This document shows, one piece after another, positions 1 through 64,000 of a stretch of DNA of 64,000 nt. The notes beneath the pieces were generated by a model, which saw nothing but the letters and a program-made list of their open reading frames with translations, was not told the origin of the DNA and made no database searches. Position numbers and translations under genes: made by a program. This stretch comes from Rhizobium sp. ASV8 (GTDB taxonomy: Bacteria; Pseudomonadota; Alphaproteobacteria; Rhizobiales; Rhizobiaceae), in the NCBI RefSeq assembly GCF_016429255.1, contig NZ_JAELUG010000001.1:186001-250000 (forward strand). Reading direction: 5' to 3'. Position 1 is the first letter of the stretch. The number at the start of each line of letters is the position of its first letter.

Positions 1-1026
1 AATAATCCCTTCCGGCACGACAATTGCTGCGCGCCCGTTTGGATTCAGGTGCTCGGCAATATAATCGACAAACAGCACTTCGCTACGCTTCGACTGCACC
101 TGGAAGCGAGTATGTGGCTTGATGCCGCCCTTTGGCGACATGAAGGGCGGGTTGGCCAGGATCACGTCCGCCGTTTGGGTCCACTTCTCCTCGCTGGTCA
201 GCGTGTCGTACTCTTCAATCTTCGGATCGGCGAAGCCGTGGAGGTACAGGTTCACGAGGCTGAGGCGCACCATGTCAGGCGAAATGTCATAACCCTTGAT
301 GTTGCCAGCCAGCCGCGAACGATCTTCCGGTGAGAGTTTGTCACCAGGAAAGCGCATGGGGCTTTCAAGCGCCTGTTCGGCAGCATCGGCCTCTTCATGT
401 CGGCCGTTGCCGTTGACGACAAAAGACGAGTTGGCCTTGAGGATGTGCTTGTAGGCCGAGATCAAAAAACCGGCAGTTCCGCAGGCCGGGTCCAGAATCA
501 CCTCATTCTTTTTAGGGTCGATGATCTCGACCATAAAATCGATGATATGGCGCGGTGTACGGAACTGCCCCGCGTCACCCTGGCTCCCAAGCACGGACAG
601 CAAGTATTCGAAGGCGTCGCCCAGGCGTTCACTGTGATCGTAGGTGAAGCTATCGATTTCGCGCAGGAAGGAGCGCAACGTTTCCGGGTCACGATAGGGC
701 AGATAGGCATTGCGGAAGATCGAACGGAAAAGCGCCGGAAGATTGTCGTTTTCGACCATCTTCGTCAGCGCTTCGGAGTAGATATTTAGCATCTCCTGGC
801 CGGAAACGCCCGGCGCCACAAGCTTGGCCCAGCGATAACGCTCATAATCCTGCGTGAAGAACTTGCGCTCGCCGCCCAACTCCTCGGCCTCGAGGTCCAT
901 GTCGTCCATGAATTTGTAGATGAGCGCGATCGTGATCTGTTCGACCTGGCTCTTGGGGTCCGGCACCTTGCCTACGAGAATGTCGCGGCAGGTGTCGATG
1001 CGGCGCTTGGTGTCTTTATCGAGCAT
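1..1026 (-). CDS. hsdM: Type I restriction-modification methyltransferase subunit HsdM (3' end cut by window edge)
   Basis: N6-adenine DNA methylase subunit of a type I restriction-modification system. The frame is open from an ATG at 1026 down to base 1 (342 codons) with no stop, so the C-terminus lies outside the window. The N-terminal helical HsdM region is followed by SAM-binding motif I (DPACGTAGF, about residues 179-187) and catalytic motif IV NPPF (about 292-295), the signature of adenine-N6 methylases. It starts 12 bases after the hsdR stop, so R and M are co-transcribed. The specificity gene hsdS is not seen and would be expected downstream, beyond base 1. Family assignment is secure. 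Confidence 0.95.
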   Translation of the reverse strand, partial: MLDKDTKRRIDTCRDILVGKVPDPKSQVEQITIALIYKFMDDMDLEAEELGGERKFFTQDYERYRWAKLVAPGVSGQEMLNIYSEALTKMVENDNLPALFRSIFRNAYLPYRDPETLRSFLREIDSFTYDHSERLGDAFEYLLSVLGSQGDAGQFRTPRHIIDFMVEIIDPKKNEVILDPACGTAGFLISAYKHILKANSSFVVNGNGRHEEADAAEQALESPMRFPGDKLSPEDRSRLAGNIKGYDISPDMVRLSLVNLYLHGFADPKIEEYDTLTSEEKWTQTADVILANPPFMSPKGGIKPHTRFQVQSKRSEVLFVDYIAEHLNPNGRAAIVVPEGII

Positions 1027-1038
1027 TTCGGGCTTTCA

Positions 1039-3585
1039 TCACATAAAAGGGTTCAGAGACACGTAGTCCTTGATGTATTCCGGGATGCGCTTGCGCCACG
1101 GGGCGGGCACTTCCTTGAGATCGCGGGTCGAGAAGGAGGGGTTTACGTTGAGGTCGGCGAAATGGCCAGCGTCGATCAACGCTCGGACCTTGGCATCGCG
1201 AATATAGGCCTCGAAGAAGTAACGCATTTCGCGGATACGATCGGCTTCTTCGGGCTTCTGGTCGATCAGGAACTTTTGGAACTCGTCGTCGATCAGTTCG
1301 CCCTTGTTCTTGAATTTTGGGATGAAGCCGAAGGCCTTTTCCACCAATTCCCGCACCGAAATGCGGCGATCAACACCGGCAGCGCGACGGAGCTTCTCCA
1401 GATTGAAATATTCGCTTGGCTTGTCGAACAGTTCTTCTACCACGTGGCGTGTCGCGGCATCCCAGTCCCGCTGCTCCACCAGTTCCGCAAGCTTCGAATC
1501 GGAGCGCGCCTTTTCCTCAAATTTCTGGAACAGTTCGCGGTCGATCCGCATGCCGTCCAGGCCAATTTGTTCTTCCACATGGTAAACGACCTGGTCGGGC
1601 TCCAAAAACTCGTAAGTGCTGGGTTTAGAGGAAATCGTCGAGCCATCGTCGCCACCGTTGAACAGCGGCATGGCGGCAGGTTTTGGTAGAGCCAGTTCCT
1701 GATCGTATTCGAATTTTTCTTCGAAGAACTCGCAGTTGGCGAAGAAGTCGAACAGGCGGAACGCCGCCTTCTGCACATCACCGCGCGCCGCCTTTTGTGC
1801 AGGATCAAACAGCTCTTCCGTGAAGTTGTGCTTCCGCGTCCCGCGCCCCTTCATCTGGACGAAATCCGACGGCGAAAAGATCGGCCGCATCAGCGCCAGG
1901 TTCAGAATGTCGGGGCAGTCGTAACCCGTCGTCATCATGCCCACGGTCACGCATACCCGCGCCTTGCTGGTGCGGTAGTTTTCGACGAAGCCGCTGTGCC
2001 CGCGGAGATTGTTGTTCGCGAAATTGATCGTCATCTGCTGCGAGGCTGGCACGTCGCTGGTCACCTGCATCGCGAAATCCGACTGGTAGCGCCCCGGCCA
2101 CAACTGATCGGCCAGCTCGTTCAGGATTTGCGTGATCTTTGCGGCATGGTTCTGGCTGACAGCAAAGGCGATCGTCTTGCCGAACTCGCCAGAAATCGGG
2201 TCCCGCATCCCGTGTTCCAAAAGCGTTCGACAGAGGGCCTGGTTGGTTGCTTCTGCAAAAAATCGCTTCTCGAAATCGCGGCCGCCGAAGGCTTCCTTGA
2301 TCTCGGTGCCATCTTCTGCCGTCGTCTCAATGGTAAAACCTTCGTCTGACAAAAGCTGAGTCGTGACACCAGTTCGGGCATCGATGACGTAGGGATTGAT
2401 CAGAAATCCTTCCTTCACACCGTCCAGCAATGAATAGCGGAAAGTGGGATCACCCGACCCGCAGCCAAACGTGCGGTAGGTATCGAGCATCATGCGACGC
2501 TCGGCCTCACGAGGGTCACGTTCGGTGGATTTCGCCTTCTTGGACTGCTTCAGATAGTCCTTCGGCGTGGCAGTCAAACCGAGCTTGTAGCCGATGAAGT
2601 ATTCGAACACGGCGCGGGCGTTGCCGCCGATCGACCGGTGGGCTTCGTCCGAGATGACGAGATCGAAATCCGTCGGCGAGAACAGCCGGCGGTACTTATC
2701 GTTGAAAAGCAGGCTTTGCACCGTGGTCACGACGATATCGGCCTTTCGCCAATCGTCGCGCTGCTCCTTGTAAATGATCGAGGTGAAATCGTTTTTCAGA
2801 TAGGCTTTGAATGCCTTGTCGGCCTGCGTTTCCAACTCCAACCTATCGACAAGAAACAGAACGCGCTTAGCGTTTCGCGTTTTCAGGAACAGCTTGATGA
2901 CGGCGGCGGATGTCAGGGTTTTTCCGGTTCCCGTGGCCATTTCGAAAAGGAACCGCGTCGCACCTTTTGAAGCGTCCTCCTGAATTCGTTGGATGGCTCG
3001 TTGTTGGTAGGGCCGGAGAAAGCGCAACTTCTGCTTTTCAACGAAGGCAGCACGCTCGGCTTCATTCCGCCAAGCAGCTTCACTCGCGTAGCCTGGCATC
3101 TGGGTGATGGCGATGAAGTCGGGAGCTACAGTTTCGGCGGCTAGCCGTTTAGCATCAGGCTCGAAAGCATAGTGATTTTTGATTTCGTCGAGGCCCGGAA
3201 AGGTCGAAATGACCGTTGGATTGCCTTGCTCCAGATCCCACAAATAATGGATGTTGCCGTTACTCAGGATAACGAAGCGAGCGTTCTGAGAGCGGGCGTA
3301 CTTGCGGGCTTGCTCCTTGCCAATCAGGGGATTCTTATCTTCTGACTTCGCTTCCAGGACGATCAGCGGTTTGCCATCTTTACCGAGCAAGAGAAAGTCG
3401 ATGAAACCTTTTGGGCTTTTTTCGAAGTCAGGTCCGAGACCTTCAATATCCTCGGACTTCAGCTTTACGCTCGGCTCCAGAACGATGTTCGCAGAGCCAT
3501 TTTTGTCATCGAAGAACCGCCAGCCTGCCTGTTCTAGAAACCGATTGATCTTGATCCTTGCGGTTGCCTCTTTGCGTAACGACAA
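1039..3585 (-). CDS. hsdR: Type I restriction endonuclease subunit HsdR
   Basis: Motor/nuclease subunit that translocates and cleaves unmodified DNA. From the chosen start: nuclease domain with an acidic residue near 63 and EAK at 78-80 (PD-(D/E)xK type), helicase Walker A ATGTGKT (217-223), DEAH box (313-316), LTATP motif (337-341), helicase C-terminal part, then an EcoEI-type C-terminal domain. I chose a TTG at 3585 because AGGGG lies 7 bases upstream (3593-3597). The longer frame to 3693 also begins with TTG, has no ribosome site, and its extra residues are encoded by a 12-base direct repeat. Length of about 848 residues is normal for this subfamily. First gene of an R-M operon. Confidence 0.93.
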   Translation of the reverse strand: MSLRKEATARIKINRFLEQAGWRFFDDKNGSANIVLEPSVKLKSEDIEGLGPDFEKSPKGFIDFLLLGKDGKPLIVLEAKSEDKNPLIGKEQARKYARSQNARFVILSNGNIHYLWDLEQGNPTVISTFPGLDEIKNHYAFEPDAKRLAAETVAPDFIAITQMPGYASEAAWRNEAERAAFVEKQKLRFLRPYQQRAIQRIQEDASKGATRFLFEMATGTGKTLTSAAVIKLFLKTRNAKRVLFLVDRLELETQADKAFKAYLKNDFTSIIYKEQRDDWRKADIVVTTVQSLLFNDKYRRLFSPTDFDLVISDEAHRSIGGNARAVFEYFIGYKLGLTATPKDYLKQSKKAKSTERDPREAERRMMLDTYRTFGCGSGDPTFRYSLLDGVKEGFLINPYVIDARTGVTTQLLSDEGFTIETTAEDGTEIKEAFGGRDFEKRFFAEATNQALCRTLLEHGMRDPISGEFGKTIAFAVSQNHAAKITQILNELADQLWPGRYQSDFAMQVTSDVPASQQMTINFANNNLRGHSGFVENYRTSKARVCVTVGMMTTGYDCPDILNLALMRPIFSPSDFVQMKGRGTRKHNFTEELFDPAQKAARGDVQKAAFRLFDFFANCEFFEEKFEYDQELALPKPAAMPLFNGGDDGSTISSKPSTYEFLEPDQVVYHVEEQIGLDGMRIDRELFQKFEEKARSDSKLAELVEQRDWDAATRHVVEELFDKPSEYFNLEKLRRAAGVDRRISVRELVEKAFGFIPKFKNKGELIDDEFQKFLIDQKPEEADRIREMRYFFEAYIRDAKVRALIDAGHFADLNVNPSFSTRDLKEVPAPWRKRIPEYIKDYVSLNPFM

Positions 3586-3597
3586 CTGATATCCCCT

Positions 3598-3648
3598 AAC
3601 CAAATTCGGCACTGAACCAATAGCCTGGGTTGCATAAACCAAATTCGG
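3598..3648. repeat. 12-base direct repeat in the hsdR leader
   Basis: AACCAAATTCGG occurs at 3598-3609 and again at 3637-3648, 39 bases apart (start to start). The first copy abuts the proposed hsdR ribosome-binding site. Two spaced identical boxes just upstream of a restriction gene suggest a regulator site (for example a controller protein), but no regulator is visible in the window. The repeat is seen; the role is inference. Confidence 0.5.
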
Positions 3649-4128
3649 TATGTTGGATAGATAACTCCGGCCCGGCGCGAGTAGGGAATCCAATTATCGG
3701 GCTGAATCGATGGAGGTTTAAGCGATGATGAGAAGGCCATGCGGTCGATTTAGTCAGCCTTCACAAATTCGCTGATGAACATTAAATTACAGGAAAATCC
3801 TTTGAGACTTTTATGATCACTTTTTTATCTAGTCCCGGCAAAGGTCATCGAGCTAAGCAGCACGTCTATGATATAAGGCCCTAGCGCAGTTCTAGCGCAG
3901 GCCGACTTCGACGCTATAAAAATCATATATTTACAATCCTAGTCTCCCAATTCCGATTCCAAAGGTCACAGGTTCGAATCCTGTCGGGTGCGCCATTTTC
4001 ATAAGCGTTCAGGACAGAACTGTGAACACGCAATCGTCCGGCAGTAGATGCCAATCCGCACTTCCGTGTGTATTTCGAGGATGGAATCGATAAATTGATG
4101 TCGAATTCCGAGAGCAGGCAAGCTGTCC
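3649..4128. other. AT-rich intergenic stretch at the island edge
   Basis: No convincing coding frame. It is visibly AT-richer than the surrounding chromosome and presumably contains the hsdR promoter (minus strand). It contains the nine-base tandem pair CTAGCGCAG at 3882-3890 and 3893-3901 and the tRNA 3' fragment at 3959-3995 described separately. Confidence 0.6.
3959..3995 (+). tRNA. tRNA 3'-end fragment (probable integration site, not a full tRNA)
   Basis: The bases form a complete T-arm (ACAGG, TTCGAAT loop, CCTGT), then the 3' acceptor strand CGGGTGC, discriminator G and CCA. The variable loop and a few anticodon-stem bases are also tRNA-like. The matching 5' half (it would begin GCACCCG) is absent: upstream is AT-rich non-tRNA sequence. 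From recall it matches the 3' end of a rhizobial tRNA-Arg. Integrases of genomic islands recombine within tRNA 3' ends and leave exactly such a duplicated tail, so this is most likely an att site bordering the island with the restriction system. Confidence 0.75.
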
Positions 4129-5433
4129 ATGGCCTTTGAGCATCAACCACCCACGACTTCTGTTATCAAGCAGCTCTATGCGCGAGCGTTTACCTGTGCT
4201 TTCCCTGGTTGTGATGAGCCTCTTTTTCGGGAAGACCTTGTATCTGGAAACTGGGTGTTGAATTCCCGGATTTGCCACATCTGCGCGCGCAGCGAAGGTG
4301 GTCCCAGATGGGACGCGAACCAGACGAGCGAGCGAAACCGATCCGTGGATAATCTCGTCTTGATGTGCATCGGGCACGCGAGCGTCATCGACGACCCGCA
4401 ATCGTGGCAATCCTATAGCCCAGATTTACTATATACTTGGAAGGAGGAGCAAGTCGCGGAGCATCGACGTAGAAGCGAGGGTTGGCCGATCACAAGTAAA
4501 ATGGCTGACGAAGCACTGTTAGTGTCCAAAGAGGCGGCGGTTTCCATCCGTGATTCGATCATACAGTTAGGCGGCGAAGGTGGTCGCGCCCCTAGCGCTG
4601 GCGGAGGTGGAGGCGGTGCTATCGGTGAAGGAGCACGCGCGGGACGCGGTGGTGATGGCGGTCGAATGACCAATGCAGATGGAGATCGGTTACCTCCGGA
4701 GGAGCTCGAACGCCTTCTAACGTTGACCAATATCCCTCCGCCGGGGGCTGGCGGAGGCGGCGCTGGAGCAATAGGTGCGGGTGCTATCGGCGGTGATGGT
4801 GGCGACGGTGGTGATGGAATGTCCTTCACCGCAGAGGTACAGCCGGGTGACGTCTTCAATATCGAAATTGGCGAGGCTGGAAGAAGCACATCTCAACCTG
4901 GGCAACACGCAGTGCCCGGCGGAGATACGGTCCTCAGACATAGAACGACAGCCGGCGACCTGATCCGAGAATATCGTGTTAAAGGCGGCAAAGGCAGCAA
5001 GGCAGGGCGTCTTCCAGACGACTGGACTACGATCAATGCAGCGGACATTGAAGGTGGATTTCAAGTCTCCACTCTCATGCCATTTAATTCATGCGACTTC
5101 TTTCAAGGACGACTGCACATACTAGGTGGGGCGTGGGAGACTTTCTATGTACCACAGATTCCTTGTGAGGCAGCGTGGCCAATAGTCTGCATAGTTGGTT
5201 GGGAAAAGCTTGAGCCCAATGGAACGCGCGGACTGCAGATCTGCATCACGAACCCAAACGGCAAGGAGGTGTCGAGAATTGCAATTGGACTGCCACAAAC
5301 AGCGTTATCTGGTCTTAGTTACATCTGGCCCGTAATGATCGGTACGACGTTTGATTGTGAAGGGCTCTGGGGGCTCCAAGTCCAATCCGGTGAATACCTC
5401 CTCTCACGTATTGTGATCCGCGTCTCTGTCTAA
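4129..5433 (+). CDS. HNH-like protein with glycine-rich middle and unknown C-terminal domain
   Basis: A 434-residue protein I cannot name. Residues 20-90 resemble a zinc-bound HNH (beta-beta-alpha-metal) module: C23 and C28, a CHI-x-A-x-x-x-GGPRWD segment with H50, then NLVLMC-x-x-H (N75, C80, H83) and VID. The second His usual after H83 is Ala here. Residues 148-230 are two glycine-rich blocks, followed by a beta-rich segment (VQPGDVFNIEIG) like the glycine-rich domains of phage and secreted proteins. Residues 305-434 are a separate globular domain, weakly reminiscent of DUF6941. It sits just inside a tRNA-type att site beside a restriction system and has AT-richer codons, so transfer and a defence role are plausible but unproven. 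Confidence 0.75.
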   Translation: MAFEHQPPTTSVIKQLYARAFTCAFPGCDEPLFREDLVSGNWVLNSRICHICARSEGGPRWDANQTSERNRSVDNLVLMCIGHASVIDDPQSWQSYSPDLLYTWKEEQVAEHRRRSEGWPITSKMADEALLVSKEAAVSIRDSIIQLGGEGGRAPSAGGGGGGAIGEGARAGRGGDGGRMTNADGDRLPPEELERLLTLTNIPPPGAGGGGAGAIGAGAIGGDGGDGGDGMSFTAEVQPGDVFNIEIGEAGRSTSQPGQHAVPGGDTVLRHRTTAGDLIREYRVKGGKGSKAGRLPDDWTTINAADIEGGFQVSTLMPFNSCDFFQGRLHILGGAWETFYVPQIPCEAAWPIVCIVGWEKLEPNGTRGLQICITNPNGKEVSRIAIGLPQTALSGLSYIWPVMIGTTFDCEGLWGLQVQSGEYLLSRIVIRVSV

Positions 5434-5933
5434 GCCCTACGACTCGCACACTAAGGTCGTCGGCCTTCTTTGCTAGGACTTAAAATTATATTTTTATTTC
5501 AATAACATATGTGTTGTTATTTTCATCCTGATTGGTGCGCCAACAATTTACAAAAAACGCTATATAAAGCCAATGACAGCTGGCGCGCAGGTTATCAGCG
5601 CCGGTGCGCAGACCGTCATGCGGCTCTTTAAACAGTTCCGACTACTGCAGATGTGGGTATCGTCTATGCGCGCAAGCAAAGACGAAGCTGCAAATCGGAT
5701 CTTATCCTGTCCGTTCTTTGTTAAGGTAAGATCCCCCTTCACCCTTTTCCCAGGGTTCCGGAATTCAGAGACATGGCAATCGTTCCGGGAACGGGTTTTG
5801 GCGTGCCTCATCTCAGTGGTTTCAAGATAGCCTCGGCCACCCGGCTCAATGCATGCCATCGCAAACTCGACGGCTTCCACGTCGGGATGGCTTACGCCCC
5901 CGCTAGCAAGACGCTCTTTGTCAGATACGCCGG
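5434..5933. other. Intergenic region with probable island/chromosome junction
   Basis: No supportable gene. Possible weak terminator hairpin AAGGTC/GGCCTT at 5453-5467 after the HNH-like gene, and an AT-rich inverted repeat around 5502-5521. GGTGCGCCA at 5534-5542 repeats the last nine bases of the tRNA fragment (3987-3995). Composition changes from AT-rich to the GC-richer chromosomal pattern at about 5550-5570, so the transferred segment probably ends here. Short frames from 5560 on either strand look like shadows or decayed sequence. Confidence 0.45.
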
Positions 5934-7964
5934 CTAGGATGCCTTTTGCATCGCGTCGGAATGCGTGGCCGTGCCGGCGTCCAGAAAAATCGCTGCCATC
6001 TGTGCCGCCTCGGCCTGTAGCGACCGGGAATTGCCGATGGAAAGGGCCGCATCCCGCATCGTTGCCAACAGCAAGGGCGATTGGAGCAAACCGGTGATTG
6101 CAGCCGACATTGATAGCGGATCGCGGCTGTCGGCCAACAAGGCGTTTTTCATATGCTCGGCACCGCAAACTTCCGCCGACCCGGTATCCATCATTGCAAT
6201 GCCGCCACATGCGGCAATCTCCAGGAAGGTCAACCTTGACTGGCTGGCGGCACCCCAATGCAGAACGATCTCAGCTTCGGAATAGTAATTTGCAAGTTCA
6301 GTCAGCCGGTGCGGATTGCCACGATGTGCAATTGCCGGAAGGTCCACCTTTATTGCGGCAGGGCCGATTGCCGCGACGCGGATACCGGGCATTGCCTCGC
6401 TCAGAATACCGCAGAAGCGAACGATCCCGGCCCGATCTTCCTTCCACATCGCCTCGGTAATGCAAAGAAGGACGTCGCTCGTACGCGGCATGTCCCGTGG
6501 ATAGAAAATATCGAGATTGACGCCGGGAAGCACGCTTGGCACATCCCTGTGGCCATCCATCAAACCGGGCATACGTGCGATCGGGCGTGCTCTTTTCGGG
6601 CCGTGCCGAAGCTGCGGAGAACCGCGATCGTTCGCGGCAAAGCTGAACAACGTAGCACCCAGCGACGGATCGAAAGCCTCGATCAGCTCCGATGTTTGTT
6701 CGCAGGTTCCGACATAGATATTGTAGCTTCTGATCTGTTCGACGGATGCCTCGATGATCAGCGGCCGGAAATACATGGGGGTCATGTCCAGCAGCGTTTC
6801 GTCGATACCGCTGAGATAGACGATGTTTGCGCTGATACCTTCAGCCACCAATCCGTTGACGAGCTGGATCAGTGCGATCGACTGTTCAATCCTGCGGCCA
6901 TCCATGCTCACGAAAAGAATGCGCGGCTTGTCGGACCGGGTCTGCGACACGGCTGCAAGCCGCGAGGAGACGGCGTCCGTCGGATTGTGGAGACGCCAGT
7001 TCGCATCCAGCGCAGCGTACTGCCGTTCCCAGCGCGCCATGAATGTCGATCTGTTGCGCGCCATGTGAAAGTCGCGGCCGGAACTCTGAAAGCTGCCCCA
7101 GCCGTGATGGTAGATGTAGAGCTGCCGGTCGACGACGACGCGCCAGCCTTTCTCCAGAGCAAGCATGCAGAAATCCGTTTCTTCCCAATAGCCTGGATTA
7201 TAGGCCTCGTCGAACAGGCCGAGCGTGTCGAACAACTCGCGCCGTATCGCAAAGAAGAATCCGGACGCGTTTCCGATATCAGCAAGACCGAGATCATTCT
7301 GTCGCGCGATGAACTCCCGCAGGTCGAGCATGTTTGTGCCGGGAGGAAAGGGTATTTTCGTCCAGTTGGCCCAGGTGGATACGGCGGTGATGACGCCGAT
7401 CTGGGCGTCCCTTGCAAAGCCGCCGCGAAGCCGCTCGCAAGTGCCCGGGGAAAGCATCGCATCCGAATTGACGAGAACGCAGATATCAGACTTTCCGAGT
7501 CCCATTGCCTCGTTGACCGACTTAAGATAGCCGGCGTTCTGGCTGTGGACGATCAAGGTCACATTATCGAGGCCGGCGGCCAGAACTGCAAGTTCGCGCG
7601 ATGTGTGGCTGTCGCCTTTGTCATCGACCACGTAAAGATGATAGGGCGGCGTCGCATGTTGCAATATGCTGGCGATGCAAAGCCTCGCATGGTGCAGCGA
7701 ATTATAGACCGGCACGACGAAATCGATCGAATGCACTTCGCTCTGGTCAGCAACGGGCTCCATCGGGAGCCGGCTACCCAGTGAGGCAAACCGATCCTGC
7801 TGATCCTTGAACATGCCCTGCAGCAACTCCGCACCTTCGACATAAAGATCGATCATCTGCCGCTGCTGAGCCAGGATCGCATCGAGATCACTGTTGATCG
7901 CCTCGACCCGACGGGTCGCCTCGCCCTGATGTTCTTCGGAATTCGTGATGATGTCGTCAGCCAT
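5934..7964 (-). CDS. Two-domain glycosyltransferase (GT2 domain plus GT4-like C-terminal domain)
   Basis: Surface-polysaccharide type glycosyltransferase of about 676 residues. After a helical N-terminal segment (residues about 30-65) comes a GT-A/GT2 domain from about 80 (DFVVPVYNS, VVDDKGD, a DxD-like VNSDA at 165-169 and WEETDFCML), as in rhamnosyltransferases. Residues from about 350 on look like a second, GT-B-like glycosyltransferase domain with a late ASQSRLTFLEIAACGG segment. I chose ATG 7964; the frame runs back to a GTG at 8003 without a clear ribosome site for either. It is divergent from a second glycosyltransferase at 8355 with a related N-terminal helix. Substrate unknown. Confidence 0.85.
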   Translation of the reverse strand: MADDIITNSEEHQGEATRRVEAINSDLDAILAQQRQMIDLYVEGAELLQGMFKDQQDRFASLGSRLPMEPVADQSEVHSIDFVVPVYNSLHHARLCIASILQHATPPYHLYVVDDKGDSHTSRELAVLAAGLDNVTLIVHSQNAGYLKSVNEAMGLGKSDICVLVNSDAMLSPGTCERLRGGFARDAQIGVITAVSTWANWTKIPFPPGTNMLDLREFIARQNDLGLADIGNASGFFFAIRRELFDTLGLFDEAYNPGYWEETDFCMLALEKGWRVVVDRQLYIYHHGWGSFQSSGRDFHMARNRSTFMARWERQYAALDANWRLHNPTDAVSSRLAAVSQTRSDKPRILFVSMDGRRIEQSIALIQLVNGLVAEGISANIVYLSGIDETLLDMTPMYFRPLIIEASVEQIRSYNIYVGTCEQTSELIEAFDPSLGATLFSFAANDRGSPQLRHGPKRARPIARMPGLMDGHRDVPSVLPGVNLDIFYPRDMPRTSDVLLCITEAMWKEDRAGIVRFCGILSEAMPGIRVAAIGPAAIKVDLPAIAHRGNPHRLTELANYYSEAEIVLHWGAASQSRLTFLEIAACGGIAMMDTGSAEVCGAEHMKNALLADSRDPLSMSAAITGLLQSPLLLATMRDAALSIGNSRSLQAEAAQMAAIFLDAGTATHSDAMQKAS

Positions 7965-8354
7965 TAGCGTATCGCCCAAATATGGATTCCGGATGTGCCT
8001 CACATGAGGCGAGCGCCGAACTCATGACGCCCGCAGAACGGTCACCGACAAGGATCGCCTTAATCGCCCCTCCGCCCGAAGGGTCGAGCCAAGCGATTGC
8101 AAAAGGCATAGGCCGCCCCGAATGCAAACGTCACAACGCCGACCAGCCGTCCCGCATCCCCAAGAGACGGAAGGCAGTCTTCGCCTCGCCTTCGTGGTAG
8201 GTCGATAAGCTTGCGTGAGCCTGTCGGAAACAGCCGCCCGCCCGGCGGGGAACATCCTCGCCAAGCCGACACCCGCCTAGAACGAAGACAGGCCGGCGCA
8301 AGGATTCCAGATTAGACGATATGCCAATTTCGATGATCACTGGGCTTGGGCAGA
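7965..8354. other. Intergenic region between divergent glycosyltransferases
   Basis: About 390 bases between two divergent glycosyltransferase genes. It must hold both promoters, but I see no clear sigma-70 boxes, strong palindrome or coding frame with a ribosome site. The overlapping short minus-strand frames (8022-8340) have no recognisable protein character. Confidence 0.4.
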
Positions 8355-9698
8355 ATGGACGATCTGAATCTCAGGAAGGCTGCGGTGCATGGGGGAGTTA
8401 TCGACCAGGCGCAGCTTGCAACACTTGAAACGCGCATTTCGGAAGTGGCTGCTCAACAGCAGGTCCTGACGGACTTTCAAGCCGAGATGGTGCAGCTTTT
8501 CAAGCTGTTGCGAACGGAGCAGACGCGATGCTTCGATGCCCTCGGCGATGCGCAGCATGCCGGCACGACATCCGCTCGACCGGCTCTCCCGCAAGATGCG
8601 GCTCCCATGCCTCTGCCGACATCAAGCACGGCGCGTATCCATTTCTTCCCCGACTACGGGTCTGCCAACCCCTATCAGCCGCTGATACAAGTATCGTTCC
8701 CGGATGAAAGCACCATCGGCCCCGGCACAATAGACCAGGCCATCGCCGCCTTGCGGGCGGAACGCGGCAGCGTGCGGCGCAAGCACATCTTCCATCTGCA
8801 TTGGACAAATACCATCATTGCCTATGCGCCGAACTACGCGACTGCCGAAGCGCTGAAGGATGCCTTCATTTCCAAGCTTCGGACGTTCCGCAGCCTCGGC
8901 GGCTTCGTCATCTGGACGATTCACAACGCACTTTCGCACGAGAGCCCCTATCTCGCCGTGGAGAGGGCGCTGTCGACGGAAATCGCCGCCTGCGCCGACC
9001 GGATACATCTGCATTCGGCAGGCGCCATACAGGTCGTGCAAGAGGAATTTCCGTTGCCGGAGGACAGGATCGTCATCCTCCCGCACCCCAATTATGTCGG
9101 CGTCTACCAGAATTTCGTCAGCGAGGCGACTGCCCGCGCGCGCCTGGGCCTTGCAGCAAGCGACATAGTCTTTTCGTTCGTCGGCATGCTGCGGCCCTAC
9201 AAGGGTATCGAGCCTCTCATCGAGGCATTTCGCCTCGTGCGTATGAAACATCCATCCATCCGCCTCATCATCGCCGGTCAGCCGATGCCGCCCTACGTTC
9301 CGGGAACGGTCGCCCGGATGGCCAGCAACGTGCCCGGCATCACGCTGATCGAGCGCCGCCTTAGCGATGCGGAACTGCAATGGATATTCAATGCGTCGGA
9401 CTTTGCGGTTCTGCCCTACAGCAGAATTCTTACCTCCGGCTCGGCGCTGAACGCCCTGTCGTTTTCCCGGCCGGTTATCGTTCCCGATCTCGGAGTCTTG
9501 CCGGAAACCGTCCACGACGGCGTAAACGGGATCGTCTACGATTCCACCATTCCGGCAGGTCTCTCGAAGGCGTTGGAACGCGCCGCTTCGCTTCCTGCAG
9601 CTGAGCGTCACAGAATGCGGCAAACCGCCATGGAAAGCATTAGCGGCCTGACATGGCGACGGCTCGCGGAAGGGCTCTATACCGGCATCGCCGGATAG
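8355..9698 (+). CDS. GT4-family glycosyltransferase
   Basis: A 447-residue GT-B fold glycosyltransferase. Residues 25-65 form an amphipathic helix related to the one in the divergent neighbour. The N-terminal Rossmann domain follows (HLHWTNTI near 150, WTIHNALSHE), then the donor-binding domain with FVGMLRPYKGIEPLIEAF and the C-terminal NALSFSRPVIVPDLGVLPE segment, typical of GT4 enzymes using nucleotide sugars. The ATG at 8355 is preferred over a TTG three codons earlier. Likely acts in exopolysaccharide, O-antigen or glycan assembly at the cytoplasmic face. Donor and acceptor cannot be told from sequence. Confidence 0.85.
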   Translation: MDDLNLRKAAVHGGVIDQAQLATLETRISEVAAQQQVLTDFQAEMVQLFKLLRTEQTRCFDALGDAQHAGTTSARPALPQDAAPMPLPTSSTARIHFFPDYGSANPYQPLIQVSFPDESTIGPGTIDQAIAALRAERGSVRRKHIFHLHWTNTIIAYAPNYATAEALKDAFISKLRTFRSLGGFVIWTIHNALSHESPYLAVERALSTEIAACADRIHLHSAGAIQVVQEEFPLPEDRIVILPHPNYVGVYQNFVSEATARARLGLAASDIVFSFVGMLRPYKGIEPLIEAFRLVRMKHPSIRLIIAGQPMPPYVPGTVARMASNVPGITLIERRLSDAELQWIFNASDFAVLPYSRILTSGSALNALSFSRPVIVPDLGVLPETVHDGVNGIVYDSTIPAGLSKALERAASLPAAERHRMRQTAMESISGLTWRRLAEGLYTGIAG

Positions 9699-9826
9699 TC
9701 GGACCAAGGCTTGCCGGAAGATTCGGCGGAGCCTTTCGTATCGGCTACCTGCCCTCCCCTCAAGCTCCACGCAAGCGGTCCAGCAAACAAATCTGCCGGA
9801 CCGCTGTCTTGTTGGGTGATCGGCCG

Positions 9827-10990
9827 TTATGCCACCGATTGCGTGGCTTTCCTTTTGCGATAGCGGATCACAAGTGCGGCCAGCGCGATGCCGCTTGCGA
9901 TGATGCCGATGGAAATCATTGGCCTATATGCCAGCCAGCCGATGGCGATCAGCAGCGGGCCGACGAGCAAAGTCAGAATAATAGCCAGAACCGTCGTTCC
10001 GAACGCGACGATGGATCCGATGAACGGGATCACATCGCCGATTACGCTCAACAGCGAGAAGATGCAGACGAAGCCGACGAACAGGCCGACCATGCCGGCC
10101 GCTCTTACCAGCCAAGTGATGATCGCATTTTCCTTCTCGGCGGCCTTGAACATTTGCGCAGAATCGATGTCGCCCGCGGCGCTGAGAAGGATGCTGTGAT
10201 GATTGGTCGTCTCGTAAGGAACGAGCGTGGCACCATTTTGCCTGCCGACGACGCTGGCCTCCTTTGCATCGATCCGCTGGTAGGAAATGCGAAGGTCGCC
10301 CACCTCTGGTGATGACGTTCCCCGACCGATATAGACGGCATGACCGTCGCGTCGCACCGGCCTATCTGTTCCAAACCCCGGCCCGAGCTTTGCAAGCTCT
10401 TCGTCCGTTGGCGTGAGATCGGAATAGGCGCCGATATCGGCAATTGCTTTCCCCGACACCGAAAACGCACCCACGCCGGCGCGTTCGATGGCGAAAGTCT
10501 TGCTTTCGGGCATGCGTTCCGGATTCTGATGGCCTTCCGCCTGTTTGAAATCACTGGATCGTACAAGTTCCGAACGCCACTCCATTGTGTAGGAATAGGT
10601 CGTGGTCGTTTCCTCGCTTCCGCCCAGCTTCTTTTCGGAGCTGCTCTGCTTGTGTTCGACCCACTGAAACATCTCGACCTGGCGGAACAACGCAATTGCG
10701 TCCCGCGCCGACACGCCAAAATCGCCGTCCTGCGGCACACCGTTCGGTTTGACCGCACCGCTGATATGAACGAGCTTGCCTTCGTTCGAGGATTGGACGG
10801 CATCACTGGGGATCGACACGACTTGAGCGGCACCTTCCGCCAGCGCCCGGTAAGTGCCGATGGCGCGCCCTTCGTTCCAGATCAGCAGCCAAGCGCATCC
10901 GATCAGCAGGACAAGGCCGACGAGGACGCCTATCAACGCATTCTTGAGACGCCCGAACCAGGAGGTGGATGTTGTTTCAGTAATACTCAT
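9827..10990 (-). CDS. TMEM43 (LUMA) family membrane protein
   Basis: Start chosen at ATG 10990 (MSITET), with an AGG about a dozen bases upstream; earlier codons of the open frame are not protein-like. One transmembrane helix (about residues 18-40, GVLVGLVLLIGCAWLLIWNEGRA), then a large extracytoplasmic domain with the family's IWNEGRA and RISY features, then three to four C-terminal helices and a basic tail. This matches the bacterial TMEM43 family, known from many proteobacteria and from eukaryotic nuclear envelope/ER, with no settled bacterial function. Monocistronic between glycosyltransferases. Confidence 0.85.
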   Translation of the reverse strand: MSITETTSTSWFGRLKNALIGVLVGLVLLIGCAWLLIWNEGRAIGTYRALAEGAAQVVSIPSDAVQSSNEGKLVHISGAVKPNGVPQDGDFGVSARDAIALFRQVEMFQWVEHKQSSSEKKLGGSEETTTTYSYTMEWRSELVRSSDFKQAEGHQNPERMPESKTFAIERAGVGAFSVSGKAIADIGAYSDLTPTDEELAKLGPGFGTDRPVRRDGHAVYIGRGTSSPEVGDLRISYQRIDAKEASVVGRQNGATLVPYETTNHHSILLSAAGDIDSAQMFKAAEKENAIITWLVRAAGMVGLFVGFVCIFSLLSVIGDVIPFIGSIVAFGTTVLAIILTLLVGPLLIAIGWLAYRPMISIGIIASGIALAALVIRYRKRKATQSVA

Positions 10991-11486
10991 TCTTGAGGAC
11001 ACCTTTTGCGCATTTCGCCTCCCGCACTCGCGTGATCCCGCAGGCTCGCGAGTATATGCGGACAATAAACGCACCCTATGAAAATGACCGACTGCCCAAA
11101 CCTTGGGAAGTTTGGAAATACCAGCCTGTTAGAATAGATCCGTCATGAGATCACAGTCCATTTTTGGGCTGATATGGGGGCTTGCACTCACATGGCAGCA
11201 TTGAGCTCTTCCAGAGATTTTGATAGGCATTTCAATGTAATATGGCACTATCGCGTCATGCGGACTGTTTTCAAGAGAAGATCCTGATCAAAAGCCCGGG
11301 CTTTTCACCGTCAATTGCTGCACTTTTTACCGAATACGCACCTTCAACTAACTCAACGTAAAACCATCATGCAATTTGTGACTAAATCAATTTTCTTAAA
11401 TTACTCTCCGGTCTATTAAAAGCATTGGAAAACAATGAAATTTATAATACCGGTTTTCGGCTGTCTATTCGTTAGTTGGAATTGCA
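10991..11486. other. AT-rich intergenic region with small palindromes
   Basis: No gene seen in about 500 bases. Two symmetrical sites stand out: CCAAAC (11096-11101) and GTTTGG (11110-11115), an inverted repeat upstream of the TMEM43 gene; and a perfect 16-base palindrome AAAAGCCCGGGCTTTT at 11290-11305. The last 150 bases before the downstream glycosyltransferase are strongly AT-rich and probably carry its promoter. Confidence 0.45.
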
Positions 11487-12371
11487 ATGGTACTGCAAGA
11501 ATCTGAAGTTATGCTTTCCATAGTCGTCGCGACGCTGGGTCGAACCCACGAAATCGAAAGACTCCTGAGTTCGCTTGCAGCCCAGAAAACGGGTAGTTTT
11601 GAGATCATCGTCGTCGATCAGAACAACGATGATCGGTTAGGCCCCATTCTCGACGCCTGGTCCGGCCGGTTGCACATCATCAGGAAGCGAGCGGAAAGCC
11701 GTGGCGTTTGCCGGGCCCGCAACCTCGGCGCCAGTCTTGCGAGCGGCCAGTGGCTTCTCTTTCCAGACGACGACTGCTGGTATCCCGACGACTTCATCGC
11801 GCAGCTCGATACCTTGAGATCGAGCCATCCGAGCGATTTCTACAGCGGCCGCGCCGCCGATGTCGAAGGCAATACCATCATGGGCAATTTCGAAAATGCT
11901 CCGACTTTCATCGACCGAAAGACCGTCTGGACGACGCTGATCGAATGGGCAGTCATCATCCGCACCAGCGCATTCCGAGAGGTCGGAGGGTTCGACGGCG
12001 AAATCGGCCCCGGCGCGGGCACAGGCTGGGGCGGATACGAAGTTCAGGATATTGCCCTGAGGCTGCTGAAGGCCGGGCATCGAGGCTACTACATGCCGAC
12101 GCTGATCGGCCACCATCCTGAAGATCACAGCGACCGCACCAGCGCCGCCAATGTCGCGAAGATGCGCGCCTATAGCATGGGCATGGGTTATGTGATGCGG
12201 AAACACAATTACAGCATCAAGTTCTTCCTGCCTCACCTGATACGGCCGCTGATGGGCGTTGTCGTCTATACGCTGAGCGGCAAACCCGGGCTCGCAAGAC
12301 GATCTCGAGAGATATTCTCCGGCCGCTGGTCCGGCTGGAAGAGCATGCCGGCTTTCGAGAAGGGCTTGTAG
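11487..12371 (+). CDS. GT2-family glycosyltransferase
   Basis: A 294-residue GT-A glycosyltransferase. The domain starts at SIVVATLGR (residues 11-19), with IVVDQNNDD, RGVCRARNLG at 72-81 and a DDD metal-binding triad at 94-96 (LLFPDDDCW), then WGGYEVQDIALRLL matching the acceptor ED motif of GT2 enzymes. No long transmembrane anchor, so a soluble or peripheral inner-membrane enzyme. ATG 11487 is taken; an internal Met at codon 9 is an alternative. It is separated from the first two glycosyltransferases by the TMEM43 gene but may belong to the same surface-glycan locus. Confidence 0.88.
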   Translation: MVLQESEVMLSIVVATLGRTHEIERLLSSLAAQKTGSFEIIVVDQNNDDRLGPILDAWSGRLHIIRKRAESRGVCRARNLGASLASGQWLLFPDDDCWYPDDFIAQLDTLRSSHPSDFYSGRAADVEGNTIMGNFENAPTFIDRKTVWTTLIEWAVIIRTSAFREVGGFDGEIGPGAGTGWGGYEVQDIALRLLKAGHRGYYMPTLIGHHPEDHSDRTSAANVAKMRAYSMGMGYVMRKHNYSIKFFLPHLIRPLMGVVVYTLSGKPGLARRSREIFSGRWSGWKSMPAFEKGL

Positions 12372-12400
12372 CCTCGATCATGGGAGGACGGGAGCGGCGC

Positions 12401-13216
12401 TCATTTCGCTGCGGGAGCCAACACGCCGACGGGTTCACCATTGCCGGAGAGAACCTGCGCGGCTCCCTTGAGCGCCAGCCGGAAGGCATCGTCGAAGCTG
12501 ACACCCCGCGCCTGCCACCGCACCTCATGGGGCTTATTGTCCGCATTCTGCTGAATGTTCAGCCCCCATGTTGCGATCCAGCCTCCTTCGCTATCGCTCC
12601 AGTCCAGTTCGCCCGACAGGGGCACGACACCCGCCACCGCGCGCCCATCGTCCCCCTCCTCCGAAGGAAAGGTCACGTCGATACCGGTAAGATCGGATGC
12701 GGCACCGAATGCCTGTCGCATGGCCAGGTCGCGGCCATTCTCAGCCGTCACTTGATATGCCGCGTCACCGCGGCGCACATTCAGTAGCACCTCGAGCATG
12801 GGCCGTTTGGCGAGCCACGGATGGGAACCGAGCCTTTCCAGCAGATTGTCGATCCGATCCTTACGAAAACGGCATGTGAGATCGTGAGGCCTGTCGTAAG
12901 TCCCCTGTTCGTCATGAACGGGCCGGTCCGCCAGCCGGTCGCGGTAGGAAAATCCCTCGATATAGTCTGCGGCGTGCTCGCGAGCCGCTTGCAGTTCCTT
13001 GCCGTTGGCCAACCGTGAATTGCCCGATACGCTAGGAAGAACTTCTTCAAGGCAATCCACAAAGCCCTTGGCGCGATTTTCCGCACCTTGGCCCGTTACG
13101 ACACTGACGGCTGTATAGACATCGCTTGGGGTGAAAGCATCTGCCGACGGCGCGAAGAACGATCCCGCCAATAGCAGCGCGCAGAATTGGTAACCTGGAT
13201 GTGCAAGATGCCTCAT
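12401..13216 (-). CDS. DUF2066 domain protein, exported
   Basis: A 271-residue protein with a Sec signal peptide (hydrophobic FCALLLAGSFFAPSADA, cleavage about residue 27). The mature part begins FTPSDVYTAVSVVTGQGAENRAKGF, which fits the DUF2066 family: periplasmic proteins of unknown function widespread in proteobacteria. No catalytic motif is evident. Monocistronic; it converges with the upstream glycosyltransferase, with 29 bases between stops. Family call rests on recall of the N-terminal pattern. Confidence 0.7.
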   Translation of the reverse strand: MRHLAHPGYQFCALLLAGSFFAPSADAFTPSDVYTAVSVVTGQGAENRAKGFVDCLEEVLPSVSGNSRLANGKELQAAREHAADYIEGFSYRDRLADRPVHDEQGTYDRPHDLTCRFRKDRIDNLLERLGSHPWLAKRPMLEVLLNVRRGDAAYQVTAENGRDLAMRQAFGAASDLTGIDVTFPSEEGDDGRAVAGVVPLSGELDWSDSEGGWIATWGLNIQQNADNKPHEVRWQARGVSFDDAFRLALKGAAQVLSGNGEPVGVLAPAAK

Positions 13217-13381
13217 CTCGTCCCGTGCCGCAGTTCCGAGCCTAAACTACCATAGGCGCCAGGATCGGAACAAGGACGACAGAGTTCAAGCCTTTCGCTG
13301 GACGACCTGCTATGGCTTTTGTTAGGCTCCCGCCTACGCTTTAACTCGCCACATCCATGGCAAACCGCAGGCAGGTCTCTC

Positions 13382-13843
13382 ATGCCGAAGATCGATGTTG
13401 CGGCGGTGCCGAAACATAAAGGTACGCGCTATCCAGCCCCATTCAACGACCCCTGTGCCGAGCGCATGCGGCAACGACTGGGGGATGCCGGAGGCCTGAC
13501 GGATTTCGGGATCAACCTCATGCGGCTGCCGCCAGGCAACTGGTCGAGCCAGCGGCATTGGCATTCGGAAGAGGATGAATTCGTCTATGTGCTCGAAGGT
13601 GAACTGACATTGATCGAGGATGACGGCGAAACGGTGCTGCGCGCCGGCGATTGCGCAGCCTTTCCAAAGGCTTCGGGCAATGGTCACCACCTGGTCAACA
13701 AGTCTGGCAGTACGGCAATTTATCTTGAGGCCGGAACGCGCTCGCCGACAGATCTCATCACCTGCTCCGACATCGATATGATGAGCTCGAGCACCGACGG
13801 ACGGTTCGTGCACAAGGACGGCATGCCCTATCCCGATGGCTAA
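13382..13843 (+). CDS. Cupin domain protein
   Basis: A 153-residue single-cupin protein. Cupin motif 1 is RHWHSEEDEFVYVLEGELTL (about residues 58-77), with the metal-binding His-x-His and Glu; motif 2 includes the glycine-rich LRAGDCAAFPKASGNGHHLVN segment. ATG at 13382 was chosen because upstream codons of the open frame look non-coding. Such stand-alone cupins are often sugar isomerases or transcription cofactors; the substrate cannot be told. It runs alone between DUF2066 and a convergent LysR gene. Confidence 0.85.
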   Translation: MPKIDVAAVPKHKGTRYPAPFNDPCAERMRQRLGDAGGLTDFGINLMRLPPGNWSSQRHWHSEEDEFVYVLEGELTLIEDDGETVLRAGDCAAFPKASGNGHHLVNKSGSTAIYLEAGTRSPTDLITCSDIDMMSSSTDGRFVHKDGMPYPDG

Positions 13844-13898
13844 AGTGCTTCCGCAGGAGGTGTGAAGCGATCTCCGCTTCAAACGCTGAACTGGAGGA

Positions 13899-14894
13899 TT
13901 ACACCGCTTCCGCCAGTACCGGCGGATCGTAGCAGCAGGCGTCGGTCGATACGTCCATCCTGCAGCCGCTCGCCGAGAGCGCGTCCTTCACCACCTCCAC
14001 GAACAGGCGACGGAACCACACCGAACGGCTGTCAGCCTGATCGACACGCCGATAGAGCATGGTCACCGGATCGGCCGGCAGCTCGAACGGCGGCTTCGAA
14101 ATCGTCAGATCGTGCAGTTGCGCCATGCAGCGGGCTATGGCCTCGGGAACCGTGGCGATGGCGGGAATGGCTCGCAGCGTCGTCGGCAGGGCTGAAAAGC
14201 GGGGTACGGTCGCCACGACATGGCGGCGATGACCGAGGCGCGCAAGAGCAACATCGACACCGCTGGACGTGGCGCCCTCAAGCGAAACGGTCACATGCGG
14301 CGCTCCGGCGAACTGCTTCAGGCTGAGCGGCGCCGCGCAATTCAGATGCCGGGCGTCGTAGATGCACAGGGACGCCTGCTCGAATAGCGGCGCCCGTATG
14401 TGCCAGGAGGCAGGTTCGTCATGCAGGGAGATGCTGAATTCAAAGGCGCCTTCGTCCAGTAGGCGCACGGCGTCGCGCCGATCGAACCCGACGCTGGTCA
14501 GCCTCGCGTTCGGCGCGAGCTGGCGCAGCCGTGCCACCAACGGCCCGAAAAAGGAGGATTCGAAGTTGTCGCAGAGACCGATGCGGAACTCACCATGCCA
14601 GTCCGCCGGGTCGAAGGCGGCCGGCGGCCGAATGGCGCGCTCGATGCCGGAAAGCGCATCCTCTATCGCCGGCGCAATGGAAAGCGCCCGCGGCGTCGGT
14701 TGCAAACCGCGCCCGACGCGCACAAACAATTCGTCATCCAGCGTCTCGCGCAACCGGCGAAGTGCTGCGGAAAGACCGGGCTGTCCGAGCAGCAAGCGCT
14801 CGGCCGCGCGGCTCACATTCCGCTCCTGCATCAACACGGAGAAGGCGAGCAGCAGATTGAGATCGATTTTTCGAAGGGTCGCATCATTCATCAT
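13899..14894 (-). CDS. LysR-family transcriptional regulator
   Basis: A 331-residue LTTR. Winged helix-turn-helix at residues 9-68 (LLLAFSVLMQERNVSRAAERL, then GQPGLSAALRRLRETLDDELFVR), followed by a periplasmic-binding-protein-like inducer domain to about residue 300 and a short Ala/Cys-rich tail. It is divergent from an MFS exporter gene with 120 bases between them and a pseudo-palindrome at 14919-14935. This is the usual arrangement of an LTTR controlling its neighbour. Two adjacent ATGs (14894, 14891) are possible starts. Confidence 0.92.
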   Translation of the reverse strand: MMNDATLRKIDLNLLLAFSVLMQERNVSRAAERLLLGQPGLSAALRRLRETLDDELFVRVGRGLQPTPRALSIAPAIEDALSGIERAIRPPAAFDPADWHGEFRIGLCDNFESSFFGPLVARLRQLAPNARLTSVGFDRRDAVRLLDEGAFEFSISLHDEPASWHIRAPLFEQASLCIYDARHLNCAAPLSLKQFAGAPHVTVSLEGATSSGVDVALARLGHRRHVVATVPRFSALPTTLRAIPAIATVPEAIARCMAQLHDLTISKPPFELPADPVTMLYRRVDQADSRSVWFRRLFVEVVKDALSASGCRMDVSTDACCYDPPVLAEAV

Positions 14895-14918
14895 CGCCAG
14901 TAATACCTGACATGGTTA

Positions 14919-14935
14919 CTATCAATTTGCAATAG
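14919..14935. promoter_or_regulatory. Candidate LysR operator
   Basis: CTATCAATTTGCAATAG is a pseudo-palindrome (CTAT...ATAG) close to the T-N11-A pattern of LTTR boxes. It lies in the short divergent spacer, 25 bases above the LysR start and 80 bases above the MFS gene. Position and symmetry are seen; binding is inference. Confidence 0.4.
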
Positions 14936-15014
14936 GATTTGAAGATGTACATTTTCTCGTTCCCTGCCGCTTTCAACCTCCCAAGAGACGGCTGCACAGA
15001 AAGGAACGATTCCG

Positions 15015-16415
15015 ATGACTTCTTCCCAGACCCGAAGCGGGGCGGGATTGGCGTTGCTGCTGCTATGCGCCGCCAATTTCCTCGACGCCATGGACGTCTC
15101 CACCATCGGCGTGGCCCTGCCGGCGATCCAGAAAGAGCTGGGCATGCAGGCGACCTCGCTGCAATGGGCCGTCAGCGCCTATGTGCTCGGCTATGGCGGT
15201 TTCCTGCTGCTCGGCGGTCGCGTTGCAGATCTTTTCGGCCATCGCCGCGTCTTCCTCTGGTCGCTCGCGGTGTTTGCTCTCGCCAGCATTGCCGGCGCTT
15301 TCGTCGATAGCGCCCCGACCCTCATCGCCGCCCGCCTGATCAAGGGCATCGCTGCGGCATTCACGGCGCCGGCTGCCCTCGCCCTCCTGCTCTCCGTCTT
15401 CGGGGAAGGCAGCGCTCGCGCCAAGGCGCTCGGCGTCTTCTCCTCGACCGGCGCTGCCGGCTTCGTGCTCGGCATGGTGCTGGGCGGAGCCGCCACCCTC
15501 ATCAGCTGGCGAGCAACCCTCGTCATGGGTGCGCCCGTCGCCATCCTCGCGCTGATCGTCGCTCCGCTTATTCTGCCTCCCGACCACAAGCGAAGCGGCT
15601 CCGGCGCGCGCTTCGACTGGGCGGGCGCCTTGACGATCACTCCCGGCCTGCTGCTCTTCGTCTTCGGCGTTACCAACGCCGCTGCCGACGGCTGGCAAGC
15701 CTTTGCGACCTGGGGTTCGCTCCTCGCCGCATTGATCCTGATCGTACTGTTCCTGATCGTGGAATCGCGCCATCACGATCCGATGGTACCGCTCGCCATG
15801 TTCCGCCGCGCCAAGCTTAGCCACGCCAATGCGATCGCCGCCCTGTTTCAGGGTGCCTATGTCGGCTTCCAGTTCATCGCCACGCTCTATTACCAGACCG
15901 TCGTCGGCTGGTCGGCCTTCGCGACCGGCTTCGCATTTGCCATCGGCGGAACCTGCGTGATGTTCCTGGCTCCGCGCTTTGCCACCATCGGGCAGAATCG
16001 CGGCACCACGACACTGATGACGCTCGGCGTCGGCCTGCAGGCCATCGGCTATCTCTTCTGGGTATTGTCGGCGGGACACATCGACACGATCGTGCTCGTC
16101 GCTGTCTCGCAGATCCTGCTCGGCGTCGGCTATGCGATGACCTATCCGTCGATCCAGGTCGCAGCATTATCCGAAGTCGCCGACGATGAGTCCGGTCTGG
16201 CTTCCGGCATGCTCTTCGCCTCCTTCCAGATCGGCGGCGGCATCGTTCTGGCCGCAGCTTCGGCTGTATTCAGCGCCGCGCCGAGCTTCGGCTGGAACCC
16301 CTATATCGCCGGCATCGGCTTCGTGACGATCCTTGCCGCCGCTATCACGTTGCTTGCCGCCGTCGGCCCGCGCTCATCCAGCGCAAGAGCGGCGAACTAT
16401 CAGGCTGCGGAGTAG
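15015..16415 (+). CDS. MFS transporter, DHA2-like (14-helix drug exporter type)
   Basis: A 466-residue integral inner-membrane protein with about 14 hydrophobic helices. Near the N-terminus LDAMDVSTIGVALPAI is the DHA1/DHA2 motif D1 equivalent, and GGRVADLFGHRRVF is MFS motif A between helices 2 and 3. The length and two central extra helices point to the DHA2 (EmrB/QacA) group of proton-driven exporters. Divergent LysR regulator suggests inducible expression. Drug or metabolite specificity cannot be inferred. ATG 15015 follows AAGGAACGATTCCG. Confidence 0.9.
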   Translation: MTSSQTRSGAGLALLLLCAANFLDAMDVSTIGVALPAIQKELGMQATSLQWAVSAYVLGYGGFLLLGGRVADLFGHRRVFLWSLAVFALASIAGAFVDSAPTLIAARLIKGIAAAFTAPAALALLLSVFGEGSARAKALGVFSSTGAAGFVLGMVLGGAATLISWRATLVMGAPVAILALIVAPLILPPDHKRSGSGARFDWAGALTITPGLLLFVFGVTNAAADGWQAFATWGSLLAALILIVLFLIVESRHHDPMVPLAMFRRAKLSHANAIAALFQGAYVGFQFIATLYYQTVVGWSAFATGFAFAIGGTCVMFLAPRFATIGQNRGTTTLMTLGVGLQAIGYLFWVLSAGHIDTIVLVAVSQILLGVGYAMTYPSIQVAALSEVADDESGLASGMLFASFQIGGGIVLAAASAVFSAAPSFGWNPYIAGIGFVTILAAAITLLAAVGPRSSSARAANYQAAE

Positions 16416-16447
16416 CTCGAAGCAGAATGGCCCGCCCAAAAGGCGGG

Positions 16448-17719
16448 TCATCCCTTCTCCGCGCCGGCAGCTTCTGCGGCACGGCGCAGCAGGAGATCAC
16501 GTTCCCTTTGATTTTCAGCAAGCGCGGCGGCCGCCTCAAAGGCCAGCCGCGCTTCCTCGTATCGGCCCAATTTGTAGAGAAGATCGCCGCGAACGCTCGG
16601 CAGGAGATGATAGTCCTTGAGCGCGGGCTCATCCTGCAGACGCTCGATAATTGCCAACGCCGCTTCTGGACCGTCAGCCATGCCGACCGCGACGGCGCGG
16701 TTGAGTTCCACGACCGGAGACGGGATAAGATCGGCAAGCTCCGCATAAAGATCGGCAATCCGCCGCCAATCGGTTTCTGCCGCCGTATTTGCCTTGGCAT
16801 GGCAGGCAATGATCGCAGCCTGAAGCGCATAGGCTCCACCGGCGCCGCCAAGCTGCTGTACCCGCTTCAAGGACAGCAAGCCGCGCTGGATCTGCAGCCG
16901 GTCCCAACGAGCGCGATTTTGTTCAAGCAGAAGGATCGGATTGCCGTCGGCATCCGTCCGCGCCGCGGAGCGGGACCCATTGAACTCCATCAGGGCCAGC
17001 AACGCGTGCGCCTCCGGCTCCATCGGAGCGACGGATATAAGGACGCGACCGAGCCGCAGCGCCTCGTTGCACAATTGTTGCCGTAGCCAGTTTTCACCGC
17101 GCGCTGCGGTATAGCCCTCGTTGAAGATCAGGTAGACCACCTCCAGCACGGAGGCCAGCCGTTGCGACAGCTCGTCGCCATGCGGCGTCTCATAGGTGAG
17201 CCCCGATTCAGACAATGTCTTCTTGGCGCGAACGATGCGCTGCGCAATCGTTGCGTCCGACACGAGAAACGCCCTGGCGATCTCTTCCGTCGTCAGGCCG
17301 CAGATCATCCGCAGCGCCAGCGCCACACGCGCTTCACGCGAAATCAGCGGGTGGCAGGCCGTGAAGATCAGGCGCAACATCTCATCGCCGATATCGTCAT
17401 CGAGAGGGGTATCTAGATCGGGCATGATCTGCTCGTCCTCCTCCATCTCGCGAACGATCATCTCGTGTTTATGATCAAGCATCCGGCGACGGCGCAGATG
17501 ATCGAGCGCCCGACGTTTGGCCGTCGTCATAAGCCACGCGCCGGGGCGTTCGGGGATGCCCGTTTCCGGCCATCGCTCCAAAGCCACGATCAATGCTTCC
17601 TGAGTGAGATCCTCGGCCAGCGGCACATCGCGCAATAATCGCGCCAGGCTGGTGATCAGCCGCGGCTGCTCGACCCGCCAGACGGCAAGGATCGCCCGAT
17701 GGGTGCCGGCGGCCGTCAA
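16448..17719 (-). CDS. ECF42-type RNA polymerase sigma factor with C-terminal TPR-like extension
   Basis: A 423-residue extracytoplasmic-function sigma factor. Region 2 lies at about residues 20-85 (LLRDVPLAEDLTQEALIVALERWP) and region 4 at about 115-175 (RMICGLTTEEIARAFLVSDATIAQRIVRAK). It carries a long C-terminal helical extension (about 180-423), with LNRAVAVGMADGPEAAL near 350, that typifies the ECF42 group. These sigmas lack a classical anti-sigma and are encoded beside DGPF/YCII proteins, exactly as here, with the partner 31 bases upstream in the same direction. Target promoters unknown. Confidence 0.9.
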   Translation of the reverse strand: MTAAGTHRAILAVWRVEQPRLITSLARLLRDVPLAEDLTQEALIVALERWPETGIPERPGAWLMTTAKRRALDHLRRRRMLDHKHEMIVREMEEDEQIMPDLDTPLDDDIGDEMLRLIFTACHPLISREARVALALRMICGLTTEEIARAFLVSDATIAQRIVRAKKTLSESGLTYETPHGDELSQRLASVLEVVYLIFNEGYTAARGENWLRQQLCNEALRLGRVLISVAPMEPEAHALLALMEFNGSRSAARTDADGNPILLLEQNRARWDRLQIQRGLLSLKRVQQLGGAGGAYALQAAIIACHAKANTAAETDWRRIADLYAELADLIPSPVVELNRAVAVGMADGPEAALAIIERLQDEPALKDYHLLPSVRGDLLYKLGRYEEARLAFEAAAALAENQRERDLLLRRAAEAAGAEKG

Positions 17720-17750
17720 GGCCGCCTGCCCCTATGGCGGATCGAAGGCA

Positions 17751-18143
17751 TCATGCCCTGGCTTCGGCGAGCGGGTCGCATATGCCCTCGGCATTTGGAT
17801 CGAAGTAGGGACGCACCTCGCATGTACCTTCCCAGCCGGGCATGAGATCCTTGTGCAACTGCATGAATTCGACCGCCAGTGCCACGGCCTCCTCCTTGCT
17901 CTGCAGCTCGAAAATCGCGTAGCCGCCGACGACCTCCTTGGCCTCGACGAAGGGGCCGTCGATAACGCTCAGCTTGCGATCCTTGATCGTGACGCGAGCG
18001 CCGGTCGCAAGCGGCATCAGTCCCGCGGTATCGATCATGCGGCCGGCCTTGATTTCGCGATCGGCAAGCTTGTGGATAGCCTCCATGAGCGCCGGCGACG
18101 GCTGCAGGAAATCGGTAGAGGTGACGATAGACATGAAACGCAT
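17751..18143 (-). CDS. YCII-related (DGPF) protein, partner of ECF42 sigma
   Basis: A 130-residue alpha/beta protein with the hallmark VIDGPFVEAKEVVGGYAIFE segment (DGPF motif at about residues 63-66). Start ATG 18143 is preceded by GGAGGAC at a good distance; the longer frame to 18179 lacks a ribosome site. It lies directly upstream of the ECF42 sigma gene on the same strand and is probably co-transcribed. DGPF proteins are conserved partners and targets of ECF42 sigmas; biochemical activity is unknown. Confidence 0.92.
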   Translation of the reverse strand: MRFMSIVTSTDFLQPSPALMEAIHKLADREIKAGRMIDTAGLMPLATGARVTIKDRKLSVIDGPFVEAKEVVGGYAIFELQSKEEAVALAVEFMQLHKDLMPGWEGTCEVRPYFDPNAEGICDPLAEARA

Positions 18144-18236
18144 TGGAAGTGTCCTCCGGAAGCGAGACGCCGGCACCATTGCCGCCTAACAAGCCCGCTC
18201 ATAGTGACAACGAAACAGCTTTTTGAAAATCGACAG

Positions 18237-18398
18237 TCACTTCAAAAAAATCTGCGTCGCGGCCAAGACGCCCTTGCGGGCGATATCATCCATCGGGATC
18301 GGCAGCTCTCGAGCGATGTCAATGACATCAGAAAAGCCGCAATCGAGTGAGCTTGCAACCCGTCGTATCGCTTTGTTGACTTCGCATGACCGTTGCAA
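18237..18398 (-). CDS. Possible small protein or gene remnant (53 residues)
   Basis: An open frame from a TTG at 18398 to a TGA at 18237 reads as natural protein: it contains EVNKAIRRVASSLDCGFSD and later PMDDIARKGVLAATQIFLK at the very C-terminus. No Shine-Dalgarno or ATG is present and the frame is closed further upstream, so it may be the 3' relic of a larger gene. I do not recognise it. Otherwise the interval 18144-18501 contains nothing I can call. Confidence 0.3.
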   Translation of the reverse strand: MQRSCEVNKAIRRVASSLDCGFSDVIDIARELPIPMDDIARKGVLAATQIFLK

Positions 18399-18501
18399 GA
18401 TTGTGAGGCGAAATCGGACCTGCGGACTTCGAAGATCAGCGCCTCCCCAGGGGCACCGGCTTCAGTAAAGCTCCGGGGCAACATGGCGGGAGCTCGTTTC
18501 T

Positions 18502-18879
18502 ATGTTCGACCATATCTCCATCGGCGTCAAAGACCTGGCACGGGCGCAGACCTTCTACGATGCCGCATTGGCACCGCTCGGCTACGAGCGCTTGAGCAAT
18601 TTCGATGGCACGGTAGGCTATGGTGCGGAACGCGCCCAGTTCTGGGTCAGCGAAGTGGAGCGACCGGTCCCAGCCGACCGCGGCTCGGGCCTGCACTTCT
18701 GTTTTGTCGCGCCGAGCCAGGAAGCGGTGGATGGCTTCTACGCCGCCAGCATCGCCAATGGTGGCGAAGACAATGGCAAGCCGGGCATCCGGCCCGATTA
18801 CAGCCAGTTCTACTATGCCGCCTTTATCATCGATCCTGATGGCTATCGGCTTGAGGCCTATTTCCAAACCGGCGAATAG
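18502..18879 (+). CDS. VOC (glyoxalase/bleomycin-resistance) superfamily protein
   Basis: A 125-residue single VOC-fold protein, starting MFDHISIGVKDLARAQTFYD, with GSGLHFCFVAPS in the middle and FIIDPDGYRLEAYF at the C-terminus, the usual paired beta-alpha-beta-beta-beta modules. Metal-ligand positions (His near residue 4, Glu in LEAY) are present. Substrate unknown; the family includes lactoylglutathione lyases, dioxygenases and fosfomycin/bleomycin resistance proteins. Monocistronic. Confidence 0.9.
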   Translation: MFDHISIGVKDLARAQTFYDAALAPLGYERLSNFDGTVGYGAERAQFWVSEVERPVPADRGSGLHFCFVAPSQEAVDGFYAASIANGGEDNGKPGIRPDYSQFYYAAFIIDPDGYRLEAYFQTGE

Positions 18880-19001
18880 GCGCAGCAACGACACGCTTCC
18901 CGCATAGTTGGACTGCTCATGTCGAGCCATCAGGCAAGGCTCGCATCAACTATTGCGTGTCGATTTCGCGGTGCAAACAACGGTGATGAAATTTCCATCG
19001 T

Positions 19002-19017
19002 TCAGGTTAATGTCAGG
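19002..19017 (+). promoter_or_regulatory. 11-base-period direct repeat upstream of the eptA-like gene
   Basis: TCAGG occurs at 19002-19006 and 19013-19017, exactly one helical turn (11 bases) apart, about 80 bases before the phosphoethanolamine transferase start. OmpR/PhoB-type response regulators bind such half-site pairs, and eptA genes elsewhere are under PmrA/PhoP control. The role here is inference. Confidence 0.3.
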
Positions 19018-19095
19018 AATGGTCGCCAAGGTCGTCCGCTTTCGCAATCAAAGCTGCGCCCTGCGGTAAGGGTTTTCCGGCTCGATCTACCGGAT

Positions 19096-20775
19096 ATGCC
19101 TCGGAGAAAACCATTGAACGACGACAAGACCTCATCTGGCCGACGCCTCGTCAGGCCAGCCATCGGCAGCGTCACATTATGTCTTCTGGTCACCCTTTAT
19201 GTGCTTCTTGTGACAAACCGGATGTTCTGGACGAAGTCTTCCGACTATTTCTCCGCCGAACCTGTCGCATTCGCCGCCTTCGTGGCGGGCATCTCGGCCG
19301 GGATCATGGGGCTGTTCACCCTTTTCTCCGCCAAATACGTCACCAAGCCCGTCTTGATCTTCTTCGTTCTCGTGGCATCGGTATGCTCCTGGTTCAACGA
19401 CCAGTTCGGCGTGATCATCGATAAGGAAATGATCCGCAATGCGGCGGTATCGACGGGTGCGGAAGCTGGACACCTGATCACCGCGCGCTTCGCAACGCAT
19501 GTATTGTTGACCGGTGTTCTCCCCTCGCTGCTGATCGTTTGGGTGCGGCTCATCCACCGTCCAATTCTGAAGAAACTCGCCTATAACACCGCCGTCATTC
19601 TTGCCTGCTCCGCGGTCTTCGTCGCTGCCGGCACCACCTTCTACAAGACCTATGCCGGCATTGGCCGCGCCCATCGCGACCTGATGGATACCCTCAATCC
19701 GGTAATTCCGGTTGCAAGTGCCGTGCGTTATGTCATCGATATGCAGCGGAACGCCAACGTTGTCGCCCAGCCCCTCGGAATGGATGCCCGCAAGGTCGGC
19801 GTGGTCGATGGCGGCAAGCCGCGCGTGACGATCATCGTGGCCGGAGAGACGGCCCGCGCGCAGAACTTCTCGCTTGGCGGCTACGACAGGATAACCAATC
19901 CGGAGCTCGCTAAGCGCAATGTCGTGTACTTCCCGAACACCAGCAGCTGCGGGACGGCAACGGCAACATCGATCCCCTGCCTGTTCTCCGTCTATACGCG
20001 CGAACAATACAGCCACCGCAAGGGACTGGAGACGGAAAACCTGCTCGACGTGCTGACCCACGCAAAGGTCGACGTGACCTGGCTGGACAACGACACTGGC
20101 AGCTACGATCTGACGAACCGCGTCTCCTATACCTATCTGCCGCCTTTGGGCGATCCCCGCTTCTGCAAGGATGGCGAATGCAAGGACGAAATCCTTGTCG
20201 ACAAGGTCGATGGCTGGCTGGACAAGGTGAAAGGGGACAGCGTTCTCGTGCTGCATCAGCTAGGCAGCCACGGGCCCGCCTATTATCAGCGTTATCCGGA
20301 GGAGTTCCGCCGCTTCCGTCCGGATTGCCGCTCCAACGATTTCAGCTCCTGCTCGCGGGAGGAAATCACCAATGCCTATGACAATACCATCCTATACACC
20401 GACCACATCGTCTCGATGGTCATCGACAAGCTGAAGCAGCGCTCGAATTCGGTATCCGGCGCCGTGCTCTACTTCTCCGATCACGGCGAATCCCTCGGCG
20501 AAAACGGCATCTATCTGCATGGTGCGCCCTATATCATCGCGCCGGCCCAGCAGACGCAGGTGCCGATGCTGGTGTGGATGGCGGACGATCTGGCAAAGGC
20601 GGCCGGCTACAACATGGCATGCTTGTCCAAACGCGCCGCCGAAGGCCCGAATTCGCACGACAACATCTTTCACAGCGTTCTCGGCATGATGGACATTGCG
20701 ACGAAGGCCTACGATCGCAGCCTGGATGTTTTTGCAGGCTGCCGTTCACCATCGAACAAGCTCGCACTGGATTGA
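19096..20775 (+). CDS. eptA: Lipid A phosphoethanolamine transferase, EptA/MCR family
   Basis: A 559-residue inner-membrane enzyme that transfers phosphoethanolamine from phosphatidylethanolamine, usually to lipid A, lowering negative charge and polymyxin binding. Five N-terminal transmembrane helices (to about residue 185) precede a periplasmic alkaline-phosphatase-like domain. Visible catalytic features: metal-ligand Glu251 in VAGETARAQNFSLGGY, nucleophile Thr287 in SSCGTATA, and FSDHGESLGENGIYLHGAPY near 460-480. Several Cys pairs are placed like the family's disulfides. ATG 19096 was chosen; the frame runs upstream through non-helical sequence. Exact acceptor is inferred from the family. 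Confidence 0.9.
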   Translation: MPRRKPLNDDKTSSGRRLVRPAIGSVTLCLLVTLYVLLVTNRMFWTKSSDYFSAEPVAFAAFVAGISAGIMGLFTLFSAKYVTKPVLIFFVLVASVCSWFNDQFGVIIDKEMIRNAAVSTGAEAGHLITARFATHVLLTGVLPSLLIVWVRLIHRPILKKLAYNTAVILACSAVFVAAGTTFYKTYAGIGRAHRDLMDTLNPVIPVASAVRYVIDMQRNANVVAQPLGMDARKVGVVDGGKPRVTIIVAGETARAQNFSLGGYDRITNPELAKRNVVYFPNTSSCGTATATSIPCLFSVYTREQYSHRKGLETENLLDVLTHAKVDVTWLDNDTGSYDLTNRVSYTYLPPLGDPRFCKDGECKDEILVDKVDGWLDKVKGDSVLVLHQLGSHGPAYYQRYPEEFRRFRPDCRSNDFSSCSREEITNAYDNTILYTDHIVSMVIDKLKQRSNSVSGAVLYFSDHGESLGENGIYLHGAPYIIAPAQQTQVPMLVWMADDLAKAAGYNMACLSKRAAEGPNSHDNIFHSVLGMMDIATKAYDRSLDVFAGCRSPSNKLALD

Positions 20776-20835
20776 CATGAGACGTTCAGTCTTCTGCGGC
20801 TCCGCCCTCGCCGAGCCGCAGAGGAGCCAAAGCCG

Positions 20836-21213
20836 TCAAAGCCGCTTGGGTTGACGGATCGTGCGTTCGTTTTCGACATTGCCGGTATTGAGTGTCGTAT
20901 TCCTCTCGAACAACACCACCTCGCATGTCGGCTCGGCGACGGGACAATGTTCAACGCCATGCGGCACGATGATGTATTCGCCCGGCCCGAGCACAACATC
21001 ACCGCCGTTTTCCTCACGCAGCTTCATGCGTAGTGTCCCCTTGACGACGAGGAACAACTCGTCTTCGTCGTCATGATGGTGCCAATGGAATCCACCTTCG
21101 AGCTTCACGAGCTTGATCTGAAAATCATTGATATCGCCACCGACGCGCGGACTCCAAGTCTCATCGAAGGCTGCAAAGGCTTTGGTAAGATTGACCTTTT
21201 TCAGTGCGACCAT
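20836..21213 (-). CDS. Cupin domain protein
   Basis: A 125-residue cupin. Motif 1 is HWHHHDDEDELFLVVKGTL with three candidate metal His and a Glu; motif 2 is PGEYIIVPHGVEHCP. ATG 21213 has GGGAGG five to eleven bases upstream; the much longer open frame to 21579 crosses the divergent gene's leader and is not coding. It belongs to the small cupin group of sugar isomerase/dioxygenase-like proteins without assigned role. Divergent from the LLM monooxygenase gene, 214 bases apart. Confidence 0.88.
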   Translation of the reverse strand: MVALKKVNLTKAFAAFDETWSPRVGGDINDFQIKLVKLEGGFHWHHHDDEDELFLVVKGTLRMKLREENGGDVVLGPGEYIIVPHGVEHCPVAEPTCEVVLFERNTTLNTGNVENERTIRQPKRL

Positions 21214-21427
21214 GTATTTCCTCCCTTGATCCACCTGAGCTGGCGGCCAAACTAATATTGGCGCGAGTGCTGCCGATGGCAACGCCGGCATGTCAAACGC
21301 CACTGGTAGCCATCGGCATATCGAATTCTTCGAAGGTTTCAGCCGAAACTTTCCGGGTAGTGGATGATCGAGAGCGACACTACATGCTGTCTCAACATTA
21401 TCATTTCGACACATGACAGGAAAAATC

Positions 21428-22465
21428 ATGACGACAAAAAATGTCGAATTCGGACTCGATACTTTCGGCGACGTCACCTTCGATGGCAACGGCGCGCCGC
21501 TTCCGCATGCGCAAGTTCTCCGAAACGTAGTCGAGGAAGGCGTCCTTGCCGACCAGCTTGGAATCGGCTTCTTCGGCATCGGCGAGCATCACCGCGAAGA
21601 CTTCGCTGTCTCCTCGCCGGAGACGATTCTGGCCGCCATCGCCAGCCGCACATCGAAGATCCACCTGGGATCGGCCGTGACTGTGCTGAGCTCGGACGAC
21701 CCGATCCGCGTCTTCCAGCGCTTCTCGAGCCTCAACGCCGTTTCGAACGGTCGAGCCGAGGTCATTCTCGGCCGCGGCTCGTTTACGGAATCCTTCCCGC
21801 TATTCGGCTTCGAGCTGTCGCAGTACGAGCAGTTGTTCGAGGAAAAACTGGATCTGTTCGCGGCCCTGCTCAAGAACGAGCCAGTGAACTGGCAGGGCAG
21901 CATTCGCCCGCCGCTGCACAACCAGAAAGTCTTCCCGACCATCGAAAGCGGGCAGCTGAAGACCTGGATCGGCGTCGGCGGCAGCCCGGAATCGGTGGTG
22001 CGCGCGGCTCATTACGATCTCCCGCTGATGCTCGCGATCATCGGCGGAAGCCCCTATCGCTTTCAGCCCTATGTCGACCTCTATCATCGCGCCTACGAAC
22101 AGATGGGCAAGCCGGTGAAGCCGGTCGGCATCCATTCACCGGGCTATATCGCCGAAACGGATGAACAGGCGCGTGAGGAGCTATGGCCCTGCTTCAAGGC
22201 CATGCGCGACCGCATCGGCCGCGAGCGCGGCTGGCCGCCCATGACCCGCGCGGAATTCGACAACGAGATCGAAAAGGGCTCGCTCTACGTCGGCTCGCCG
22301 GAAACCGTCGCTGCGAAACTCGCGCCGGTCATCAAGACGCTCGGCATCGATCGCTTCCAGCTGAAATACAGCGCCGGTGGTCTCGGTCATGAGAAGATGA
22401 TGCGGTGTATCGAACTCTACGGCCAGAAGGTGATCCCGGCCGTGCGCGCGGCGCTGGCCGCATAG
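21428..22465 (+). CDS. LLM-class flavin-dependent oxidoreductase
   Basis: A 345-residue luciferase-like monooxygenase fold protein. The N-terminus FGLDTFGDV, then GIGFFGIGEHHREDFAVSSP (conserved EHH near residue 52), LGSAVTVLSSDDPIRVFQRF, and GRAEVILGRGSFTESFPLFG are typical of the F420/FMN-dependent LLM family. ATG 21428 follows AGGA. Likely oxidises an organic substrate with reduced FMN supplied by a separate reductase; no reductase gene is adjacent. Substrate unknown. Confidence 0.9.
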   Translation: MTTKNVEFGLDTFGDVTFDGNGAPLPHAQVLRNVVEEGVLADQLGIGFFGIGEHHREDFAVSSPETILAAIASRTSKIHLGSAVTVLSSDDPIRVFQRFSSLNAVSNGRAEVILGRGSFTESFPLFGFELSQYEQLFEEKLDLFAALLKNEPVNWQGSIRPPLHNQKVFPTIESGQLKTWIGVGGSPESVVRAAHYDLPLMLAIIGGSPYRFQPYVDLYHRAYEQMGKPVKPVGIHSPGYIAETDEQAREELWPCFKAMRDRIGRERGWPPMTRAEFDNEIEKGSLYVGSPETVAAKLAPVIKTLGIDRFQLKYSAGGLGHEKMMRCIELYGQKVIPAVRAALAA

Positions 22466-22585
22466 TCCGGGGCGGATACTCCGCCCTACAGAGCCGCGCG
22501 TCCTATGTGACGCGCAAAGGTCGCCGTAGTGCTTTAAACCTGCTGCATAATTTTATCCTTAAATCGATTGGGATTTGAGGAACTA
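22466..22585. repeat. Multi-hairpin intergenic element, resembles a rhizobial dispersed repeat
   Basis: Three stem-loops follow the LLM stop: GGGCGGA/TCCGCCC (22470-22486), GCGCGTC/GACGCGC (22496-22515) and CCTTAAATC/GATTTGAGG (22557-22580). From recall, the part from about 22490 to 22585 resembles an intergenic palindromic unit found in many copies in Rhizobium genomes. Only one copy is seen in this window, so repeat status is from memory; the hairpins are seen directly. Confidence 0.5.
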
Positions 22586-22614
22586 TACGGCAGCCTTCCA
22601 TGATCACCCGGCTC

Positions 22615-22651
22615 AACGGGCGCTTCGCGACACAGCGAGGCGCCCGTTTTT
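22615..22651 (+). terminator. Rho-independent terminator
   Basis: AACGGGCGC and GCGCCCGTT form a long GC-rich stem with a loop of about 16 bases and are followed by a T run. It reads correctly for the + strand, about 150 bases after the LLM monooxygenase and ahead of the RpiR gene. Confidence 0.75.
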
Positions 22652-22679
22652 ATTTCTGCTGTCCTTTTATTGAAGCAAA

Positions 22680-22705
22680 TGCTACATGTAATAAAAATGG
22701 TAGCA
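22680..22705. promoter_or_regulatory. Inverted repeat upstream of rpiR-like gene, candidate operator
   Basis: TGCTAC (22680-22685) and GTAGCA (22700-22705) are perfect inverted arms with a 14-base AT-rich spacer, ending 25 bases before the regulator's ATG. An overlapping ATTACTAC may be a further half-site. The position fits autoregulation by the RpiR-family protein. Seen: symmetry; inferred: binding. Confidence 0.45.
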
Positions 22706-22730
22706 ATTACTACAATAGAGAAGACTCCTG

Positions 22731-23630
22731 ATGGGCGGAAAGACGCAAAAGCACCATAGCTTCGACGACCACGTTCTAGGTCTGATGGAAACGCTGGCGC
22801 CGGCGGAACAACGCATCGCGCGCTTCTTCGTCGACCAGAAGCAGGCCGCCCTGCTCAATTCGGCTGCCCAGATCGCCCAGCTCGCCGGCACCAGCGACGC
22901 AACGGTCGTCCGCACCGCCCGCGCCCTCGGCTTCGAAAGCCTGTCGACACTCCGGGCCACGCTGCTTGCCGAACTGACGGGAACGCCGTCGCCCGGCGCG
23001 CGGTTGGAACGCACGCTGGCAGAGACGGGCAGCCAGGCCAGCAATGCGCTTCGCCATGTCATCGACATGCATGAACAGGCATTGAGGGTCATGCGAGAAG
23101 ATGCGTTTGCAGCAAGCTTCGAGCGTTGCGTGGATAGTCTGGCGGGTGCCGCTCGGCGTCATGTCTTCGGCATTGGGCCATCGGGCGCCATGGCCGACTA
23201 TGCCAGCCTGCAATTCAATCGCATCGGCCTGCCGACAAACGCGCTCTCCTCCTCGGGCGTCGCACTTGCCGACCGGCTGCTGTGGGTCGGTACCGGTGAT
23301 GTCGTGCTGATGATCGCCTATGCGCCGCTTTACCGCGAAGTAGACGTGCTGCTCGAACATGCGGGCCGTCATGGAGTGCCCGTTATCCTGATCAGCGACG
23401 ACCTTGGCCTGCTGGTTGCCGACAGGGTGGCCGAAGTCCTGCCCGTGCCACGCGGCAATGCCGGTCACCTCGCCATGCATGGCGGAACGATGGTGTTGAT
23501 CGAGGCGTTGATCGTGGCGCTCGCGGCAAAGGGCCGGGATACCGCCATAGACAGCCTCGACCAACTCAGCCAGCTACGCGGCGCCATCGATAGATCGTGG
23601 AGCAAACGTGGCACGAGGAGGCGTAAGTGA
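22731..23630 (+). CDS. MurR/RpiR-family transcriptional regulator
   Basis: A 299-residue regulator. N-terminal HTH_6 domain (residues about 10-85, LAPAEQRIARFFVDQ and AQIAQLAGTSDATVVRTARALG) and a C-terminal SIS sugar-phosphate-binding domain (about 120-270; HVFGIGPSGAMADYASLQF, later VPVILISDD). Such regulators sense phosphosugars. The next genes encode membrane proteins 121 bases downstream, which could be its targets along with itself. Ligand unknown. Confidence 0.92.
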   Translation: MGGKTQKHHSFDDHVLGLMETLAPAEQRIARFFVDQKQAALLNSAAQIAQLAGTSDATVVRTARALGFESLSTLRATLLAELTGTPSPGARLERTLAETGSQASNALRHVIDMHEQALRVMREDAFAASFERCVDSLAGAARRHVFGIGPSGAMADYASLQFNRIGLPTNALSSSGVALADRLLWVGTGDVVLMIAYAPLYREVDVLLEHAGRHGVPVILISDDLGLLVADRVAEVLPVPRGNAGHLAMHGGTMVLIEALIVALAAKGRDTAIDSLDQLSQLRGAIDRSWSKRGTRRRK

Positions 23631-23751
23631 ACGACACCCATGGTCGCCATGCTGGAATGCTCCCCTTGCCAGCTCATCCAGCACATCAAGAAGTCAATCC
23701 GAAAAATATCATGCCGATTCAAAGCCCTAACCGTCATTCGGGAATCAGTTC

Positions 23752-24498
23752 ATGAACAACCTCACACCCATTCTGTCCACTGTGACGGCATCCTTCCTCG
23801 GCTCGTTCGTCGAGGTCGTGGAAGCCTTCACCATCGTTCTCGCTGTCGGCGTCACCCGCAGCTGGCGCCCGGCACTGACGGGCGCGGCACTTGCCCTTGC
23901 CGTGCTTGCGGCCCTTGTCCTCATCTTCGGGCCGCTGCTTGCGCTGATACCGATCGAAATATTGCAGTTCGTCGTTGGCGTTCTGCTGATCCTTTTCGGC
24001 ATGCGCTGGCTGCGCAAGGCCATCCTCCGTTCGCTCGGCGTCATCGCCCTGCATGACGAGGAGGCAGCCTTCTCCAAGGAGACGGCAGCGTTGCAGGCGC
24101 AATCCGCCGATCGCCGTGCCGATTATCTCGCCGGACTCGCGGCTTTCAAAGCTGTACTACTGGAAGGCGTCGAAGTGGTCTTCATCGTCATCGCCGTCGG
24201 CGGCGCGCATGGCCTGACGCTCTATGCCGGCCTCGGCGCACTTGCCGCCTTCGTACTCGTCATGCTCATCGGGCTTCTGGTCCATCGTCCGCTCGCCACC
24301 GTGCCGGAAAACACCCTCAAATTCGTCGTCGGCCTGATGCTGTCAAGCTTCGGCATCTTCTGGACCGGCGAGGGTCTCGGCGCGCATTGGCCGGGAGCGG
24401 ACCTCGCGCTGATCGCCATCTTCGCGATCGTCTCGCTCGCCTCCTATGCCATCATCCGCGGCATGCGCGGCAGCACAACAGCAAAGGCAGCCCAATGA
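23752..24498 (+). CDS. COG4280-type polytopic membrane protein with duplicated Glu motifs
   Basis: A 248-residue inner-membrane protein with about seven helices and an evident internal duplication. The first half has SFVEVVEAFTIVLAVGVTRS (about residues 18-37), the second LLEGVEVVFIVIAVGGAHGL (about 138-157). The paired ExxE cores embedded in helices recall REGxE motifs of FTR1-like and other cation transporters, so metal or cation transport is a reasonable guess, but the function is unassigned. Its stop overlaps the start of the following small membrane protein (ATGA), indicating translational coupling. Confidence 0.75.
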   Translation: MNNLTPILSTVTASFLGSFVEVVEAFTIVLAVGVTRSWRPALTGAALALAVLAALVLIFGPLLALIPIEILQFVVGVLLILFGMRWLRKAILRSLGVIALHDEEAAFSKETAALQAQSADRRADYLAGLAAFKAVLLEGVEVVFIVIAVGGAHGLTLYAGLGALAAFVLVMLIGLLVHRPLATVPENTLKFVVGLMLSSFGIFWTGEGLGAHWPGADLALIAIFAIVSLASYAIIRGMRGSTTAKAAQ

Positions 24499-24701
24499 CC
24501 ATCTTGCGCATCGCCCTCTCCGAACTCATCGGCATGTTCATTGACGACGGCAGCCTCGCCACGCTCTGCCTGATCCTCATCCTCGTCATTGCCGGCGCGG
24601 TGGAGTTTCTCGCCATGCCGCCGCTTGCCGGCGGGCTGCTGCTGCTTGCCGGCTGCCTCGCCATCCTGCTTTACAGCGTCCGCCGCGCCGTGAAGCGCTG
24701 A
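24495..24701 (+). CDS. Small two-helix membrane protein
   Basis: A 68-residue protein with two hydrophobic helices (LATLCLILILVIAGAVEFLA and GGLLLLAGCLAILLYS) and a basic C-terminus. Its ATG overlaps the TGA of the preceding membrane gene (24495-24498). Size, coupling and topology suggest an accessory subunit of the COG4280-like protein. No family recognised. Confidence 0.75.
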   Translation: MTILRIALSELIGMFIDDGSLATLCLILILVIAGAVEFLAMPPLAGGLLLLAGCLAILLYSVRRAVKR

Positions 24702-24706
24702 GATTC

Positions 24707-24744
24707 ACAACCGCCTGCAAGGCTTTGGTTTTGCAGGCGGTTGT
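24707..24744 (+). terminator. Perfect 14-bp stem-loop after the membrane operon
   Basis: ACAACCGCCTGCAA (24707-24720) and TTGCAGGCGGTTGT (24731-24744) pair without mismatch around a 10-base loop, starting six bases after the stop codon. There is no T-tract, so it is either a factor-assisted terminator or an mRNA 3'-end stabiliser. Confidence 0.55.
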
Positions 24745-24766
24745 CACGCTGTCTGTCAGTCAGCTT

Positions 24767-24864
24767 TAGTGCAATTCCAGCAAAAGTACGCAGCGGTTTC
24801 GCGTCCGGAGTTGCGCAAGGACAGTGAGATAGAGCATTTCCGCTTGGGTTGGAAATGCTCTATC
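24767..24864. repeat. RIME-like intergenic mosaic element, copy 1
   Basis: The 98 bases end in a perfect palindrome: GATAGAGCATTTCC (24828-24841), 9-base loop, GGAAATGCTCTATC (24851-24864). The upstream half, with GCAGCGGTTT at 24791-24800 and TGCG-rich sequence after it, aligns over about 60 bases with the element at 55029-55134. From recall this layout matches the RIME-type repeats of Rhizobium. It lies just upstream of the histidine phosphatase gene. Confidence 0.65.
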
Positions 24865-24926
24865 TCTCGACACGGCCGCTGGCAGATGCAAAGAATTCCG
24901 CACGCCAAGCACAAAGGAGAACCGGC

Positions 24927-25508
24927 ATGAGCAGCGCCTATCCTGAAGTCTACCTGGTGCGACATGGGCAGACGGAATGGAGCCTTTCCGGCCGGCATAC
25001 CGGCCGCACGGATATCCCATTGACAGCCGACGGCGAAGAAGCCGCCCGCAAGGTGTCAGGTCGCCTGCCAACCATCGATTTCGCCGCCGTTTGGTCAAGC
25101 CCATCCCAGCGCGCGCAAAATACCTGCGCGCTCGCCGGCTTCGGCGCCCGTCGCATCGTCAAGGACGATCTGGCGGAGTGGGACTACGGCGCCTATGAAG
25201 GCATCACCACCAAGGCGATCCTGGCGGAGCGGCCAGGCTGGCAGGTCTTTCGCGACGGCTGCCCGAATGGCGAGACCTCGGCCGATGTCGGCGCGCGCGC
25301 CGACAGGATCATCAGCGAGCTTCGCGCCATCAACGGCCCCGTGCTGATCTTCTCGAGCGCCCATTTCCTGCGCGTCTTCGCCGCTCGCTGGGTCGGCCTG
25401 CCGCCGGAAGGTGGTGCGCATCTAGTGCTCGACACCACAAGCATCAGCGTACTTGGCTACGAGCATGACCTGAGCGAGCCGGTCATCCGCCGCTGGAACG
25501 AAATCTGA
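24927..25508 (+). CDS. Histidine phosphatase (phosphoglycerate mutase-like)
   Basis: A 193-residue histidine phosphatase. The catalytic RHGQTEW (phosphorylated His at about residue 13) is followed by SGRHTGRTDIPLT; the second catalytic His lies in FSSAHFLRVFAARWVGLP near residue 150. AAGGAG precedes ATG 24927. The short length and lack of mutase insertions point to a broad phosphatase rather than a glycolytic mutase. Substrate unknown. Confidence 0.9.
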   Translation: MSSAYPEVYLVRHGQTEWSLSGRHTGRTDIPLTADGEEAARKVSGRLPTIDFAAVWSSPSQRAQNTCALAGFGARRIVKDDLAEWDYGAYEGITTKAILAERPGWQVFRDGCPNGETSADVGARADRIISELRAINGPVLIFSSAHFLRVFAARWVGLPPEGGAHLVLDTTSISVLGYEHDLSEPVIRRWNEI

Positions 25509-25584
25509 CCGCTTCGCATCACCGCTAGTAAATCGAGCGGCCCAAGGCCGCTCGATGCTTCTCAAGAACTAGATCTTCAGCTGC

Positions 25585-26520
25585 CTACCAGGCCTTGAGG
25601 CCCAGCAGCTTCTCGCCCAGCGGCGTCAGCTTTGCTGTGGTCGCATTATGCTTTTCCCATTCGCGGGGATCACCGGGAAAGGCGTCGCGCTTCGGGGAGT
25701 CCAGTTCCCGCCAAAGGCGGATGCGTTCCTCGCGCTCGGCGACATTGTCGTATTCTGCCGGATGCATGGAGATGTATTGCGCCATGCGAACGCGGTTGTC
25801 GGAATGGTTCGGGCGGACGCCATGCGCGAGTAGCGAATTGAAGATCATCAGATCGCCAGGTTCCATGTCGATGTTGACGACCGACAGGCCCGTCATGTCG
25901 GGATGCATCGGATCGCGATCCGCGGGCTGCGTCTTTTCCCATCGATCGAAATGCTCGAAGAGTTCCGGCACGCACTGGAAGCCGCCGACGTCGCCATCCT
26001 GCTTCTTCAGACTCAAGACGGCCTGGACGCCGATGGGCATCGGACGGATCGAGGTGTCGACATCCCAGTGGATGAAGCCGTTCGGATTGCCCTTCACCTT
26101 CTTCGGCGGATTGAGATTGGCGCGATCGATGGTGACCCACAGATCCTCGCGATCCCAAATATCGACGAAGACATCGTAGATGCGCTTTTCCATGCGGTTG
26201 TCCCAGAGATACTGGTGATTGTAGATCTCCAGCATGCCGGTATTGTTCAGCTCCTTCATCTTGTGCTCGCGCCGCTGCGGCGCATACCAGGTCGAAGGGT
26301 CGCTCGGATCCTTCTCGTCAAAACGCCAGAGAAGCTCGACAAGCCGTTCGACATTCGCCTGCGGCACAGCCTGGCGAACAATCACATAGCCCTTGGTGAT
26401 CCAATGCTGCCAATCGTCCTTCAACAACACCCTGAGCGGCAATGTCTTCTGGATATCCTTCAGTTGCGTCGTGACTGCGGAAGCGGTCGGGTGAGCATCT
26501 CTTTTCAAGGCTGGCTGCAT
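25585..26520 (-). CDS. Phytanoyl-CoA dioxygenase (PhyH) family oxygenase
   Basis: A 311-residue Fe(II)/2-oxoglutarate-dependent oxygenase. Metal triad: HWD in GFIHWDVDTSI (about residues 150-152) and the distal His in FNSLLAHGVRPNHSDNRVRM, with the following Arg for 2-oxoglutarate. ATG 26520 has GGAGG seven bases upstream; the frame extends to 26592 without one. Divergent from an AraC regulator, 132 bases apart, suggesting substrate-induced expression. Substrate unknown. Confidence 0.9.
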   Translation of the reverse strand: MQPALKRDAHPTASAVTTQLKDIQKTLPLRVLLKDDWQHWITKGYVIVRQAVPQANVERLVELLWRFDEKDPSDPSTWYAPQRREHKMKELNNTGMLEIYNHQYLWDNRMEKRIYDVFVDIWDREDLWVTIDRANLNPPKKVKGNPNGFIHWDVDTSIRPMPIGVQAVLSLKKQDGDVGGFQCVPELFEHFDRWEKTQPADRDPMHPDMTGLSVVNIDMEPGDLMIFNSLLAHGVRPNHSDNRVRMAQYISMHPAEYDNVAEREERIRLWRELDSPKRDAFPGDPREWEKHNATTAKLTPLGEKLLGLKAW

Positions 26521-26652
26521 CTGTTTCCTCCATCTGGCTACCCCTTTGATTTCGGGTGACACAAATGTTGTAGCGCCATTCGCTGCCGTCATGTTGCCCG
26601 GCTATGGCCAATTCTGATACTATTCTGGCCTTCATAATTCTATGGACGCGCT

Positions 26653-27516
26653 ATGAGGCCCTATCTCGAAGTTCTGTCTCGTCCACCTGAGGCATCGTGG
26701 AGCATGCTGAACCGCAGGCTGGACGATTGCATTCCCTTTCAGTGGCATCATCATCCGGAGTTCGAACTGACCCTGACGCTGAACTCGATCGGCCAGCGCT
26801 TCATCGGCGATCACAGCGGCGAATATGAAGATGGCGATCTCGTACTGGTCGGCCCCAACCTGCCGCACAGCTGGGTCTCACGCGCCAAGATCGAGGACAA
26901 GAAGCCGCACATCGCGCTCGTCCTCTGGTTCCATCGCGATTGGCTGCTGCAGATGACGGGCGGAGCCGTGGAATTTCGGCCCATCGAGGCAATGCTGCGA
27001 CGTGGCGATAACGGCCTTCACTTTTCGAATGATATCGCGGCGGTTGTGCGGCCGGCCTTCGAGAGCATTTTCGAGAAGCCTCCGGTCGAACGCCTGCTGT
27101 CGCTGCTCGGCATCCTCGTCACCGTGTCGGAGGACCGGCAGGCAATGCCGCTTGCCAGCACGCCGGCCCAGACGCCGGACGCGAGGGAGAGCCGAGAACG
27201 CATCGACCGCGTGCTCACGCATATGCATCTTCACTATGCCCGTACGATCAGCCTTGGCGAGCTGGCGGATATCGCCGCGCTCAGCGTCTCCGGCCTGCAT
27301 CGCATGTTCCGGCGTCATACCGGCGTCGCCATTTCCGACTACTTGATGCGCATGCGCATCGGCGACGCCTGCGCCCGCCTCTCTTCCACCGATCAGGCCA
27401 TTCATCACATCAGCGATGCCGTCGGCTACGCCTCGCCGGCCAACTTCAACAGGCAGTTCAAGGCGCTGAAAGGCATGACGCCGCGCGAATACAGGGCGAT
27501 GTTCGTCAGCCGCTGA
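26653..27516 (+). CDS. AraC-family transcriptional regulator
   Basis: A 287-residue regulator. N-terminal cupin sensor (FQWHHHPEFELTLTLNS near residue 32) and C-terminal double HTH (about residues 180-285; ISLGELADIAALSVSGLHRMFRRH, then ISDAVGYASPANFNRQFKAL), ending in the TPREYR signature. It is divergent from the PhyH oxygenase gene and probably activates it. Its 3' end overlaps the convergent MocR gene by 11 bases. Confidence 0.92.
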   Translation: MRPYLEVLSRPPEASWSMLNRRLDDCIPFQWHHHPEFELTLTLNSIGQRFIGDHSGEYEDGDLVLVGPNLPHSWVSRAKIEDKKPHIALVLWFHRDWLLQMTGGAVEFRPIEAMLRRGDNGLHFSNDIAAVVRPAFESIFEKPPVERLLSLLGILVTVSEDRQAMPLASTPAQTPDARESRERIDRVLTHMHLHYARTISLGELADIAALSVSGLHRMFRRHTGVAISDYLMRMRIGDACARLSSTDQAIHHISDAVGYASPANFNRQFKALKGMTPREYRAMFVSR

Positions 27517-28930
27517 CGGATGACGTCGCCAGTGCGTTTGCGATTCTCGCCGCCGCCGCATCCGCCCCCTCGGCGTTCATTCGGGCGATGCCGAACAGCA
27601 GACCAGGCCGCGCCGGCCCCAGATGCAGCGACGACATCGCACGCAGCGCGAAACCTTGGGCATTGACGCTACGCATCGCCGCAAGGTCATCGACAGTTTC
27701 ATCCCGGAACCAGCTTGCCAACTGCAGCCCTCCCGTCCCGGCACCGACACAAAGCCACGCGCTACAATGGCTGTTGAGAGCGGCAACGGAAGCCGCCATG
27801 CGCTCCGCATAGACTGCATTCATGCGGCGCAGATGAGCGCGAAACCGCCCCTCGCGGATAAAGTCGGCAAGTGCCGCCTGAATATGGACCGGCACGATCG
27901 CGCCTCTTAGCCGCTGCGCCGCCTCGACGGACGCCACCAGCCTTGAAGGCACCACGACATAGGCGACACGCAGCCCGGGCGCGAGGGTTTTGGAAAACGT
28001 GCCGAGATAGGCGACGACCTCTCCGCGGTCGATCCCTTGCAGCGCGGCAATCGGGCGAGACTCATATTGAAATTCGCTGTCGTAGTCGTCCTCGATCACG
28101 ATCGCGCCTCTGGTGCGCGCAAACTCCAGCAATGCAAGGCGACGCGAAAGACTCATGGTCGCACCGGTCGGATATTGGTGCGAGGGCGTGACGTAGATCA
28201 GTCGAGGTGACGGCCCGACTGCGCGCGAAATGTCGATACCCTCCGCGTCGCAAGGAACCGGCACAAGCGCGGCACCGGCCATGCGGAACAATGCGTGCGC
28301 GGTGGCATAGCCCGGATCCTCGATCCAGGTGACGCCATCGTTCGGATGGTCTGCCCAGAGCAGGACGCTGGTCAGCAGATTGATTGCCGCACCGGTTGTC
28401 GGAACGATCACAACCTGTTCGGGCCTGGCAATCACGCCGCGCGTTACCGCGATGTGGTCGAGGATCGCCTCGCGCAGCTCGCGAATGCCGCCATGCGCTC
28501 CATAGCCGAGATCGTGCACCCGTAGCGAACGGCCACGCGCACCGAGATACCTTGCCCATACGGCATGGGGAAATGCGTCGACATCCGGAACACCGGGTTC
28601 GAACAAACCACCCGTGGCGAACTCCGTAGTCTGAGGCGGTTTGGACCTAAGGGTCACGGACTGTCCAAGCAGCGGCGCCGAAAACGCCGCGACCCGTGTC
28701 GCCGCCCCTGTCGTCGACTGCAGATACCCCTCCGCTTTCAAGCGATCATAAGCGATGACGACAGTCGAGCGCGCGACACCGAGAGAAATTGCCAATGCTC
28801 GCGTCGAGGGCACTCGTTGTCCCGCCGCCATATGCCCGTGCAGTATCCGATCGCGCACCACGCGATAGACCTGCCCTTCCAGATCGCCCGCGGCCCGGTC
28901 AATAGCCACCCACTGCACCACGGATACCAT
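27506..28930 (-). CDS. MocR/PdxR-type regulator (GntR HTH fused to aminotransferase domain)
   Basis: A 474-residue chimeric regulator. GntR winged helix (residues about 15-80; VPSTRALAISLGVARSTVVIAYDRL) linked to a fold-type I PLP aminotransferase domain (about 115-465) with IEDDYDSEFQY and the PLP-lysine segment YLGTFSKTLAPGLRVAYV. Such proteins sense PLP or amino compounds. It is divergent from a pyridoxamine-phosphate-oxidase-like flavoprotein, with direct repeats in the 94-base spacer, the classic MocR layout. Confidence 0.93.
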   Translation of the reverse strand: MVSVVQWVAIDRAAGDLEGQVYRVVRDRILHGHMAAGQRVPSTRALAISLGVARSTVVIAYDRLKAEGYLQSTTGAATRVAAFSAPLLGQSVTLRSKPPQTTEFATGGLFEPGVPDVDAFPHAVWARYLGARGRSLRVHDLGYGAHGGIRELREAILDHIAVTRGVIARPEQVVIVPTTGAAINLLTSVLLWADHPNDGVTWIEDPGYATAHALFRMAGAALVPVPCDAEGIDISRAVGPSPRLIYVTPSHQYPTGATMSLSRRLALLEFARTRGAIVIEDDYDSEFQYESRPIAALQGIDRGEVVAYLGTFSKTLAPGLRVAYVVVPSRLVASVEAAQRLRGAIVPVHIQAALADFIREGRFRAHLRRMNAVYAERMAASVAALNSHCSAWLCVGAGTGGLQLASWFRDETVDDLAAMRSVNAQGFALRAMSSLHLGPARPGLLFGIARMNAEGADAAAARIANALATSSVSG

Positions 28931-28938
28931 GAAGCCTC

Positions 28939-28967
28939 AACTGGTCTGCTAAAAATTGAAAAACTGG
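28939..28967. promoter_or_regulatory. Candidate MocR direct-repeat operator
   Basis: AACTGG at 28939-28944 recurs at 28962-28967, 23 bases (about two helical turns) apart, in the spacer between the MocR gene and its divergent neighbour. MocR proteins bind spaced direct repeats. Inference from position and spacing. Confidence 0.4.
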
Positions 28968-29024
28968 CTATATATATCATACCTCTTTGCTGACAGAGAT
29001 CAATGGCACAACGGAGAAGAAGCC

Positions 29025-29708
29025 ATGAGCGATCACCTGCCACCATCGTCAGCGGATTACCCCACCACAGAGCGTAGCCGCGTGCGGCGCAGCCCGAAAC
29101 GCGGCACTCACGCCCGCGCTGACGTCCACGCCATTCTGGATGCCTCACCCCTCTGTCACGTCGGCTACGTCATCAACGGCGCGCCCTATGTGACGCCGAC
29201 GCTGCACTGGCGCGAAGGCGAGTACGTCTACTGGCACGGCTCCTCCGCCAGCCGCTTTCTGCGCGCTTCCGAGGACATGCCCGTCTGCCTCACCTGCAGC
29301 ATCATGGACGGCTATGTGCTTGCCCGCTCCGCCTTCAATCATTCGGTCAACTATCGATCGGCGATGGTCTTCGGCACGGCTCGCCTGGTCGACGATCCCG
29401 ACGAAAAGAACCATGCATTGCGCCAACTCATCGAAGATCTGTTTCCGGGACGCTGGGAAAGCCTGCGGCCGATGACCACGCAGGAAGTCAAGGCAACATC
29501 TGTCCTGCGGATGAAAATCGACGAGGCCACGGCCAAGGTCCGCAACGCTCCGCCAGGCGATATCGACGAGGCGGACTATCCGGTTTGGGCAGGCGTCCTG
29601 CCGATAACAAGCCATCTGGCGCCTGCGGAAACCGCGCCCGGCATGCCCGGCAACATTGAGCTACCACAAGCGCTGGCAGACCTGATAGCATCGGGCCGAA
29701 TTCGCTGA
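29025..29708 (+). CDS. Pyridoxamine 5'-phosphate oxidase-like FMN-binding protein
   Basis: A 227-residue split-barrel flavoprotein of the Pyridox_ox_2 group. VHAILDASPLCHVGYVINGAPY begins the barrel; YWHGSSASRFLRA and SAMVFGTARLV contain typical FMN-phosphate contacts. ATG 29025 follows GGAGAAGAAG. Members are often heme- or flavin-binding proteins of unknown substrate rather than true PNP oxidases. Divergent MocR gene implies control by vitamin B6 or amine status. Confidence 0.88.
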   Translation: MSDHLPPSSADYPTTERSRVRRSPKRGTHARADVHAILDASPLCHVGYVINGAPYVTPTLHWREGEYVYWHGSSASRFLRASEDMPVCLTCSIMDGYVLARSAFNHSVNYRSAMVFGTARLVDDPDEKNHALRQLIEDLFPGRWESLRPMTTQEVKATSVLRMKIDEATAKVRNAPPGDIDEADYPVWAGVLPITSHLAPAETAPGMPGNIELPQALADLIASGRIR

Positions 29709-29737
29709 ACTGCATTCGAAGACCAAAGGACGTTGAT

Positions 29738-30400
29738 ATGGATCTTGCCAACTGGAGCGGCGTGCCTCGCCCCGAACGAACCACCCTCGAAGGTCGCTTT
29801 GTCCGGATCGAACCGCTCGACTCGGCGCGCCACGGCGCCGATCTGTTTGCCTCGGCTCAAGCTCCCGGCGCGGAAGACCGCTTTCGTTATCTGTTTGAGA
29901 GCGCTCCTGCCGACTACGCGGCCTTTTCCCCCTGGATCGAGAAGGCATCATCCAGCGCCGATCCCCTGTTCTTCGCAACCATCGACAAGCGCACCGGCCG
30001 CGCTGAAGGTCGCCAGGCATTGATGCGGATCGACAATGCGCATGGCGTCATCGAGATCGGCAGTATTCTTTGGGGACCGGAGATCGCCCGCAGCCCGGCA
30101 ACGACCGAAACGCTTTATCTCTTTGCGTCCTACGTCTTCGATACGCTCGGATACCGCCGCTTCGAATGGAAATGCAACAACCTCAACGAACCCTCGAAAC
30201 GGGCAGCCGAGCGCTTTGGCTTCAGCTTCGAGGGCATTTTCCGACAGCACATGGTCGCCAAGGGCCAAAACCGTGATACCGCTTGGTTCGCGATGATCGA
30301 CGCCGATTGGCCCAAGCTGAAAGCGGGCTATCAGCACTGGTTGGCCCCTGAAAACTTTGACGAAGCCGGACATCAGAAGACCAAGCTGACGTTCGGATAG
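29738..30400 (+). CDS. GNAT-family acetyltransferase (RimJ-like)
   Basis: A 220-residue N-acetyltransferase. TLEGRFVRIEPLD opens the domain; GVIEIGSILWGPEIARSPATTET gives beta-4 and the acetyl-CoA loop; RFEWKCNNLNEPSKRAAERFGFSFEGIFRQH is the C-terminal half shared with RimJ/RimL-type enzymes. It follows the flavoprotein gene by 29 bases on the same strand and may be co-transcribed. Acceptor unknown. Confidence 0.88.
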   Translation: MDLANWSGVPRPERTTLEGRFVRIEPLDSARHGADLFASAQAPGAEDRFRYLFESAPADYAAFSPWIEKASSSADPLFFATIDKRTGRAEGRQALMRIDNAHGVIEIGSILWGPEIARSPATTETLYLFASYVFDTLGYRRFEWKCNNLNEPSKRAAERFGFSFEGIFRQHMVAKGQNRDTAWFAMIDADWPKLKAGYQHWLAPENFDEAGHQKTKLTFG

Positions 30401-30420
30401 GCGAAAAAGCCCACCGCGCG

Positions 30421-30861
30421 CTAAAGAAGCTTGCGAAAATAAACGACGCGCCTGGTTTCCGCAAAACCGAGCGCCTCGTGAAAGGCATGACTGTCGAGAT
30501 TATCGATCAATGCATCGGAGGCAAACTCGGAGCAGCCGGCGGCCCGTCCCCAGGCGGCAACGGCGTGGCACAACGCCTCCGCAATGCCCTGCCTGCGATG
30601 CTCGCCGCGCACATAAATGCCCTCCAAAAACGCGACCGGCGACGTTTCGCAACCATTGACGTAATCGTGCCGCAATGTCGCTTCAGCAAAACCGACGGCA
30701 TGATTGGCAGAATCGATTGCGAGAAACGCAACGGCATTTTTATTGGACGCAAATTGCGCGAGCTCCGCGCGATGACGCTCGAACGAACCATCGGGCCAAA
30801 GTTCCGCGCGCAAGCGCACCCAATCGTCCAGATGTTCTTGTGCTGCTTCTTCTATCCGCAT
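30421..30861 (-). CDS. Aminoglycoside 6'-N-acetyltransferase-like GNAT protein
   Basis: A 146-residue GNAT protein that follows the AAC(6')-I pattern closely: HLDDWVRLRAELWPD near the start, GFAEATLRHDYVNGCETSPV, FLEGIYVRGEHRRQGIAEAL (acetyl-CoA loop), ASDALIDNLDSHAFHEALGF and ETRRVVYFRK at the C-terminus. These are the segments shared by chromosomal AAC(6') enzymes that acetylate kanamycin/tobramycin-type aminoglycosides. Monocistronic, convergent with the preceding GNAT gene. Whether it confers resistance here is unproven. Confidence 0.85.
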   Translation of the reverse strand: MRIEEAAQEHLDDWVRLRAELWPDGSFERHRAELAQFASNKNAVAFLAIDSANHAVGFAEATLRHDYVNGCETSPVAFLEGIYVRGEHRRQGIAEALCHAVAAWGRAAGCSEFASDALIDNLDSHAFHEALGFAETRRVVYFRKLL

Positions 30862-30993
30862 GTCTCGCCCCCACTCGCTTGCCGGCCGCCAGCGCGGACG
30901 AAAAATTTCACTTTCGACTCCACAATCATCGCGCTACATATCGCGCTTGCTCACGCGAAAACTATTCGATGATCGATATCTGAGGACGATGGC

Positions 30994-31989
30994 ATGACAT
31001 TTCAAAGCAGTTCGCGTCTTTACGCTGCTGTTTCAGCCCTTCTATGGCCGGCGATCTTCTGCGGTGGTTTGGTTGGTGCTTATTTCGCCTTCGAATCGAA
31101 CATGCATCTCCTCTGGTTCAATGTCACCTATCTCTCGACTGTTGCGGTGATTGCGCTTTTCGAGCGGCTGATGCCCTACGAGAAAACCTGGCAGAAACGC
31201 GATGGCGAAACCTTCAACGATATCGCCCATACACTGCTGAGCAAGGGCGGCGTACAGATCGCCGCCGCCATCGGCACGTCCTTCCCCATGGCCGTGGCGA
31301 CCGTAGCGCAGCCGGTGCTGAGCTATCACTCCCGCTTCTGGCCGGACCAGTGGCCGATGATCTTCCAGGTGGCGCTTGGCCTCGTCATCGCCGAATTCGG
31401 CCTCTATATGGCGCACCGCCTCGCCCATGAGCATTTGTCGCTTTGGCGCTTCCATGCACTGCATCACAGCGTCGAGCGCCTGTGGGTCATCAACACCGGC
31501 CGCTTCCATATCATCGATTCGCTGTTCAAGATCGCGCTCAGTCAGATTCCGCTCTATCTGCTCGGCGCACCGCTGCCTGTTTTCCTGTGGATCGGCGCCG
31601 TGACGGCGACAATTGGCCTGCTCACCCACTGCAATGTCGATATGCGCACAGGCCCGCTCGACTGGATATTCTCGACGCCGCGCCTGCATCGCTGGCATCA
31701 TTCCAAGCTGCTTGCCGAAGGCAATACCAATTACGGTGAAAATCTTGTGATCTGGGATCAGCTTCTCGGCACGTTCTACAATCCGCCGCGCCCCTCCTCC
31801 ACGGATATCGGCATCACCGGCAAGGTCGCCAAGGGCTTCCTTGCGCAGATCACCCAGCCCTTCTCCAAGAAAGGCCGCAAGGAGATCATCGGTAAAAAGC
31901 CGAAGGAGCTTATCCTCAAAGAGGAGCAGGCAGCAAAGGCCGCTGCCGCCACACGGCGGAGCGAACCGCCGATTCGTAAAACCAGCTAG
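30994..31989 (+). CDS. Sterol desaturase/fatty acid hydroxylase family protein
   Basis: A 331-residue integral-membrane di-iron enzyme. Helices around residues 10-60, 85-105 and 125-150 frame the histidine boxes HRLAHE, HALHHS and HRWHHSKL (plus LTHCNVD), which bind two irons. Family members hydroxylate or desaturate lipids such as sterols, ornithine lipids and fatty acids. The basic C-terminal tail is cytoplasmic. Sterol substrates are unlikely in this kind of bacterium, so a membrane lipid is more probable. Confidence 0.9.
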   Translation: MTFQSSSRLYAAVSALLWPAIFCGGLVGAYFAFESNMHLLWFNVTYLSTVAVIALFERLMPYEKTWQKRDGETFNDIAHTLLSKGGVQIAAAIGTSFPMAVATVAQPVLSYHSRFWPDQWPMIFQVALGLVIAEFGLYMAHRLAHEHLSLWRFHALHHSVERLWVINTGRFHIIDSLFKIALSQIPLYLLGAPLPVFLWIGAVTATIGLLTHCNVDMRTGPLDWIFSTPRLHRWHHSKLLAEGNTNYGENLVIWDQLLGTFYNPPRPSSTDIGITGKVAKGFLAQITQPFSKKGRKEIIGKKPKELILKEEQAAKAAAATRRSEPPIRKTS

Positions 31990-32090
31990 CACGCTCTGCC
32001 TGGGATGATCGCCCCTCGCCTCTCGGCTAGGCCGATCTTCCCATCTGCGCTGTGGATAGAAACATTCCGAAAAATTCCGCCCCGACAACA

Positions 32091-32181
32091 CACGTAATTG
32101 CGTTTCAATCTGGCAAGATATTGTCATTTAACGTGTATTGAAAAAGCCCCCCCAGGGGATTACCTAGGTCCACGTAAATTG
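32091..32181 (+). promoter_or_regulatory. AT-rich leader with repeated CACGTAA(A)TTG box
   Basis: CACGTAATTG at 32091-32100 recurs as CACGTAAATTG at 32171-32181, 80 bases apart, in the region preceding the large fusion gene; a TACCTAGGT element lies just before the second copy. It may be a regulator site pair or promoter region. Function inferred only from position. Confidence 0.3.
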
Positions 32182-32212
32182 TTCGTGATGAAAGATTAGG
32201 AAAATCATTGAG

Positions 32213-35200
32213 ATGGAAGGGAGGTTCAGCAGAGAATACCTCAAGCAACTTCATAGAATATTTTATATTTCTAGAGAGATAGACCGCCTTGAGCGAGAAT
32301 TCATTAAGCAAGGCATAGCACATTTTCATGTGTCGGGCGCCGGGCATGAGTCGACGGCGCTGCTCAACGAGTTCCTCCAGGAAGACGACTGGCTGCATCT
32401 TCATTATCGCGACAAAGCCTTGATGCTGGCGCGCGGCATGCCAATTCGCGAGTTTTTCTCCAGTCTTCTCGCCACCGCCAATTCCCATTCCGCCGGCCGG
32501 CAGATGAGCGCGCATCTTTCTTCCCGCGCTCTCAACATCACCTCGATCGTCGGTCCCGTCGGCAACAATGCATTGCACGCAGCCGGTGTCGGCGCGGCGC
32601 TGAAAAACAGGCCCGGCAAGCCGATCGCCATCTGTTGCGTCGGCGACGGAACGACACAGCAGGGCGAATTCGTCGAGGCCGTGGCCGAAGCGGTACGCAG
32701 CCAATCCCCTGTCGTCTTCGTCATTGAAGACAATAGCTTCTCGATCTCGACCCGGACGAGCAAGCAGACCTTCTTCGACCTGCCCGGCGGTCCTGCTTCC
32801 TCTTTCTACGGCATCGATATCATTCGCACCGACGGGGACGATCTGACGACCTCGCGGGAGGCCTTCAGCAAAGCCGTTCGCCAAAGCCGCGAAAGCCGCA
32901 CGCCTAGCATCGTGCTTCTCAACGTCGAACGCTTGTCAGACCACACGAATGCCGACGATCAGAAGACCTATCGCACGACGTTGGAAATTGAGACGAGCTC
33001 CTCTCGCGATCCACTGCCCAACCTGCGCGCGCTGCTCAAAAATGCCGGCATCGATACCAATGAGCTAGAGGCGATCGAGCAGGAACTGACGATCGAGGTA
33101 CAGGCGGAAGCCGCTCTTGCTCGCAAGGAAGATGCCCCGAAGGTCGAACCGGAAGCAAAGGTTCCCTACCCCGCATCCTTCGGCAAGGCGACGGAATATC
33201 GCGGCAACGAACGCGAAGCGACGTTGACGATGCGTGAGGCGCTGAACGATGTGTTGGAGCGTCAGCTTGCCGCCAATCCGGATGTCGTGCTGTTCGGTCA
33301 GGACATCGAAGATCCGAAGGGCGACGTCTTCGGCGTGACCCGTGGTCTCAGCACCAAATATCCCGACCGCGTGCGCAACGCGGCGCTGACCGAATCCACG
33401 ATCGTCGGCACCGCCGTCGGTCGTGCGCTTGCCGGACAGCGTCCCGTCGCATTCCTGCAATTCGCCGATTTCCTGCCGCTTGCCTATAACCAGATCGTCT
33501 CGGAAATGGGCAGCATGTTCTGGCGCACCAATGGCGCCTGGGAATCTCCAGTCATCCTGATGGTCAGCTGCGGCGGCTACAAGCCGGGCCTCGGCCCCTT
33601 CCATGCCCAGAGCTTCGAGGGCATGCTCGCCCATACGCCCGGCATCGACGTCGTCATGCCATCGAGCGCCGGCGATGCGGCCGGTCTGCTCAATGCAGCC
33701 TTTCAATCGCGGCGCCCCACCGTCTTCCTTTATCCCAAGGCGGTGCTCAACAATTCGGACGGCCGCACTTCGCCCGACCTCGACAAGCATTTCGTCCATC
33801 CCGGGCTGTCGCGCCACGTGGCCCGTGGCCGTGACCTGACGTTGGTCAGCTATGGCAACACGGTGTCCTTGTGCGCGAATGCAGCCAAGGCGTTCGAAGC
33901 CCAGGGCTTTTCCGTCGAGGTGATCGATCTTCGCTCGATCTCCCCCTGGGACGAAAAGGAAGTCCTGGCGAGCGCCAGGCGCACACGCCGCCTCATCGTC
34001 GTCCACGAAGACAACCGCACAGTCGGCATGGGGGCGGAAATCGTCGCCACGGTTACCGAGAAGACAGATGTGCCTGTCGTCGTGCGCAGACTTGCGCGGT
34101 CCGATGCCCACGTCCCCTTCAACTTCCGCAATCAGCTCGAGACCCTGCCGTCCTACAGCAAGCTTGTGGATTTGATGGCAGAAGTCCTCGAATGCGAAGT
34201 GACCTGGCACGAAGAGGACGACAGCGGCCCGACTGCTGCCATCAAGGCGATCGGCTCCGGCCCCGCCGACGAGAACGTGTTGATCACCGATCTGTTGGTC
34301 AAGCCTGGCGACACGATCGAAGTCGGCCAGCTCGTTGCCGTTGTCGAGGCCACCAAGGCTTCGGTTGAGATCTGCGCCAATATCGGCGGCGTCGTACAGG
34401 AAGTATTCGCCAGGGTCGGCGACCAGATCGCCACCGACAGCCCCCTCCTGACAGTCGATGCCAATCGCGAGAGCAGCGAGCGGAACTTCGCGCTCGCCTC
34501 GGAAATACAGAACAAATTCGTCCTGCGTCGCCTGAAATCACATTCCATTCCGACATTGCGCCGTCATTCCGGCAGCTTCTCGGAGATCGCTGTCAGCGGC
34601 ATTGGTTATGCGACGGGCGGTCGCCGGGTCGCCAACGACGACATCATCCATCATTGGCCGAACCGGCGCGCGGACGAGATCTTTGCCCTGACCGGCATCA
34701 AGAGCCGCTATTGGGTAGCTCCGGGCGAAGGCACGCTCAGCCTTGCGACCAAAGCCGTGCAAGATCTGTTGCGCCAGACCCAGATGACGATCCACGACAT
34801 TGATCTGGTCATCGCCGCGACTGGAACGCCTGATATCGCCACCCCATCGCTCGCAAGCCGCGTTGCCGTTGCAGTCGCCGAAGACGGCGTGCGGCCCTCG
34901 CTTGCCGCCTATGACATGGGCGCCGCCTGCTCCGGCTATCTCTACGCGCTGCAGCAAGCTCATGATTTCATTGCGCAACAGAATGACGCCAAGGTGCTGA
35001 TCGTCACCTCCGAAGTCCTGTCGCCGCTGCTTGATATGAAGGATTTCTCCACCGCCATCCTGTTCGGCGACGCCGCCACCGCAAGCCTGGTGACGACCCG
35101 CGAGATGGCGCGCAACCCGATATTCACGGCCAGCCGCCCCACCATCAGTGGCCGGCCGGAGCCGGGCGATCTTCTCTATGTGCCGCTGCCTGATGACGGC

Positions 35201-35536
35201 GTCATTGCCATGAATGGCCGTACCGTTTTCACCGAGGCGGTCCATTCCATGTCCCGCTCGATTGAAGACGCCTGCGTCGATGCCGGTATCGAACTTGCCA
35301 ATCTCGATCTGCTGGTGCCTCACCAGGCCAATCAGCGCATTATCGACACCATCGCCAAGCGCAGCGGTCGCCCCGCCCTGAGCGTCATCGAGAATTATGG
35401 CAATACCAGCTCCTCGAGCATTCCGCTCGCCATGATGCATGTTGTCAACGAGCGGTCCGAGCCGCTCAATCTAGGCCTCGTCGCCTTTGGCGGCGGCATG
35501 ACTTCGGGCGCGGCCATCGTTCGCACCATAAAATAG
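32213..35536 (+). CDS. Fused 2-oxoacid dehydrogenase E1-alpha/E1-beta, lipoyl domain and ketoacyl synthase III
   Basis: A single 1107-residue polypeptide. Residues 5-260: E1-alpha-like thiamine-diphosphate domain (GDG at 144-146 to N174, HVSGAGHES at 39-47). Residues 335-660: E1-beta (ALTESTIVGTAVGRAL, FLQFADFLPLAYNQIVSE, GPFHAQSFEGMLAHTPG). Residues 675-752: lipoyl/biotinyl domain with lipoyl-lysine candidate K715 in VEATKAS. Residues 785-1107: FabH-type ketoacyl synthase III with C906 (GAACSGYLYAL), H1037 (VPHQANQR) and N1064 (NYGNTSSSS) all present. No E2 acyltransferase or E3 is present in the protein or next to it. I infer oxidative decarboxylation of a 2-oxoacid to an acyl-lipoyl group that feeds the condensing domain. 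Product unknown. Confidence 0.92.
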   Translation: MEGRFSREYLKQLHRIFYISREIDRLEREFIKQGIAHFHVSGAGHESTALLNEFLQEDDWLHLHYRDKALMLARGMPIREFFSSLLATANSHSAGRQMSAHLSSRALNITSIVGPVGNNALHAAGVGAALKNRPGKPIAICCVGDGTTQQGEFVEAVAEAVRSQSPVVFVIEDNSFSISTRTSKQTFFDLPGGPASSFYGIDIIRTDGDDLTTSREAFSKAVRQSRESRTPSIVLLNVERLSDHTNADDQKTYRTTLEIETSSSRDPLPNLRALLKNAGIDTNELEAIEQELTIEVQAEAALARKEDAPKVEPEAKVPYPASFGKATEYRGNEREATLTMREALNDVLERQLAANPDVVLFGQDIEDPKGDVFGVTRGLSTKYPDRVRNAALTESTIVGTAVGRALAGQRPVAFLQFADFLPLAYNQIVSEMGSMFWRTNGAWESPVILMVSCGGYKPGLGPFHAQSFEGMLAHTPGIDVVMPSSAGDAAGLLNAAFQSRRPTVFLYPKAVLNNSDGRTSPDLDKHFVHPGLSRHVARGRDLTLVSYGNTVSLCANAAKAFEAQGFSVEVIDLRSISPWDEKEVLASARRTRRLIVVHEDNRTVGMGAEIVATVTEKTDVPVVVRRLARSDAHVPFNFRNQLETLPSYSKLVDLMAEVLECEVTWHEEDDSGPTAAIKAIGSGPADENVLITDLLVKPGDTIEVGQLVAVVEATKASVEICANIGGVVQEVFARVGDQIATDSPLLTVDANRESSERNFALASEIQNKFVLRRLKSHSIPTLRRHSGSFSEIAVSGIGYATGGRRVANDDIIHHWPNRRADEIFALTGIKSRYWVAPGEGTLSLATKAVQDLLRQTQMTIHDIDLVIAATGTPDIATPSLASRVAVAVAEDGVRPSLAAYDMGAACSGYLYALQQAHDFIAQQNDAKVLIVTSEVLSPLLDMKDFSTAILFGDAATASLVTTREMARNPIFTASRPTISGRPEPGDLLYVPLPDDGVIAMNGRTVFTEAVHSMSRSIEDACVDAGIELANLDLLVPHQANQRIIDTIAKRSGRPALSVIENYGNTSSSSIPLAMMHVVNERSEPLNLGLVAFGGGMTSGAAIVRTIK

Positions 35537-35785
35537 CCGGTTCTCCGACTTCGCTTCGGCAAATATGCTTCGCGTCCTGACCGGGCGCGGGGCAACGGCC
35601 AGACATGGCCGCGTTCTGAGGGAAATTCCACGAAAGCGCGAACGCCAGCCCGGCGGCGATCCCCCATAGCGGGCGCGAAGCATCAAGTTTTTGCAACTTA
35701 TACGGTCCATCCTTCATTACAATTCATTCATGTTTGCAGATGCAGGCTCTTGAAAAGCACTCGAGCGGTGCTTTACTTGAGGTGC

Positions 35786-36931
35786 ATGGCTAAGACACCC
35801 ACCCCATCGCACGCAACGGACCTGCGATACGAACTCGCTCCCGATGCGCAGGCACGACAGGCGATGGATGAGACCTTCGCCGCATACAGGCAGATGATGA
35901 CGCTGCTGGCAGAGATCGTTCCGGACAGAGCCGGTGCGAACCTCGTCAGGCTGCATGACCTCGCCTATGAGACTATCCGCGAACGCACCGCCTTGCCCGC
36001 GCGCCTCGTGACGCTCGGTCTGCGGGATTTTGCGGCCAGCAGAGGTGAGCTGACGGCCACGAACCGCCTGCCGCTCGATGAAAAACTCTTTGCCATCAAG
36101 GGTCCGTCGGACCTGACAATCTCGACGGTGCGCGGCCGCTTTGCCGTGCCCTTCGATGTGGCCGGTTATTTCAAGGGCTGGGAAAGCGTCTTTCCCGCCT
36201 ATTTGATCGCCGATGACGGCCGCTACGAGATTCACATCGGCGTAACGCCCAACTCCCCCCGAACGGAGGAAAACATCATGACGAATGAAGGCATTCTTTC
36301 CCGCATGGGACGGCTGATCGCCGGCCTCGCCAACACCGCCATTGACAAGGTGGAAGGCGCGAACAAGATCGCAGTCATCGAGCAGGCGCTACGGGAGATC
36401 GATGCAGCCGCAGACGATGCCCGCACCGATCTGGGTAAGGCGCGCGCAGAGGAATATCGCATCCAGAGCCGCCGCACGGAAATCGTCGATGACCTAGCAG
36501 TCCTCGACGAGAAGATCCGGCTTGCCGTCTCCGCCGACCGCGATGACCTCGCCAAAGCCGGTGTTGCCCGCCAGATCGATCTCGAAGCGCAGATCGCGGC
36601 GCTCGACAGGGCGCTCGCGGATGCGCACGAGCAGATTGACGAGGGTCAGAAGGCGCTGCAAGCCATTCTCGCCACACGCCGCGAGGCAGAGGCACGGCTT
36701 ATCGACTTCAAGCGCAGCGTGGCCCGGCACACACCTGAGGAAACGACGGGTGGAAATCCGCGGCCGACGCCGGCAGCCGGCGCCGCTCGCGCCGCATCCG
36801 CCGTCTCTCGCTTGACGGGAGTGCCGTCGGGGGAACCCGCCACCAGCGCCGAGCTCGATGAGCTCGACCGCCTGCACCGGGAGCAGGCCATCGAAGCACG
36901 CCTTGCCCGCTTCAAGGCCAACGGCCAGTAA
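35786..36931 (+). CDS. pspA: PspA/IM30 protein with in-frame TnpB-like N-terminal domain
   Basis: Reads as 381 residues. Residues 11-158 follow the N-terminal (non-nuclease) part of TnpB transposon proteins: LRYELAPDAQARQAMDETF, NLVRLHDLAYETIRE near 52-66, then LFAIKGPSDL and TISTVRGRFAVPFDVAGY at 101-128. No RuvC or zinc-ribbon region exists. Residues 165-381 are PspA/IM30: MGRLIAGLANTAIDKVEG, then a long coiled coil with an Ala/Pro linker. PspA binds stressed inner membrane. ATG 35786 has GAGGTG upstream; an internal ATG at 36278 has a strong GGAGG, so a 217-residue PspA could also be made alone. Followed by yqiJ (3-base gap) and yqiK. Confidence 0.85.
   Translation: MAKTPTPSHATDLRYELAPDAQARQAMDETFAAYRQMMTLLAEIVPDRAGANLVRLHDLAYETIRERTALPARLVTLGLRDFAASRGELTATNRLPLDEKLFAIKGPSDLTISTVRGRFAVPFDVAGYFKGWESVFPAYLIADDGRYEIHIGVTPNSPRTEENIMTNEGILSRMGRLIAGLANTAIDKVEGANKIAVIEQALREIDAAADDARTDLGKARAEEYRIQSRRTEIVDDLAVLDEKIRLAVSADRDDLAKAGVARQIDLEAQIAALDRALADAHEQIDEGQKALQAILATRREAEARLIDFKRSVARHTPEETTGGNPRPTPAAGAARAASAVSRLTGVPSGEPATSAELDELDRLHREQAIEARLARFKANGQ
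36265..36280 (+). promoter_or_regulatory. Internal ribosome-binding site and ATG for stand-alone PspA
   Basis: GGAGG at 36265-36269, eight bases before the in-frame ATG at 36278, falls exactly at the junction between the TnpB-like segment and PspA. It is stronger than the site of the upstream start and suggests either a second translation start or that PspA is the ancestral gene with a domain added upstream. Confidence 0.6.
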
Positions 36932-36934
36932 ACG

Positions 36935-37588
36935 ATGCACCTGTTTCTCGCACCCGAATGTGCGCCTTTTGCCATCGCGGCAATGATCCTGATCGGACTG
37001 ACCGTTGTCGAAATCCTGTCGATGCTGCTCGGCTTCTCGCTGAGCGAACTCATCGGCAAGCCGCATTTCGAAGGCCATGACGGCGTGATCGCCGGCTTGC
37101 TCTCCTGGATCAATATAGGCGGCGTGCCGCTTTTGATCCTGATCATGCTGGTGCTCGGCATCTTCGCCGTGACGGGGTTCGCCATCCAGACAGTTGCCGA
37201 CATGATGTGGACGCCACTGCCAGCGATCATCGCCGCACCGCCGGCCCTGCTCGTCACGATACCCCTCGTCCGGGGTTCGACACGCACGATCGCCAGGATC
37301 GTGCCGCGCGACGAGACCTACGCCGTCGATACCGTCGATTTCGTCGGCCGAACCGGCACGGTTTCCATCGGCCCTCTGGATCAAGGCCTGCCCGGCCGCG
37401 TCAGCGTCAAGGATGCGTACGGCAACTGGCATCAGCTGCGCGCCAGCGCCGCCAAGGGTGAAAACCCCTTACCGATCGGCGCCAAAGTTCTGCTTGTCGA
37501 CCGCAAGGCCGACATCTTCATCGCAGTTTCCGCCCCTTCGGACCTCGTCGGTTCCGATGACCAATCCTCTACGGAGCAACATTCATGA
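36935..37588 (+). CDS. yqiJ: YqiJ-like inner-membrane protein with OB/NfeD-type domain
   Basis: A 217-residue protein. Three to four transmembrane helices (about residues 12-33, 55-90, 95-115) flank cytoplasmic loops, followed by a C-terminal OB-fold-like domain (about 125-205; DFVGRTGTVSIGPLDQG and LPIGAKVLLVDRKADIFI). This is the usual membrane partner of flotillin-like YqiK. It begins three bases after pspA and its stop overlaps the yqiK ATG (37585-37588), so all three are one operon. Confidence 0.85.
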   Translation: MHLFLAPECAPFAIAAMILIGLTVVEILSMLLGFSLSELIGKPHFEGHDGVIAGLLSWINIGGVPLLILIMLVLGIFAVTGFAIQTVADMMWTPLPAIIAAPPALLVTIPLVRGSTRTIARIVPRDETYAVDTVDFVGRTGTVSIGPLDQGLPGRVSVKDAYGNWHQLRASAAKGENPLPIGAKVLLVDRKADIFIAVSAPSDLVGSDDQSSTEQHS

Positions 37589-39303
37589 TTGGCCTTTACG
37601 ACCTTATTCTCCCCGCGGGCATCGGCCTCGTCCTCATCCTCGGGATCGGCTTTGTCCTTGCCTCGCTGTATGTTCGTTCGAGCCGGGATGAAGCTTACGT
37701 CCGAACCGGTCTTGGCGGCCAGAAAGTCGTCCTCGACGGCGGCTCCATCGTGCTGCCGATCTTCCACTCGATCGCCCGCGTCAACCTCAAAACCCTGCGT
37801 CTGGAAGTCCAGCGCGGCGAGAACGATGCGCTGATCACCAAGGACCGTATGCGCGTCGATATCGGTGCGGAATTCTACGTGCGCGTCAAGCCGGATAGCT
37901 CCTCGATCGCGCTTGCCGCGCAGACGCTCGGCAGCCGCACCAACGATAGCGAGCAACTGCGCCAGCTGATCGAGGCGAAATTCGTCGACAGCTTGCGCTC
38001 GGTCGCAGCCACGATGAACCTCGATGCGCTGCAGGAGCAACGCATGGACTTCGTCAAGGCGGTGCAGGATGCGGTCGGTTCCGACCTGCAGTCCAACGGT
38101 CTCGAACTGGAATCCGTATCTCTGACGCGCCTCGACCAGACCGATATCAAGCACTTCAATGCCAACAACTTCTTCGATGCCCACGGTCTTGCCGCGCTGA
38201 CCCGCGTCACGGAAGCTCGCAAGAAGGAGCGTAACGAAGTGGTTCGCGATACCGAAGTCGCGATCGCACAAAAGGACCTTGAAGCTCGCCAACAGTCCCT
38301 CACCATCGAGCGGACGAAGCGCGAAGCCGAGCTGAACCAGCAGCGCGACATTGCCAACAAGTCTGCAGCAACCCGCGCTGAAACCGCACAGCAGGAGCAG
38401 GCAGCCAAGCGCGCGGAAGAAGAAGCCCGCATTGCTGCAGAGCAGGCCATCGCCGAACGCGAAGCCACGGCCAAACAGGTCCGCGAATCCGCCAACATCG
38501 ACTCGACCCGCGCCGTGCAGCAGCGTGAGACGGAAGCCCGCCGCGACAACCAGATCGTCGCGCAGGAAAGCGCCATCGCGGTTGCAAACAAGAGTCGTGA
38601 GGAATCGGAAGCCAAGGCGAAGGCCGAAGCCGCACGCGCCCTCGCCATCGCTGCGGAAGAAAAGGTCGGCACCGCCAAGGCCGTTGAGATCGCAGAACGT
38701 GAAAGACAGATCGCCGTGATCGACGCCCAAAAGCGCGCTCAAACCCAGGCAACCGCCGTCACGATTGCGGCAGAAGCGGAAAAGCAGGCCGCCATCGACC
38801 AGGCGGATGCCATCAAGACGCTGGCAACCGCCGAAGCCGATGCCGCGATCATCAAGGCCAAGGGCATTCTCGAAAACGGTAAGGCGACGGCCGAAAGCGA
38901 AGCCCTGCTCAACGAGGCCCGCAACAAGCTCAGCCCCGCCATTATCGAGTTCGAGATCACCCGCGAGCGCATCCGCATCGTGCCCGCCGCTCTTGCCGAA
39001 GCGGTCAAGCCGATCGAGAAGATCTCGGATATCCGTATCTTCGACACCGGCGGCATGCTCGGCCGCAACGGCAACGGCGCCGCTGGCGGCAGTGGCGTTG
39101 GCCTTGGCGAAGGTCTGGCCGGCCAGCTTCTCTCCTATCAGGCCAACAAACCCATCCTCGACCGCCTGCTCAAAGAAGCCGGTTTCGACGGCGACAATGC
39201 CATCTCGGCACTGCTCGGCAAGCTCGACGGCAAATCTGCTGCGGCCGCACCGGAAGAAGAATACTACGAGGAAGAGGCAGACGACGCGAGCAAGCCTGCC
39301 TGA
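37585..39303 (+). CDS. yqiK: Flotillin-family protein YqiK
   Basis: A 572-residue flotillin/SPFH protein. One N-terminal membrane helix (residues 8-29), SPFH domain (about 35-200; GGQKVVLDGGSIVLPIFHSI, EFYVRVKPDS), a long Ala/Glu/Lys-rich coiled coil (about 215-425) and a C-terminal glycine-rich stretch with an acidic end (EEEYYEEEADDASKPA). Flotillins oligomerise into membrane microdomain scaffolds. ATGA overlap with yqiJ gives translational coupling. Followed by a strong terminator at 39327-39360. Confidence 0.92.
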   Translation: MIGLYDLILPAGIGLVLILGIGFVLASLYVRSSRDEAYVRTGLGGQKVVLDGGSIVLPIFHSIARVNLKTLRLEVQRGENDALITKDRMRVDIGAEFYVRVKPDSSSIALAAQTLGSRTNDSEQLRQLIEAKFVDSLRSVAATMNLDALQEQRMDFVKAVQDAVGSDLQSNGLELESVSLTRLDQTDIKHFNANNFFDAHGLAALTRVTEARKKERNEVVRDTEVAIAQKDLEARQQSLTIERTKREAELNQQRDIANKSAATRAETAQQEQAAKRAEEEARIAAEQAIAEREATAKQVRESANIDSTRAVQQRETEARRDNQIVAQESAIAVANKSREESEAKAKAEAARALAIAAEEKVGTAKAVEIAERERQIAVIDAQKRAQTQATAVTIAAEAEKQAAIDQADAIKTLATAEADAAIIKAKGILENGKATAESEALLNEARNKLSPAIIEFEITRERIRIVPAALAEAVKPIEKISDIRIFDTGGMLGRNGNGAAGGSGVGLGEGLAGQLLSYQANKPILDRLLKEAGFDGDNAISALLGKLDGKSAAAAPEEEYYEEEADDASKPA

Positions 39304-39326
39304 CGTCCGCCAGTAATCGACAAAAT

Positions 39327-39360
39327 AAAACCCCGGAATCCGCAGGGATTCCGGGGTTTT
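39327..39360. terminator. Bidirectional rho-independent terminator
   Basis: AAAACCCCGGAATCC (39327-39341) and GGATTCCGGGGTTTT (39346-39360) form a perfect 15-bp hairpin with a GCAG loop and A/T tracts on both sides. It separates the convergent yqiK and LpxO-like genes and can serve both. Confidence 0.92.
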
Positions 39361-39383
39361 GTTGAATTAAGCAGCCAATGAAA

Positions 39384-40229
39384 TCAGGGCTTCGGGCGGT
39401 TTCTGAACGCCTCTGCTTCGGCGTAGAACTTCTTTTCCCATTCCTTGTGATTGTCGAGGCCTTCCTTGATGAAGGGCGTGAAGATCGCCAGGTTCATCAG
39501 CGCCCAGTTCACGAAGCGAGCCGGGAATTTCAGCGGCTTGACGAAATCGACGAAGAGCACGACGCGGGTCTTGTCCGAATGGTTCCAGGCTTCATGCTCA
39601 TAGGCGTCGTCGAAAATCAGCGCCTTGCCTTCCTGCCAATGGCAAATCTGCTTGTCGACACGGATGGCAAGCTTATCGTTCGGCTCCGGCACGATGAGGC
39701 CGAGATGCAGGCGTAGCACACCATTATAGGGGCCGCGATGCGCGGGAAGATGCTTGCCCGGCTCGAAAATCGAGAACATCGCCGTCGTCAGGCCAGGGAT
39801 CTTCTGCACGGCAGCCCAGGTATTGGGGCACGCCTTGATGTTCTGCTCGGACTTCACGCCGAAACCAAGAAGGAAGAACGTCTTCCAGCGCGTGTCGGTC
39901 GAGATGGTCTTCACATCGGTCGAGATATCCTGGAAAGTCGGCAGCTCGCTCTGGCGCAGCAGCACCTTCTCAAGCTCGGCGCGGATCGCAGGATAATCCT
40001 TCTCGATCTCGGCAGCCCAAGGAAAAGTCTTGGTATCGTAAACAGGCGGATTGCCAAGCTTGGCATATTTGAGATTGAGCCCCTCGGCCCAGGCGACGAT
40101 GCCCATGAAGAAGCGCGTCATGGCGCTCGCGCGCTCCATAGGCGCGATCCCGGCCGTGCCAAAAGTCTGTTCCGGAGTTCGAGATTCGTTGGAAGTGGGA
40201 GCAGGTGCGCTCAAGGGACTCTCCGTCAT
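39384..40229 (-). CDS. Aspartyl/asparaginyl beta-hydroxylase family (LpxO-like lipid A hydroxylase)
   Basis: A 281-residue Fe(II)/2-oxoglutarate dioxygenase. The Asp_Arg_Hydrox domain covers about residues 95-250: iron ligands in HLPAHRGPYNGVLRLHLGL and in FDDAYEHEAWNHSDKTRVVL, with the terminal Arg for 2-oxoglutarate. A hydrophobic stretch before the domain and a C-terminal VNWALMNLAIFTPFI helix suggest membrane association, as in LpxO, which 2-hydroxylates lipid A acyl chains. Start ATG 40229; the frame runs far upstream but that part is not protein-like. Substrate assignment is by family resemblance. Confidence 0.8.
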   Translation of the reverse strand: MTESPLSAPAPTSNESRTPEQTFGTAGIAPMERASAMTRFFMGIVAWAEGLNLKYAKLGNPPVYDTKTFPWAAEIEKDYPAIRAELEKVLLRQSELPTFQDISTDVKTISTDTRWKTFFLLGFGVKSEQNIKACPNTWAAVQKIPGLTTAMFSIFEPGKHLPAHRGPYNGVLRLHLGLIVPEPNDKLAIRVDKQICHWQEGKALIFDDAYEHEAWNHSDKTRVVLFVDFVKPLKFPARFVNWALMNLAIFTPFIKEGLDNHKEWEKKFYAEAEAFRNRPKP

Positions 40230-40528
40230 GTCTGTCTTTAAGGGCTGTCCAGGGAGGAAATCTTCGCCAACGGAATCTGCATGCAAATCCCGAAGAGGCA
40301 ACAGGCTTGAAGCTTGGGATGTCAGCCTGTCCCTTCCCGATTGACACCCGTCTCCTTGTGTTATGCGATGATCACAATAACCGATTATATGAGTTGAATA
40401 GTCGAATTTCGCAAGAGAGTCCGTTCGCAACGAACGGTGGTTCATCCTGGGATGAATCTCCGGCGATTCTCGAGAGGGATTCACCCCAGAATCGGCAAAA
40501 ATGCGGCAAGGTCTACGACCCGCCATCA

Positions 40529-40945
40529 CTATGCGGCTTGAGCCTGAATTATTAGCCGGACAATTGCAAGTCCCGCAATCAGCGCGCAGATCGACAGGAA
40601 AACCGACAGAGCGACATAGGCTGCGGCCGGCATCCATTGCCCGCGTTCCCATAGCACGACGCTCTCCAGCGCAAAGGTTGAAAATGTCGTGAAACCGCCC
40701 AGAACACCTGTCGTCAGGAACAGCCGAACCTCCTGCGACACACCGCCGCGGAAGGCGAAATATTCGGTCAGCAACCCCATCACGAATGCCCCGAGCACAT
40801 TGATGATCAGGGTGCCGAAAGGGAACTCGAGACCGAGCAGACGGTTGGCAACCTCATTGATACCGAGGCGGAAGGCGCCACCAAATCCCGCGCCGAGAAA
40901 CACGATGAGATAGAGCACGACAATCTCCAGTCGTCCTTGCGTCAA
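40529..40945 (-). CDS. crcB: CrcB/FluC fluoride channel
   Basis: A 138-residue four-helix membrane protein forming a dual-topology dimeric fluoride channel. It has GFGGAFRLG near the start, [19 protein letters not shown] in helix 2 and the signature [15 protein letters not shown] in helix 3. The longest frame starts with TTG at 40945, overlapping the upstream clc stop (TTGA). A GTG at 40918 with GGAG six bases upstream is the other candidate start. Second gene of a riboswitch-controlled fluoride operon. Confidence 0.93.
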
Positions 40946-42312
40946 ACCTTCTCGATCTTATGGATATTTTCCCGCTGCGTCTTCAGGCTGCCATCGCGAA
41001 TATGGCGCAATGGCGTATCGGCGGGAAGCCGGCCTGAGGCCGCGCTTTTTGCAATACCGAGGCGCTGCGACAGGTAGATGCTGGTATGGCCGCTGCAGAT
41101 ATAGGCAAGGAAGCAGGCGACGGCGAGATAGACGGTGTGTGTCGCCCCGAAGAGCTCGATGCCCATGATCATGCAGGCAAGCGGCGTATTCGTCGCACCC
41201 GCAAAGACGGCGACGAAGCCCAGTCCGGCAAAGAGATCGGCCGGGGCGCCGAGAATGGCGGCAATCGCATTGCCAAGCGCGGCACCGATGAAGAACAAGG
41301 GTGTCACCTCGCCGCCCTTGAAGCCGGCGCTCAGCGTCACGATGGTGAAGACCGCCTTCCAGAACCAGCTCCAGTAATCGACCCGGGTCGGATCGAAAAA
41401 GCCGAGGATCGTCGCATCGCCGGGGTTGAGCGACCAGACGCCAAGCCCGAGATATTGCCGCGTTCCAAGCAGATAAACGAGACCGATCAATATGGCGCTG
41501 GCGATGACTGGCCTGAGCGGCGCGTAGGCACAGAGCCGCTTGAACGTCGCCGACGCCCTGTGCGACACCTCGCTGAAGCACCGAGCGGCCAGGCCGAAGA
41601 TGATGCCAGCGATACCGACCTTGACGAGCAGCAACGCATCCAGATGGAACGTGCTGGCCGCGGTGCCTGAGAGATAGCCGATATGATATTGGATATGTTC
41701 AATGCCCCAGGCATGGCATGTCCAATCGGCCGCGATCGCCGCGGCAAGGCTGGGGATCAGCGCTTCATATTGCATTCGCCCGATCGTCAGCACTTCGAGC
41801 GCGAACACGGCGCCCGCTATCGGCGTGCCGAAGACCGCTCCGAAACCGGCTGCGATACCCGCCATCAGAAGTATGCGGATCTCGGCATGGCTGAGCCGGA
41901 AGATTTTCGCGAAGGCGCTGGCAATGCTGCCCCCAAGTTGCACGGCCGTGCCCTCGCGCCCCGCCGAGCCGCCAACCAGATGAGTCAGAACGGTGGATAC
42001 GAGAATGAAGGGTGCCATGCGCAGCGGCACGCCGCCACCCGGCTCGTGGATCTGATCGACGATCAGATTGTTGCCGCCTTCCGAGCCTCGGCCGAAGCGC
42101 TGATACACCAGCACCATGAGGAAGCCCGCAACCGGCATCAGGAAGATCAGCCAGGGATGGTCGAAGCGCGTCGCAGTCGCCTTGTCCAGGCTCCAAAGAA
42201 ACGCCGCGCAGAGCGAGCCGACGACCACAGCCATCGGCACGACCAGGAGGACCCATTTGAACAGGCTGCGAAATTGCTGAAAGCGATGTTGAAAATAGGC
42301 GGATGCGGACAT
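40942..42312 (-). CDS. CLC-type F-/H+ antiporter (CLC-F clade)
   Basis: A 456-residue chloride-channel-family membrane protein. The selectivity loop reads [11 protein letters not shown] in place of GSGIP of chloride transporters, and the gating-glutamate motif is AGREGTAVQ (Glu about residue 120) rather than GREGP. Both are marks of fluoride-exporting CLC-F proteins. ATG 42312 is taken because a GGGG-rich ribosome site precedes it. It overlaps crcB by four bases and lies under a fluoride riboswitch, which supports the substrate call independently. Confidence 0.9.
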
Positions 42313-42390
42313 CAGCTTGCCCCTTCCCCGAGGCCGCACAACGATCTCACGGGGATACTGGATGGGAAATGGGATTGGGATGATGGCAAG

Positions 42391-42441
42391 AAAAAAGACA
42401 CGACTCTACTCCTTCGCCTTCTGGCGGTTTGAGTAGGAGTC
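42391..42441 (-). terminator. Terminator overlapping the fluoride riboswitch 3' end
   Basis: On the minus strand GACTCCTACTC (42441-42431) pairs with GAGTAGAGTC (42411-42402), one bulge, with a small GCC/GGC hairpin in the loop region, followed by a T run (42396-42391). The 5' arm is also the riboswitch's 3' pseudoknot strand, so ligand binding and termination are mutually exclusive: a genetic ON switch. Confidence 0.8.
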
Positions 42442-42506
42442 ATCAGCTTCCCTGGGAAAGTCAGAGCAGCGGTTCGGCCACCATGGCCCGGCAGAAATCC
42501 ATTACC
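42433..42506 (-). ncRNA. Fluoride riboswitch (crcB motif)
   Basis: Read on the minus strand, GGTAATGGATTTCTGCC (42506-42490) fits the GGnnATGGnnTTCnnCC start of the crcB motif. It is followed by GAACCGCTGC, a TTCCC/GGGAA stem, and the highly conserved AGCTGATGACTCCTAC end. P1 (GGTA/TGCC) and a pseudoknot GGATT/ACTCC (one mismatch) can form; an extra GGCC hairpin is inserted before AACCGC. It lies 120 bases upstream of the CLC-F gene and merges into a terminator. Confidence 0.88.
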
Positions 42507-42578
42507 GTTGAGATTTCAATATAGAAACAGGCGCGCTGCTGTCAACGCATCGCAAGCGAAAGCATAGGGCCGGCGTCT

Positions 42579-43406
42579 TCAAACGGCTCTGGCAATCATC
42601 TCGATCGGCGCGAGCAGACCGCCTTCGACCGAAGTGTTGACGTTGCTGCTTCGCTCGCCTGCTTTCGGACCCATCAATGTGCGGAAGCCCTGGTCACGCG
42701 CACCGCCTGCGGCGGCCTTGGCACGCGCCTCGTGCGCCAGGCGGATCGCCAGCGCGCTGCGATCCTGCTCCAGTTCGACCACGAAACCGGCCTCCTCCAG
42801 CAGACGGCGGTAGATATCGGGGCTGCGGACGAAGCTCGTCTCCGGATCCATCGCCCATGGCATTGGAAAGGGTAGCGCGCCGTCGCGCATCTGCATGACT
42901 TCGTAGAGACCGAAACGACCGCCTGTCCTGAGGATACGTCTGACTTCCGCAAACAGCCTCGCCTTGTCCTCGATGTTCATGCCGACATGAATGAGCGTTG
43001 CGCGGTCGAAACTGCCGTCCTCAAAAGGCAAGGCCAAGGCGCTCCCCCGCTGAAAGGACACCTGCTCCGCCAGACCACAGCGCGCCGTCAACGAATTGGC
43101 GACCTGAACGAATTCTTCGGTAAGATCTATGCCTGAGACGACGCATCCATAGGTGTCGGCGAAATGGCGGGCAGGCCCGCCCAATCCCGACCCGATATCG
43201 GCGAGCCTCAGACCGGCGGAAAGATCGAGATCCCTGGCAAAATCCACCGTGGCCGCATGCCGCCCCAGGTGAAACTCATCGACGCCGGCCAGATCGCGAA
43301 TGCGAAGGTTGTCGACGTCCCTGCCGTTATCGGCAAGGGATTGCAGGATCGCCGTTTCCAGCGATCCGCGTGTGTAGTGGTTGGCTACTTTTTCCTCGGT
43401 AGACAT
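42579..43406 (-). CDS. Class I SAM-dependent methyltransferase
   Basis: A 275-residue Rossmann-fold methyltransferase. SAM motif I is LRLADIGSGLGGPARHFADTYG (about residues 66-87), acidic loop GIDLTEEFVQVA, motif II GSALALPFEDGSFDRATLIH and motif III RILRTGGRFGLYEVM. It resembles UbiE/sarcosine-dimethylglycine type small-molecule methylases. ATG 43406 (MSTEEK) has GGGAG upstream; a start five codons earlier exists. It follows no operon partner. Substrate unknown. Confidence 0.88.
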   Translation of the reverse strand: MSTEEKVANHYTRGSLETAILQSLADNGRDVDNLRIRDLAGVDEFHLGRHAATVDFARDLDLSAGLRLADIGSGLGGPARHFADTYGCVVSGIDLTEEFVQVANSLTARCGLAEQVSFQRGSALALPFEDGSFDRATLIHVGMNIEDKARLFAEVRRILRTGGRFGLYEVMQMRDGALPFPMPWAMDPETSFVRSPDIYRRLLEEAGFVVELEQDRSALAIRLAHEARAKAAAGGARDQGFRTLMGPKAGERSSNVNTSVEGGLLAPIEMIARAV

Positions 43407-43448
43407 TGCATGCACTCCCAAGGCTGTGCCTGAAGGTGGCCTATGATA

Positions 43449-44492
43449 TCAGACCTTCAGTTCGCGCCGCTCAGTTTCCGTTACCATGGCAAGATCCAGC
43501 ACGCGCTGCAAGTTCGCCGCATGACGGAAGCTCGGATCCTGACTGCTACCGGTCATGACGGCCTCGGCGAACCGCTGGTAGTTGGTCGGGACCGGCGGCA
43601 CCTCGATGACTCTCCACGTCGCCGTTTCGACATCATCGCCAAGGCAGCCGCGCAGCTCGGAGCCGTTCGGATTGTGGGTCACTTCCAGGCCGCCGCGCTC
43701 ACCATAGATGCGCAGCTTCAGCTCGTTCAGATGTCCCGTCGCCCAGCGGCTCGCATGCACGACACCGAGCGCGCCATTGGCGAAGTCGACCGACATCGAG
43801 AAGCTGTCGTTGGCATCGAGCGTATATTCGCCGATCCGCTCGCCGGGGGCCTTGGCAAAGGTCTTCAGGCGCGCGAAGACATGATCGATATCGGTCGCTG
43901 CGCCATAGGCGGCGAAGTCGAGAATGTGGATGCCGATATCGCCAAGGACGCCGTTCGAACCGTGACCGGTCGAAAGACGCCAGAGCCATCTGGATTCGCT
44001 GCGCCAATCGCCCCAGGCCTTCGAGACGAGCCAGCTCTGCAGATAAGACGCCTCCACGTGCCGGATCGTGCCGATCTCGCCCGAGATCACCATCTCGCGC
44101 GCCTTCTGCAGCTGCGCGACATTGCGATAGGTCAGATTGACCATGTTGACGACCCCTGCCCTTTCGGCAGCTTCCGTCATCTCGAGTGCCTTTTCATAAT
44201 CCTCTGCAAGCGGCTTCTCGCAGAGGACATGCTTGCCGGCGGCGAGCAAAGGCAGCGTTGTTGGATGGTGCGCCTTGTCCGGCGTGACGTTGGTCGCCGC
44301 ATCGAACTCGCCCCAGGCCAGCGCCTCGTCCAGTGACGAGAAACGCTTCTTGATGTCGAATATATCGCAAAAGGCCTTGAGCCTCGTTGCGTCCGTATCG
44401 ACGGCGCCGACCACTTCGACGCCCGGAATGCGGGCAAAATGTTCCACATGGTTCTTCGCCATGCTGCCCGTGCCAAGTACTATGAGACGCAT
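43449..44492 (-). CDS. thuB: Gfo/Idh/MocA oxidoreductase, ThuB-like
   Basis: A 347-residue NAD(P)-dependent sugar dehydrogenase fold. Rossmann motif VLGTGSMAKNH (residues 4-14), conserved CEKPLAED near 91-98 with the catalytic Lys, then the C-terminal Gfo/Idh domain. It lies eight bases after a clear thuA. ThuA and ThuB act together in rhizobial trehalose/sucrose/maltitol catabolism via 3-keto sugars. The ThuB name rests mainly on this pairing. Confidence 0.82.
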   Translation of the reverse strand: MRLIVLGTGSMAKNHVEHFARIPGVEVVGAVDTDATRLKAFCDIFDIKKRFSSLDEALAWGEFDAATNVTPDKAHHPTTLPLLAAGKHVLCEKPLAEDYEKALEMTEAAERAGVVNMVNLTYRNVAQLQKAREMVISGEIGTIRHVEASYLQSWLVSKAWGDWRSESRWLWRLSTGHGSNGVLGDIGIHILDFAAYGAATDIDHVFARLKTFAKAPGERIGEYTLDANDSFSMSVDFANGALGVVHASRWATGHLNELKLRIYGERGGLEVTHNPNGSELRGCLGDDVETATWRVIEVPPVPTNYQRFAEAVMTGSSQDPSFRHAANLQRVLDLAMVTETERRELKV

Positions 44493-44500
44493 GGTGGACC

Positions 44501-45286
44501 TCAGCGATAACCGGCTTCGCCGGCCTGGTGCAGTCTAGGGCCGCGTTCGACGATCGGCTCCAGTGCTTTTTCGACCGGCACGTTCGGCGCATCATGAATG
44601 CTCGTCTGGGTGCCGAGCGGGTTGTGAGCCCACTTCACGGAGTTGATCAGGACCTTGTGAACGGTGTCGTTGTGATAAGTCGGATAGGTCTCGTGGCCCG
44701 GGCGGAAGTAGAAGATATTGCCGGCACCACGGCGCCAGGTCATGCCGGAGCGGAAGACTTCCCCACCCTGGAACCAGGATATGAACACGGTTTCCAGCGG
44801 TTCCGGAACGGAGAACTGCTCGCCGTACATTTCCTCATTTTCCAGCTCGAAATGCTCGCCGAGGCCAGCTGCAATCGGATGACGGGGATTGATGACCCAC
44901 AGGCGCTCGCGTTCGCCCGCTTCACGCCACTTCAGCGCGCAGGGTGTGCCCATCAGACGCTTGAAGATCTTGGAGAAATGGCCGGAATGCAGGACAATGA
45001 GGCCCATGCCTTCCCATACGCGCTTGGCAACGCGCTCGACCACTTCATCGCTGACGGCGCCGTGGTCCTTGTGGCCCCACCACAGCAGAACGTCGGTATC
45101 CTTCAGCCGGGCTTCGCTCAGACCATGCTCCGGCTCCTGCAACGTTGCAGTCGTTGCTTCAATACCAGCGTCGGCGTTCAGTGCCTTGGCGATGGTGTTG
45201 TGCATGCCTTCCGGATAGATTTCGGCGACAACCTTGTTTGTTTGCTCGTGAATGTTTTCGCCCCATACGACGGCACGAATAGTCAT
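44501..45286 (-). CDS. thuA: ThuA family trehalose-utilisation protein
   Basis: A 261-residue protein of the ThuA (class I glutamine-amidotransferase-like fold) family: [22 protein letters not shown] opening, [52 protein letters not shown] and the final VKWAHNP. First gene of a two-gene operon with thuB. Two LacI-type palindromes (45333-45346 and 45402-45415) precede it, so it is probably repressed without substrate. The transport genes usually linked to thuAB are not adjacent; an unrelated-looking sugar ABC set lies 1.2 kb upstream. Confidence 0.9.
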
Positions 45287-45332
45287 TGCGGCACTCCTTT
45301 TAATACCATTAGGTTTGAATAGTTTATGCGGT

Positions 45333-45346
45333 CCAAAGCGCTTTGG
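45333..45346. promoter_or_regulatory. LacI-type operator upstream of thuA (site 1)
   Basis: CCAAAGCGCTTTGG is a perfect 14-base palindrome with the CG centre typical of LacI/GalR-family operators, 47 bases upstream of the thuA start. A ThuR-like repressor is the likely ligand; the LacI protein encoded at 53065 is another candidate although its own operator differs. Confidence 0.7.
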
Positions 45347-45401
45347 GAAAACGCCGTATTACGAGCCTCCATCAACCCTTCCAGCGCAAGACATAAAGCG
45401 T

Positions 45402-45415
45402 CCAAAGCGTTTTGA
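45402..45415. promoter_or_regulatory. LacI-type operator upstream of thuA (site 2)
   Basis: CCAAAGCGTTTTGA is a slightly degenerate copy of the palindrome at 45333, centre-to-centre 69 bases away (between six and seven helical turns). Paired operators of this sort can support repression by looping. Confidence 0.6.
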
Positions 45416-45451
45416 CAAAGGCAAAAACAGCGATGAACAACACCTGTCTTT

Positions 45452-45793
45452 TCAGTGCGACACGGACTTTGAAAAGAGGTTGACGACCAAGACGCCGATG
45501 ATGATCAGCGCCAGGCCAATGATGGCGGCAAGATCGAGCTTCTGTCGGAAAAACACCAGCCCGACCACCGAAATCAACACGATGCCGAGGGCACTCCAGA
45601 TGGCATAGGCTATGCCGACCGGCATGACCCGCAACGTTACCGAAAGGCAATAGAAGGCAGCGGCATAGCAGACCACCAGCACGACCGTTGGGCCGAGACG
45701 CGTGAACTGCTGCGACATCTGCAACGCCGTCGTGCCGATCACTTCGAGCACGATCGCAACCATCAGCATTGCATAGACCGATGCGTTCGCCAT
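45452..45793 (-). CDS. SMR-family multidrug efflux protein
   Basis: A 113-residue four-helix drug/proton antiporter of the EmrE/SugE type. The essential membrane Glu is E17 in IVLEVIGTTALQMS; later ISVVGLVFFRQKLDLAAIIGLALIIIGVLVVNL matches the family C-terminus with the conserved loop. It lies 19 bases downstream of a TetR gene on the same strand, so the pair forms a self-regulated efflux operon. Substrates probably quaternary ammonium cations or guanidinium-like compounds. Confidence 0.92.
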   Translation of the reverse strand: MANASVYAMLMVAIVLEVIGTTALQMSQQFTRLGPTVVLVVCYAAAFYCLSVTLRVMPVGIAYAIWSALGIVLISVVGLVFFRQKLDLAAIIGLALIIIGVLVVNLFSKSVSH

Positions 45794-45812
45794 TCCATTT
45801 TCTCCGATAATG

Positions 45813-46376
45813 TTAGAGCTGCGTCAGCTCAATCAGCCGCCCGATAAGTCTTTCACGCGCGCCTTCGTCCATGTCGTGGCTGCCGAGCAGGTCTGCGAGC
45901 CAGATCCCATCGGTTGCCAGCCTCACGATTGCCGCATCCACCGAGGAATCCGTACCCACATATTCCTCGCTGCGCCCGCGCACCCAGTCGCGCCAGCGCT
46001 GCCGCAATTGCGGTTCGCTGAGCAGCACCATGGTCACTTGCGCCCAGTCCTTCGTTCCCTGCGGCTGATCCCGCAACGCCAGGCAAGCGTGCAGATAACC
46101 ACGGGTGAAGCGGCCATGCGGCATCGGATCGGCACGCATTGCCTCCTCGATCGCGGCATCAAGCCGTGCCAGCAAACTCTCGAACAGTGCCTCGAGAAGC
46201 ATGTTCTTGCTGGGGAAGTGATGCAGCAAACCACCTTTGCTGACGCCGGAGGCGCCGGAAACGGCATCCAGCGTCACCGCAGTCATCCCCTTTTCGGAAG
46301 CAAGCCGCGCCGCCACGTCAAGCAATTGCTGGCGGACGAACAAGGGTTGCTTCTTCCTATGGTGCGCAGTGGACAT
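45813..46376 (-). CDS. TetR-family repressor of the SMR efflux gene
   Basis: A 187-residue regulator. N-terminal HTH (residues 10-58; LLDVAARLASEKGMTAVTLDAVSGASGVSKGGLLHHFPSK) and a C-terminal ligand domain. It precedes the SMR transporter gene in the same orientation with a short gap, the usual arrangement of a local efflux repressor. Upstream ATACCAGTTGGACGG near 46388 could contain its site but no clear palindrome is visible. Confidence 0.9.
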   Translation of the reverse strand: MSTAHHRKKQPLFVRQQLLDVAARLASEKGMTAVTLDAVSGASGVSKGGLLHHFPSKNMLLEALFESLLARLDAAIEEAMRADPMPHGRFTRGYLHACLALRDQPQGTKDWAQVTMVLLSEPQLRQRWRDWVRGRSEEYVGTDSSVDAAIVRLATDGIWLADLLGSHDMDEGARERLIGRLIELTQL

Positions 46377-46472
46377 GGCGGCATAACATACCAGTTGGAC
46401 GGTTTCGTCAATGATCTGATTGATTGCTTCTAAGCCCTATTGATTTTGATTGATCCTCGTATCGCTCTCTCC

Positions 46473-47561
46473 TCAGTTGACGGAATGATGCGCGGCATCG
46501 CCCGCATCGAAAATGCTTACCTTCGTCGCCTCGACGGCAAAGGCGATCGGCGAACCTGTCGTGATGCTCGTCATGCCGGGATCGGTGCCAATGATCTTCG
46601 AACCGTCCCTCAGCCTGACATGGACGAGCGAGCGGTCGCCGAGGCGTTCCACCGTCTCCACCTGCCCGGCGATATCACCCTTCTCGGTCGTAGTGACGAC
46701 AAGATGCTCGGGCCGTATGCCAAGCGTCAGTCCCGAATTCTCCAGGCGGTTTAACGCCACAGCCGTGTTGATGACCGATCCATCCGGCAAGGTGGCGGTC
46801 GCCAGACCACCCGCCTCGCCAAGGCCGGCGATACTGATGAAATTCATGCCCGGCGAGCCGACGAACTGAGCAACGTAGCGCGTCGCGGGTCGCGTGTAGA
46901 TCTCGACGGGTGAAGCCACCTGCTCGATTTTTTTGTTGTTCAGCAGCACGATGCGGTCTGCAAGCGTCATTGCTTCCACCTGGTCATGGGTGACGAATAC
47001 CATCGTCGCACCCAGGCGCTCATGCAACTGTGCCAACTCGACGCGTGTTCGTGTGCGCAGGCCCGCATCGAGATTGGAGAGCGGCTCGTCGAAGAGGAAG
47101 ACGTCGGGCTCGCGTACGATGGCACGGCCGATCGCGACACGCTGGCGCTGGCCACCCGATAGAGCCGAGGGCTTCCGATCCAGAAGATGCGGCATTTCGA
47201 GGATTTTTGCCGCCTCCTCGATGCGCCGATCGATCTCGGCTCTCGGCGTCTTGATGTTGCGCAGACCGAAGGACATGTTGTCGCGAACGGTCATATGCGG
47301 ATAGAGCGCATAGGACTGGAAGACCATCGACACGCCGCGTTCGCCGGGCGGTAATTGATCGACACGCCGTCCGCCGATCCAGATTTCGCCGCTGGTGATC
47401 GACTCCAGACCCGCAATCATCCGCAGCAATGTCGACTTGCCGCAACCGGACCCGCCGAGAAAGACGACGAATTCGCCGCGCTCGATCGTCAGATCGATAT
47501 CGTTGAGAACCTGCACAGCCCCGAAATGTTTGGTGAGGGACTTGATATTGATTCCTGCCAC
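46473..47561 (-). CDS. Sugar ABC transporter ATP-binding protein (MalK/UgpC type)
   Basis: A 362-residue ATPase. Walker A FLGGSGCGKST (about residues 35-45), signature LSGGQRQRVAIGRA, Walker B VFLFDEPLSNLDA, H-loop VFVTHDQVEAMTLADR, then a TOBE/OB regulatory domain from about 235 (GIRPEHLVV). It energises the import of a carbohydrate together with the two permeases and binding protein upstream on the same strand. Last gene of the operon. Confidence 0.93.
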   Translation of the reverse strand: MAGINIKSLTKHFGAVQVLNDIDLTIERGEFVVFLGGSGCGKSTLLRMIAGLESITSGEIWIGGRRVDQLPPGERGVSMVFQSYALYPHMTVRDNMSFGLRNIKTPRAEIDRRIEEAAKILEMPHLLDRKPSALSGGQRQRVAIGRAIVREPDVFLFDEPLSNLDAGLRTRTRVELAQLHERLGATMVFVTHDQVEAMTLADRIVLLNNKKIEQVASPVEIYTRPATRYVAQFVGSPGMNFISIAGLGEAGGLATATLPDGSVINTAVALNRLENSGLTLGIRPEHLVVTTTEKGDIAGQVETVERLGDRSLVHVRLRDGSKIIGTDPGMTSITTGSPIAFAVEATKVSIFDAGDAAHHSVN

Positions 47562-47659
47562 TTGCTCCTCCTGCGGAAAATTCGAACTTCGAAAGAACTG
47601 CCATTCTTCAAACCCGGCCTCCCGGCTCGTCGCCGATCAGACCGAGCTTCCGCATAAGT

Positions 47660-48535
47660 TTATTTGACGGCACCTGCAGCCACGCCGCGTGTCAGCGTGC
47701 GTTGGAAAATCAGGAAAAAGATCACCGTCGGCAAGATGCCGAGCAGCGAGGCCGCGGCAATCGCGGTTGGTTCCTGCGTATTGGACCCCGACAGCACGCC
47801 CATGGCCACCGAGATGGTCTGGTTGTTGTTGGAAACCAGGAACACGAGCGGGATCAGGAACTCGTTCCAGGTCCAGATGAAGAAGAAGGTCGCCAGCACC
47901 GCAAGCGTTGGCCGCAGCACAGGCACGATCACGAGCCAGAGAATCTGCCAGCGCGTCGCATTGTCGATTTGCGCGGCCTCGATGATCTCGCGTGGAAACG
48001 TCGCCAAGACCGATGAGAGCAGATAAGTGCCGAAAGCAGTGTGAAGCACGCCGAGAATGATGATGACCGACAGCATCGAGTCGAACAGGCCCACTTGCTT
48101 GGCCATATAGTAGAGCGGATAGACCAGCGCCTCCTGCGGCGCCATGATCGCAATCAGCAGGATCACCAGCAGCGCCTGGCCACCACGCACACGGCCAATG
48201 CCGATAGCATAGGCATTGAGCAGGCTGAGCGTTACCGCCAGAACGGCCGTACATGCGCTGATCAAGATGCTGTTGAAGAGCTTCCGGGGGAAATCCACCG
48301 TTGTCCAGAAGTTCTTCAACGCGGTGAGATCGAAGCTCCGCGGGAAAGCGAGCGGACCGTTTGCGGCATAATCCGCCGCCGTCTTGATGGCATTGAAAGC
48401 CGCCAGAAAGAACGGGAAAAGCGTTGCGGCCAGGAAGACGAGCAGGATTGCCAGAACCACCCAGCGACCAAACCCCTTCTTCCGGCGATGATCCGCCGAC
48501 ACGATCGGAGCGGAAAGTGAAGACGTCGCAGCCAT
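47660..48535 (-). CDS. Sugar ABC transporter permease (MalG type)
   Basis: A 291-residue inner-membrane permease with six helices. The EAA loop is EIIEAAQIDNATRWQILWLVIVPVLRP (about residues 185-211), which docks on the ATPase. It starts one base after the stop of the first permease gene, so they are translationally coupled. The 98 bases to the ATPase gene contain no separate promoter that I can see. Confidence 0.92.
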   Translation of the reverse strand: MAATSSLSAPIVSADHRRKKGFGRWVVLAILLVFLAATLFPFFLAAFNAIKTAADYAANGPLAFPRSFDLTALKNFWTTVDFPRKLFNSILISACTAVLAVTLSLLNAYAIGIGRVRGGQALLVILLIAIMAPQEALVYPLYYMAKQVGLFDSMLSVIIILGVLHTAFGTYLLSSVLATFPREIIEAAQIDNATRWQILWLVIVPVLRPTLAVLATFFFIWTWNEFLIPLVFLVSNNNQTISVAMGVLSGSNTQEPTAIAAASLLGILPTVIFFLIFQRTLTRGVAAGAVK

Positions 48536-48536
48536 A

Positions 48537-49442
48537 TCAATGTCCCCCCGCGGATTGCTTCGATTGCATGCGCATGAAAAGGACGCCGAGCACGATGGTC
48601 ATGACTGTTTGTAGCGTCGCGATCGCTGCGGCGTAGCCGACGCGGTTGGTCGTGAAGAAGTGATAGTAGGACAGGTAGGACGGTACCGTCGTCGCGTTGT
48701 CCGGTCCGCCCGATGTCAGAACGTAGATCGGCGCGAACACCTTCAGAGCCGCAATCAGCGTCGTCAAAGCGACCACGAAGATTTCAGGCATCAGCATCGG
48801 AATGGTAATGGAGCGAAAGCGGCCGAACCAGCTCGCATTGTCGAGTTCGGCAGCCTCGTAGAGCGAAGGATCTACGCGCGCCAGCCCGGACATGAACACG
48901 ACGAGACAGTAGCCGACCTGCACCCAGACTATGACGGCGGAAACCGCCAGCAGCGCATAACTCGCATCGCCCAGCCAGTTCTTCGCCATGAAATCGAGAC
49001 CGAGCGCCCGCAACACGGCGTTGATGATGCCGAAGGGATTGAGGATCCATGTCCATAGGACGCCCACCGTGGTCAGCGGCAGAATCTGCGGCAGATAGAA
49101 ACCGGCGCGAAAGAAGCTCGACCAGGTCTCGTTGAATTGGGCAGCGATGTAGTCGAAGAGTACTGCGGCCAATACCAGCCCGAGAAGGATGGGTACGATC
49201 GTCATCGAAATGATGAACAACAACGTGTGCTGCATCGACCCCCAAAACACGGAATCCTGAAGCAGCCGCTGATAGTTTTCGAAGCCGACATAACGCGGCG
49301 AAATGTTGCCGCCCTTCCATGTCGTGAAGCTGATGGCCAAATTGGCAATCAGCGGAATGAGAACCACCAGTGCAAATCCCAGCATACCGGGGATGATATA
49401 GAGATAGTACCCCGCCTTACCTTCGCTGCCTGCCTTCACCAT
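48537..49442 (-). CDS. Sugar ABC transporter permease (MalF type)
   Basis: A 301-residue permease with six transmembrane helices. EAA loop SLYEAAELDNASWFGRFRSITIPMLMP at about residues 195-221. ATG 49442 is preceded by GGAGGGAATTCG; the frame extends 11 codons upstream without a ribosome site. With the MalG-type partner it forms the membrane channel of a CUT1-type carbohydrate importer. Confidence 0.92.
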   Translation of the reverse strand: MVKAGSEGKAGYYLYIIPGMLGFALVVLIPLIANLAISFTTWKGGNISPRYVGFENYQRLLQDSVFWGSMQHTLLFIISMTIVPILLGLVLAAVLFDYIAAQFNETWSSFFRAGFYLPQILPLTTVGVLWTWILNPFGIINAVLRALGLDFMAKNWLGDASYALLAVSAVIVWVQVGYCLVVFMSGLARVDPSLYEAAELDNASWFGRFRSITIPMLMPEIFVVALTTLIAALKVFAPIYVLTSGGPDNATTVPSYLSYYHFFTTNRVGYAAAIATLQTVMTIVLGVLFMRMQSKQSAGGH

Positions 49443-49511
49443 CGAATTCCTCCCTCCGATACGGCGAGGCGGCATCGAGCCGTCCCCGCCGTTGTGATTG
49501 TCGCCGATGAG

Positions 49512-50780
49512 TTACTGGGCCGCTTGGGCGTCGTCGTAAGGCTTCTTTACACGCTCGATGAACTGCTCGGGCGTGGTCGAGCCAGTCACCAGGCCGGTAG
49601 TCGCCTGGATCAGCAGCTCGTAATAGCCGGGCACCGGCCAATCCGGGTAAAGGCCGAGACCGCCCTTGCCGGAAATATTGCTGAAGAGCTCGACATTGCG
49701 CTTGCCGAGTTCGTCTTTGATCGCAGCCGGATCGGCGGCAATGGCGACGCCGCCAAGATTGGCCTGCTCGTTCTGGTTTTCCTTGCCGAGCACGAGATCG
49801 ATGAACTCATAGGCGAGATCCTTGTTCTTGGAGCCCTTCGGCACCACGAACAGGTTTCCGGTCGAGCCGACGGTGTATTTTGGCGTCGGGAAGAGGAACT
49901 GGCTCCATTTGAAGTTTTTGATCGAGCCGGCGAAATTGCCGTTGTTCCAGGTGCCGCTGATAAACATCGGCGCCTTGCCGGATGAGAAGAGGTTGTCAGC
50001 ACCGCCTGTGCCCTTCAGGCCGGTCGAATCCTTGGAGATGTAACCCTTGCCCACCCAGTCGACGATCTTCTTCGCGGCGAAGAGAAAGGGCTTGGTGTCT
50101 AGCGGTGCCTTGAGGCCCTGATAGTTGTTGACCCAGGTATCGTCGGCCTGTGTCAGCGCCAGCGTATAGAGCAGATGCTGTCCGTTCGAATCCACCGTCC
50201 CCAGGGAAAGCGGCGTGATGCCCTTCTGCTTGAATGTATCGAGCGCGGCTTCGAATTCATCCAGCGTCGTCGGCACCTTCACGCCGTTCGCCTGGAACAT
50301 GTCGATATTGTAGAAAACGGAGACAAATTCCGCATAGGCCGGAATGCCGATAATCGGACCCGAACCATAGGTGCCGTTGGCATCGTACTTGCTCAGTTGC
50401 ATGCTGTTGTCGTTCAGGATCTTGTCCCAGCCACGCGACTTGAATTGATCGTCGAGCGGCGTCAGCAGCCCCTGGGACGCAACGAGACCGGCGGTGGCAT
50501 TGCCCTTGTTGTATTCGAGCACATCCGGAGCCTGATCCGAATTGAGAATGAGGCTGCCGGCCTTCTGCAATTGCTCGAAAGTCTTCAGCTCGAAATTGAC
50601 GGTGACATCAGGATGCTTGGCCTTCAGCTCGTCGAGAGCTTTCGTCCACGCCTTGGATTGAGGCGTGTCGGGCAGCTCGAACCACCAGATATTGAATGTC
50701 TTGCTCTGGGCTTGCGCCACGCCGGCAGCCAGCAGGAGCGACATGCCGGCTGTGATCGCCAGCTTCGAAAAAATATTCAT
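49512..50780 (-). CDS. Extracellular solute-binding protein of sugar ABC transporter
   Basis: A 422-residue periplasmic binding protein with a Sec signal peptide (LAITAGMSLLLAAGVAQAQS, cleavage about residue 24). Cluster B fold: FNIWWFELPDTPQSKAWTKA, DVTVNFELKTFEQLQKA, APDVLEYNKG, FVVPKGSKNKDLAYEFIDLVLGKENQ. It gives the importer its specificity, probably a mono- or disaccharide, which cannot be read from sequence. AGGAGAAT precedes its ATG. Confidence 0.93.
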   Translation of the reverse strand: MNIFSKLAITAGMSLLLAAGVAQAQSKTFNIWWFELPDTPQSKAWTKALDELKAKHPDVTVNFELKTFEQLQKAGSLILNSDQAPDVLEYNKGNATAGLVASQGLLTPLDDQFKSRGWDKILNDNSMQLSKYDANGTYGSGPIIGIPAYAEFVSVFYNIDMFQANGVKVPTTLDEFEAALDTFKQKGITPLSLGTVDSNGQHLLYTLALTQADDTWVNNYQGLKAPLDTKPFLFAAKKIVDWVGKGYISKDSTGLKGTGGADNLFSSGKAPMFISGTWNNGNFAGSIKNFKWSQFLFPTPKYTVGSTGNLFVVPKGSKNKDLAYEFIDLVLGKENQNEQANLGGVAIAADPAAIKDELGKRNVELFSNISGKGGLGLYPDWPVPGYYELLIQATTGLVTGSTTPEQFIERVKKPYDDAQAAQ

Positions 50781-50799
50781 ATATTCTCCTCCACCTGCG

Positions 50800-50812
50800 A
50801 ACCGTGACGGTT
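50800..50812. repeat. Short inverted repeat upstream of the binding-protein gene
   Basis: AACCGT-G-ACGGTT, perfect six-base arms, lies 20 bases before the solute-binding-protein start in a 234-base gap between it and the isomerase gene. The gap holds no gene. The repeat may be an operator or part of a processing/stabilising structure giving the binding protein a higher transcript level. Confidence 0.3.
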
Positions 50813-51014
50813 TCGAACCGACGACATGGCCCGCGCTGCCGTCGGCTTTTCCCTCATTGCTACCGGGGCATTCGCCCGTCTCTCGGGACGATCAGCGAAT
50901 GCTCGGCAGCTCCTCCATTTGGTTGCCCGTCTCGCGCAGAGCGTTGGTCACTCCACGCCTTTGATTAACGCACAACTTGCCTCCTAAATCGATGCAGATT
51001 CGCAAATACGCGCA

Positions 51015-51908
51015 TTACTCGACGTATTCGCCGCCCCGGCTTCTCTTGAGATAGTTCAGGCCGTGAACCTGACCAGTCATCTCGAGCGCATCGCGATAAA
51101 CCGGATCGTGCCAACCCTCGATGTCGATCGAGCCGGTCCAGCCGGCAAGGCGCAGCTCGGAGATGATGTCGGTCCAGTTGCTGTCGCCGAAGCCCGGCGT
51201 GCGCATGAAGACGAACTTCTCCTTGCCGAAAATGCCGTGTTCCTTGATGACGTCCCAACGGATCGTCGCGTCCTTGCCGTGAACGTGGAAAATCTTAGCT
51301 GCCCATTTGCGGATCTGCGGCAGCGGCTCGATCAGATAGACCATCTGATGGCATGGCTCCCATTCCAGACCGATATTGTCGTCCGGGGTCTCGTTGAACA
51401 TCAGTTCCCAGGCATCGGGATTATGGGCGATGTTCCAGTCGCCGGTCGCCCAGTTGCCGTCCATGGCGCAATTTTCGAAGGCGATCTTGATGCCCTTGTC
51501 GGCAGCACGCTTGGCAAGCTCGTTCCAGACCTGCTTGTAGCGCGGCAGGCTGTCGGTGAGCGGCTTGTTGCGGATGCGGCCGGTAAAACCGGCAACGCAA
51601 GTGGCGCCAAAATGATGGGCATTGTCTATGCAGTCTTTCCATCCCTGCAGTGTCTGCAGGTCCATCTCGCGCTCTTCGAGCGGATTGCCGAACATGCCGA
51701 GGGTCGAGATGGTGATGTCGCGATCGCCAATGGCGTCGCGGCAGCGTTTGCCGAGATCCGCCAGATTTTGGCCGTTTGTGGTCTGCCAGAAGAAGGGCTC
51801 GAAGCTTTCGAAGCCGAGATCGGCGATCTTGGCGATATTCTCTGCGGCATCCTCGTTCGTCGCCCTGATCATCGTGCCGATGCGGATGGCCTTTGCCGGA
51901 TTGGTCAT
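51015..51908 (-). CDS. Sugar phosphate isomerase/epimerase family (xylose isomerase-like TIM barrel)
   Basis: A 297-residue AP-endonuclease-2-type TIM barrel protein. RIGTMIRATNEDAAENIAKI at the start, GFESFEPFFWQT, IAFENCAMDGNWATGDWNIAH, GLEWEPCHQMVY and KIFHVHGKDATI contain the metal-binding Glu, Asp and His positions; SIDIEGWHDPVY holds the last Glu. ATG 51908 lies seven bases after the oxidoreductase stop. It acts with the neighbouring Gfo/Idh dehydrogenase on the imported sugar, probably isomerising a keto-sugar intermediate. Confidence 0.9.
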   Translation of the reverse strand: MTNPAKAIRIGTMIRATNEDAAENIAKIADLGFESFEPFFWQTTNGQNLADLGKRCRDAIGDRDITISTLGMFGNPLEEREMDLQTLQGWKDCIDNAHHFGATCVAGFTGRIRNKPLTDSLPRYKQVWNELAKRAADKGIKIAFENCAMDGNWATGDWNIAHNPDAWELMFNETPDDNIGLEWEPCHQMVYLIEPLPQIRKWAAKIFHVHGKDATIRWDVIKEHGIFGKEKFVFMRTPGFGDSNWTDIISELRLAGWTGSIDIEGWHDPVYRDALEMTGQVHGLNYLKRSRGGEYVE

Positions 51909-51915
51909 AATCTCA

Positions 51916-52956
51916 CTATCCTTGTGCTGAAATATCGACGCGGCGACCCGTCTTGGCGCTCTCGATGGCGCCCAAGACCATGGCCAGGCTGCGAATATTG
52001 TCACCGCTTGCCGTCTCAGGCGCTTTACCGGTCCTGATCGCTTCGATGAAGGAGGCGATGACGCTGGCATGGCCGTGCGTCTCTTCCTCGTGCTTTGGTC
52101 CGGGAACTTCGATCGGCTTGAAGCCGTGCAGCAGGCCAGGCTCGTTTCCGGCGACGCTGGCTTCGAAATTCTCTTCACCGTCCCAGGTGAGCATGCCCTT
52201 GCTGCCAGTCAGCCGCCACTGACTTTCCCAGCTCGTGCGTCGGCCCTCGGCGCACCAGGAGCCACGATAGCTGAAGACGACATCGTCGGAAAAATCGAAG
52301 AGCGCATGGGCTGATGCGCCATGCTTGTACCAGGACCCCGCAGGGTTCTTTTCCATGCAGTAAACGGAAAGCGGCACCTTGCCGGAGACGAAGCGGGCCG
52401 CGTCGAAGGTATGGATCGCCATGTCGAGCAGCAGCACATTGTCCATCTCCTCGCGGAAGCCGCCGAAATGCGGGCCAAGGAAGAAATCGCAATGGATGCC
52501 CGTAAGTTCACCGATCGCGCCCTCCTCCACAAGTCGGCGCAGGCGACGGATGCCTGAAATATAGCGGCGGTTCTGGATGATGGCGTGAACCTTGCCAGCC
52601 TTGGCAGCAAGGTCGATCAGGGCGGCACCTTCTGCGAGCGAGGTCGCCATCGGCTTTTCGCTGAGCACGTGACAGCCAGCTTTAAAAGCCGTCGAAACCA
52701 CATTGAAGCGTGCCGCCGGGATGACGACATCAAAAACCAGATCGGCCTTCGTCGCCGCGATGACATCGCCGAGATCCGAGCCGATGACGGCATCTTCCAG
52801 CGAGAACTCTTTGGCGAGGTTTTCAGCGGTCGCCCGATTGAGATCGACCAAGCCGACGACCTCTATGGATTCGGCAAGCGCCGGCGTCGAGGCAATAGCC
52901 CGGAGCCAGCCTTTGGACATAGCTCCGCACCCGCACAAAATGGCATTAAATTTCAC
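51916..52956 (-). CDS. Gfo/Idh/MocA family oxidoreductase
   Basis: A 346-residue NAD(P)-dependent sugar or inositol dehydrogenase fold. N-terminal Rossmann segment AILCGCGAMSKGWLRAIAST, conserved LSEKPMATSLAEG near residue 98 with the catalytic Lys, and the C-terminal alpha/beta sheet (LLLDMAIHTFDAARFVSG with the conserved Asp and His). First gene of the catabolic/transport operon, divergent from the LacI gene with the palindrome at 53002-53015 between them. Confidence 0.92.
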   Translation of the reverse strand: MKFNAILCGCGAMSKGWLRAIASTPALAESIEVVGLVDLNRATAENLAKEFSLEDAVIGSDLGDVIAATKADLVFDVVIPAARFNVVSTAFKAGCHVLSEKPMATSLAEGAALIDLAAKAGKVHAIIQNRRYISGIRRLRRLVEEGAIGELTGIHCDFFLGPHFGGFREEMDNVLLLDMAIHTFDAARFVSGKVPLSVYCMEKNPAGSWYKHGASAHALFDFSDDVVFSYRGSWCAEGRRTSWESQWRLTGSKGMLTWDGEENFEASVAGNEPGLLHGFKPIEVPGPKHEEETHGHASVIASFIEAIRTGKAPETASGDNIRSLAMVLGAIESAKTGRRVDISAQG

Positions 52957-53001
52957 GATGTCCTCCAGCGGGCGTCGGTCAACCCCTCATGACACGCGCT
53001 C

Positions 53002-53015
53002 CGTAAACGTTTACG
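53002..53015. promoter_or_regulatory. Perfect LacI-family operator
   Basis: CGTAAACGTTTACG is a perfect 14-base palindrome with the central CG of LacI/CcpA-type operators, in the 108-base spacer between the divergent LacI gene and the sugar operon. It can control both promoters. This is the strongest operator candidate in the window. Confidence 0.82.
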
Positions 53016-53064
53016 ATACTAGGCGAAAAGATTTTCCTGTGTCAATAGAGGAGGACTACGGAAA

Positions 53065-54135
53065 ATGGTGGATGGAGGAAAACCGCGGCCGATGAAGGGA
53101 ATTCGCCAGCTTGCCGAGCATCTCGATATCTCGATCGGTACAGTATCACGCGCATTGAACGGCAAGCCGGATGTGAACGAGGAGACCCGCAAGCGCGTGC
53201 TCGCCGCCGCCGAGCAGCTGGGCTATGTGGCCAATCAATCCGGACGCAGCCTGCGACAGGGTACGACGAACGTTATCGGGCTGATGATCCAATCCAGCCG
53301 GGAAACGGTCGAAAATAGCGACAACTTCTTCCTGACCGTGACGGGCGGACTACAGAGCGTGTTCTCGCGACACAATCTCGATCTGATCATGCTCCCCTGC
53401 CCGCATGATGAAGACCCCTACGAATATCTGAAACGCATGGTGGCGAGGCGCATCGTCGATGCGCTGATCCTCTCCGAGACGCAGCGTGTCGATAAGCGCT
53501 TCGATCTGCTCGCCAAGGCCAAGATCCCCTTTGCCGCGCTCGGCCGCAGCCTCTCGGGCACGCAACATCCCTGGGCCGACCTGGATTTTGACAGCGTTGC
53601 CAACAGCGCAGTCGACCGGCTCGTCGCACACGGACATCGGCGCATCGCCATCAGCGTGCCCACCAGCGACATCAACCTCGGCTTCGTCTTTGCGGAAGGC
53701 TACCGCCGCGCCTTGCAGCGACATGGAATTCCATACGATCCGGCACTGGTCATTCGTGCCCAATCGAGCGAACAGGGCGGCTATCAAGTCGCAGATGAAT
53801 TGCTTCGACTCGAAGACAGACCGACGGCCGTCATCCTGATCTACGAGCTAATGGCGATTGGCCTTTATCGGCGTGTTATGGAAGCCGGCATCATTCCCGG
53901 CCGAGACATCGCCGTTGTGGGCTTTCGCGAAGCGCCTCGGGCCAAATTTCTGCAACCGGCCCTGACCTGCTTTCGTACCTCATTGCACGATCTCGGCGTC
54001 GAACTCGCGGAAATCCTGCTCTCGGTCATGCCCGCCTATAGCCATTTCTACCCCGATACGAACCGTCAGGCGACATGGCCGCTCGAGCTCGTTCCCGGCG
54101 AAAGCGATGCATTTTACCTGCCATCCGCCAAATAA
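53065..54135 (+). CDS. LacI-family transcriptional regulator
   Basis: A 356-residue repressor. N-terminal HTH and hinge (residues 11-65; IRQLAEHLDISIGTVSRALNGKPDVNEETRKRV, hinge LGYVANQSGRSLRQ), then a periplasmic-binding-protein-like effector domain. Divergent from the sugar catabolism/ABC operon and presumably its repressor through the palindrome at 53002. ATG 53065 is preceded by GGAGG 11 bases upstream; ATG 53092 is an alternative that keeps the whole HTH. Confidence 0.92.
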   Translation: MVDGGKPRPMKGIRQLAEHLDISIGTVSRALNGKPDVNEETRKRVLAAAEQLGYVANQSGRSLRQGTTNVIGLMIQSSRETVENSDNFFLTVTGGLQSVFSRHNLDLIMLPCPHDEDPYEYLKRMVARRIVDALILSETQRVDKRFDLLAKAKIPFAALGRSLSGTQHPWADLDFDSVANSAVDRLVAHGHRRIAISVPTSDINLGFVFAEGYRRALQRHGIPYDPALVIRAQSSEQGGYQVADELLRLEDRPTAVILIYELMAIGLYRRVMEAGIIPGRDIAVVGFREAPRAKFLQPALTCFRTSLHDLGVELAEILLSVMPAYSHFYPDTNRQATWPLELVPGESDAFYLPSAK

Positions 54136-54225
54136 GGCAGCGCCGAAACGCCGCAGTGGCCACGTGGATGGTTGCAGCACCGTCTGTCAATTGCCATGTA
54201 GGGCAATGCAAACGGGGACCGGGGC

Positions 54226-54615
54226 TTGAGCGAAGAAACCATCACACTTTACGACGCCATCGGCGGCGATCGGACAGTACGCGTATTGACCGCCCGCTTC
54301 TATGAGCTGATGGACACGCTGCCGGAAGCCGCTAATTGCCGCGCGGCGCATCCGCCGAGCCTCGAAGGCTCGCAGGAGAAATTCTACGAATATCTGACGG
54401 GCTATCTCAGCGGGCCGCCCCTCTATGTCGAAAAGCGCGGCCATCCGCGTCTGCGCAGTCGCCACTTCGTCGCTGCCATTGGCCCGAAAGAGCGCGATGA
54501 GTGGCTGCTTTGCTTCCGCCGCGCCATGGACGAAACCATCGAGAACGAAAAACTGCGAGCCATTATCTGGGAGCCGGTCGAGCGCCTGGCCTTTCACATG
54601 CAGAACAGGGAATGA
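54226..54615 (+). CDS. Group II truncated hemoglobin
   Basis: A 129-residue 2/2 globin. TLYDAIGGDRTVRVLTARFYELM opens helices A-B; YLSGPPLYVEKRGHPRLRSRHF contains the proximal His (RH) region, and the Trp in DEWLLCFRRAMDE is the G8 Trp typical of group II. The start is a TTG at 54226 (no in-frame ATG upstream fits). Probable role in O2/NO chemistry or redox protection. Its stop lies six bases before the DUF423 gene. Confidence 0.88.
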   Translation: MSEETITLYDAIGGDRTVRVLTARFYELMDTLPEAANCRAAHPPSLEGSQEKFYEYLTGYLSGPPLYVEKRGHPRLRSRHFVAAIGPKERDEWLLCFRRAMDETIENEKLRAIIWEPVERLAFHMQNRE

Positions 54616-54620
54616 GGAAA

Positions 54621-54998
54621 ATGAGTGTTGGCGCCATAATCCGTCCGGCCACCCTGTTTATCGCCGGCATCCTTGGTGGAGGTGGGGTCGCACTTGCCGC
54701 CGCCGCCACCCACGGCGGCGACACGCATTTTCTTGGCGCGGCTTCGACCATGAGCCTGGCACACGCCCCTGCCCTCTTGGCGCTCTACGCCGGCTACGAC
54801 CGCATCCGCACAGCGCCGATCGCGGCGGTCCTGCTGGGATTGGGAACGCTGATCTTCGCCGGTGATCTCGTCGTCAGACATTTTGGCGGAAACTCGCTGT
54901 TTCCGATGGCTGCGCCGACGGGCGGAATGGGCATGATTGCAGGCTGGGCTGTAATAGCAATCGGCGCGTTCTTTGGAATGCGGGACGCTAAGGCATAA
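54621..54998 (+). CDS. DUF423 small membrane protein
   Basis: A 125-residue protein with four hydrophobic helices. GILGGGGVALAAAATHG, MSLAHAPALLALYAG and GNSLFPMAAPTGGMGMIAGW match the DUF423 (YgdD-like) family of inner-membrane proteins of unknown function. ATG 54621 has GAGG five bases upstream; an ATG at 54612 overlaps the globin stop. Probably co-transcribed with the truncated hemoglobin gene. Confidence 0.85.
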   Translation: MSVGAIIRPATLFIAGILGGGGVALAAAATHGGDTHFLGAASTMSLAHAPALLALYAGYDRIRTAPIAAVLLGLGTLIFAGDLVVRHFGGNSLFPMAAPTGGMGMIAGWAVIAIGAFFGMRDAKA

Positions 54999-55028
54999 AA
55001 CGAAACAGCCCTGAGGATTCCGGGAAAA

Positions 55029-55134
55029 TCCTAGAGTATGTCGCGCAAGGGTGTGCAGCGGTTTTGCGGCTACGATATGCGGGAAATCAAAGAGCTAAAG
55101 CGTGAAGCGAATCTGAAAGATCGCGACGCGCTTT
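55029..55134. repeat. RIME-like intergenic mosaic element, copy 2
   Basis: About 106 bases between the convergent DUF423 and hmuQ genes. GCAGCGGTTT at 55054-55063 and the following 45 bases align with the element at 24767-24864. The right end folds as an imperfect hairpin (55097-55134: AAAGCG...CGCTTT arms around TCTGAAAGA). From recall this is the organisation of rhizobial RIME-type repeats. It probably also serves as a transcript end for both neighbours. Confidence 0.65.
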
Positions 55135-55136
55135 GG

Positions 55137-55451
55137 TCAAACTCCCGCAACGACGCTGAAGCCTTCGAACTGCGGCGGCCCCCAATAGAGCCGCTTATTG
55201 TCGGCGGCATTGCGGTGCGCCACGCGAAAATGCTCGGATTTCGTCCAGTTGATGAAGTCGTCTTCGCTGCGCCAGCTCGTGTGCGAGGAAAATACCGTAT
55301 GGCCTTCCTCCACATTCGATTTGCCACGCAAGAGGCGGAACTCAAGGAAACCCGGCACTTCGGACAGCCGGGAATCGCGCCCTCTCCAGACCTCTTCGAA
55401 TTCGCCCTCCAAACCGATGACGACTTTGAAGCGGTTCATGGCGATAAACAT
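55137..55451 (-). CDS. hmuQ: Heme-degrading monooxygenase HmuQ (IsdG/ABM fold)
   Basis: A 104-residue dimeric alpha-beta barrel monooxygenase. MFIAMNRFKVVIG, VPGFLEFRLLRG, FSSHTSWRSEDDFINWTKSEHFRVAH (His near residue 75 as axial ligand candidate) and the C-terminal PPQFEGFSVV match rhizobial HmuQ, which opens heme and releases iron. GAGGTTGCC precedes its ATG. Third gene of an operon with a DUF2325 protein and a small protein, with a TGA-N9-TCA iron-type site upstream. Confidence 0.88.
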   Translation of the reverse strand: MFIAMNRFKVVIGLEGEFEEVWRGRDSRLSEVPGFLEFRLLRGKSNVEEGHTVFSSHTSWRSEDDFINWTKSEHFRVAHRNAADNKRLYWGPPQFEGFSVVAGV

Positions 55452-55469
55452 GGCAACCTCGTTCGACGA

Positions 55470-55748
55470 TCAGACCTTCTTGCGACGCGTGATAATGTTA
55501 TCCACGTCCGGGGCAAAGGCAATGACATTTGCGCCATCGTGTGCCGTCTCATCCAAGCTGCGATCTGCCCTCTCGCCCGGACGCCGAGCCTTCCAGGTTG
55601 GAAAGGTCGTCACGTTCGGGGCGCGCTTCTGTTCCTCGGCGCGGCGCATCAGCAATTCATAAAGCTCCGGCACCAGGCCGTCGCCATTCTGCGCGGCCAT
55701 CTTGTGAAGGCCGATCAGCATAAACCCGTCAGGGCCATCATCGATCAT
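55470..55748 (-). CDS. Unknown 92-residue protein between DUF2325 and hmuQ
   Basis: A small soluble protein without signal peptide or membrane helix. The first half is predicted helical (GFMLIGLHKMAAQNGDGL, LYELLMRRAEEQKR), the second half polar and disordered with a basic end (RRKKV). Its ATG overlaps the DUF2325 stop by four bases and it is 18 bases ahead of hmuQ. The tight operon suggests a role in heme or iron handling; no family recognised. Confidence 0.7.
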   Translation of the reverse strand: MIDDGPDGFMLIGLHKMAAQNGDGLVPELYELLMRRAEEQKRAPNVTTFPTWKARRPGERADRSLDETAHDGANVIAFAPDVDNIITRRKKV

Positions 55749-56143
55749 TGGGAAACGTCTCGTTCTTTCATCGTCTGCAGCGCTCGTTCGAGGCTGGACT
55801 TGCTGCCGTTGCGCAGCGGAATGAAGGTTTTGCCGAATTTCTTGCAGCCGGTCTTCACCCGCAGGCAGGCATCATGGCTGATACAGTCGATCGGGCAGAA
55901 AACACAGTCGACCGAAGGCAACACCGTGTCGATGCGCGAGACGGCTTCGCGCAGACCGCCATCGTGATGGATAAGCTCGGCGCCAAAGTTGCTGGCGATC
56001 TGGCGCAGATGCGCCACCTGGCAATCGCGACCGCCCACATAGAGAAAACTGCGCACGTCGAGACCGGACTTCGCCGGAGCTTGCGCCGGCGTCTGTGCCT
56101 GGCGGCCATCCCGACCAGAATCCTTCTTCCCCTTACGCGCCAT
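55745..56143 (-). CDS. DUF2325 domain protein
   Basis: A 132-residue protein. After a basic, Gln/Ala-rich tail, residues 30-125 match DUF2325: FLYVGGRDCQVAHLRQIASN, AELIHHDGGLREAVSRI and CVFCPIDCISHDACLRVKTG with four clustered Cys and a His that could bind metal, then GKTFIPLRNGSKSSLERAL. DUF2325 proteins often sit with metal or heme genes; function unassigned. First gene of the hmuQ operon, about 90 bases after a TGA-N9-TCA site. Confidence 0.85.
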   Translation of the reverse strand: MARKGKKDSGRDGRQAQTPAQAPAKSGLDVRSFLYVGGRDCQVAHLRQIASNFGAELIHHDGGLREAVSRIDTVLPSVDCVFCPIDCISHDACLRVKTGCKKFGKTFIPLRNGSKSSLERALQTMKERDVSQ

Positions 56144-56236
56144 ACATCACCCGTTTGCTGGTTGCTCTTGCGCGCTCGATTCCACCGAGCGCGAGGCGAC
56201 CTTAGTAAACATGAGTTTTAGAGTAAAGTATAAAGT

Positions 56237-56251
56237 TGAGGATTTGCATCA
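56237..56251. promoter_or_regulatory. Candidate RirA IRO box upstream of the DUF2325-hmuQ operon
   Basis: TGA-N9-TCA (TGAGGATTTGCATCA), the core of the RirA-bound iron-responsive operator known from Rhizobium, in the AT-rich spacer 94 bases upstream of the DUF2325 start. A second site of the same form precedes hmuP. The pattern is seen; regulation is inferred from family knowledge. Confidence 0.5.
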
Positions 56252-56370
56252 TATTTTATCTCACAGCTCGGTCGACCGGGTCATCGCCTGTAATCTGTAT
56301 CCATCAACACAGTTCATTCGCTGCAATAGGGTACTGAAACAGCTTGAATATTGGGCATTTCCACGCTGAC

Positions 56371-57615
56371 CTAGCGCCGCGTCACCTGGACTTCCTGAGT
56401 GAACGACCAGCTTGGCTTGCCCCATTCCGGCGGCAAAGGCGGGAAAGGCGCTGCCCTGCGGATGCCGTCGGTAACCGCTTCGTCGAGCTCGGGAATACCG
56501 GAGCTTCGAGCAATCGACATTGAACTCAAACCACCATTGGCACCAATCGTAAGGCGGACACGCACCGTGATGCCCCCGTCATACTTCGACGAAACACGGA
56601 CAGCTCTTCGAATACGAGCCTGAACTTTGCCTGGATAGTTGGCGACGGCGGCACTTCCCGCACCCGTCCGCTGAGCATTCGCCACGGAGTTGGTATCAGA
56701 CTGTGCTGTCTCCATACCCTCGGAGGAACCTCTTTTACTGCTCTCCTGGCTCTCGCCTTTCGATCCCGACTTTGCTTTCACGACCTTCGCGACCGGCTTC
56801 TTGACTTCCCGCGGCTTTTCCACGGGCTTCGGCTTGGCAACGGGCGTTACGACCTCAGGCATAGGCTGGACGGGTTGTGCTTCGGCAACTTGGGTGTCGA
56901 CAGGCTGGATAGGCTCCGCAGGCTGTATTACCGTCGTCTCGGCCGGCGCCTGCGTTGCCAAAATCTGCGGCTGCTCGGGCACGACGGTTTCGGGAGGTGC
57001 CTGCTCGACCGGCTGTACGGCTTCCGCCGTCTGTACCGGTTGAGCTTCGACTGCTTGCGGCTGCACGACATCGGGTTGCAGCTGCTGGGTCTCTTCCGGC
57101 GTGACCTCGGTCGGTTGCACCGTCTGTGGCTGAACCGCCTCCGCAGTCACCTCCTCGGGCTGCGGGCTTTCCTCACCGGCGGCCATTTGATCCGCGTCGG
57201 AATTACCGATCATGATGACGCTGACCGTATCGCCCGCCTCCTCCTGCGCTTCTTCCGGCGTCGCAACGAAAGTCAGCAGCAAGAGACCGACGACTATCCC
57301 ATGAAACAGGCAGGAACCAAGACCGGAGAAGAAAAGCGGCGCCTTGCGACGCGAGGCTGCGACCTGGAGCTTTTCCGGCAGCGCGTCCATCGGCAGCTGT
57401 TCCGCAGCCTCGATGGACGCCGACTCGGCGGGATGCTCCGGGAAGGAGTTGATCTGCGTAAAGCGGCTGTAGTGCATCACCGTCTCGCCGGCCGGCGGAC
57501 GTGGCACGCCTTCGAGACCAGTCAGTTCATGGCCCGGCAGCGCGCTCGGATAGTTGTCATTCAAGCCGCCATTAGAGCGGCGTTCGATGGAAACGTTGAC
57601 CGAGCGCATTGCCAT
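56371..57615 (-). CDS. tonB: TonB energy transducer
   Basis: A 414-residue TonB. A cytoplasmic N-terminal extension precedes the membrane anchor (about residues 98-120, GLGSCLFHGIVVGLLLLTFVAT); a long Pro/Gln/Val/Glu-rich periplasmic spacer (about 130-300) and the C-terminal TonB domain follow, with YPGKVQARIRRAVRV and GGLSSMSIARSSGIPELDEAV. It couples proton motive force to outer-membrane heme/siderophore receptors; no receptor gene is in the window. ATG 57615 lies five bases after the upstream gene's stop. ExbB/ExbD genes are not nearby. Confidence 0.9.
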   Translation of the reverse strand: MAMRSVNVSIERRSNGGLNDNYPSALPGHELTGLEGVPRPPAGETVMHYSRFTQINSFPEHPAESASIEAAEQLPMDALPEKLQVAASRRKAPLFFSGLGSCLFHGIVVGLLLLTFVATPEEAQEEAGDTVSVIMIGNSDADQMAAGEESPQPEEVTAEAVQPQTVQPTEVTPEETQQLQPDVVQPQAVEAQPVQTAEAVQPVEQAPPETVVPEQPQILATQAPAETTVIQPAEPIQPVDTQVAEAQPVQPMPEVVTPVAKPKPVEKPREVKKPVAKVVKAKSGSKGESQESSKRGSSEGMETAQSDTNSVANAQRTGAGSAAVANYPGKVQARIRRAVRVSSKYDGGITVRVRLTIGANGGLSSMSIARSSGIPELDEAVTDGIRRAAPFPPLPPEWGKPSWSFTQEVQVTRR

Positions 57616-57620
57616 GGCCT

Positions 57621-58076
57621 TCAGCCTTCGAAAGGAACTGAGATCTGCGAGCGGGTGTTCAACGCGGCTTTACACTCGCCTGCCGCAGGGCCATCGCAGA
57701 CGGGCGTATCGTTGATGATGATGCGGGAGACCGTCTCGCACTTGACGCCGGGCATATCGAATTGCCGCACCCGCTTCTTACCGAGCGGAAGGTCGCGGAA
57801 ATCAAGGACCGTGACCCGGTCGACGGCATTCTTGTCGTTGAAGAAGGCGAGCTCAAAGGAGATCTTGTTGATCGGTGTCGCCATGTCGTTTTCGGCGACG
57901 AAGGTCATCATGCAGCCCTTCTGCGACGGCGCCAAGGCATTGAGCTCAACGTTGAGTTTGTGCGCAGCCGTTGCCGTTGCCGGCGCCGCGCTCGCATCCT
58001 CGGCAAGGGCCGGAGCGAAGTTTGCCGCCGCAAACATCCCCGAAATCGCGAGTGTCAAGATCGTCTTCGTCAGCAT
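57621..58076 (-). CDS. Exported protein of unknown function upstream of tonB
   Basis: A 151-residue protein with a Sec signal peptide (ILTLAISGMFAAANFAPALA, cleavage about residue 22). The mature part begins with an Ala/Thr-rich stretch, then FVAENDMATPINKISFELAF and FRDLPLGKKRVRQFDMPGVK, with four Cys that could form disulfides. ATG 58076 has GGAGACAGG upstream. Five bases before tonB, so one operon, divergent from hmuP; a periplasmic role in TonB-dependent uptake is suggested by context only. Confidence 0.75.
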   Translation of the reverse strand: MLTKTILTLAISGMFAAANFAPALAEDASAAPATATAAHKLNVELNALAPSQKGCMMTFVAENDMATPINKISFELAFFNDKNAVDRVTVLDFRDLPLGKKRVRQFDMPGVKCETVSRIIINDTPVCDGPAAGECKAALNTRSQISVPFEG

Positions 58077-58154
58077 CGGCCTGTCTCCTGAATATGCTTC
58101 CACACGCATCTTTCCGGTCGACTGCCCTGGCGTGTGTCGTCGAATTTTTTAAAC

Positions 58155-58160
58155 TTGACT
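58155..58160 (+). promoter_or_regulatory. Candidate -35 element of the hmuP promoter
   Basis: TTGACT in the AT-rich hmuP/tonB divergent spacer, followed about 17-20 bases later by a weak -10-like TTTATGAA. The TGA-N9-TCA site at 58194-58208 would overlap the transcription start. Weak evidence. Confidence 0.3.
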
Positions 58161-58193
58161 TTATCCGTATCCTATTGCGTCTTTATGAAACCA

Positions 58194-58208
58194 TGAGTAT
58201 GAGAGTCA
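58194..58208. promoter_or_regulatory. Candidate RirA IRO box upstream of hmuPSTUV
   Basis: TGA-N9-TCA (TGAGTATGAGAGTCA), 34 bases upstream of the hmuP ATG and inside the divergent spacer shared with the tonB operon. It matches the IRO core of RirA, the iron regulator of Rhizobium, and so could repress both directions when iron is replete. Confidence 0.55.
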
Positions 58209-58242
58209 AGATAAATTTGGCAGGACGGCAGTTCGGCCCCCG

Positions 58243-58443
58243 ATGAATTTTCAGGCAAAACTAAGCAGGATGATTGCTGACAAGAACCCAACGCCGCCGG
58301 TCCACAACACGGCGGCACCGCAGCTAAGAATCGTCGAGAGCACGGATATTTTCCGCGGCCAAAACGAAATCATGATCAAGCACGAAGGCGTCATCTACCG
58401 CATGAAGATTACGCGCCAAGGCAAGCTCATACTCAACAAATAG
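58243..58443 (+). CDS. hmuP: Hemin uptake protein HmuP/HemP
   Basis: A 66-residue protein with the conserved C-terminal half: IFRGQNEIMIKHEGVIYRMK followed by ITRQGKLILNK. HmuP is a small DNA-associated co-activator needed for heme receptor expression in rhizobia. First gene of hmuPSTUV, nine bases before hmuS. Confidence 0.93.
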   Translation: MNFQAKLSRMIADKNPTPPVHNTAAPQLRIVESTDIFRGQNEIMIKHEGVIYRMKITRQGKLILNK

Positions 58444-58452
58444 GCATGACAG

Positions 58453-59508
58453 ATGACTGATACGACCCGCCCCACCCCTGCCGAAATCCGCGCCTTCCGC
58501 GCCGAGAACCTAAAGATGCGCGAGCGCGACATCGCTGCCCGCCTCAACATTTCCGAAGCAGCCCTGGTCGCGGCGGAAGTCGGCATTTCGGCCATCCGCA
58601 TCGATGCAAGCGTCGAGCGCTTCCTCGAGCGGATCGCTTCGCTGGGCGAAATCATGGCCCTGTCGCGCAACGAGAGTGCCGTCCATGAGAAGATCGGCGT
58701 CTATGAAAACATGAAGTTCGGTGCGCAGGCTGCCATCGTTCTTGGTGAAAACATCGATCTGCGCATCTTCCCGAAGCGCTGGGTCCACGGCTTTGCCGTC
58801 ACCAAGACGGACGGCGATCAGCAGAAGCTGAGCCTGCAGTTCTTCGACAAGGCGGGCGACGCCGTCCACAAGATCCATCTGCGTCCTGCCTCGAATGTCG
58901 AGGCCTATCACGCGATGGTCGCCGACCTCAGCATCGAAGACCAGTCGCAGGAGTTCGTCGAGGACCGCTCGGGCTACGACAACGGCGCAACGGATGGCGA
59001 TGTCAGCCGTGACGAGTTGCGTGACCATTGGAGCCGCATGACCGACACACACGAATTCTTCGGTATGCTGAAGAAGCTGAAGATTGGCCGCCAGGATGCC
59101 ATCCGCACCGTGGGCGACGATTATGCATGGAAGCTGGATGCCGGTGCAGTCGCCGAAATGATGCACGCTTCCGTGCGCGAAGGCCTGCCGATCATGTGCT
59201 TCGTCGCCAACGAAGGCACCGTGCAGATCCATTCCGGCCCGATCGTCAACGTGCAGACCATGGGTCCGTGGATCAACGTCATGGATCCGACCTTCCACCT
59301 TCATCTTCGGCAGGACCAGATCGCCGAGACCTGGGCCGTGCGCAAGCCGACCAAGGACGGACATGTCACCTCGCTCGAAGCCTATAACGCCAAGGGCGAG
59401 ATGATCATTCAGTTCTTCGGCAAGCGGAAGGAAGGCTTCGACGAGCGTCCCGACTGGCGTGCCATCGTCGAAAACCTGACGAAAGACGGCGCCAGCGTCG
59501 CTGCGTGA
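58453..59508 (+). CDS. hmuS: Hemin-degrading factor HmuS
   Basis: A 351-residue cytoplasmic heme-binding/degrading protein made of two similar HmuS/HemS halves (about residues 35-165 and 190-345), for example RWVHGFAVTKTDGDQQKLSLQFFD and, in the second half, GPIVNVQTMGPWINVMDP and FHLHLRQDQIAETWAVRKP. Heme-ligand His candidates occur in the second half. Full length for the family. Second gene of the hmu operon. Confidence 0.94.
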   Translation: MTDTTRPTPAEIRAFRAENLKMRERDIAARLNISEAALVAAEVGISAIRIDASVERFLERIASLGEIMALSRNESAVHEKIGVYENMKFGAQAAIVLGENIDLRIFPKRWVHGFAVTKTDGDQQKLSLQFFDKAGDAVHKIHLRPASNVEAYHAMVADLSIEDQSQEFVEDRSGYDNGATDGDVSRDELRDHWSRMTDTHEFFGMLKKLKIGRQDAIRTVGDDYAWKLDAGAVAEMMHASVREGLPIMCFVANEGTVQIHSGPIVNVQTMGPWINVMDPTFHLHLRQDQIAETWAVRKPTKDGHVTSLEAYNAKGEMIIQFFGKRKEGFDERPDWRAIVENLTKDGASVAA

Positions 59509-59518
59509 GAGACGGCAA

Positions 59519-60454
59519 ATGATGATTTTTAGGAACTTCAAGCGCATCAGGGCGTGGGAAATCGCCCTGACCCTGGCGGTCATGGCCTTGCCATTCGTTC
59601 CGGCAAGCCTCATAGCGGGCTACGGCAGCCTCGTGCGGCATGCCCATGCCGCCGAAACGCCAAAGAAGCTTGACACCGCGCGGCTGGTCTCCATCGGCGG
59701 CGATGTGACCGAGATCGTCTATGCGCTCGGCGAGGAGAAGCGGCTGATCGCCCGCGACTCCACCAGCCTCTATCCGAAGGAAGTCACCAAGCTTCCCGAT
59801 GTCGGCTATATGCGCGCCCTGTCGCCGGAAGGCATCCTGGCCGTCAACCCGACGGCCATCATCGCGGTTGAGGGCTCAGGCCCGCCGGAGGCGCTGGCCG
59901 TGTTACGCAATGCCAGCCTGCCGTTCGAAACCGTGCCACAGACCTATGATCGCGACGGCATCCTGAAAAAGATAGAGGTCGTCGGTTCGCTGCTCGACGT
60001 GCCGGAAAAGGCGAAGGTCCTCAGAGAGAAGGTTGCCGCCGACCTCGATGCTGCGATCAACGATTCGGCCAAGCGCCCGGAGGCCGAGCGCAAGCGCGTG
60101 CTCTTCGTGCTCAGCCTCCAGAACGGCAAGATCCTGGCGTCAGGAAGCAACACGGCTGCGGATGGCATCATCAAGCTCACGGGTGCGATCAATGCCATCA
60201 GCGGTTTCTCCGGCTACAAATCGGTAACGGACGAAGCGATCATCGAAGCCAAGCCTGACGTCATCCTCATCATGGATCGCGAAGGCCCGTTGTCGATGAC
60301 GAACGAGGATCTGTTCAAGCAGCCAGCCATTTCCTTGACGCCGGCCGCCAGCCATAAAGCAATCATACGCATGGACGGCCTGCATCTGCTCGGGTTCGGC
60401 CCGCGCACGGCCAGCGCCATTCGCGAGCTGAACGCAGCGATCTACGGAGGCTGA
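59519..60454 (+). CDS. hmuT: Periplasmic heme-binding protein HmuT
   Basis: A 311-residue cluster A-III binding protein. An N-terminal signal/anchor region (LTLAVMALPFVPASLIAGYG, cleavage after AHA near residue 44) precedes the mature domain: RLVSIGGDVTEIVYALGEEKRLIARDST (start of heme-binding fold), PDVGYMRALSPEGILAVNPTAIIA, then AGAINAISGFSGYKSVTDEAI-like C-terminal lobe. It delivers heme to HmuUV. Stop and hmuU start are one base apart. Confidence 0.93.
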   Translation: MMIFRNFKRIRAWEIALTLAVMALPFVPASLIAGYGSLVRHAHAAETPKKLDTARLVSIGGDVTEIVYALGEEKRLIARDSTSLYPKEVTKLPDVGYMRALSPEGILAVNPTAIIAVEGSGPPEALAVLRNASLPFETVPQTYDRDGILKKIEVVGSLLDVPEKAKVLREKVAADLDAAINDSAKRPEAERKRVLFVLSLQNGKILASGSNTAADGIIKLTGAINAISGFSGYKSVTDEAIIEAKPDVILIMDREGPLSMTNEDLFKQPAISLTPAASHKAIIRMDGLHLLGFGPRTASAIRELNAAIYGG

Positions 60455-60455
60455 C

Positions 60456-61565
60456 GTGGCATTCAACGATGCCATGGCAGGGCTGAAGCAGATGTCGCAG
60501 ACCAAGGCACGCCGTCATAACGGGGATCGCACCGCACTTGCGATCCTCGTCATCGCCGGCCTCGTTCTCGTTTCGACTGCGGCCTTTGCGTTCTCGATCA
60601 CGACTGGTGCATCGAATGCTTCGATCGTCGATGTGATCGGCAGCATGGTGGGTGGCAAGGCGGAGAATGCGCTCAGCATCCGCGACCGCATTGTCATTTT
60701 CGATATCCGCCTGCCCCGCGCCATTCTCGGCTTCCTGATCGGCGGCGGGCTTGCGGTTTCGGGCGCGGTCATGCAGGGCCTCTTCCGCAATCCGCTTGCC
60801 GATCCCGGCCTGATCGGCGTCTCCGCCGGCTCCAGCCTCGGTGCTGTTGCGATGATCGTCCTCGGCGGCAGCGTGCTGGCTCCGATCGTGCACATCTTCG
60901 GCATTTTCTCCCTGCCCATCGCTGCCTTCGTCGGTGGCCTGATAACGACGATCCTGCTTTACAAGATTGCGACCCGACACGGTCAAACTTCGATCGCGAC
61001 CATGTTGCTGGCCGGCATCGCACTCGGTTCCCTCGCTCTGGCCGCAACCGGCATCCTGATTTACATGGCTGATGATCGGCAGCTGCGCGACCTGACCTTC
61101 TGGAGCATGGGATCGCTGGCCGGCTCGACCTGGAGCAAGGTCGCCGGCGCCGGCCCGATCATCCTTCTTTCCCTGTTGCCGCTGCCCTTCATGGCGCGCG
61201 GTCTGAACGCGTTGACGCTTGGCGAAGCGGCAGCCTTTCATATGGGTGTCGCCGTACAGCGGCTGAAAAATGTCGCCATTGTCAGCGTCGCTGCTGCAGT
61301 CGGCGCTTCCGTGGCTGTCAGCGGCGGCATCGGCTTCGTCGGCATTGTCGTGCCGCATATCTTGCGCATGGTCATCGGGCCGGACCACCGTTTCCTGCTT
61401 CCGGCTTCGGCCCTGCTCGGCGGCTCGTTGCTGGTCATTGCCGATGTGGTGGCCCGCACCATCGTTTCTCCGGCCGAACTGCCGATCGGCATCCTGACGG
61501 CAGGTGTCGGCGGTCCCTTCTTCCTGTGGATGCTGCTGCGGCAGCGCTCGCGCCTTAGCCTGTGA
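60456..61565 (+). CDS. hmuU: Heme ABC transporter permease HmuU
   Basis: A 369-residue FecCD-family permease with about ten helices. RIVIFDIRLPRAILGFLIGG and LAVSGAVMQGLFRNPLADPG are the family signature; GIGFVGIVVPHILRMVIGPDHRFLLPASALLGG is the conserved C-terminal segment. The start at 60456 is a GTG. A homodimer in the inner membrane works with HmuV. Eight bases before hmuV. Confidence 0.94.
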   Translation: MAFNDAMAGLKQMSQTKARRHNGDRTALAILVIAGLVLVSTAAFAFSITTGASNASIVDVIGSMVGGKAENALSIRDRIVIFDIRLPRAILGFLIGGGLAVSGAVMQGLFRNPLADPGLIGVSAGSSLGAVAMIVLGGSVLAPIVHIFGIFSLPIAAFVGGLITTILLYKIATRHGQTSIATMLLAGIALGSLALAATGILIYMADDRQLRDLTFWSMGSLAGSTWSKVAGAGPIILLSLLPLPFMARGLNALTLGEAAAFHMGVAVQRLKNVAIVSVAAAVGASVAVSGGIGFVGIVVPHILRMVIGPDHRFLLPASALLGGSLLVIADVVARTIVSPAELPIGILTAGVGGPFFLWMLLRQRSRLSL

Positions 61566-61572
61566 GCCTGCA

Positions 61573-62364
61573 ATGATCGATGTATCCAACCTTTCCGTCC
61601 GCCTTGCCGGCAAGACGATCGTTCAGGATGTATCCTTTGCGGCAGAAGCCGGAACGCTGACGGCAATCTGCGGGCCGAACGGCTCGGGCAAGACGACCAC
61701 GATGAAGGCCATTTCGGGTGAACTCGCCTATCAAGGCTCGGTTCACATGAACGGTTCCGAGATCCGTGGGCTGGAGCCATGGCAACTTGCCGAAATGCGG
61801 GGCGTCCTGCCGCAGGCAAGCTCGATCTCTTTCCCTTTCACCGTGCGCGAAATCGTTCGCATGGGCCTGACAAGCGGTCGCAACCGGCACCCGGAACAGG
61901 CGGATCGCACGGCAGCTGAGGCGCTTGCCTCCGTCGATCTCGCAGGCTTCGAAGGCCGCTTCTATCAGGAGCTCTCCGGTGGTGAGCAACAGCGCGTACA
62001 GCTCGCCCGCGTTATCTGCCAGATTTCCGAGCCGGTCCTCGAAGGCAAGCCCTGCTGGCTTCTGCTCGACGAGCCGGTCTCCAGCCTGGATATCAGCCAT
62101 CAGCTCACCATCATGACGCTCGCACAGCGGTTCTGCCGGCGCGGCGGCGGTGTCATCGCGGTCATGCACGACCTCAACCTCACCGCGCTTTTTGCCGACC
62201 GCATGGTCTTGCTGAAAGATGGCCGCCTGCAGGCGACAGGTTCCGTCAAGGAAGTCCTGACCGACGGCCACCTTCAGGATGTCTTCGGCTGCAATCTGCG
62301 GGTCAATCGCGTTCCGGCCAACGACGCTCCCTTCGTCCTTGCGCATAGCGCACTCGCCGACTAA
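61573..62364 (+). CDS. hmuV: Heme ABC transporter ATP-binding protein HmuV
   Basis: A 263-residue ATPase. Walker A GPNGSGKTTT (about residues 35-44), Q-loop LPQASSISFPFTVREIV, signature LSGGEQQRVQLARV, Walker B WLLLDEPVSSLDI, H-loop VMHDLN. The ATG at 61573 is seven bases after the hmuU stop. Last gene of the hmuPSTUV operon. Confidence 0.94.
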   Translation: MIDVSNLSVRLAGKTIVQDVSFAAEAGTLTAICGPNGSGKTTTMKAISGELAYQGSVHMNGSEIRGLEPWQLAEMRGVLPQASSISFPFTVREIVRMGLTSGRNRHPEQADRTAAEALASVDLAGFEGRFYQELSGGEQQRVQLARVICQISEPVLEGKPCWLLLDEPVSSLDISHQLTIMTLAQRFCRRGGGVIAVMHDLNLTALFADRMVLLKDGRLQATGSVKEVLTDGHLQDVFGCNLRVNRVPANDAPFVLAHSALAD

Positions 62365-62386
62365 GGCCCTTTCAAGCGCTTCTTCC

Positions 62387-62412
62387 GGAACTTTTTACTG
62401 CATCCGCGCGTT
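62387..62412 (+). promoter_or_regulatory. EcfG (RpoE2)-type general-stress promoter
   Basis: GGAAC (62387-62391), 17-base spacer, CGTT (62409-62412): a full match to the GGAAC-N16/17-CGTT promoter of alphaproteobacterial EcfG sigma factors, 119 bases upstream of the DUF883 gene. An EcfG-type sigma gene lies 1 kb away, facing this unit. Confidence 0.75.
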
Positions 62413-62530
62413 GAAGTTCAGCGATCGGGATGAGTGTTCCGTTCGATTAGAGTTTGTTGCGTCGGATGACCCCGACCGGCTCGTACAATGGGCGCTCTTT
62501 GGCGCTCGGATAACGCAAAGGGAGCTAGAC

Positions 62531-62881
62531 ATGGCTGCATCCATTCTCCATTCGGCGCGCAGCAAGCGCAACGGCAGCAATCTGCAGGACGTCGAGGCCA
62601 GCATCGAAGATCAAATCGAATCGCTGCGCGAGGAAGTTGCGGCCTTTGCCAAGCTTATCAGCGACAGCAGCGCAAAGCAGAGCAAGAAGCTCCGGGCGAG
62701 TGCCGAAACGGGATTTGACGACCTGGCGGTTCGCGGGGAGGAATTGCTGCGCGATCTGCAACGCGGCTATGCGAAAAGTTCGCGCGAAGTTCGCAGAACC
62801 GTGCGCCAGCACCCGGTTGCGACCATCGGCGCCGCAGCCGCATTCGGTCTCGCCGTTGCCCTGCTGCTGTCTCGCCGCTAG
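62531..62881 (+). CDS. DUF883-type (ElaB/YqjD-like) membrane-anchored protein
   Basis: A 116-residue protein: helical amphipathic body (residues 15-85; NLQDVEASIEDQIESLREEV and ELLRDLQRGYAKSSREVRRT), then a C-terminal membrane anchor (VATIGAAAAFGLAVALLLSRR). This is the tail-anchored plan of ElaB/YqjD proteins that bind ribosomes in stationary phase. ATG 62531 follows AAAGGGAG. Under an EcfG-type promoter, which fits a general-stress role. Confidence 0.85.
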   Translation: MAASILHSARSKRNGSNLQDVEASIEDQIESLREEVAAFAKLISDSSAKQSKKLRASAETGFDDLAVRGEELLRDLQRGYAKSSREVRRTVRQHPVATIGAAAAFGLAVALLLSRR

Positions 62882-62890
62882 GGTGGCGGG

Positions 62891-63295
62891 ATGATCGGTT
62901 CCATCCTCGGCCTGCTACTGTCGGGCACATTCAACCGTACCGTTGCGCGAACCAAGCGCAACGGTATTTTCATCGCAATCGCAATCCTTCTGCTGCTGAC
63001 GGCCTATGTGGCAGCACTTGTCGCCGCAGCAATCTGGCTAGCGACGATTTATGGTGCGGCGGGTGCGGCGCTCCTGATTGCGGCAGGTGCCCTACTGCTT
63101 GGCCTGATCGTGCTTGTTGTCATGGCGATCATCGATAAGCAGGAACAACGCCGGGCTCGCGAGCGTCGGCTTGCGATGGAATCGATGGCCGCGGCCGTTC
63201 TCGGTCTCGTGCGCAAGCAGCCTTTGATGACTGCGGCCGTTGCCGCAGCCCTGCTCTTCGGTAACCTGTTCGGAAGCAGGGACGATGACGATTGA
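62891..63295 (+). CDS. Small integral membrane protein, stress-operon partner
   Basis: A 134-residue protein with two central helices (about residues 25-50 and 54-78) and a third weaker hydrophobic stretch near 105-125, separated by a highly charged loop (DKQEQRRARERRLAM), ending in acidic SRDDDD. It starts nine bases after the DUF883 stop on the same transcript. Topology resembles phage-holin-superfamily/YqjE-like proteins that accompany YqjD, but identity is not strong. Confidence 0.75.
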   Translation: MIGSILGLLLSGTFNRTVARTKRNGIFIAIAILLLLTAYVAALVAAAIWLATIYGAAGAALLIAAGALLLGLIVLVVMAIIDKQEQRRARERRLAMESMAAAVLGLVRKQPLMTAAVAAALLFGNLFGSRDDDD

Positions 63296-63393
63296 ACCGG
63301 CCGGTTTCCAACTGAAAACTGTGGCGGACATGATGTGACTTCGCCGCTGGCTAGCTGGCGGTGTCAAAAAGCTTGTAATCGGTGATTGACATG

Positions 63394-63423
63394 AAAAAGC
63401 CCGGTCTCTCGACCGGGCTTTTT
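63394..63423. terminator. Bidirectional rho-independent terminator
   Basis: AAAAAGCCCGGTC (63394-63406) and GACCGGGCTTTTT (63411-63423) form a perfect 13-bp stem with a TCTC loop and A/T tracts on both sides. It lies directly after the stop of the convergent sigma gene and serves both strands. Confidence 0.92.
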
Positions 63424-63424
63424 G

Positions 63425-63976
63425 TCAGAAAGCGAATGCCTTGGAAGTCAAAGGTGCGGAAGTGGCATCGGGGCCGAAATCCGCCTCGCCAGAAATATCC
63501 AATATCTCCTGCAGCCGTTGGCGGGCGCGATTGACGCGACTCTTGATCGTGCCGACGGCACAACCGCAAATCTCGGCAGCCTCTTCATAGGAAAACCCGG
63601 AAGCTCCCACCAGGATGATCGCTTCGCGCTGGTCCGGCGGCAGCTGATCCAGCGCCTTGCGGAAATCCTGAAGATCGACCGCGCCGTATTGCGAGGGGTG
63701 GGTTGCCATCGATTCGGTGAAGACGCCGTCGGTGTCCTGCACCTCACGGCCGCTCTTGCGCATCTGGCTGTAAAGCTCATTGCGCAGGATGGTGAAGAGC
63801 CAGGCCTTCATATTGGTGCCCATCTCGAAATGGTCCTGCTTGGCCCAGGCCTTCATGATGGTGTCCTGGACAAGATCGTCGGCGCGATCGTGACGGCCTG
63901 TCAGTGAGATGGCGAAGGCGCGGAGGCTCGGGAGAGCGGAGAGGAGTTCGCGCTTGAAGCTCGTTTGCGGTTCCAT
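63425..63976 (-). CDS. EcfG/RpoE2-type ECF sigma factor
   Basis: A 183-residue sigma factor: region 2 at residues about 15-80 (LRAFAISLTGRHDRADDLVQDTIMKAWAKQD and MKAWLFTILRNELYSQMRK) and region 4 at about 110-165 (LDQLPPDQREAIILVGASGFSYEEAAEICGCAVGTIKSRVNRAR). The pattern is that of EcfG, the general stress sigma of alphaproteobacteria, released from NepR by PhyR. ATG 63976 has AGGAGGTG upstream; nepR/phyR would lie beyond the window edge. Its neighbour unit has a matching GGAAC-N17-CGTT promoter. Confidence 0.88.
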   Translation of the reverse strand: MEPQTSFKRELLSALPSLRAFAISLTGRHDRADDLVQDTIMKAWAKQDHFEMGTNMKAWLFTILRNELYSQMRKSGREVQDTDGVFTESMATHPSQYGAVDLQDFRKALDQLPPDQREAIILVGASGFSYEEAAEICGCAVGTIKSRVNRARQRLQEILDISGEADFGPDATSAPLTSKAFAF

Positions 63977-64000
63977 GGCGCGCACCTCCTATTCGGAGAC

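Follow-up and report, generated by a model that had tools for sequence, protein, structure and literature searches.

A fused E1, lipoyl and KAS III gene of Rhizobium sp. ASV8 as a candidate chain-starting enzyme

The window analysed here is a whole stretch of 64,000 nt of DNA from Rhizobium sp. ASV8. Positions 32213-35536 of its + strand are occupied by a gene which, translated in frame 1, gives a polypeptide of 1107 aa with no internal stops. Translation and Pfam matches agree that this one chain joins, in order, E1-alpha, E1-beta, lipoyl and KAS III domains, as the first-pass annotation of the sequence had claimed. All further coordinates within the gene are likewise on the + strand. The E1-alpha domain (32264-33145, residues 18-311; PF00676, E1_dh, 3.8e-44 over residues 18-311) contains the ThDP motif G144-D145-G146 ... 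N174, together with H244. The E1-beta domain (33221-34138), with E394 and H464, is made up of a pyrimidine-binding part at residues 337-512 (PF02779, Transket_pyr, 1.7e-26) and a C-terminal part at residues 535-642 (PF02780, Transketolase_C, 6.6e-29). It is followed by a lipoyl domain (34271-34453, residues 687-747; PF00364, Biotin_lipoyl, 1.6e-12), in which K715 (34355-34357), within the motif E712-A-T-K-A, is the predicted lipoylation site. A linker (34454-34585, residues 748-791) leads to the FabH-like KAS III domain (34586-35527, residues 792-1105), which was matched by ACP_syn_III (residues 900-971, 1.1e-20) and ACP_syn_III_C (residues 1023-1104, 2.3e-19). The residues singled out in the earlier annotation (G144-D145-G146, N174, K715, C906, H1037 and N1064) had been correctly identified.

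The first two enzymatic parts and the lipoyl arm resemble the BCKDH and PDH complexes (E1 alpha2beta2, E2, E3). Pfam matches and the GDG..N motif place ThDP-dependent E1-alpha and E1-beta domains, with their catalytic residues, in the chain, and the lipoyl domain carries the conserved lysine, its lipoylation being predicted. The fusion differs from those complexes in that alpha, beta and lipoyl parts are held in one chain, and in that neither the E2 catalytic family (2-oxoacid_dh, PF00198) nor an E3-binding domain was found among the nine Pfam families listed for it; the earlier view that an E2 acyltransferase is absent from the chain is thus upheld. Nor did the Pfam matches include an ACP domain (PF00550) or a type I KS (PF00109). 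An AlphaFold2 model of the fusion, with 64 of 121 sequences aligned, had a mean pLDDT of 88.2 and a pTM of 0.67, with a low-confidence stretch in the linker at residues 776-788. In this predicted model the E1-beta part is similar to the solved structure 1um9 (TM 0.92), a Thermus 2-oxo acid dehydrogenase that is the best solved match for both E1 halves, and the KAS part is similar to the solved FabH 2ebd (TM 0.91 by target length).

In a first alignment of 121 proteins, which includes that of the window, the TPP motif is nearly invariant (G144 121, D145 119, G146 121, N174 121), as are K715 (121/121) and the KAS triad (C906 121/121; H1037 118/121, with two gaps and one S; N1064 119/121, with two gaps). 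A larger alignment of 145 fusions gave K715 and E712 in all 145, and the E1 catalytic residues H244 and H464 in 145 and 144, respectively. The spacing between lipoyl and KAS domains in these 145 proteins ranges from 36 to 65 aa, with a median of 43.

Residue counts for the KAS domain were taken from 143 of the 145 fusions, near-identical rows included; the two left out are shorter than 290 aa. The nucleophile C906 (34928-34930) and the asparagine N1064 (35402-35404) are present in all 143, and the catalytic histidine H1037 (35321-35323) in 142. The equivalents of the FabH ACP-contact residue R249 and the pantetheine-contact residue N247 are each kept in 142 of 143. According to PMC4606726, W32, R151 and R36 of FabH hold CoA. 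At the position of E. coli FabH W32, which stacks on the CoA adenine, the fusion has E822 (34676-34678; D/E in 134 of 143, W in none), and at that of R151, also an adenine-stacking residue, it has F945 (35045-35047; F in 125, R in none). The R36 position is occupied by L826 (34688-34690; L in 105, R in 28), and that of F87, in the acyl pocket, by T877 (34841-34843; T in 139). Control FabH proteins from 26 host genomes retain W32, R151 and R36 in 26 of 26 each, and four FabH-like paralogs retain each of the three in 4 of 4. The loss of the CoA-adenine clamp residues from the fusion KAS domain, as judged from these alignments, is a new observation of this analysis.

The fusion KAS domain therefore has the fold, the Cys-His-Asn triad and the ACP-contact arginine in common with FabH (KAS III; TIGR00747), but differs in its attachment to E1 and lipoyl domains, in the CoA-adenine residues, in the change of F87 to T, and in its score against the family model (196.1 bits for the window fusion, below the cut-off of 292.1). 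A separate FabH above that cut-off was found in all 26 host genomes searched, and every fusion row listed there fell below it. The fusion is therefore an additional enzyme, and its KAS domain was rejected as a candidate for the housekeeping FabH. A true standalone relative of the KAS part was not established among the 120 matches listed for it, many of which are fragments with a lipoyl domain still attached, are named as E1 or are marked partial.

Trees were built for both halves. The KAS tree comprised 26 fusions, 17 of 30 FabH or FabH-like proteins from the hosts, E. coli FabH and six divergent paralogs; the fusion domains formed one group with an SH-aLRT of 93, slightly below the 95 mark. 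The E1 parts of the 26 fusions also formed one group (SH-aLRT 99). Their sister, with a support of 96 in a tree with long branches and only six outgroup rows (three PKS-associated and three host E1 rows), consists of three E1 enzymes encoded directly before lipoyl-E2-ACP-KS proteins, on plasmids of Streptomyces xanthii and Streptomyces sp. NBC_01294 and in one Verrucomicrobiota genome. In a plasmid search, too, fused E1-alpha-beta proteins of such PKS loci headed the matches to the E1 part. Since these nearest E1 relatives found precede lipoyl-starting PKS proteins, a starter-unit role is supported.

Genes in the vicinity of the fusion were compared between clades. In the window, olsE, for an ornithine lipid hydroxylase (30994-31989, + strand; NCBIfam NF052566, 564.2 bits against a cut-off of 475), lies 223 bp upstream on the strand of the fusion, and olsC, for an ornithine lipid acyl 2-hydroxylase (39384-40652, - strand; NF052565, 533.8 bits against 450), lies downstream; these two and flotillin genes are the neighbours in Rhizobium. 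In Devosia the neighbours are AhpC-like and M23 peptidase genes, and in Tabrizicola a divergent FabI-like gene, then DUF3141, Pta and AckA. An LL-diaminopimelate aminotransferase-type gene lies directly downstream in two Verrucomicrobia, and in a set of 23 verrucomicrobial and planctomycete loci even the commonest neighbour family is found in at most 7. No conserved operon, partner genes or biosynthetic cluster was seen around the fusion, the Pfam scan of neighbours covering chosen genes, and the neighbourhood was rejected as a guide to the product, as neighbours vary between clades. A dedicated ACP was rejected: tblastn with E. coli AcpP gave no match at 1e-4 in the window or 35 further loci, FabD likewise gave none, and FabG matched in 3 loci of this set. 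The Pfam scan covered part of the window's genes, and no E3 gene was found among those neighbours; a shared E3 elsewhere is expected.

From the above, the fusion is probably a chain-starting enzyme that would convert a 2-oxo acid, via acyl-lipoyl at K715 and then Cys906, to 3-oxoacyl-ACP with malonyl-ACP and without an acyl-CoA intermediate. The E1 half would decarboxylate the 2-oxo acid and load the acyl group onto the lipoyl arm of the same chain; from there the group would pass to the cysteine of the adjoining KAS III domain, where it would be condensed with malonyl-ACP; and the arm would be reoxidised in trans by the cell's ordinary dihydrolipoamide dehydrogenase. Lipoylation of K715, the lipoyl-to-cysteine handoff, malonyl-ACP as acceptor and E3 reoxidation in trans are steps that we infer. 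A 2-oxo acid of short or branched chain may perhaps be the substrate. With neither an ACP nor a reductase linked to the fusion gene, the product most likely joins normal fatty-acid synthesis, where it would act as an alternative starter. The starter role proposed in the first-pass annotation is thus retained, but its description of the module as self-contained was too strong: both malonyl-ACP and the E3 that reoxidises the arm have to be supplied by the host, and neither the window nor the 35 loci yielded an AcpP-like gene. The product classes that it named, a branched or unusual lipid, a signal or a pigment, are conjectural. Its suggestion of a direct handoff from lipoyl arm to KAS is favoured by the conserved lysine and triad and by the lost clamp.

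Lipoyl arms are carriers inside oxidative complexes, and FabH-type KAS III enzymes are users of acyl-CoA. In the priming of branched-chain fatty acids of the Bacillus type, BCKDH and FabH are separate enzymes and acyl-CoA is a free intermediate between them; the proposed route of the fusion has in common with it the passage from 2-oxo acid through starter to 3-oxoacyl-ACP, but would take place on one chain. We lean towards a CoA-free start of fatty-acid or polyketide synthesis, in which the lipoyl arm is the acyl donor to the KAS III of the same chain and replaces both E2 and acyl-CoA. The lipoyl-E2-ACP-KS PKS proteins share with the fusion an associated fused E1-alpha-beta and a lipoyl arm that precedes the condensing domain. 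In them, however, acyl groups can move from lipoyl to E2 to ACP to KS, whereas the fusion has neither E2 nor ACP and its condensing domain is a KAS III on the E1 and lipoyl chain itself; since these relatives retain E2 between lipoyl and ACP, no precedent was found for direct lipoyl-to-KS transfer. Among the open-access PMC articles listed in searches for the E1-alpha/E1-beta/lipoyl/KAS III architecture, none had an entry describing it. If the proposal is correct, the breakdown of 2-oxo acids would lead in a single step to the initiation of lipids or polyketides, the lipoyl arm would be added to the known acyl carriers that can start a chain, and one gene would provide a compact module for unusual starters in alphaproteobacteria, Verrucomicrobiota and Planctomycetota.

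Direct lipoyl-to-KAS transfer predicts loss of the CoA-adenine clamp, as was observed. Six further divergent KAS III-like paralogs, however, keep W32 in only two cases, R151 in three and R36 in none; the loss therefore counts against FabH-like use of CoA and not specifically for a lipoyl donor. It would fit an acyl-ACP donor equally well, which lends some credit to the possibility, unlikely in our view, that the E1-lipoyl part loads its arm for a separate cellular E2, which transfers the acyl group to CoA, while the KAS domain is simply attached to the chain and is fed by acyl-ACP or another donor. Alphaproteobacterial PDH E1-beta subunits do carry a lipoyl domain and use an outside E2, the host genome contains other E1-like matches, and the NCBIfam PDH E1-beta model PRK11892 aligns to the fusion, albeit at 190 bits, far under its cut-off of 454. 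Against this, the tether would presumably be purposeless, and the same parts are found in one gene across phyla; in Verrucomicrobiota, 23 of 25 matches run in one open frame over almost all of the query, as far as residue 1103-1106.

The preferred reading, direct transfer to malonyl-ACP extension, is itself weakened by two features of the alignment: R36 remains in 28 of 143 fusions, and the equivalent of the ACP-contact lysine K214, a position with K or R in all 26 FabH proteins, has either residue in only about 10 of 143 fusions and is mostly A, T or S. The former, together with the conserved pantetheine-contact asparagine, the acyl-CoA use of FabH itself and the divergent paralogs that likewise have no W32 or R151, could indicate that the KAS domain still accepts acyl-CoA at a rebuilt site, the E1-lipoyl part only raising local acyl-CoA through an external E2. 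The complete replacement of W32 and R151, mainly by acidic and aromatic residues, respectively, in contrast to their retention in every host FabH, makes this improbable.

Slighter still is the chance that the acceptor is not malonyl-ACP, the KAS domain acting as an acyltransferase or acyl-joining enzyme to give an ester, amide or ketone, which in Rhizobium might be part of an ornithine lipid. This idea draws on the linkage in 32 Rhizobium-type loci, where olsE is upstream of the fusion in 31 and olsC downstream of it in 29, and on olsE matches, which occur in each of the 41 genomes of the genus with the fusion versus 48 of the 107 counted genomes without it. The triad asparagine is, however, invariant, as in FabH. 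Moreover, a clustering of the genes called around the fusion in 18 loci and in the window placed the olsE and olsC families in tropici-type loci only, and both genes are absent from the fusion locus of R. cauense L046; the linkage is weak evidence because of the 223-bp gap and its restriction to a single clade.

That the gene is a misassembled, frameshifted or decayed artefact, a concern raised in the earlier annotation and by the fragmentation of the window's assembly into 1562 contigs, has a negligible probability and is refuted by independent assemblies with full-length, stop-free copies. The domain order was found in full-length fusions in genomes of the R. tropici group, Devosia, Rhodobacter-type bacteria, Verrucomicrobiota and Planctomycetota. 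Within the genus, at a threshold of E <= 1e-200 and with the best few candidates per genome scored, the fusion was present in 41 of 148 genomes, a count outside which one contig-split fusion (G003) falls. Matches in the 40 genomes other than that of the window extend over residues 1-1107 in 39 cases and 11-1103 in one, all without internal stops, and therefore neither a frameshift nor a chimera is at issue. For 30 Rhizobium-type partners the median dN/dS was 0.066 for the KAS part, 0.051 for the lipoyl part and 0.07 for the whole gene, values which show purifying selection on all four parts of the fusion.

Translation of the window frame at 32213–35536 (+) gave a stop-free product of 1107 amino acids, with Pfam domains in the order E1_dh, Transket_pyr, Transketolase_C, Biotin_lipoyl and both halves of ACP_syn_III; no E2 catalytic domain was found in the chain by the Pfam scan. 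The first-pass annotation was therefore right in describing a single fused E1–lipoyl–KAS III polypeptide, and all of the residues that it named are correct. The AlphaFold2 model of the fusion (64 of 121 aligned sequences used) has a mean pLDDT of 88.2, and residues 776–788, in the linker preceding the KAS domain, are the sole run of at least three residues with a pLDDT below 50. In Foldseek, parts of the model match FabH 2ebd (TM 0.91 by target length) and E1-beta 1um9 (0.92). No description of this architecture was found in the open literature, which is not proof of absence; single members are named '2-oxoisovalerate dehydrogenase' or 'beta-ketoacyl-ACP synthase 3' in databases.

In the best 120 of 2060 protein matches, the E1, lipoyl and KAS parts (precomputed Pfam domains) are present at 48–91 % identity. 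The sources of the 48 fusion loci are the R. tropici group, R. cauense, Devosia, Tabrizicola/Rhodobacter, Verrucomicrobia and a Pirellulaceae genome. Whole-genome counts, which take in the centre genome of each set, were 41 of 148 genomes in the window's genus (E≤1e–200). At E≤1e–180, the family of Devosia insulae gave 13 of 136 genomes (one row spanning 43–835 only), the phylum of a Verrucomicrobia genome 25 of 240 (with two partial rows), the phylum of the Pirellulaceae genome 3 of 246 (one row spanning 13–961) and the Tabrizicola family 1 of 248, which is the centre genome. It is apparent from these counts that the fusion is patchily distributed yet stable as a single gene. Median dN/dS values (30 of 30 Rhizobium-type partners) were 0.085 for E1-alpha, 0.039 for E1-beta, 0.051 for the lipoyl part, 0.08 for the linker and 0.066 for KAS. 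In a tree with FabH and KAS III-like paralogs, the KAS domains from 26 selected fusions cluster together (SH-aLRT 93, below the mark of 95); the E1 parts of these fusions likewise cluster as one in their own tree (support 99). The simplest reading is that the fusion arose once. The R. cauense copy at locus L046 (10001–13273) is Devosia-like, 60 % identical to that of the window and without adjoining olsE or olsC, which suggests horizontal transfer of the single gene. In a Planctomycetota fusion (G421:C22:91137–92198 (–); one open frame, 1214 amino acids), KAS aligns with the FabH model as two separate segments, 15–169 and 205–321, so that this domain may hold an insertion.

The possibility that the fusion KAS is the cell's FabH was rejected, as a separate FabH scored above the TIGR00747 cut-off in 26/26 host genomes searched; the fusion KAS rows listed for them fell under it. 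In FabH, as described in PMC4606726, Trp32 and Arg151 stack on either side of the CoA adenine, and the phosphopantetheine is contacted by Arg36. Residues were counted by alignment to E. coli FabH; of the 145 fusion KAS domains, 143 were long enough to be included. Host FabH proteins retain W32, R36 and R151 in 26/26 cases each; the fusion KAS domains retain W32 and R151 in 0/143 each and R36 in 28/143, all three being lost in 115. The W32 position is acidic in most of the 143 (119 D, 15 E), and F replaces R151 in 125. Retention of C112 (143), N274 (143), H244, N247 and R249 (142 each) is nearly complete. The structure matches listed by Foldseek include an M. tuberculosis FabH solved with the changes R46A and R161A, at the residues equivalent to R36 and R151. 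As read from the aligned residues, loss of this CoA clamp argues against ordinary FabH-like use of acyl-CoA. It does not prove that lipoyl is the donor, because six more divergent KAS III-like paralogs lose clamp residues too (W32 kept in 2/6, R36 in 0/6, R151 in 3/6); four FabH-like paralogs keep each of the three in 4/4.

The position of K214, an ACP contact in FabH, is mostly A, T or S in the fusion KAS, and positions 256/257 are mostly basic still. At F87, in the acyl pocket, T is found in 139/143 fusion domains versus F in 23/26 FabH proteins, which suggests a pocket roomier than acetyl requires. M. tuberculosis FabH, which accepts long chains, likewise has Thr at this position.

K715 and E712 are each present in 145/145 aligned fusions. 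The lipoyl part scored 43.0 and 42.6 bits with two PDH E2 models and lower, 33.0 and 28.4 bits, with biotin-carrier models; a 2-oxoglutarate dehydrogenase E2 model gave 29.2 bits. The lipoyl–KAS linker (median 43 residues, range 36–65) is the least conserved of the parts measured. Since E1 alpha2beta2 assemblies are two-fold, as is KAS III, the fusion would be expected to form a dimer in which each site is present twice.

Direct transfer of the acyl group from the lipoyl arm to the fusion KAS III would be the simplest mechanism employing every part present. The bypass of E2 without CoA, as proposed in the first-pass annotation, is strengthened by the missing E2 domain and the lost clamp. Its view of the module as self-contained is weakened, as a search of the window and of 35 loci gave no AcpP-like gene; the enzyme therefore probably draws on the cell's shared ACP and E3. 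Any specific product is also harder to maintain. The scanned neighbours in the non-Rhizobium clades are unrelated to one another.

No place in plasmid records covered 80 % of the fusion query. The top five rows were Streptomyces E1 matches at 36–39 % identity, and the other 35 listed were at 29–33 %. In the two of these Streptomyces loci that were examined (L071, 7932–18172; L072, 7890–17917), a fused E1-alpha-beta gene is directly followed by a large NRPS-annotated protein, the first 1000 residues of which contain, in this order, lipoyl, E2 catalytic, ACP and KS domains. The same arrangement occurs in a fusion-bearing Verrucomicrobia genome, on a different contig (L148, 1194–6266 (–)). A 2-oxo acid dehydrogenase has apparently been built into a PKS loading region at all three loci. 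In a 32-row tree their E1 proteins branch as the sister group of the fusion E1 (support 96), a caution being that the three host outgroups are long-branched; this E1 line thus seems to be associated with supplying condensing enzymes. The PKS form permits an acyl route from lipoyl through E2 and ACP to KS, whereas the window fusion lacks E2 and ACP and has a KAS III without the CoA clamp.

In the window, olsE lies 223 bp upstream of the fusion, and olsC lies downstream on the opposite strand. Of 32 Rhizobium-type loci, 31 have olsE upstream (the matches being 225–377 bp apart in 29 of them and 1.1 kb apart in two) and 29 have olsC. Matches to olsE occur in 89 of 148 genomes of the genus, including all 41 with the fusion; this co-occurrence is weak evidence of a link because the fusion genomes are mostly one clade. 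A further OlsE-family match exceeds the cut-off in the window's genome (G000:C1192:36969–37844 (–)), and several relatives likewise have two. PspA/IM30-like, YqiJ-like and flotillin genes (35750–39303) are situated between the fusion and olsC; a flotillin gene was found in 18 of the 32 loci and not in the others. In two Verrucomicrobia loci (L050, 9917–14635; L051, 9914–14669), an LL-diaminopimelate aminotransferase-type gene, a possible source of a 2-oxo acid for E1, lies 3 and 85 bp downstream of the fusion, respectively. An EptA/EptB-type phosphoethanolamine transferase gene is also present in the window, at 18919–20775.
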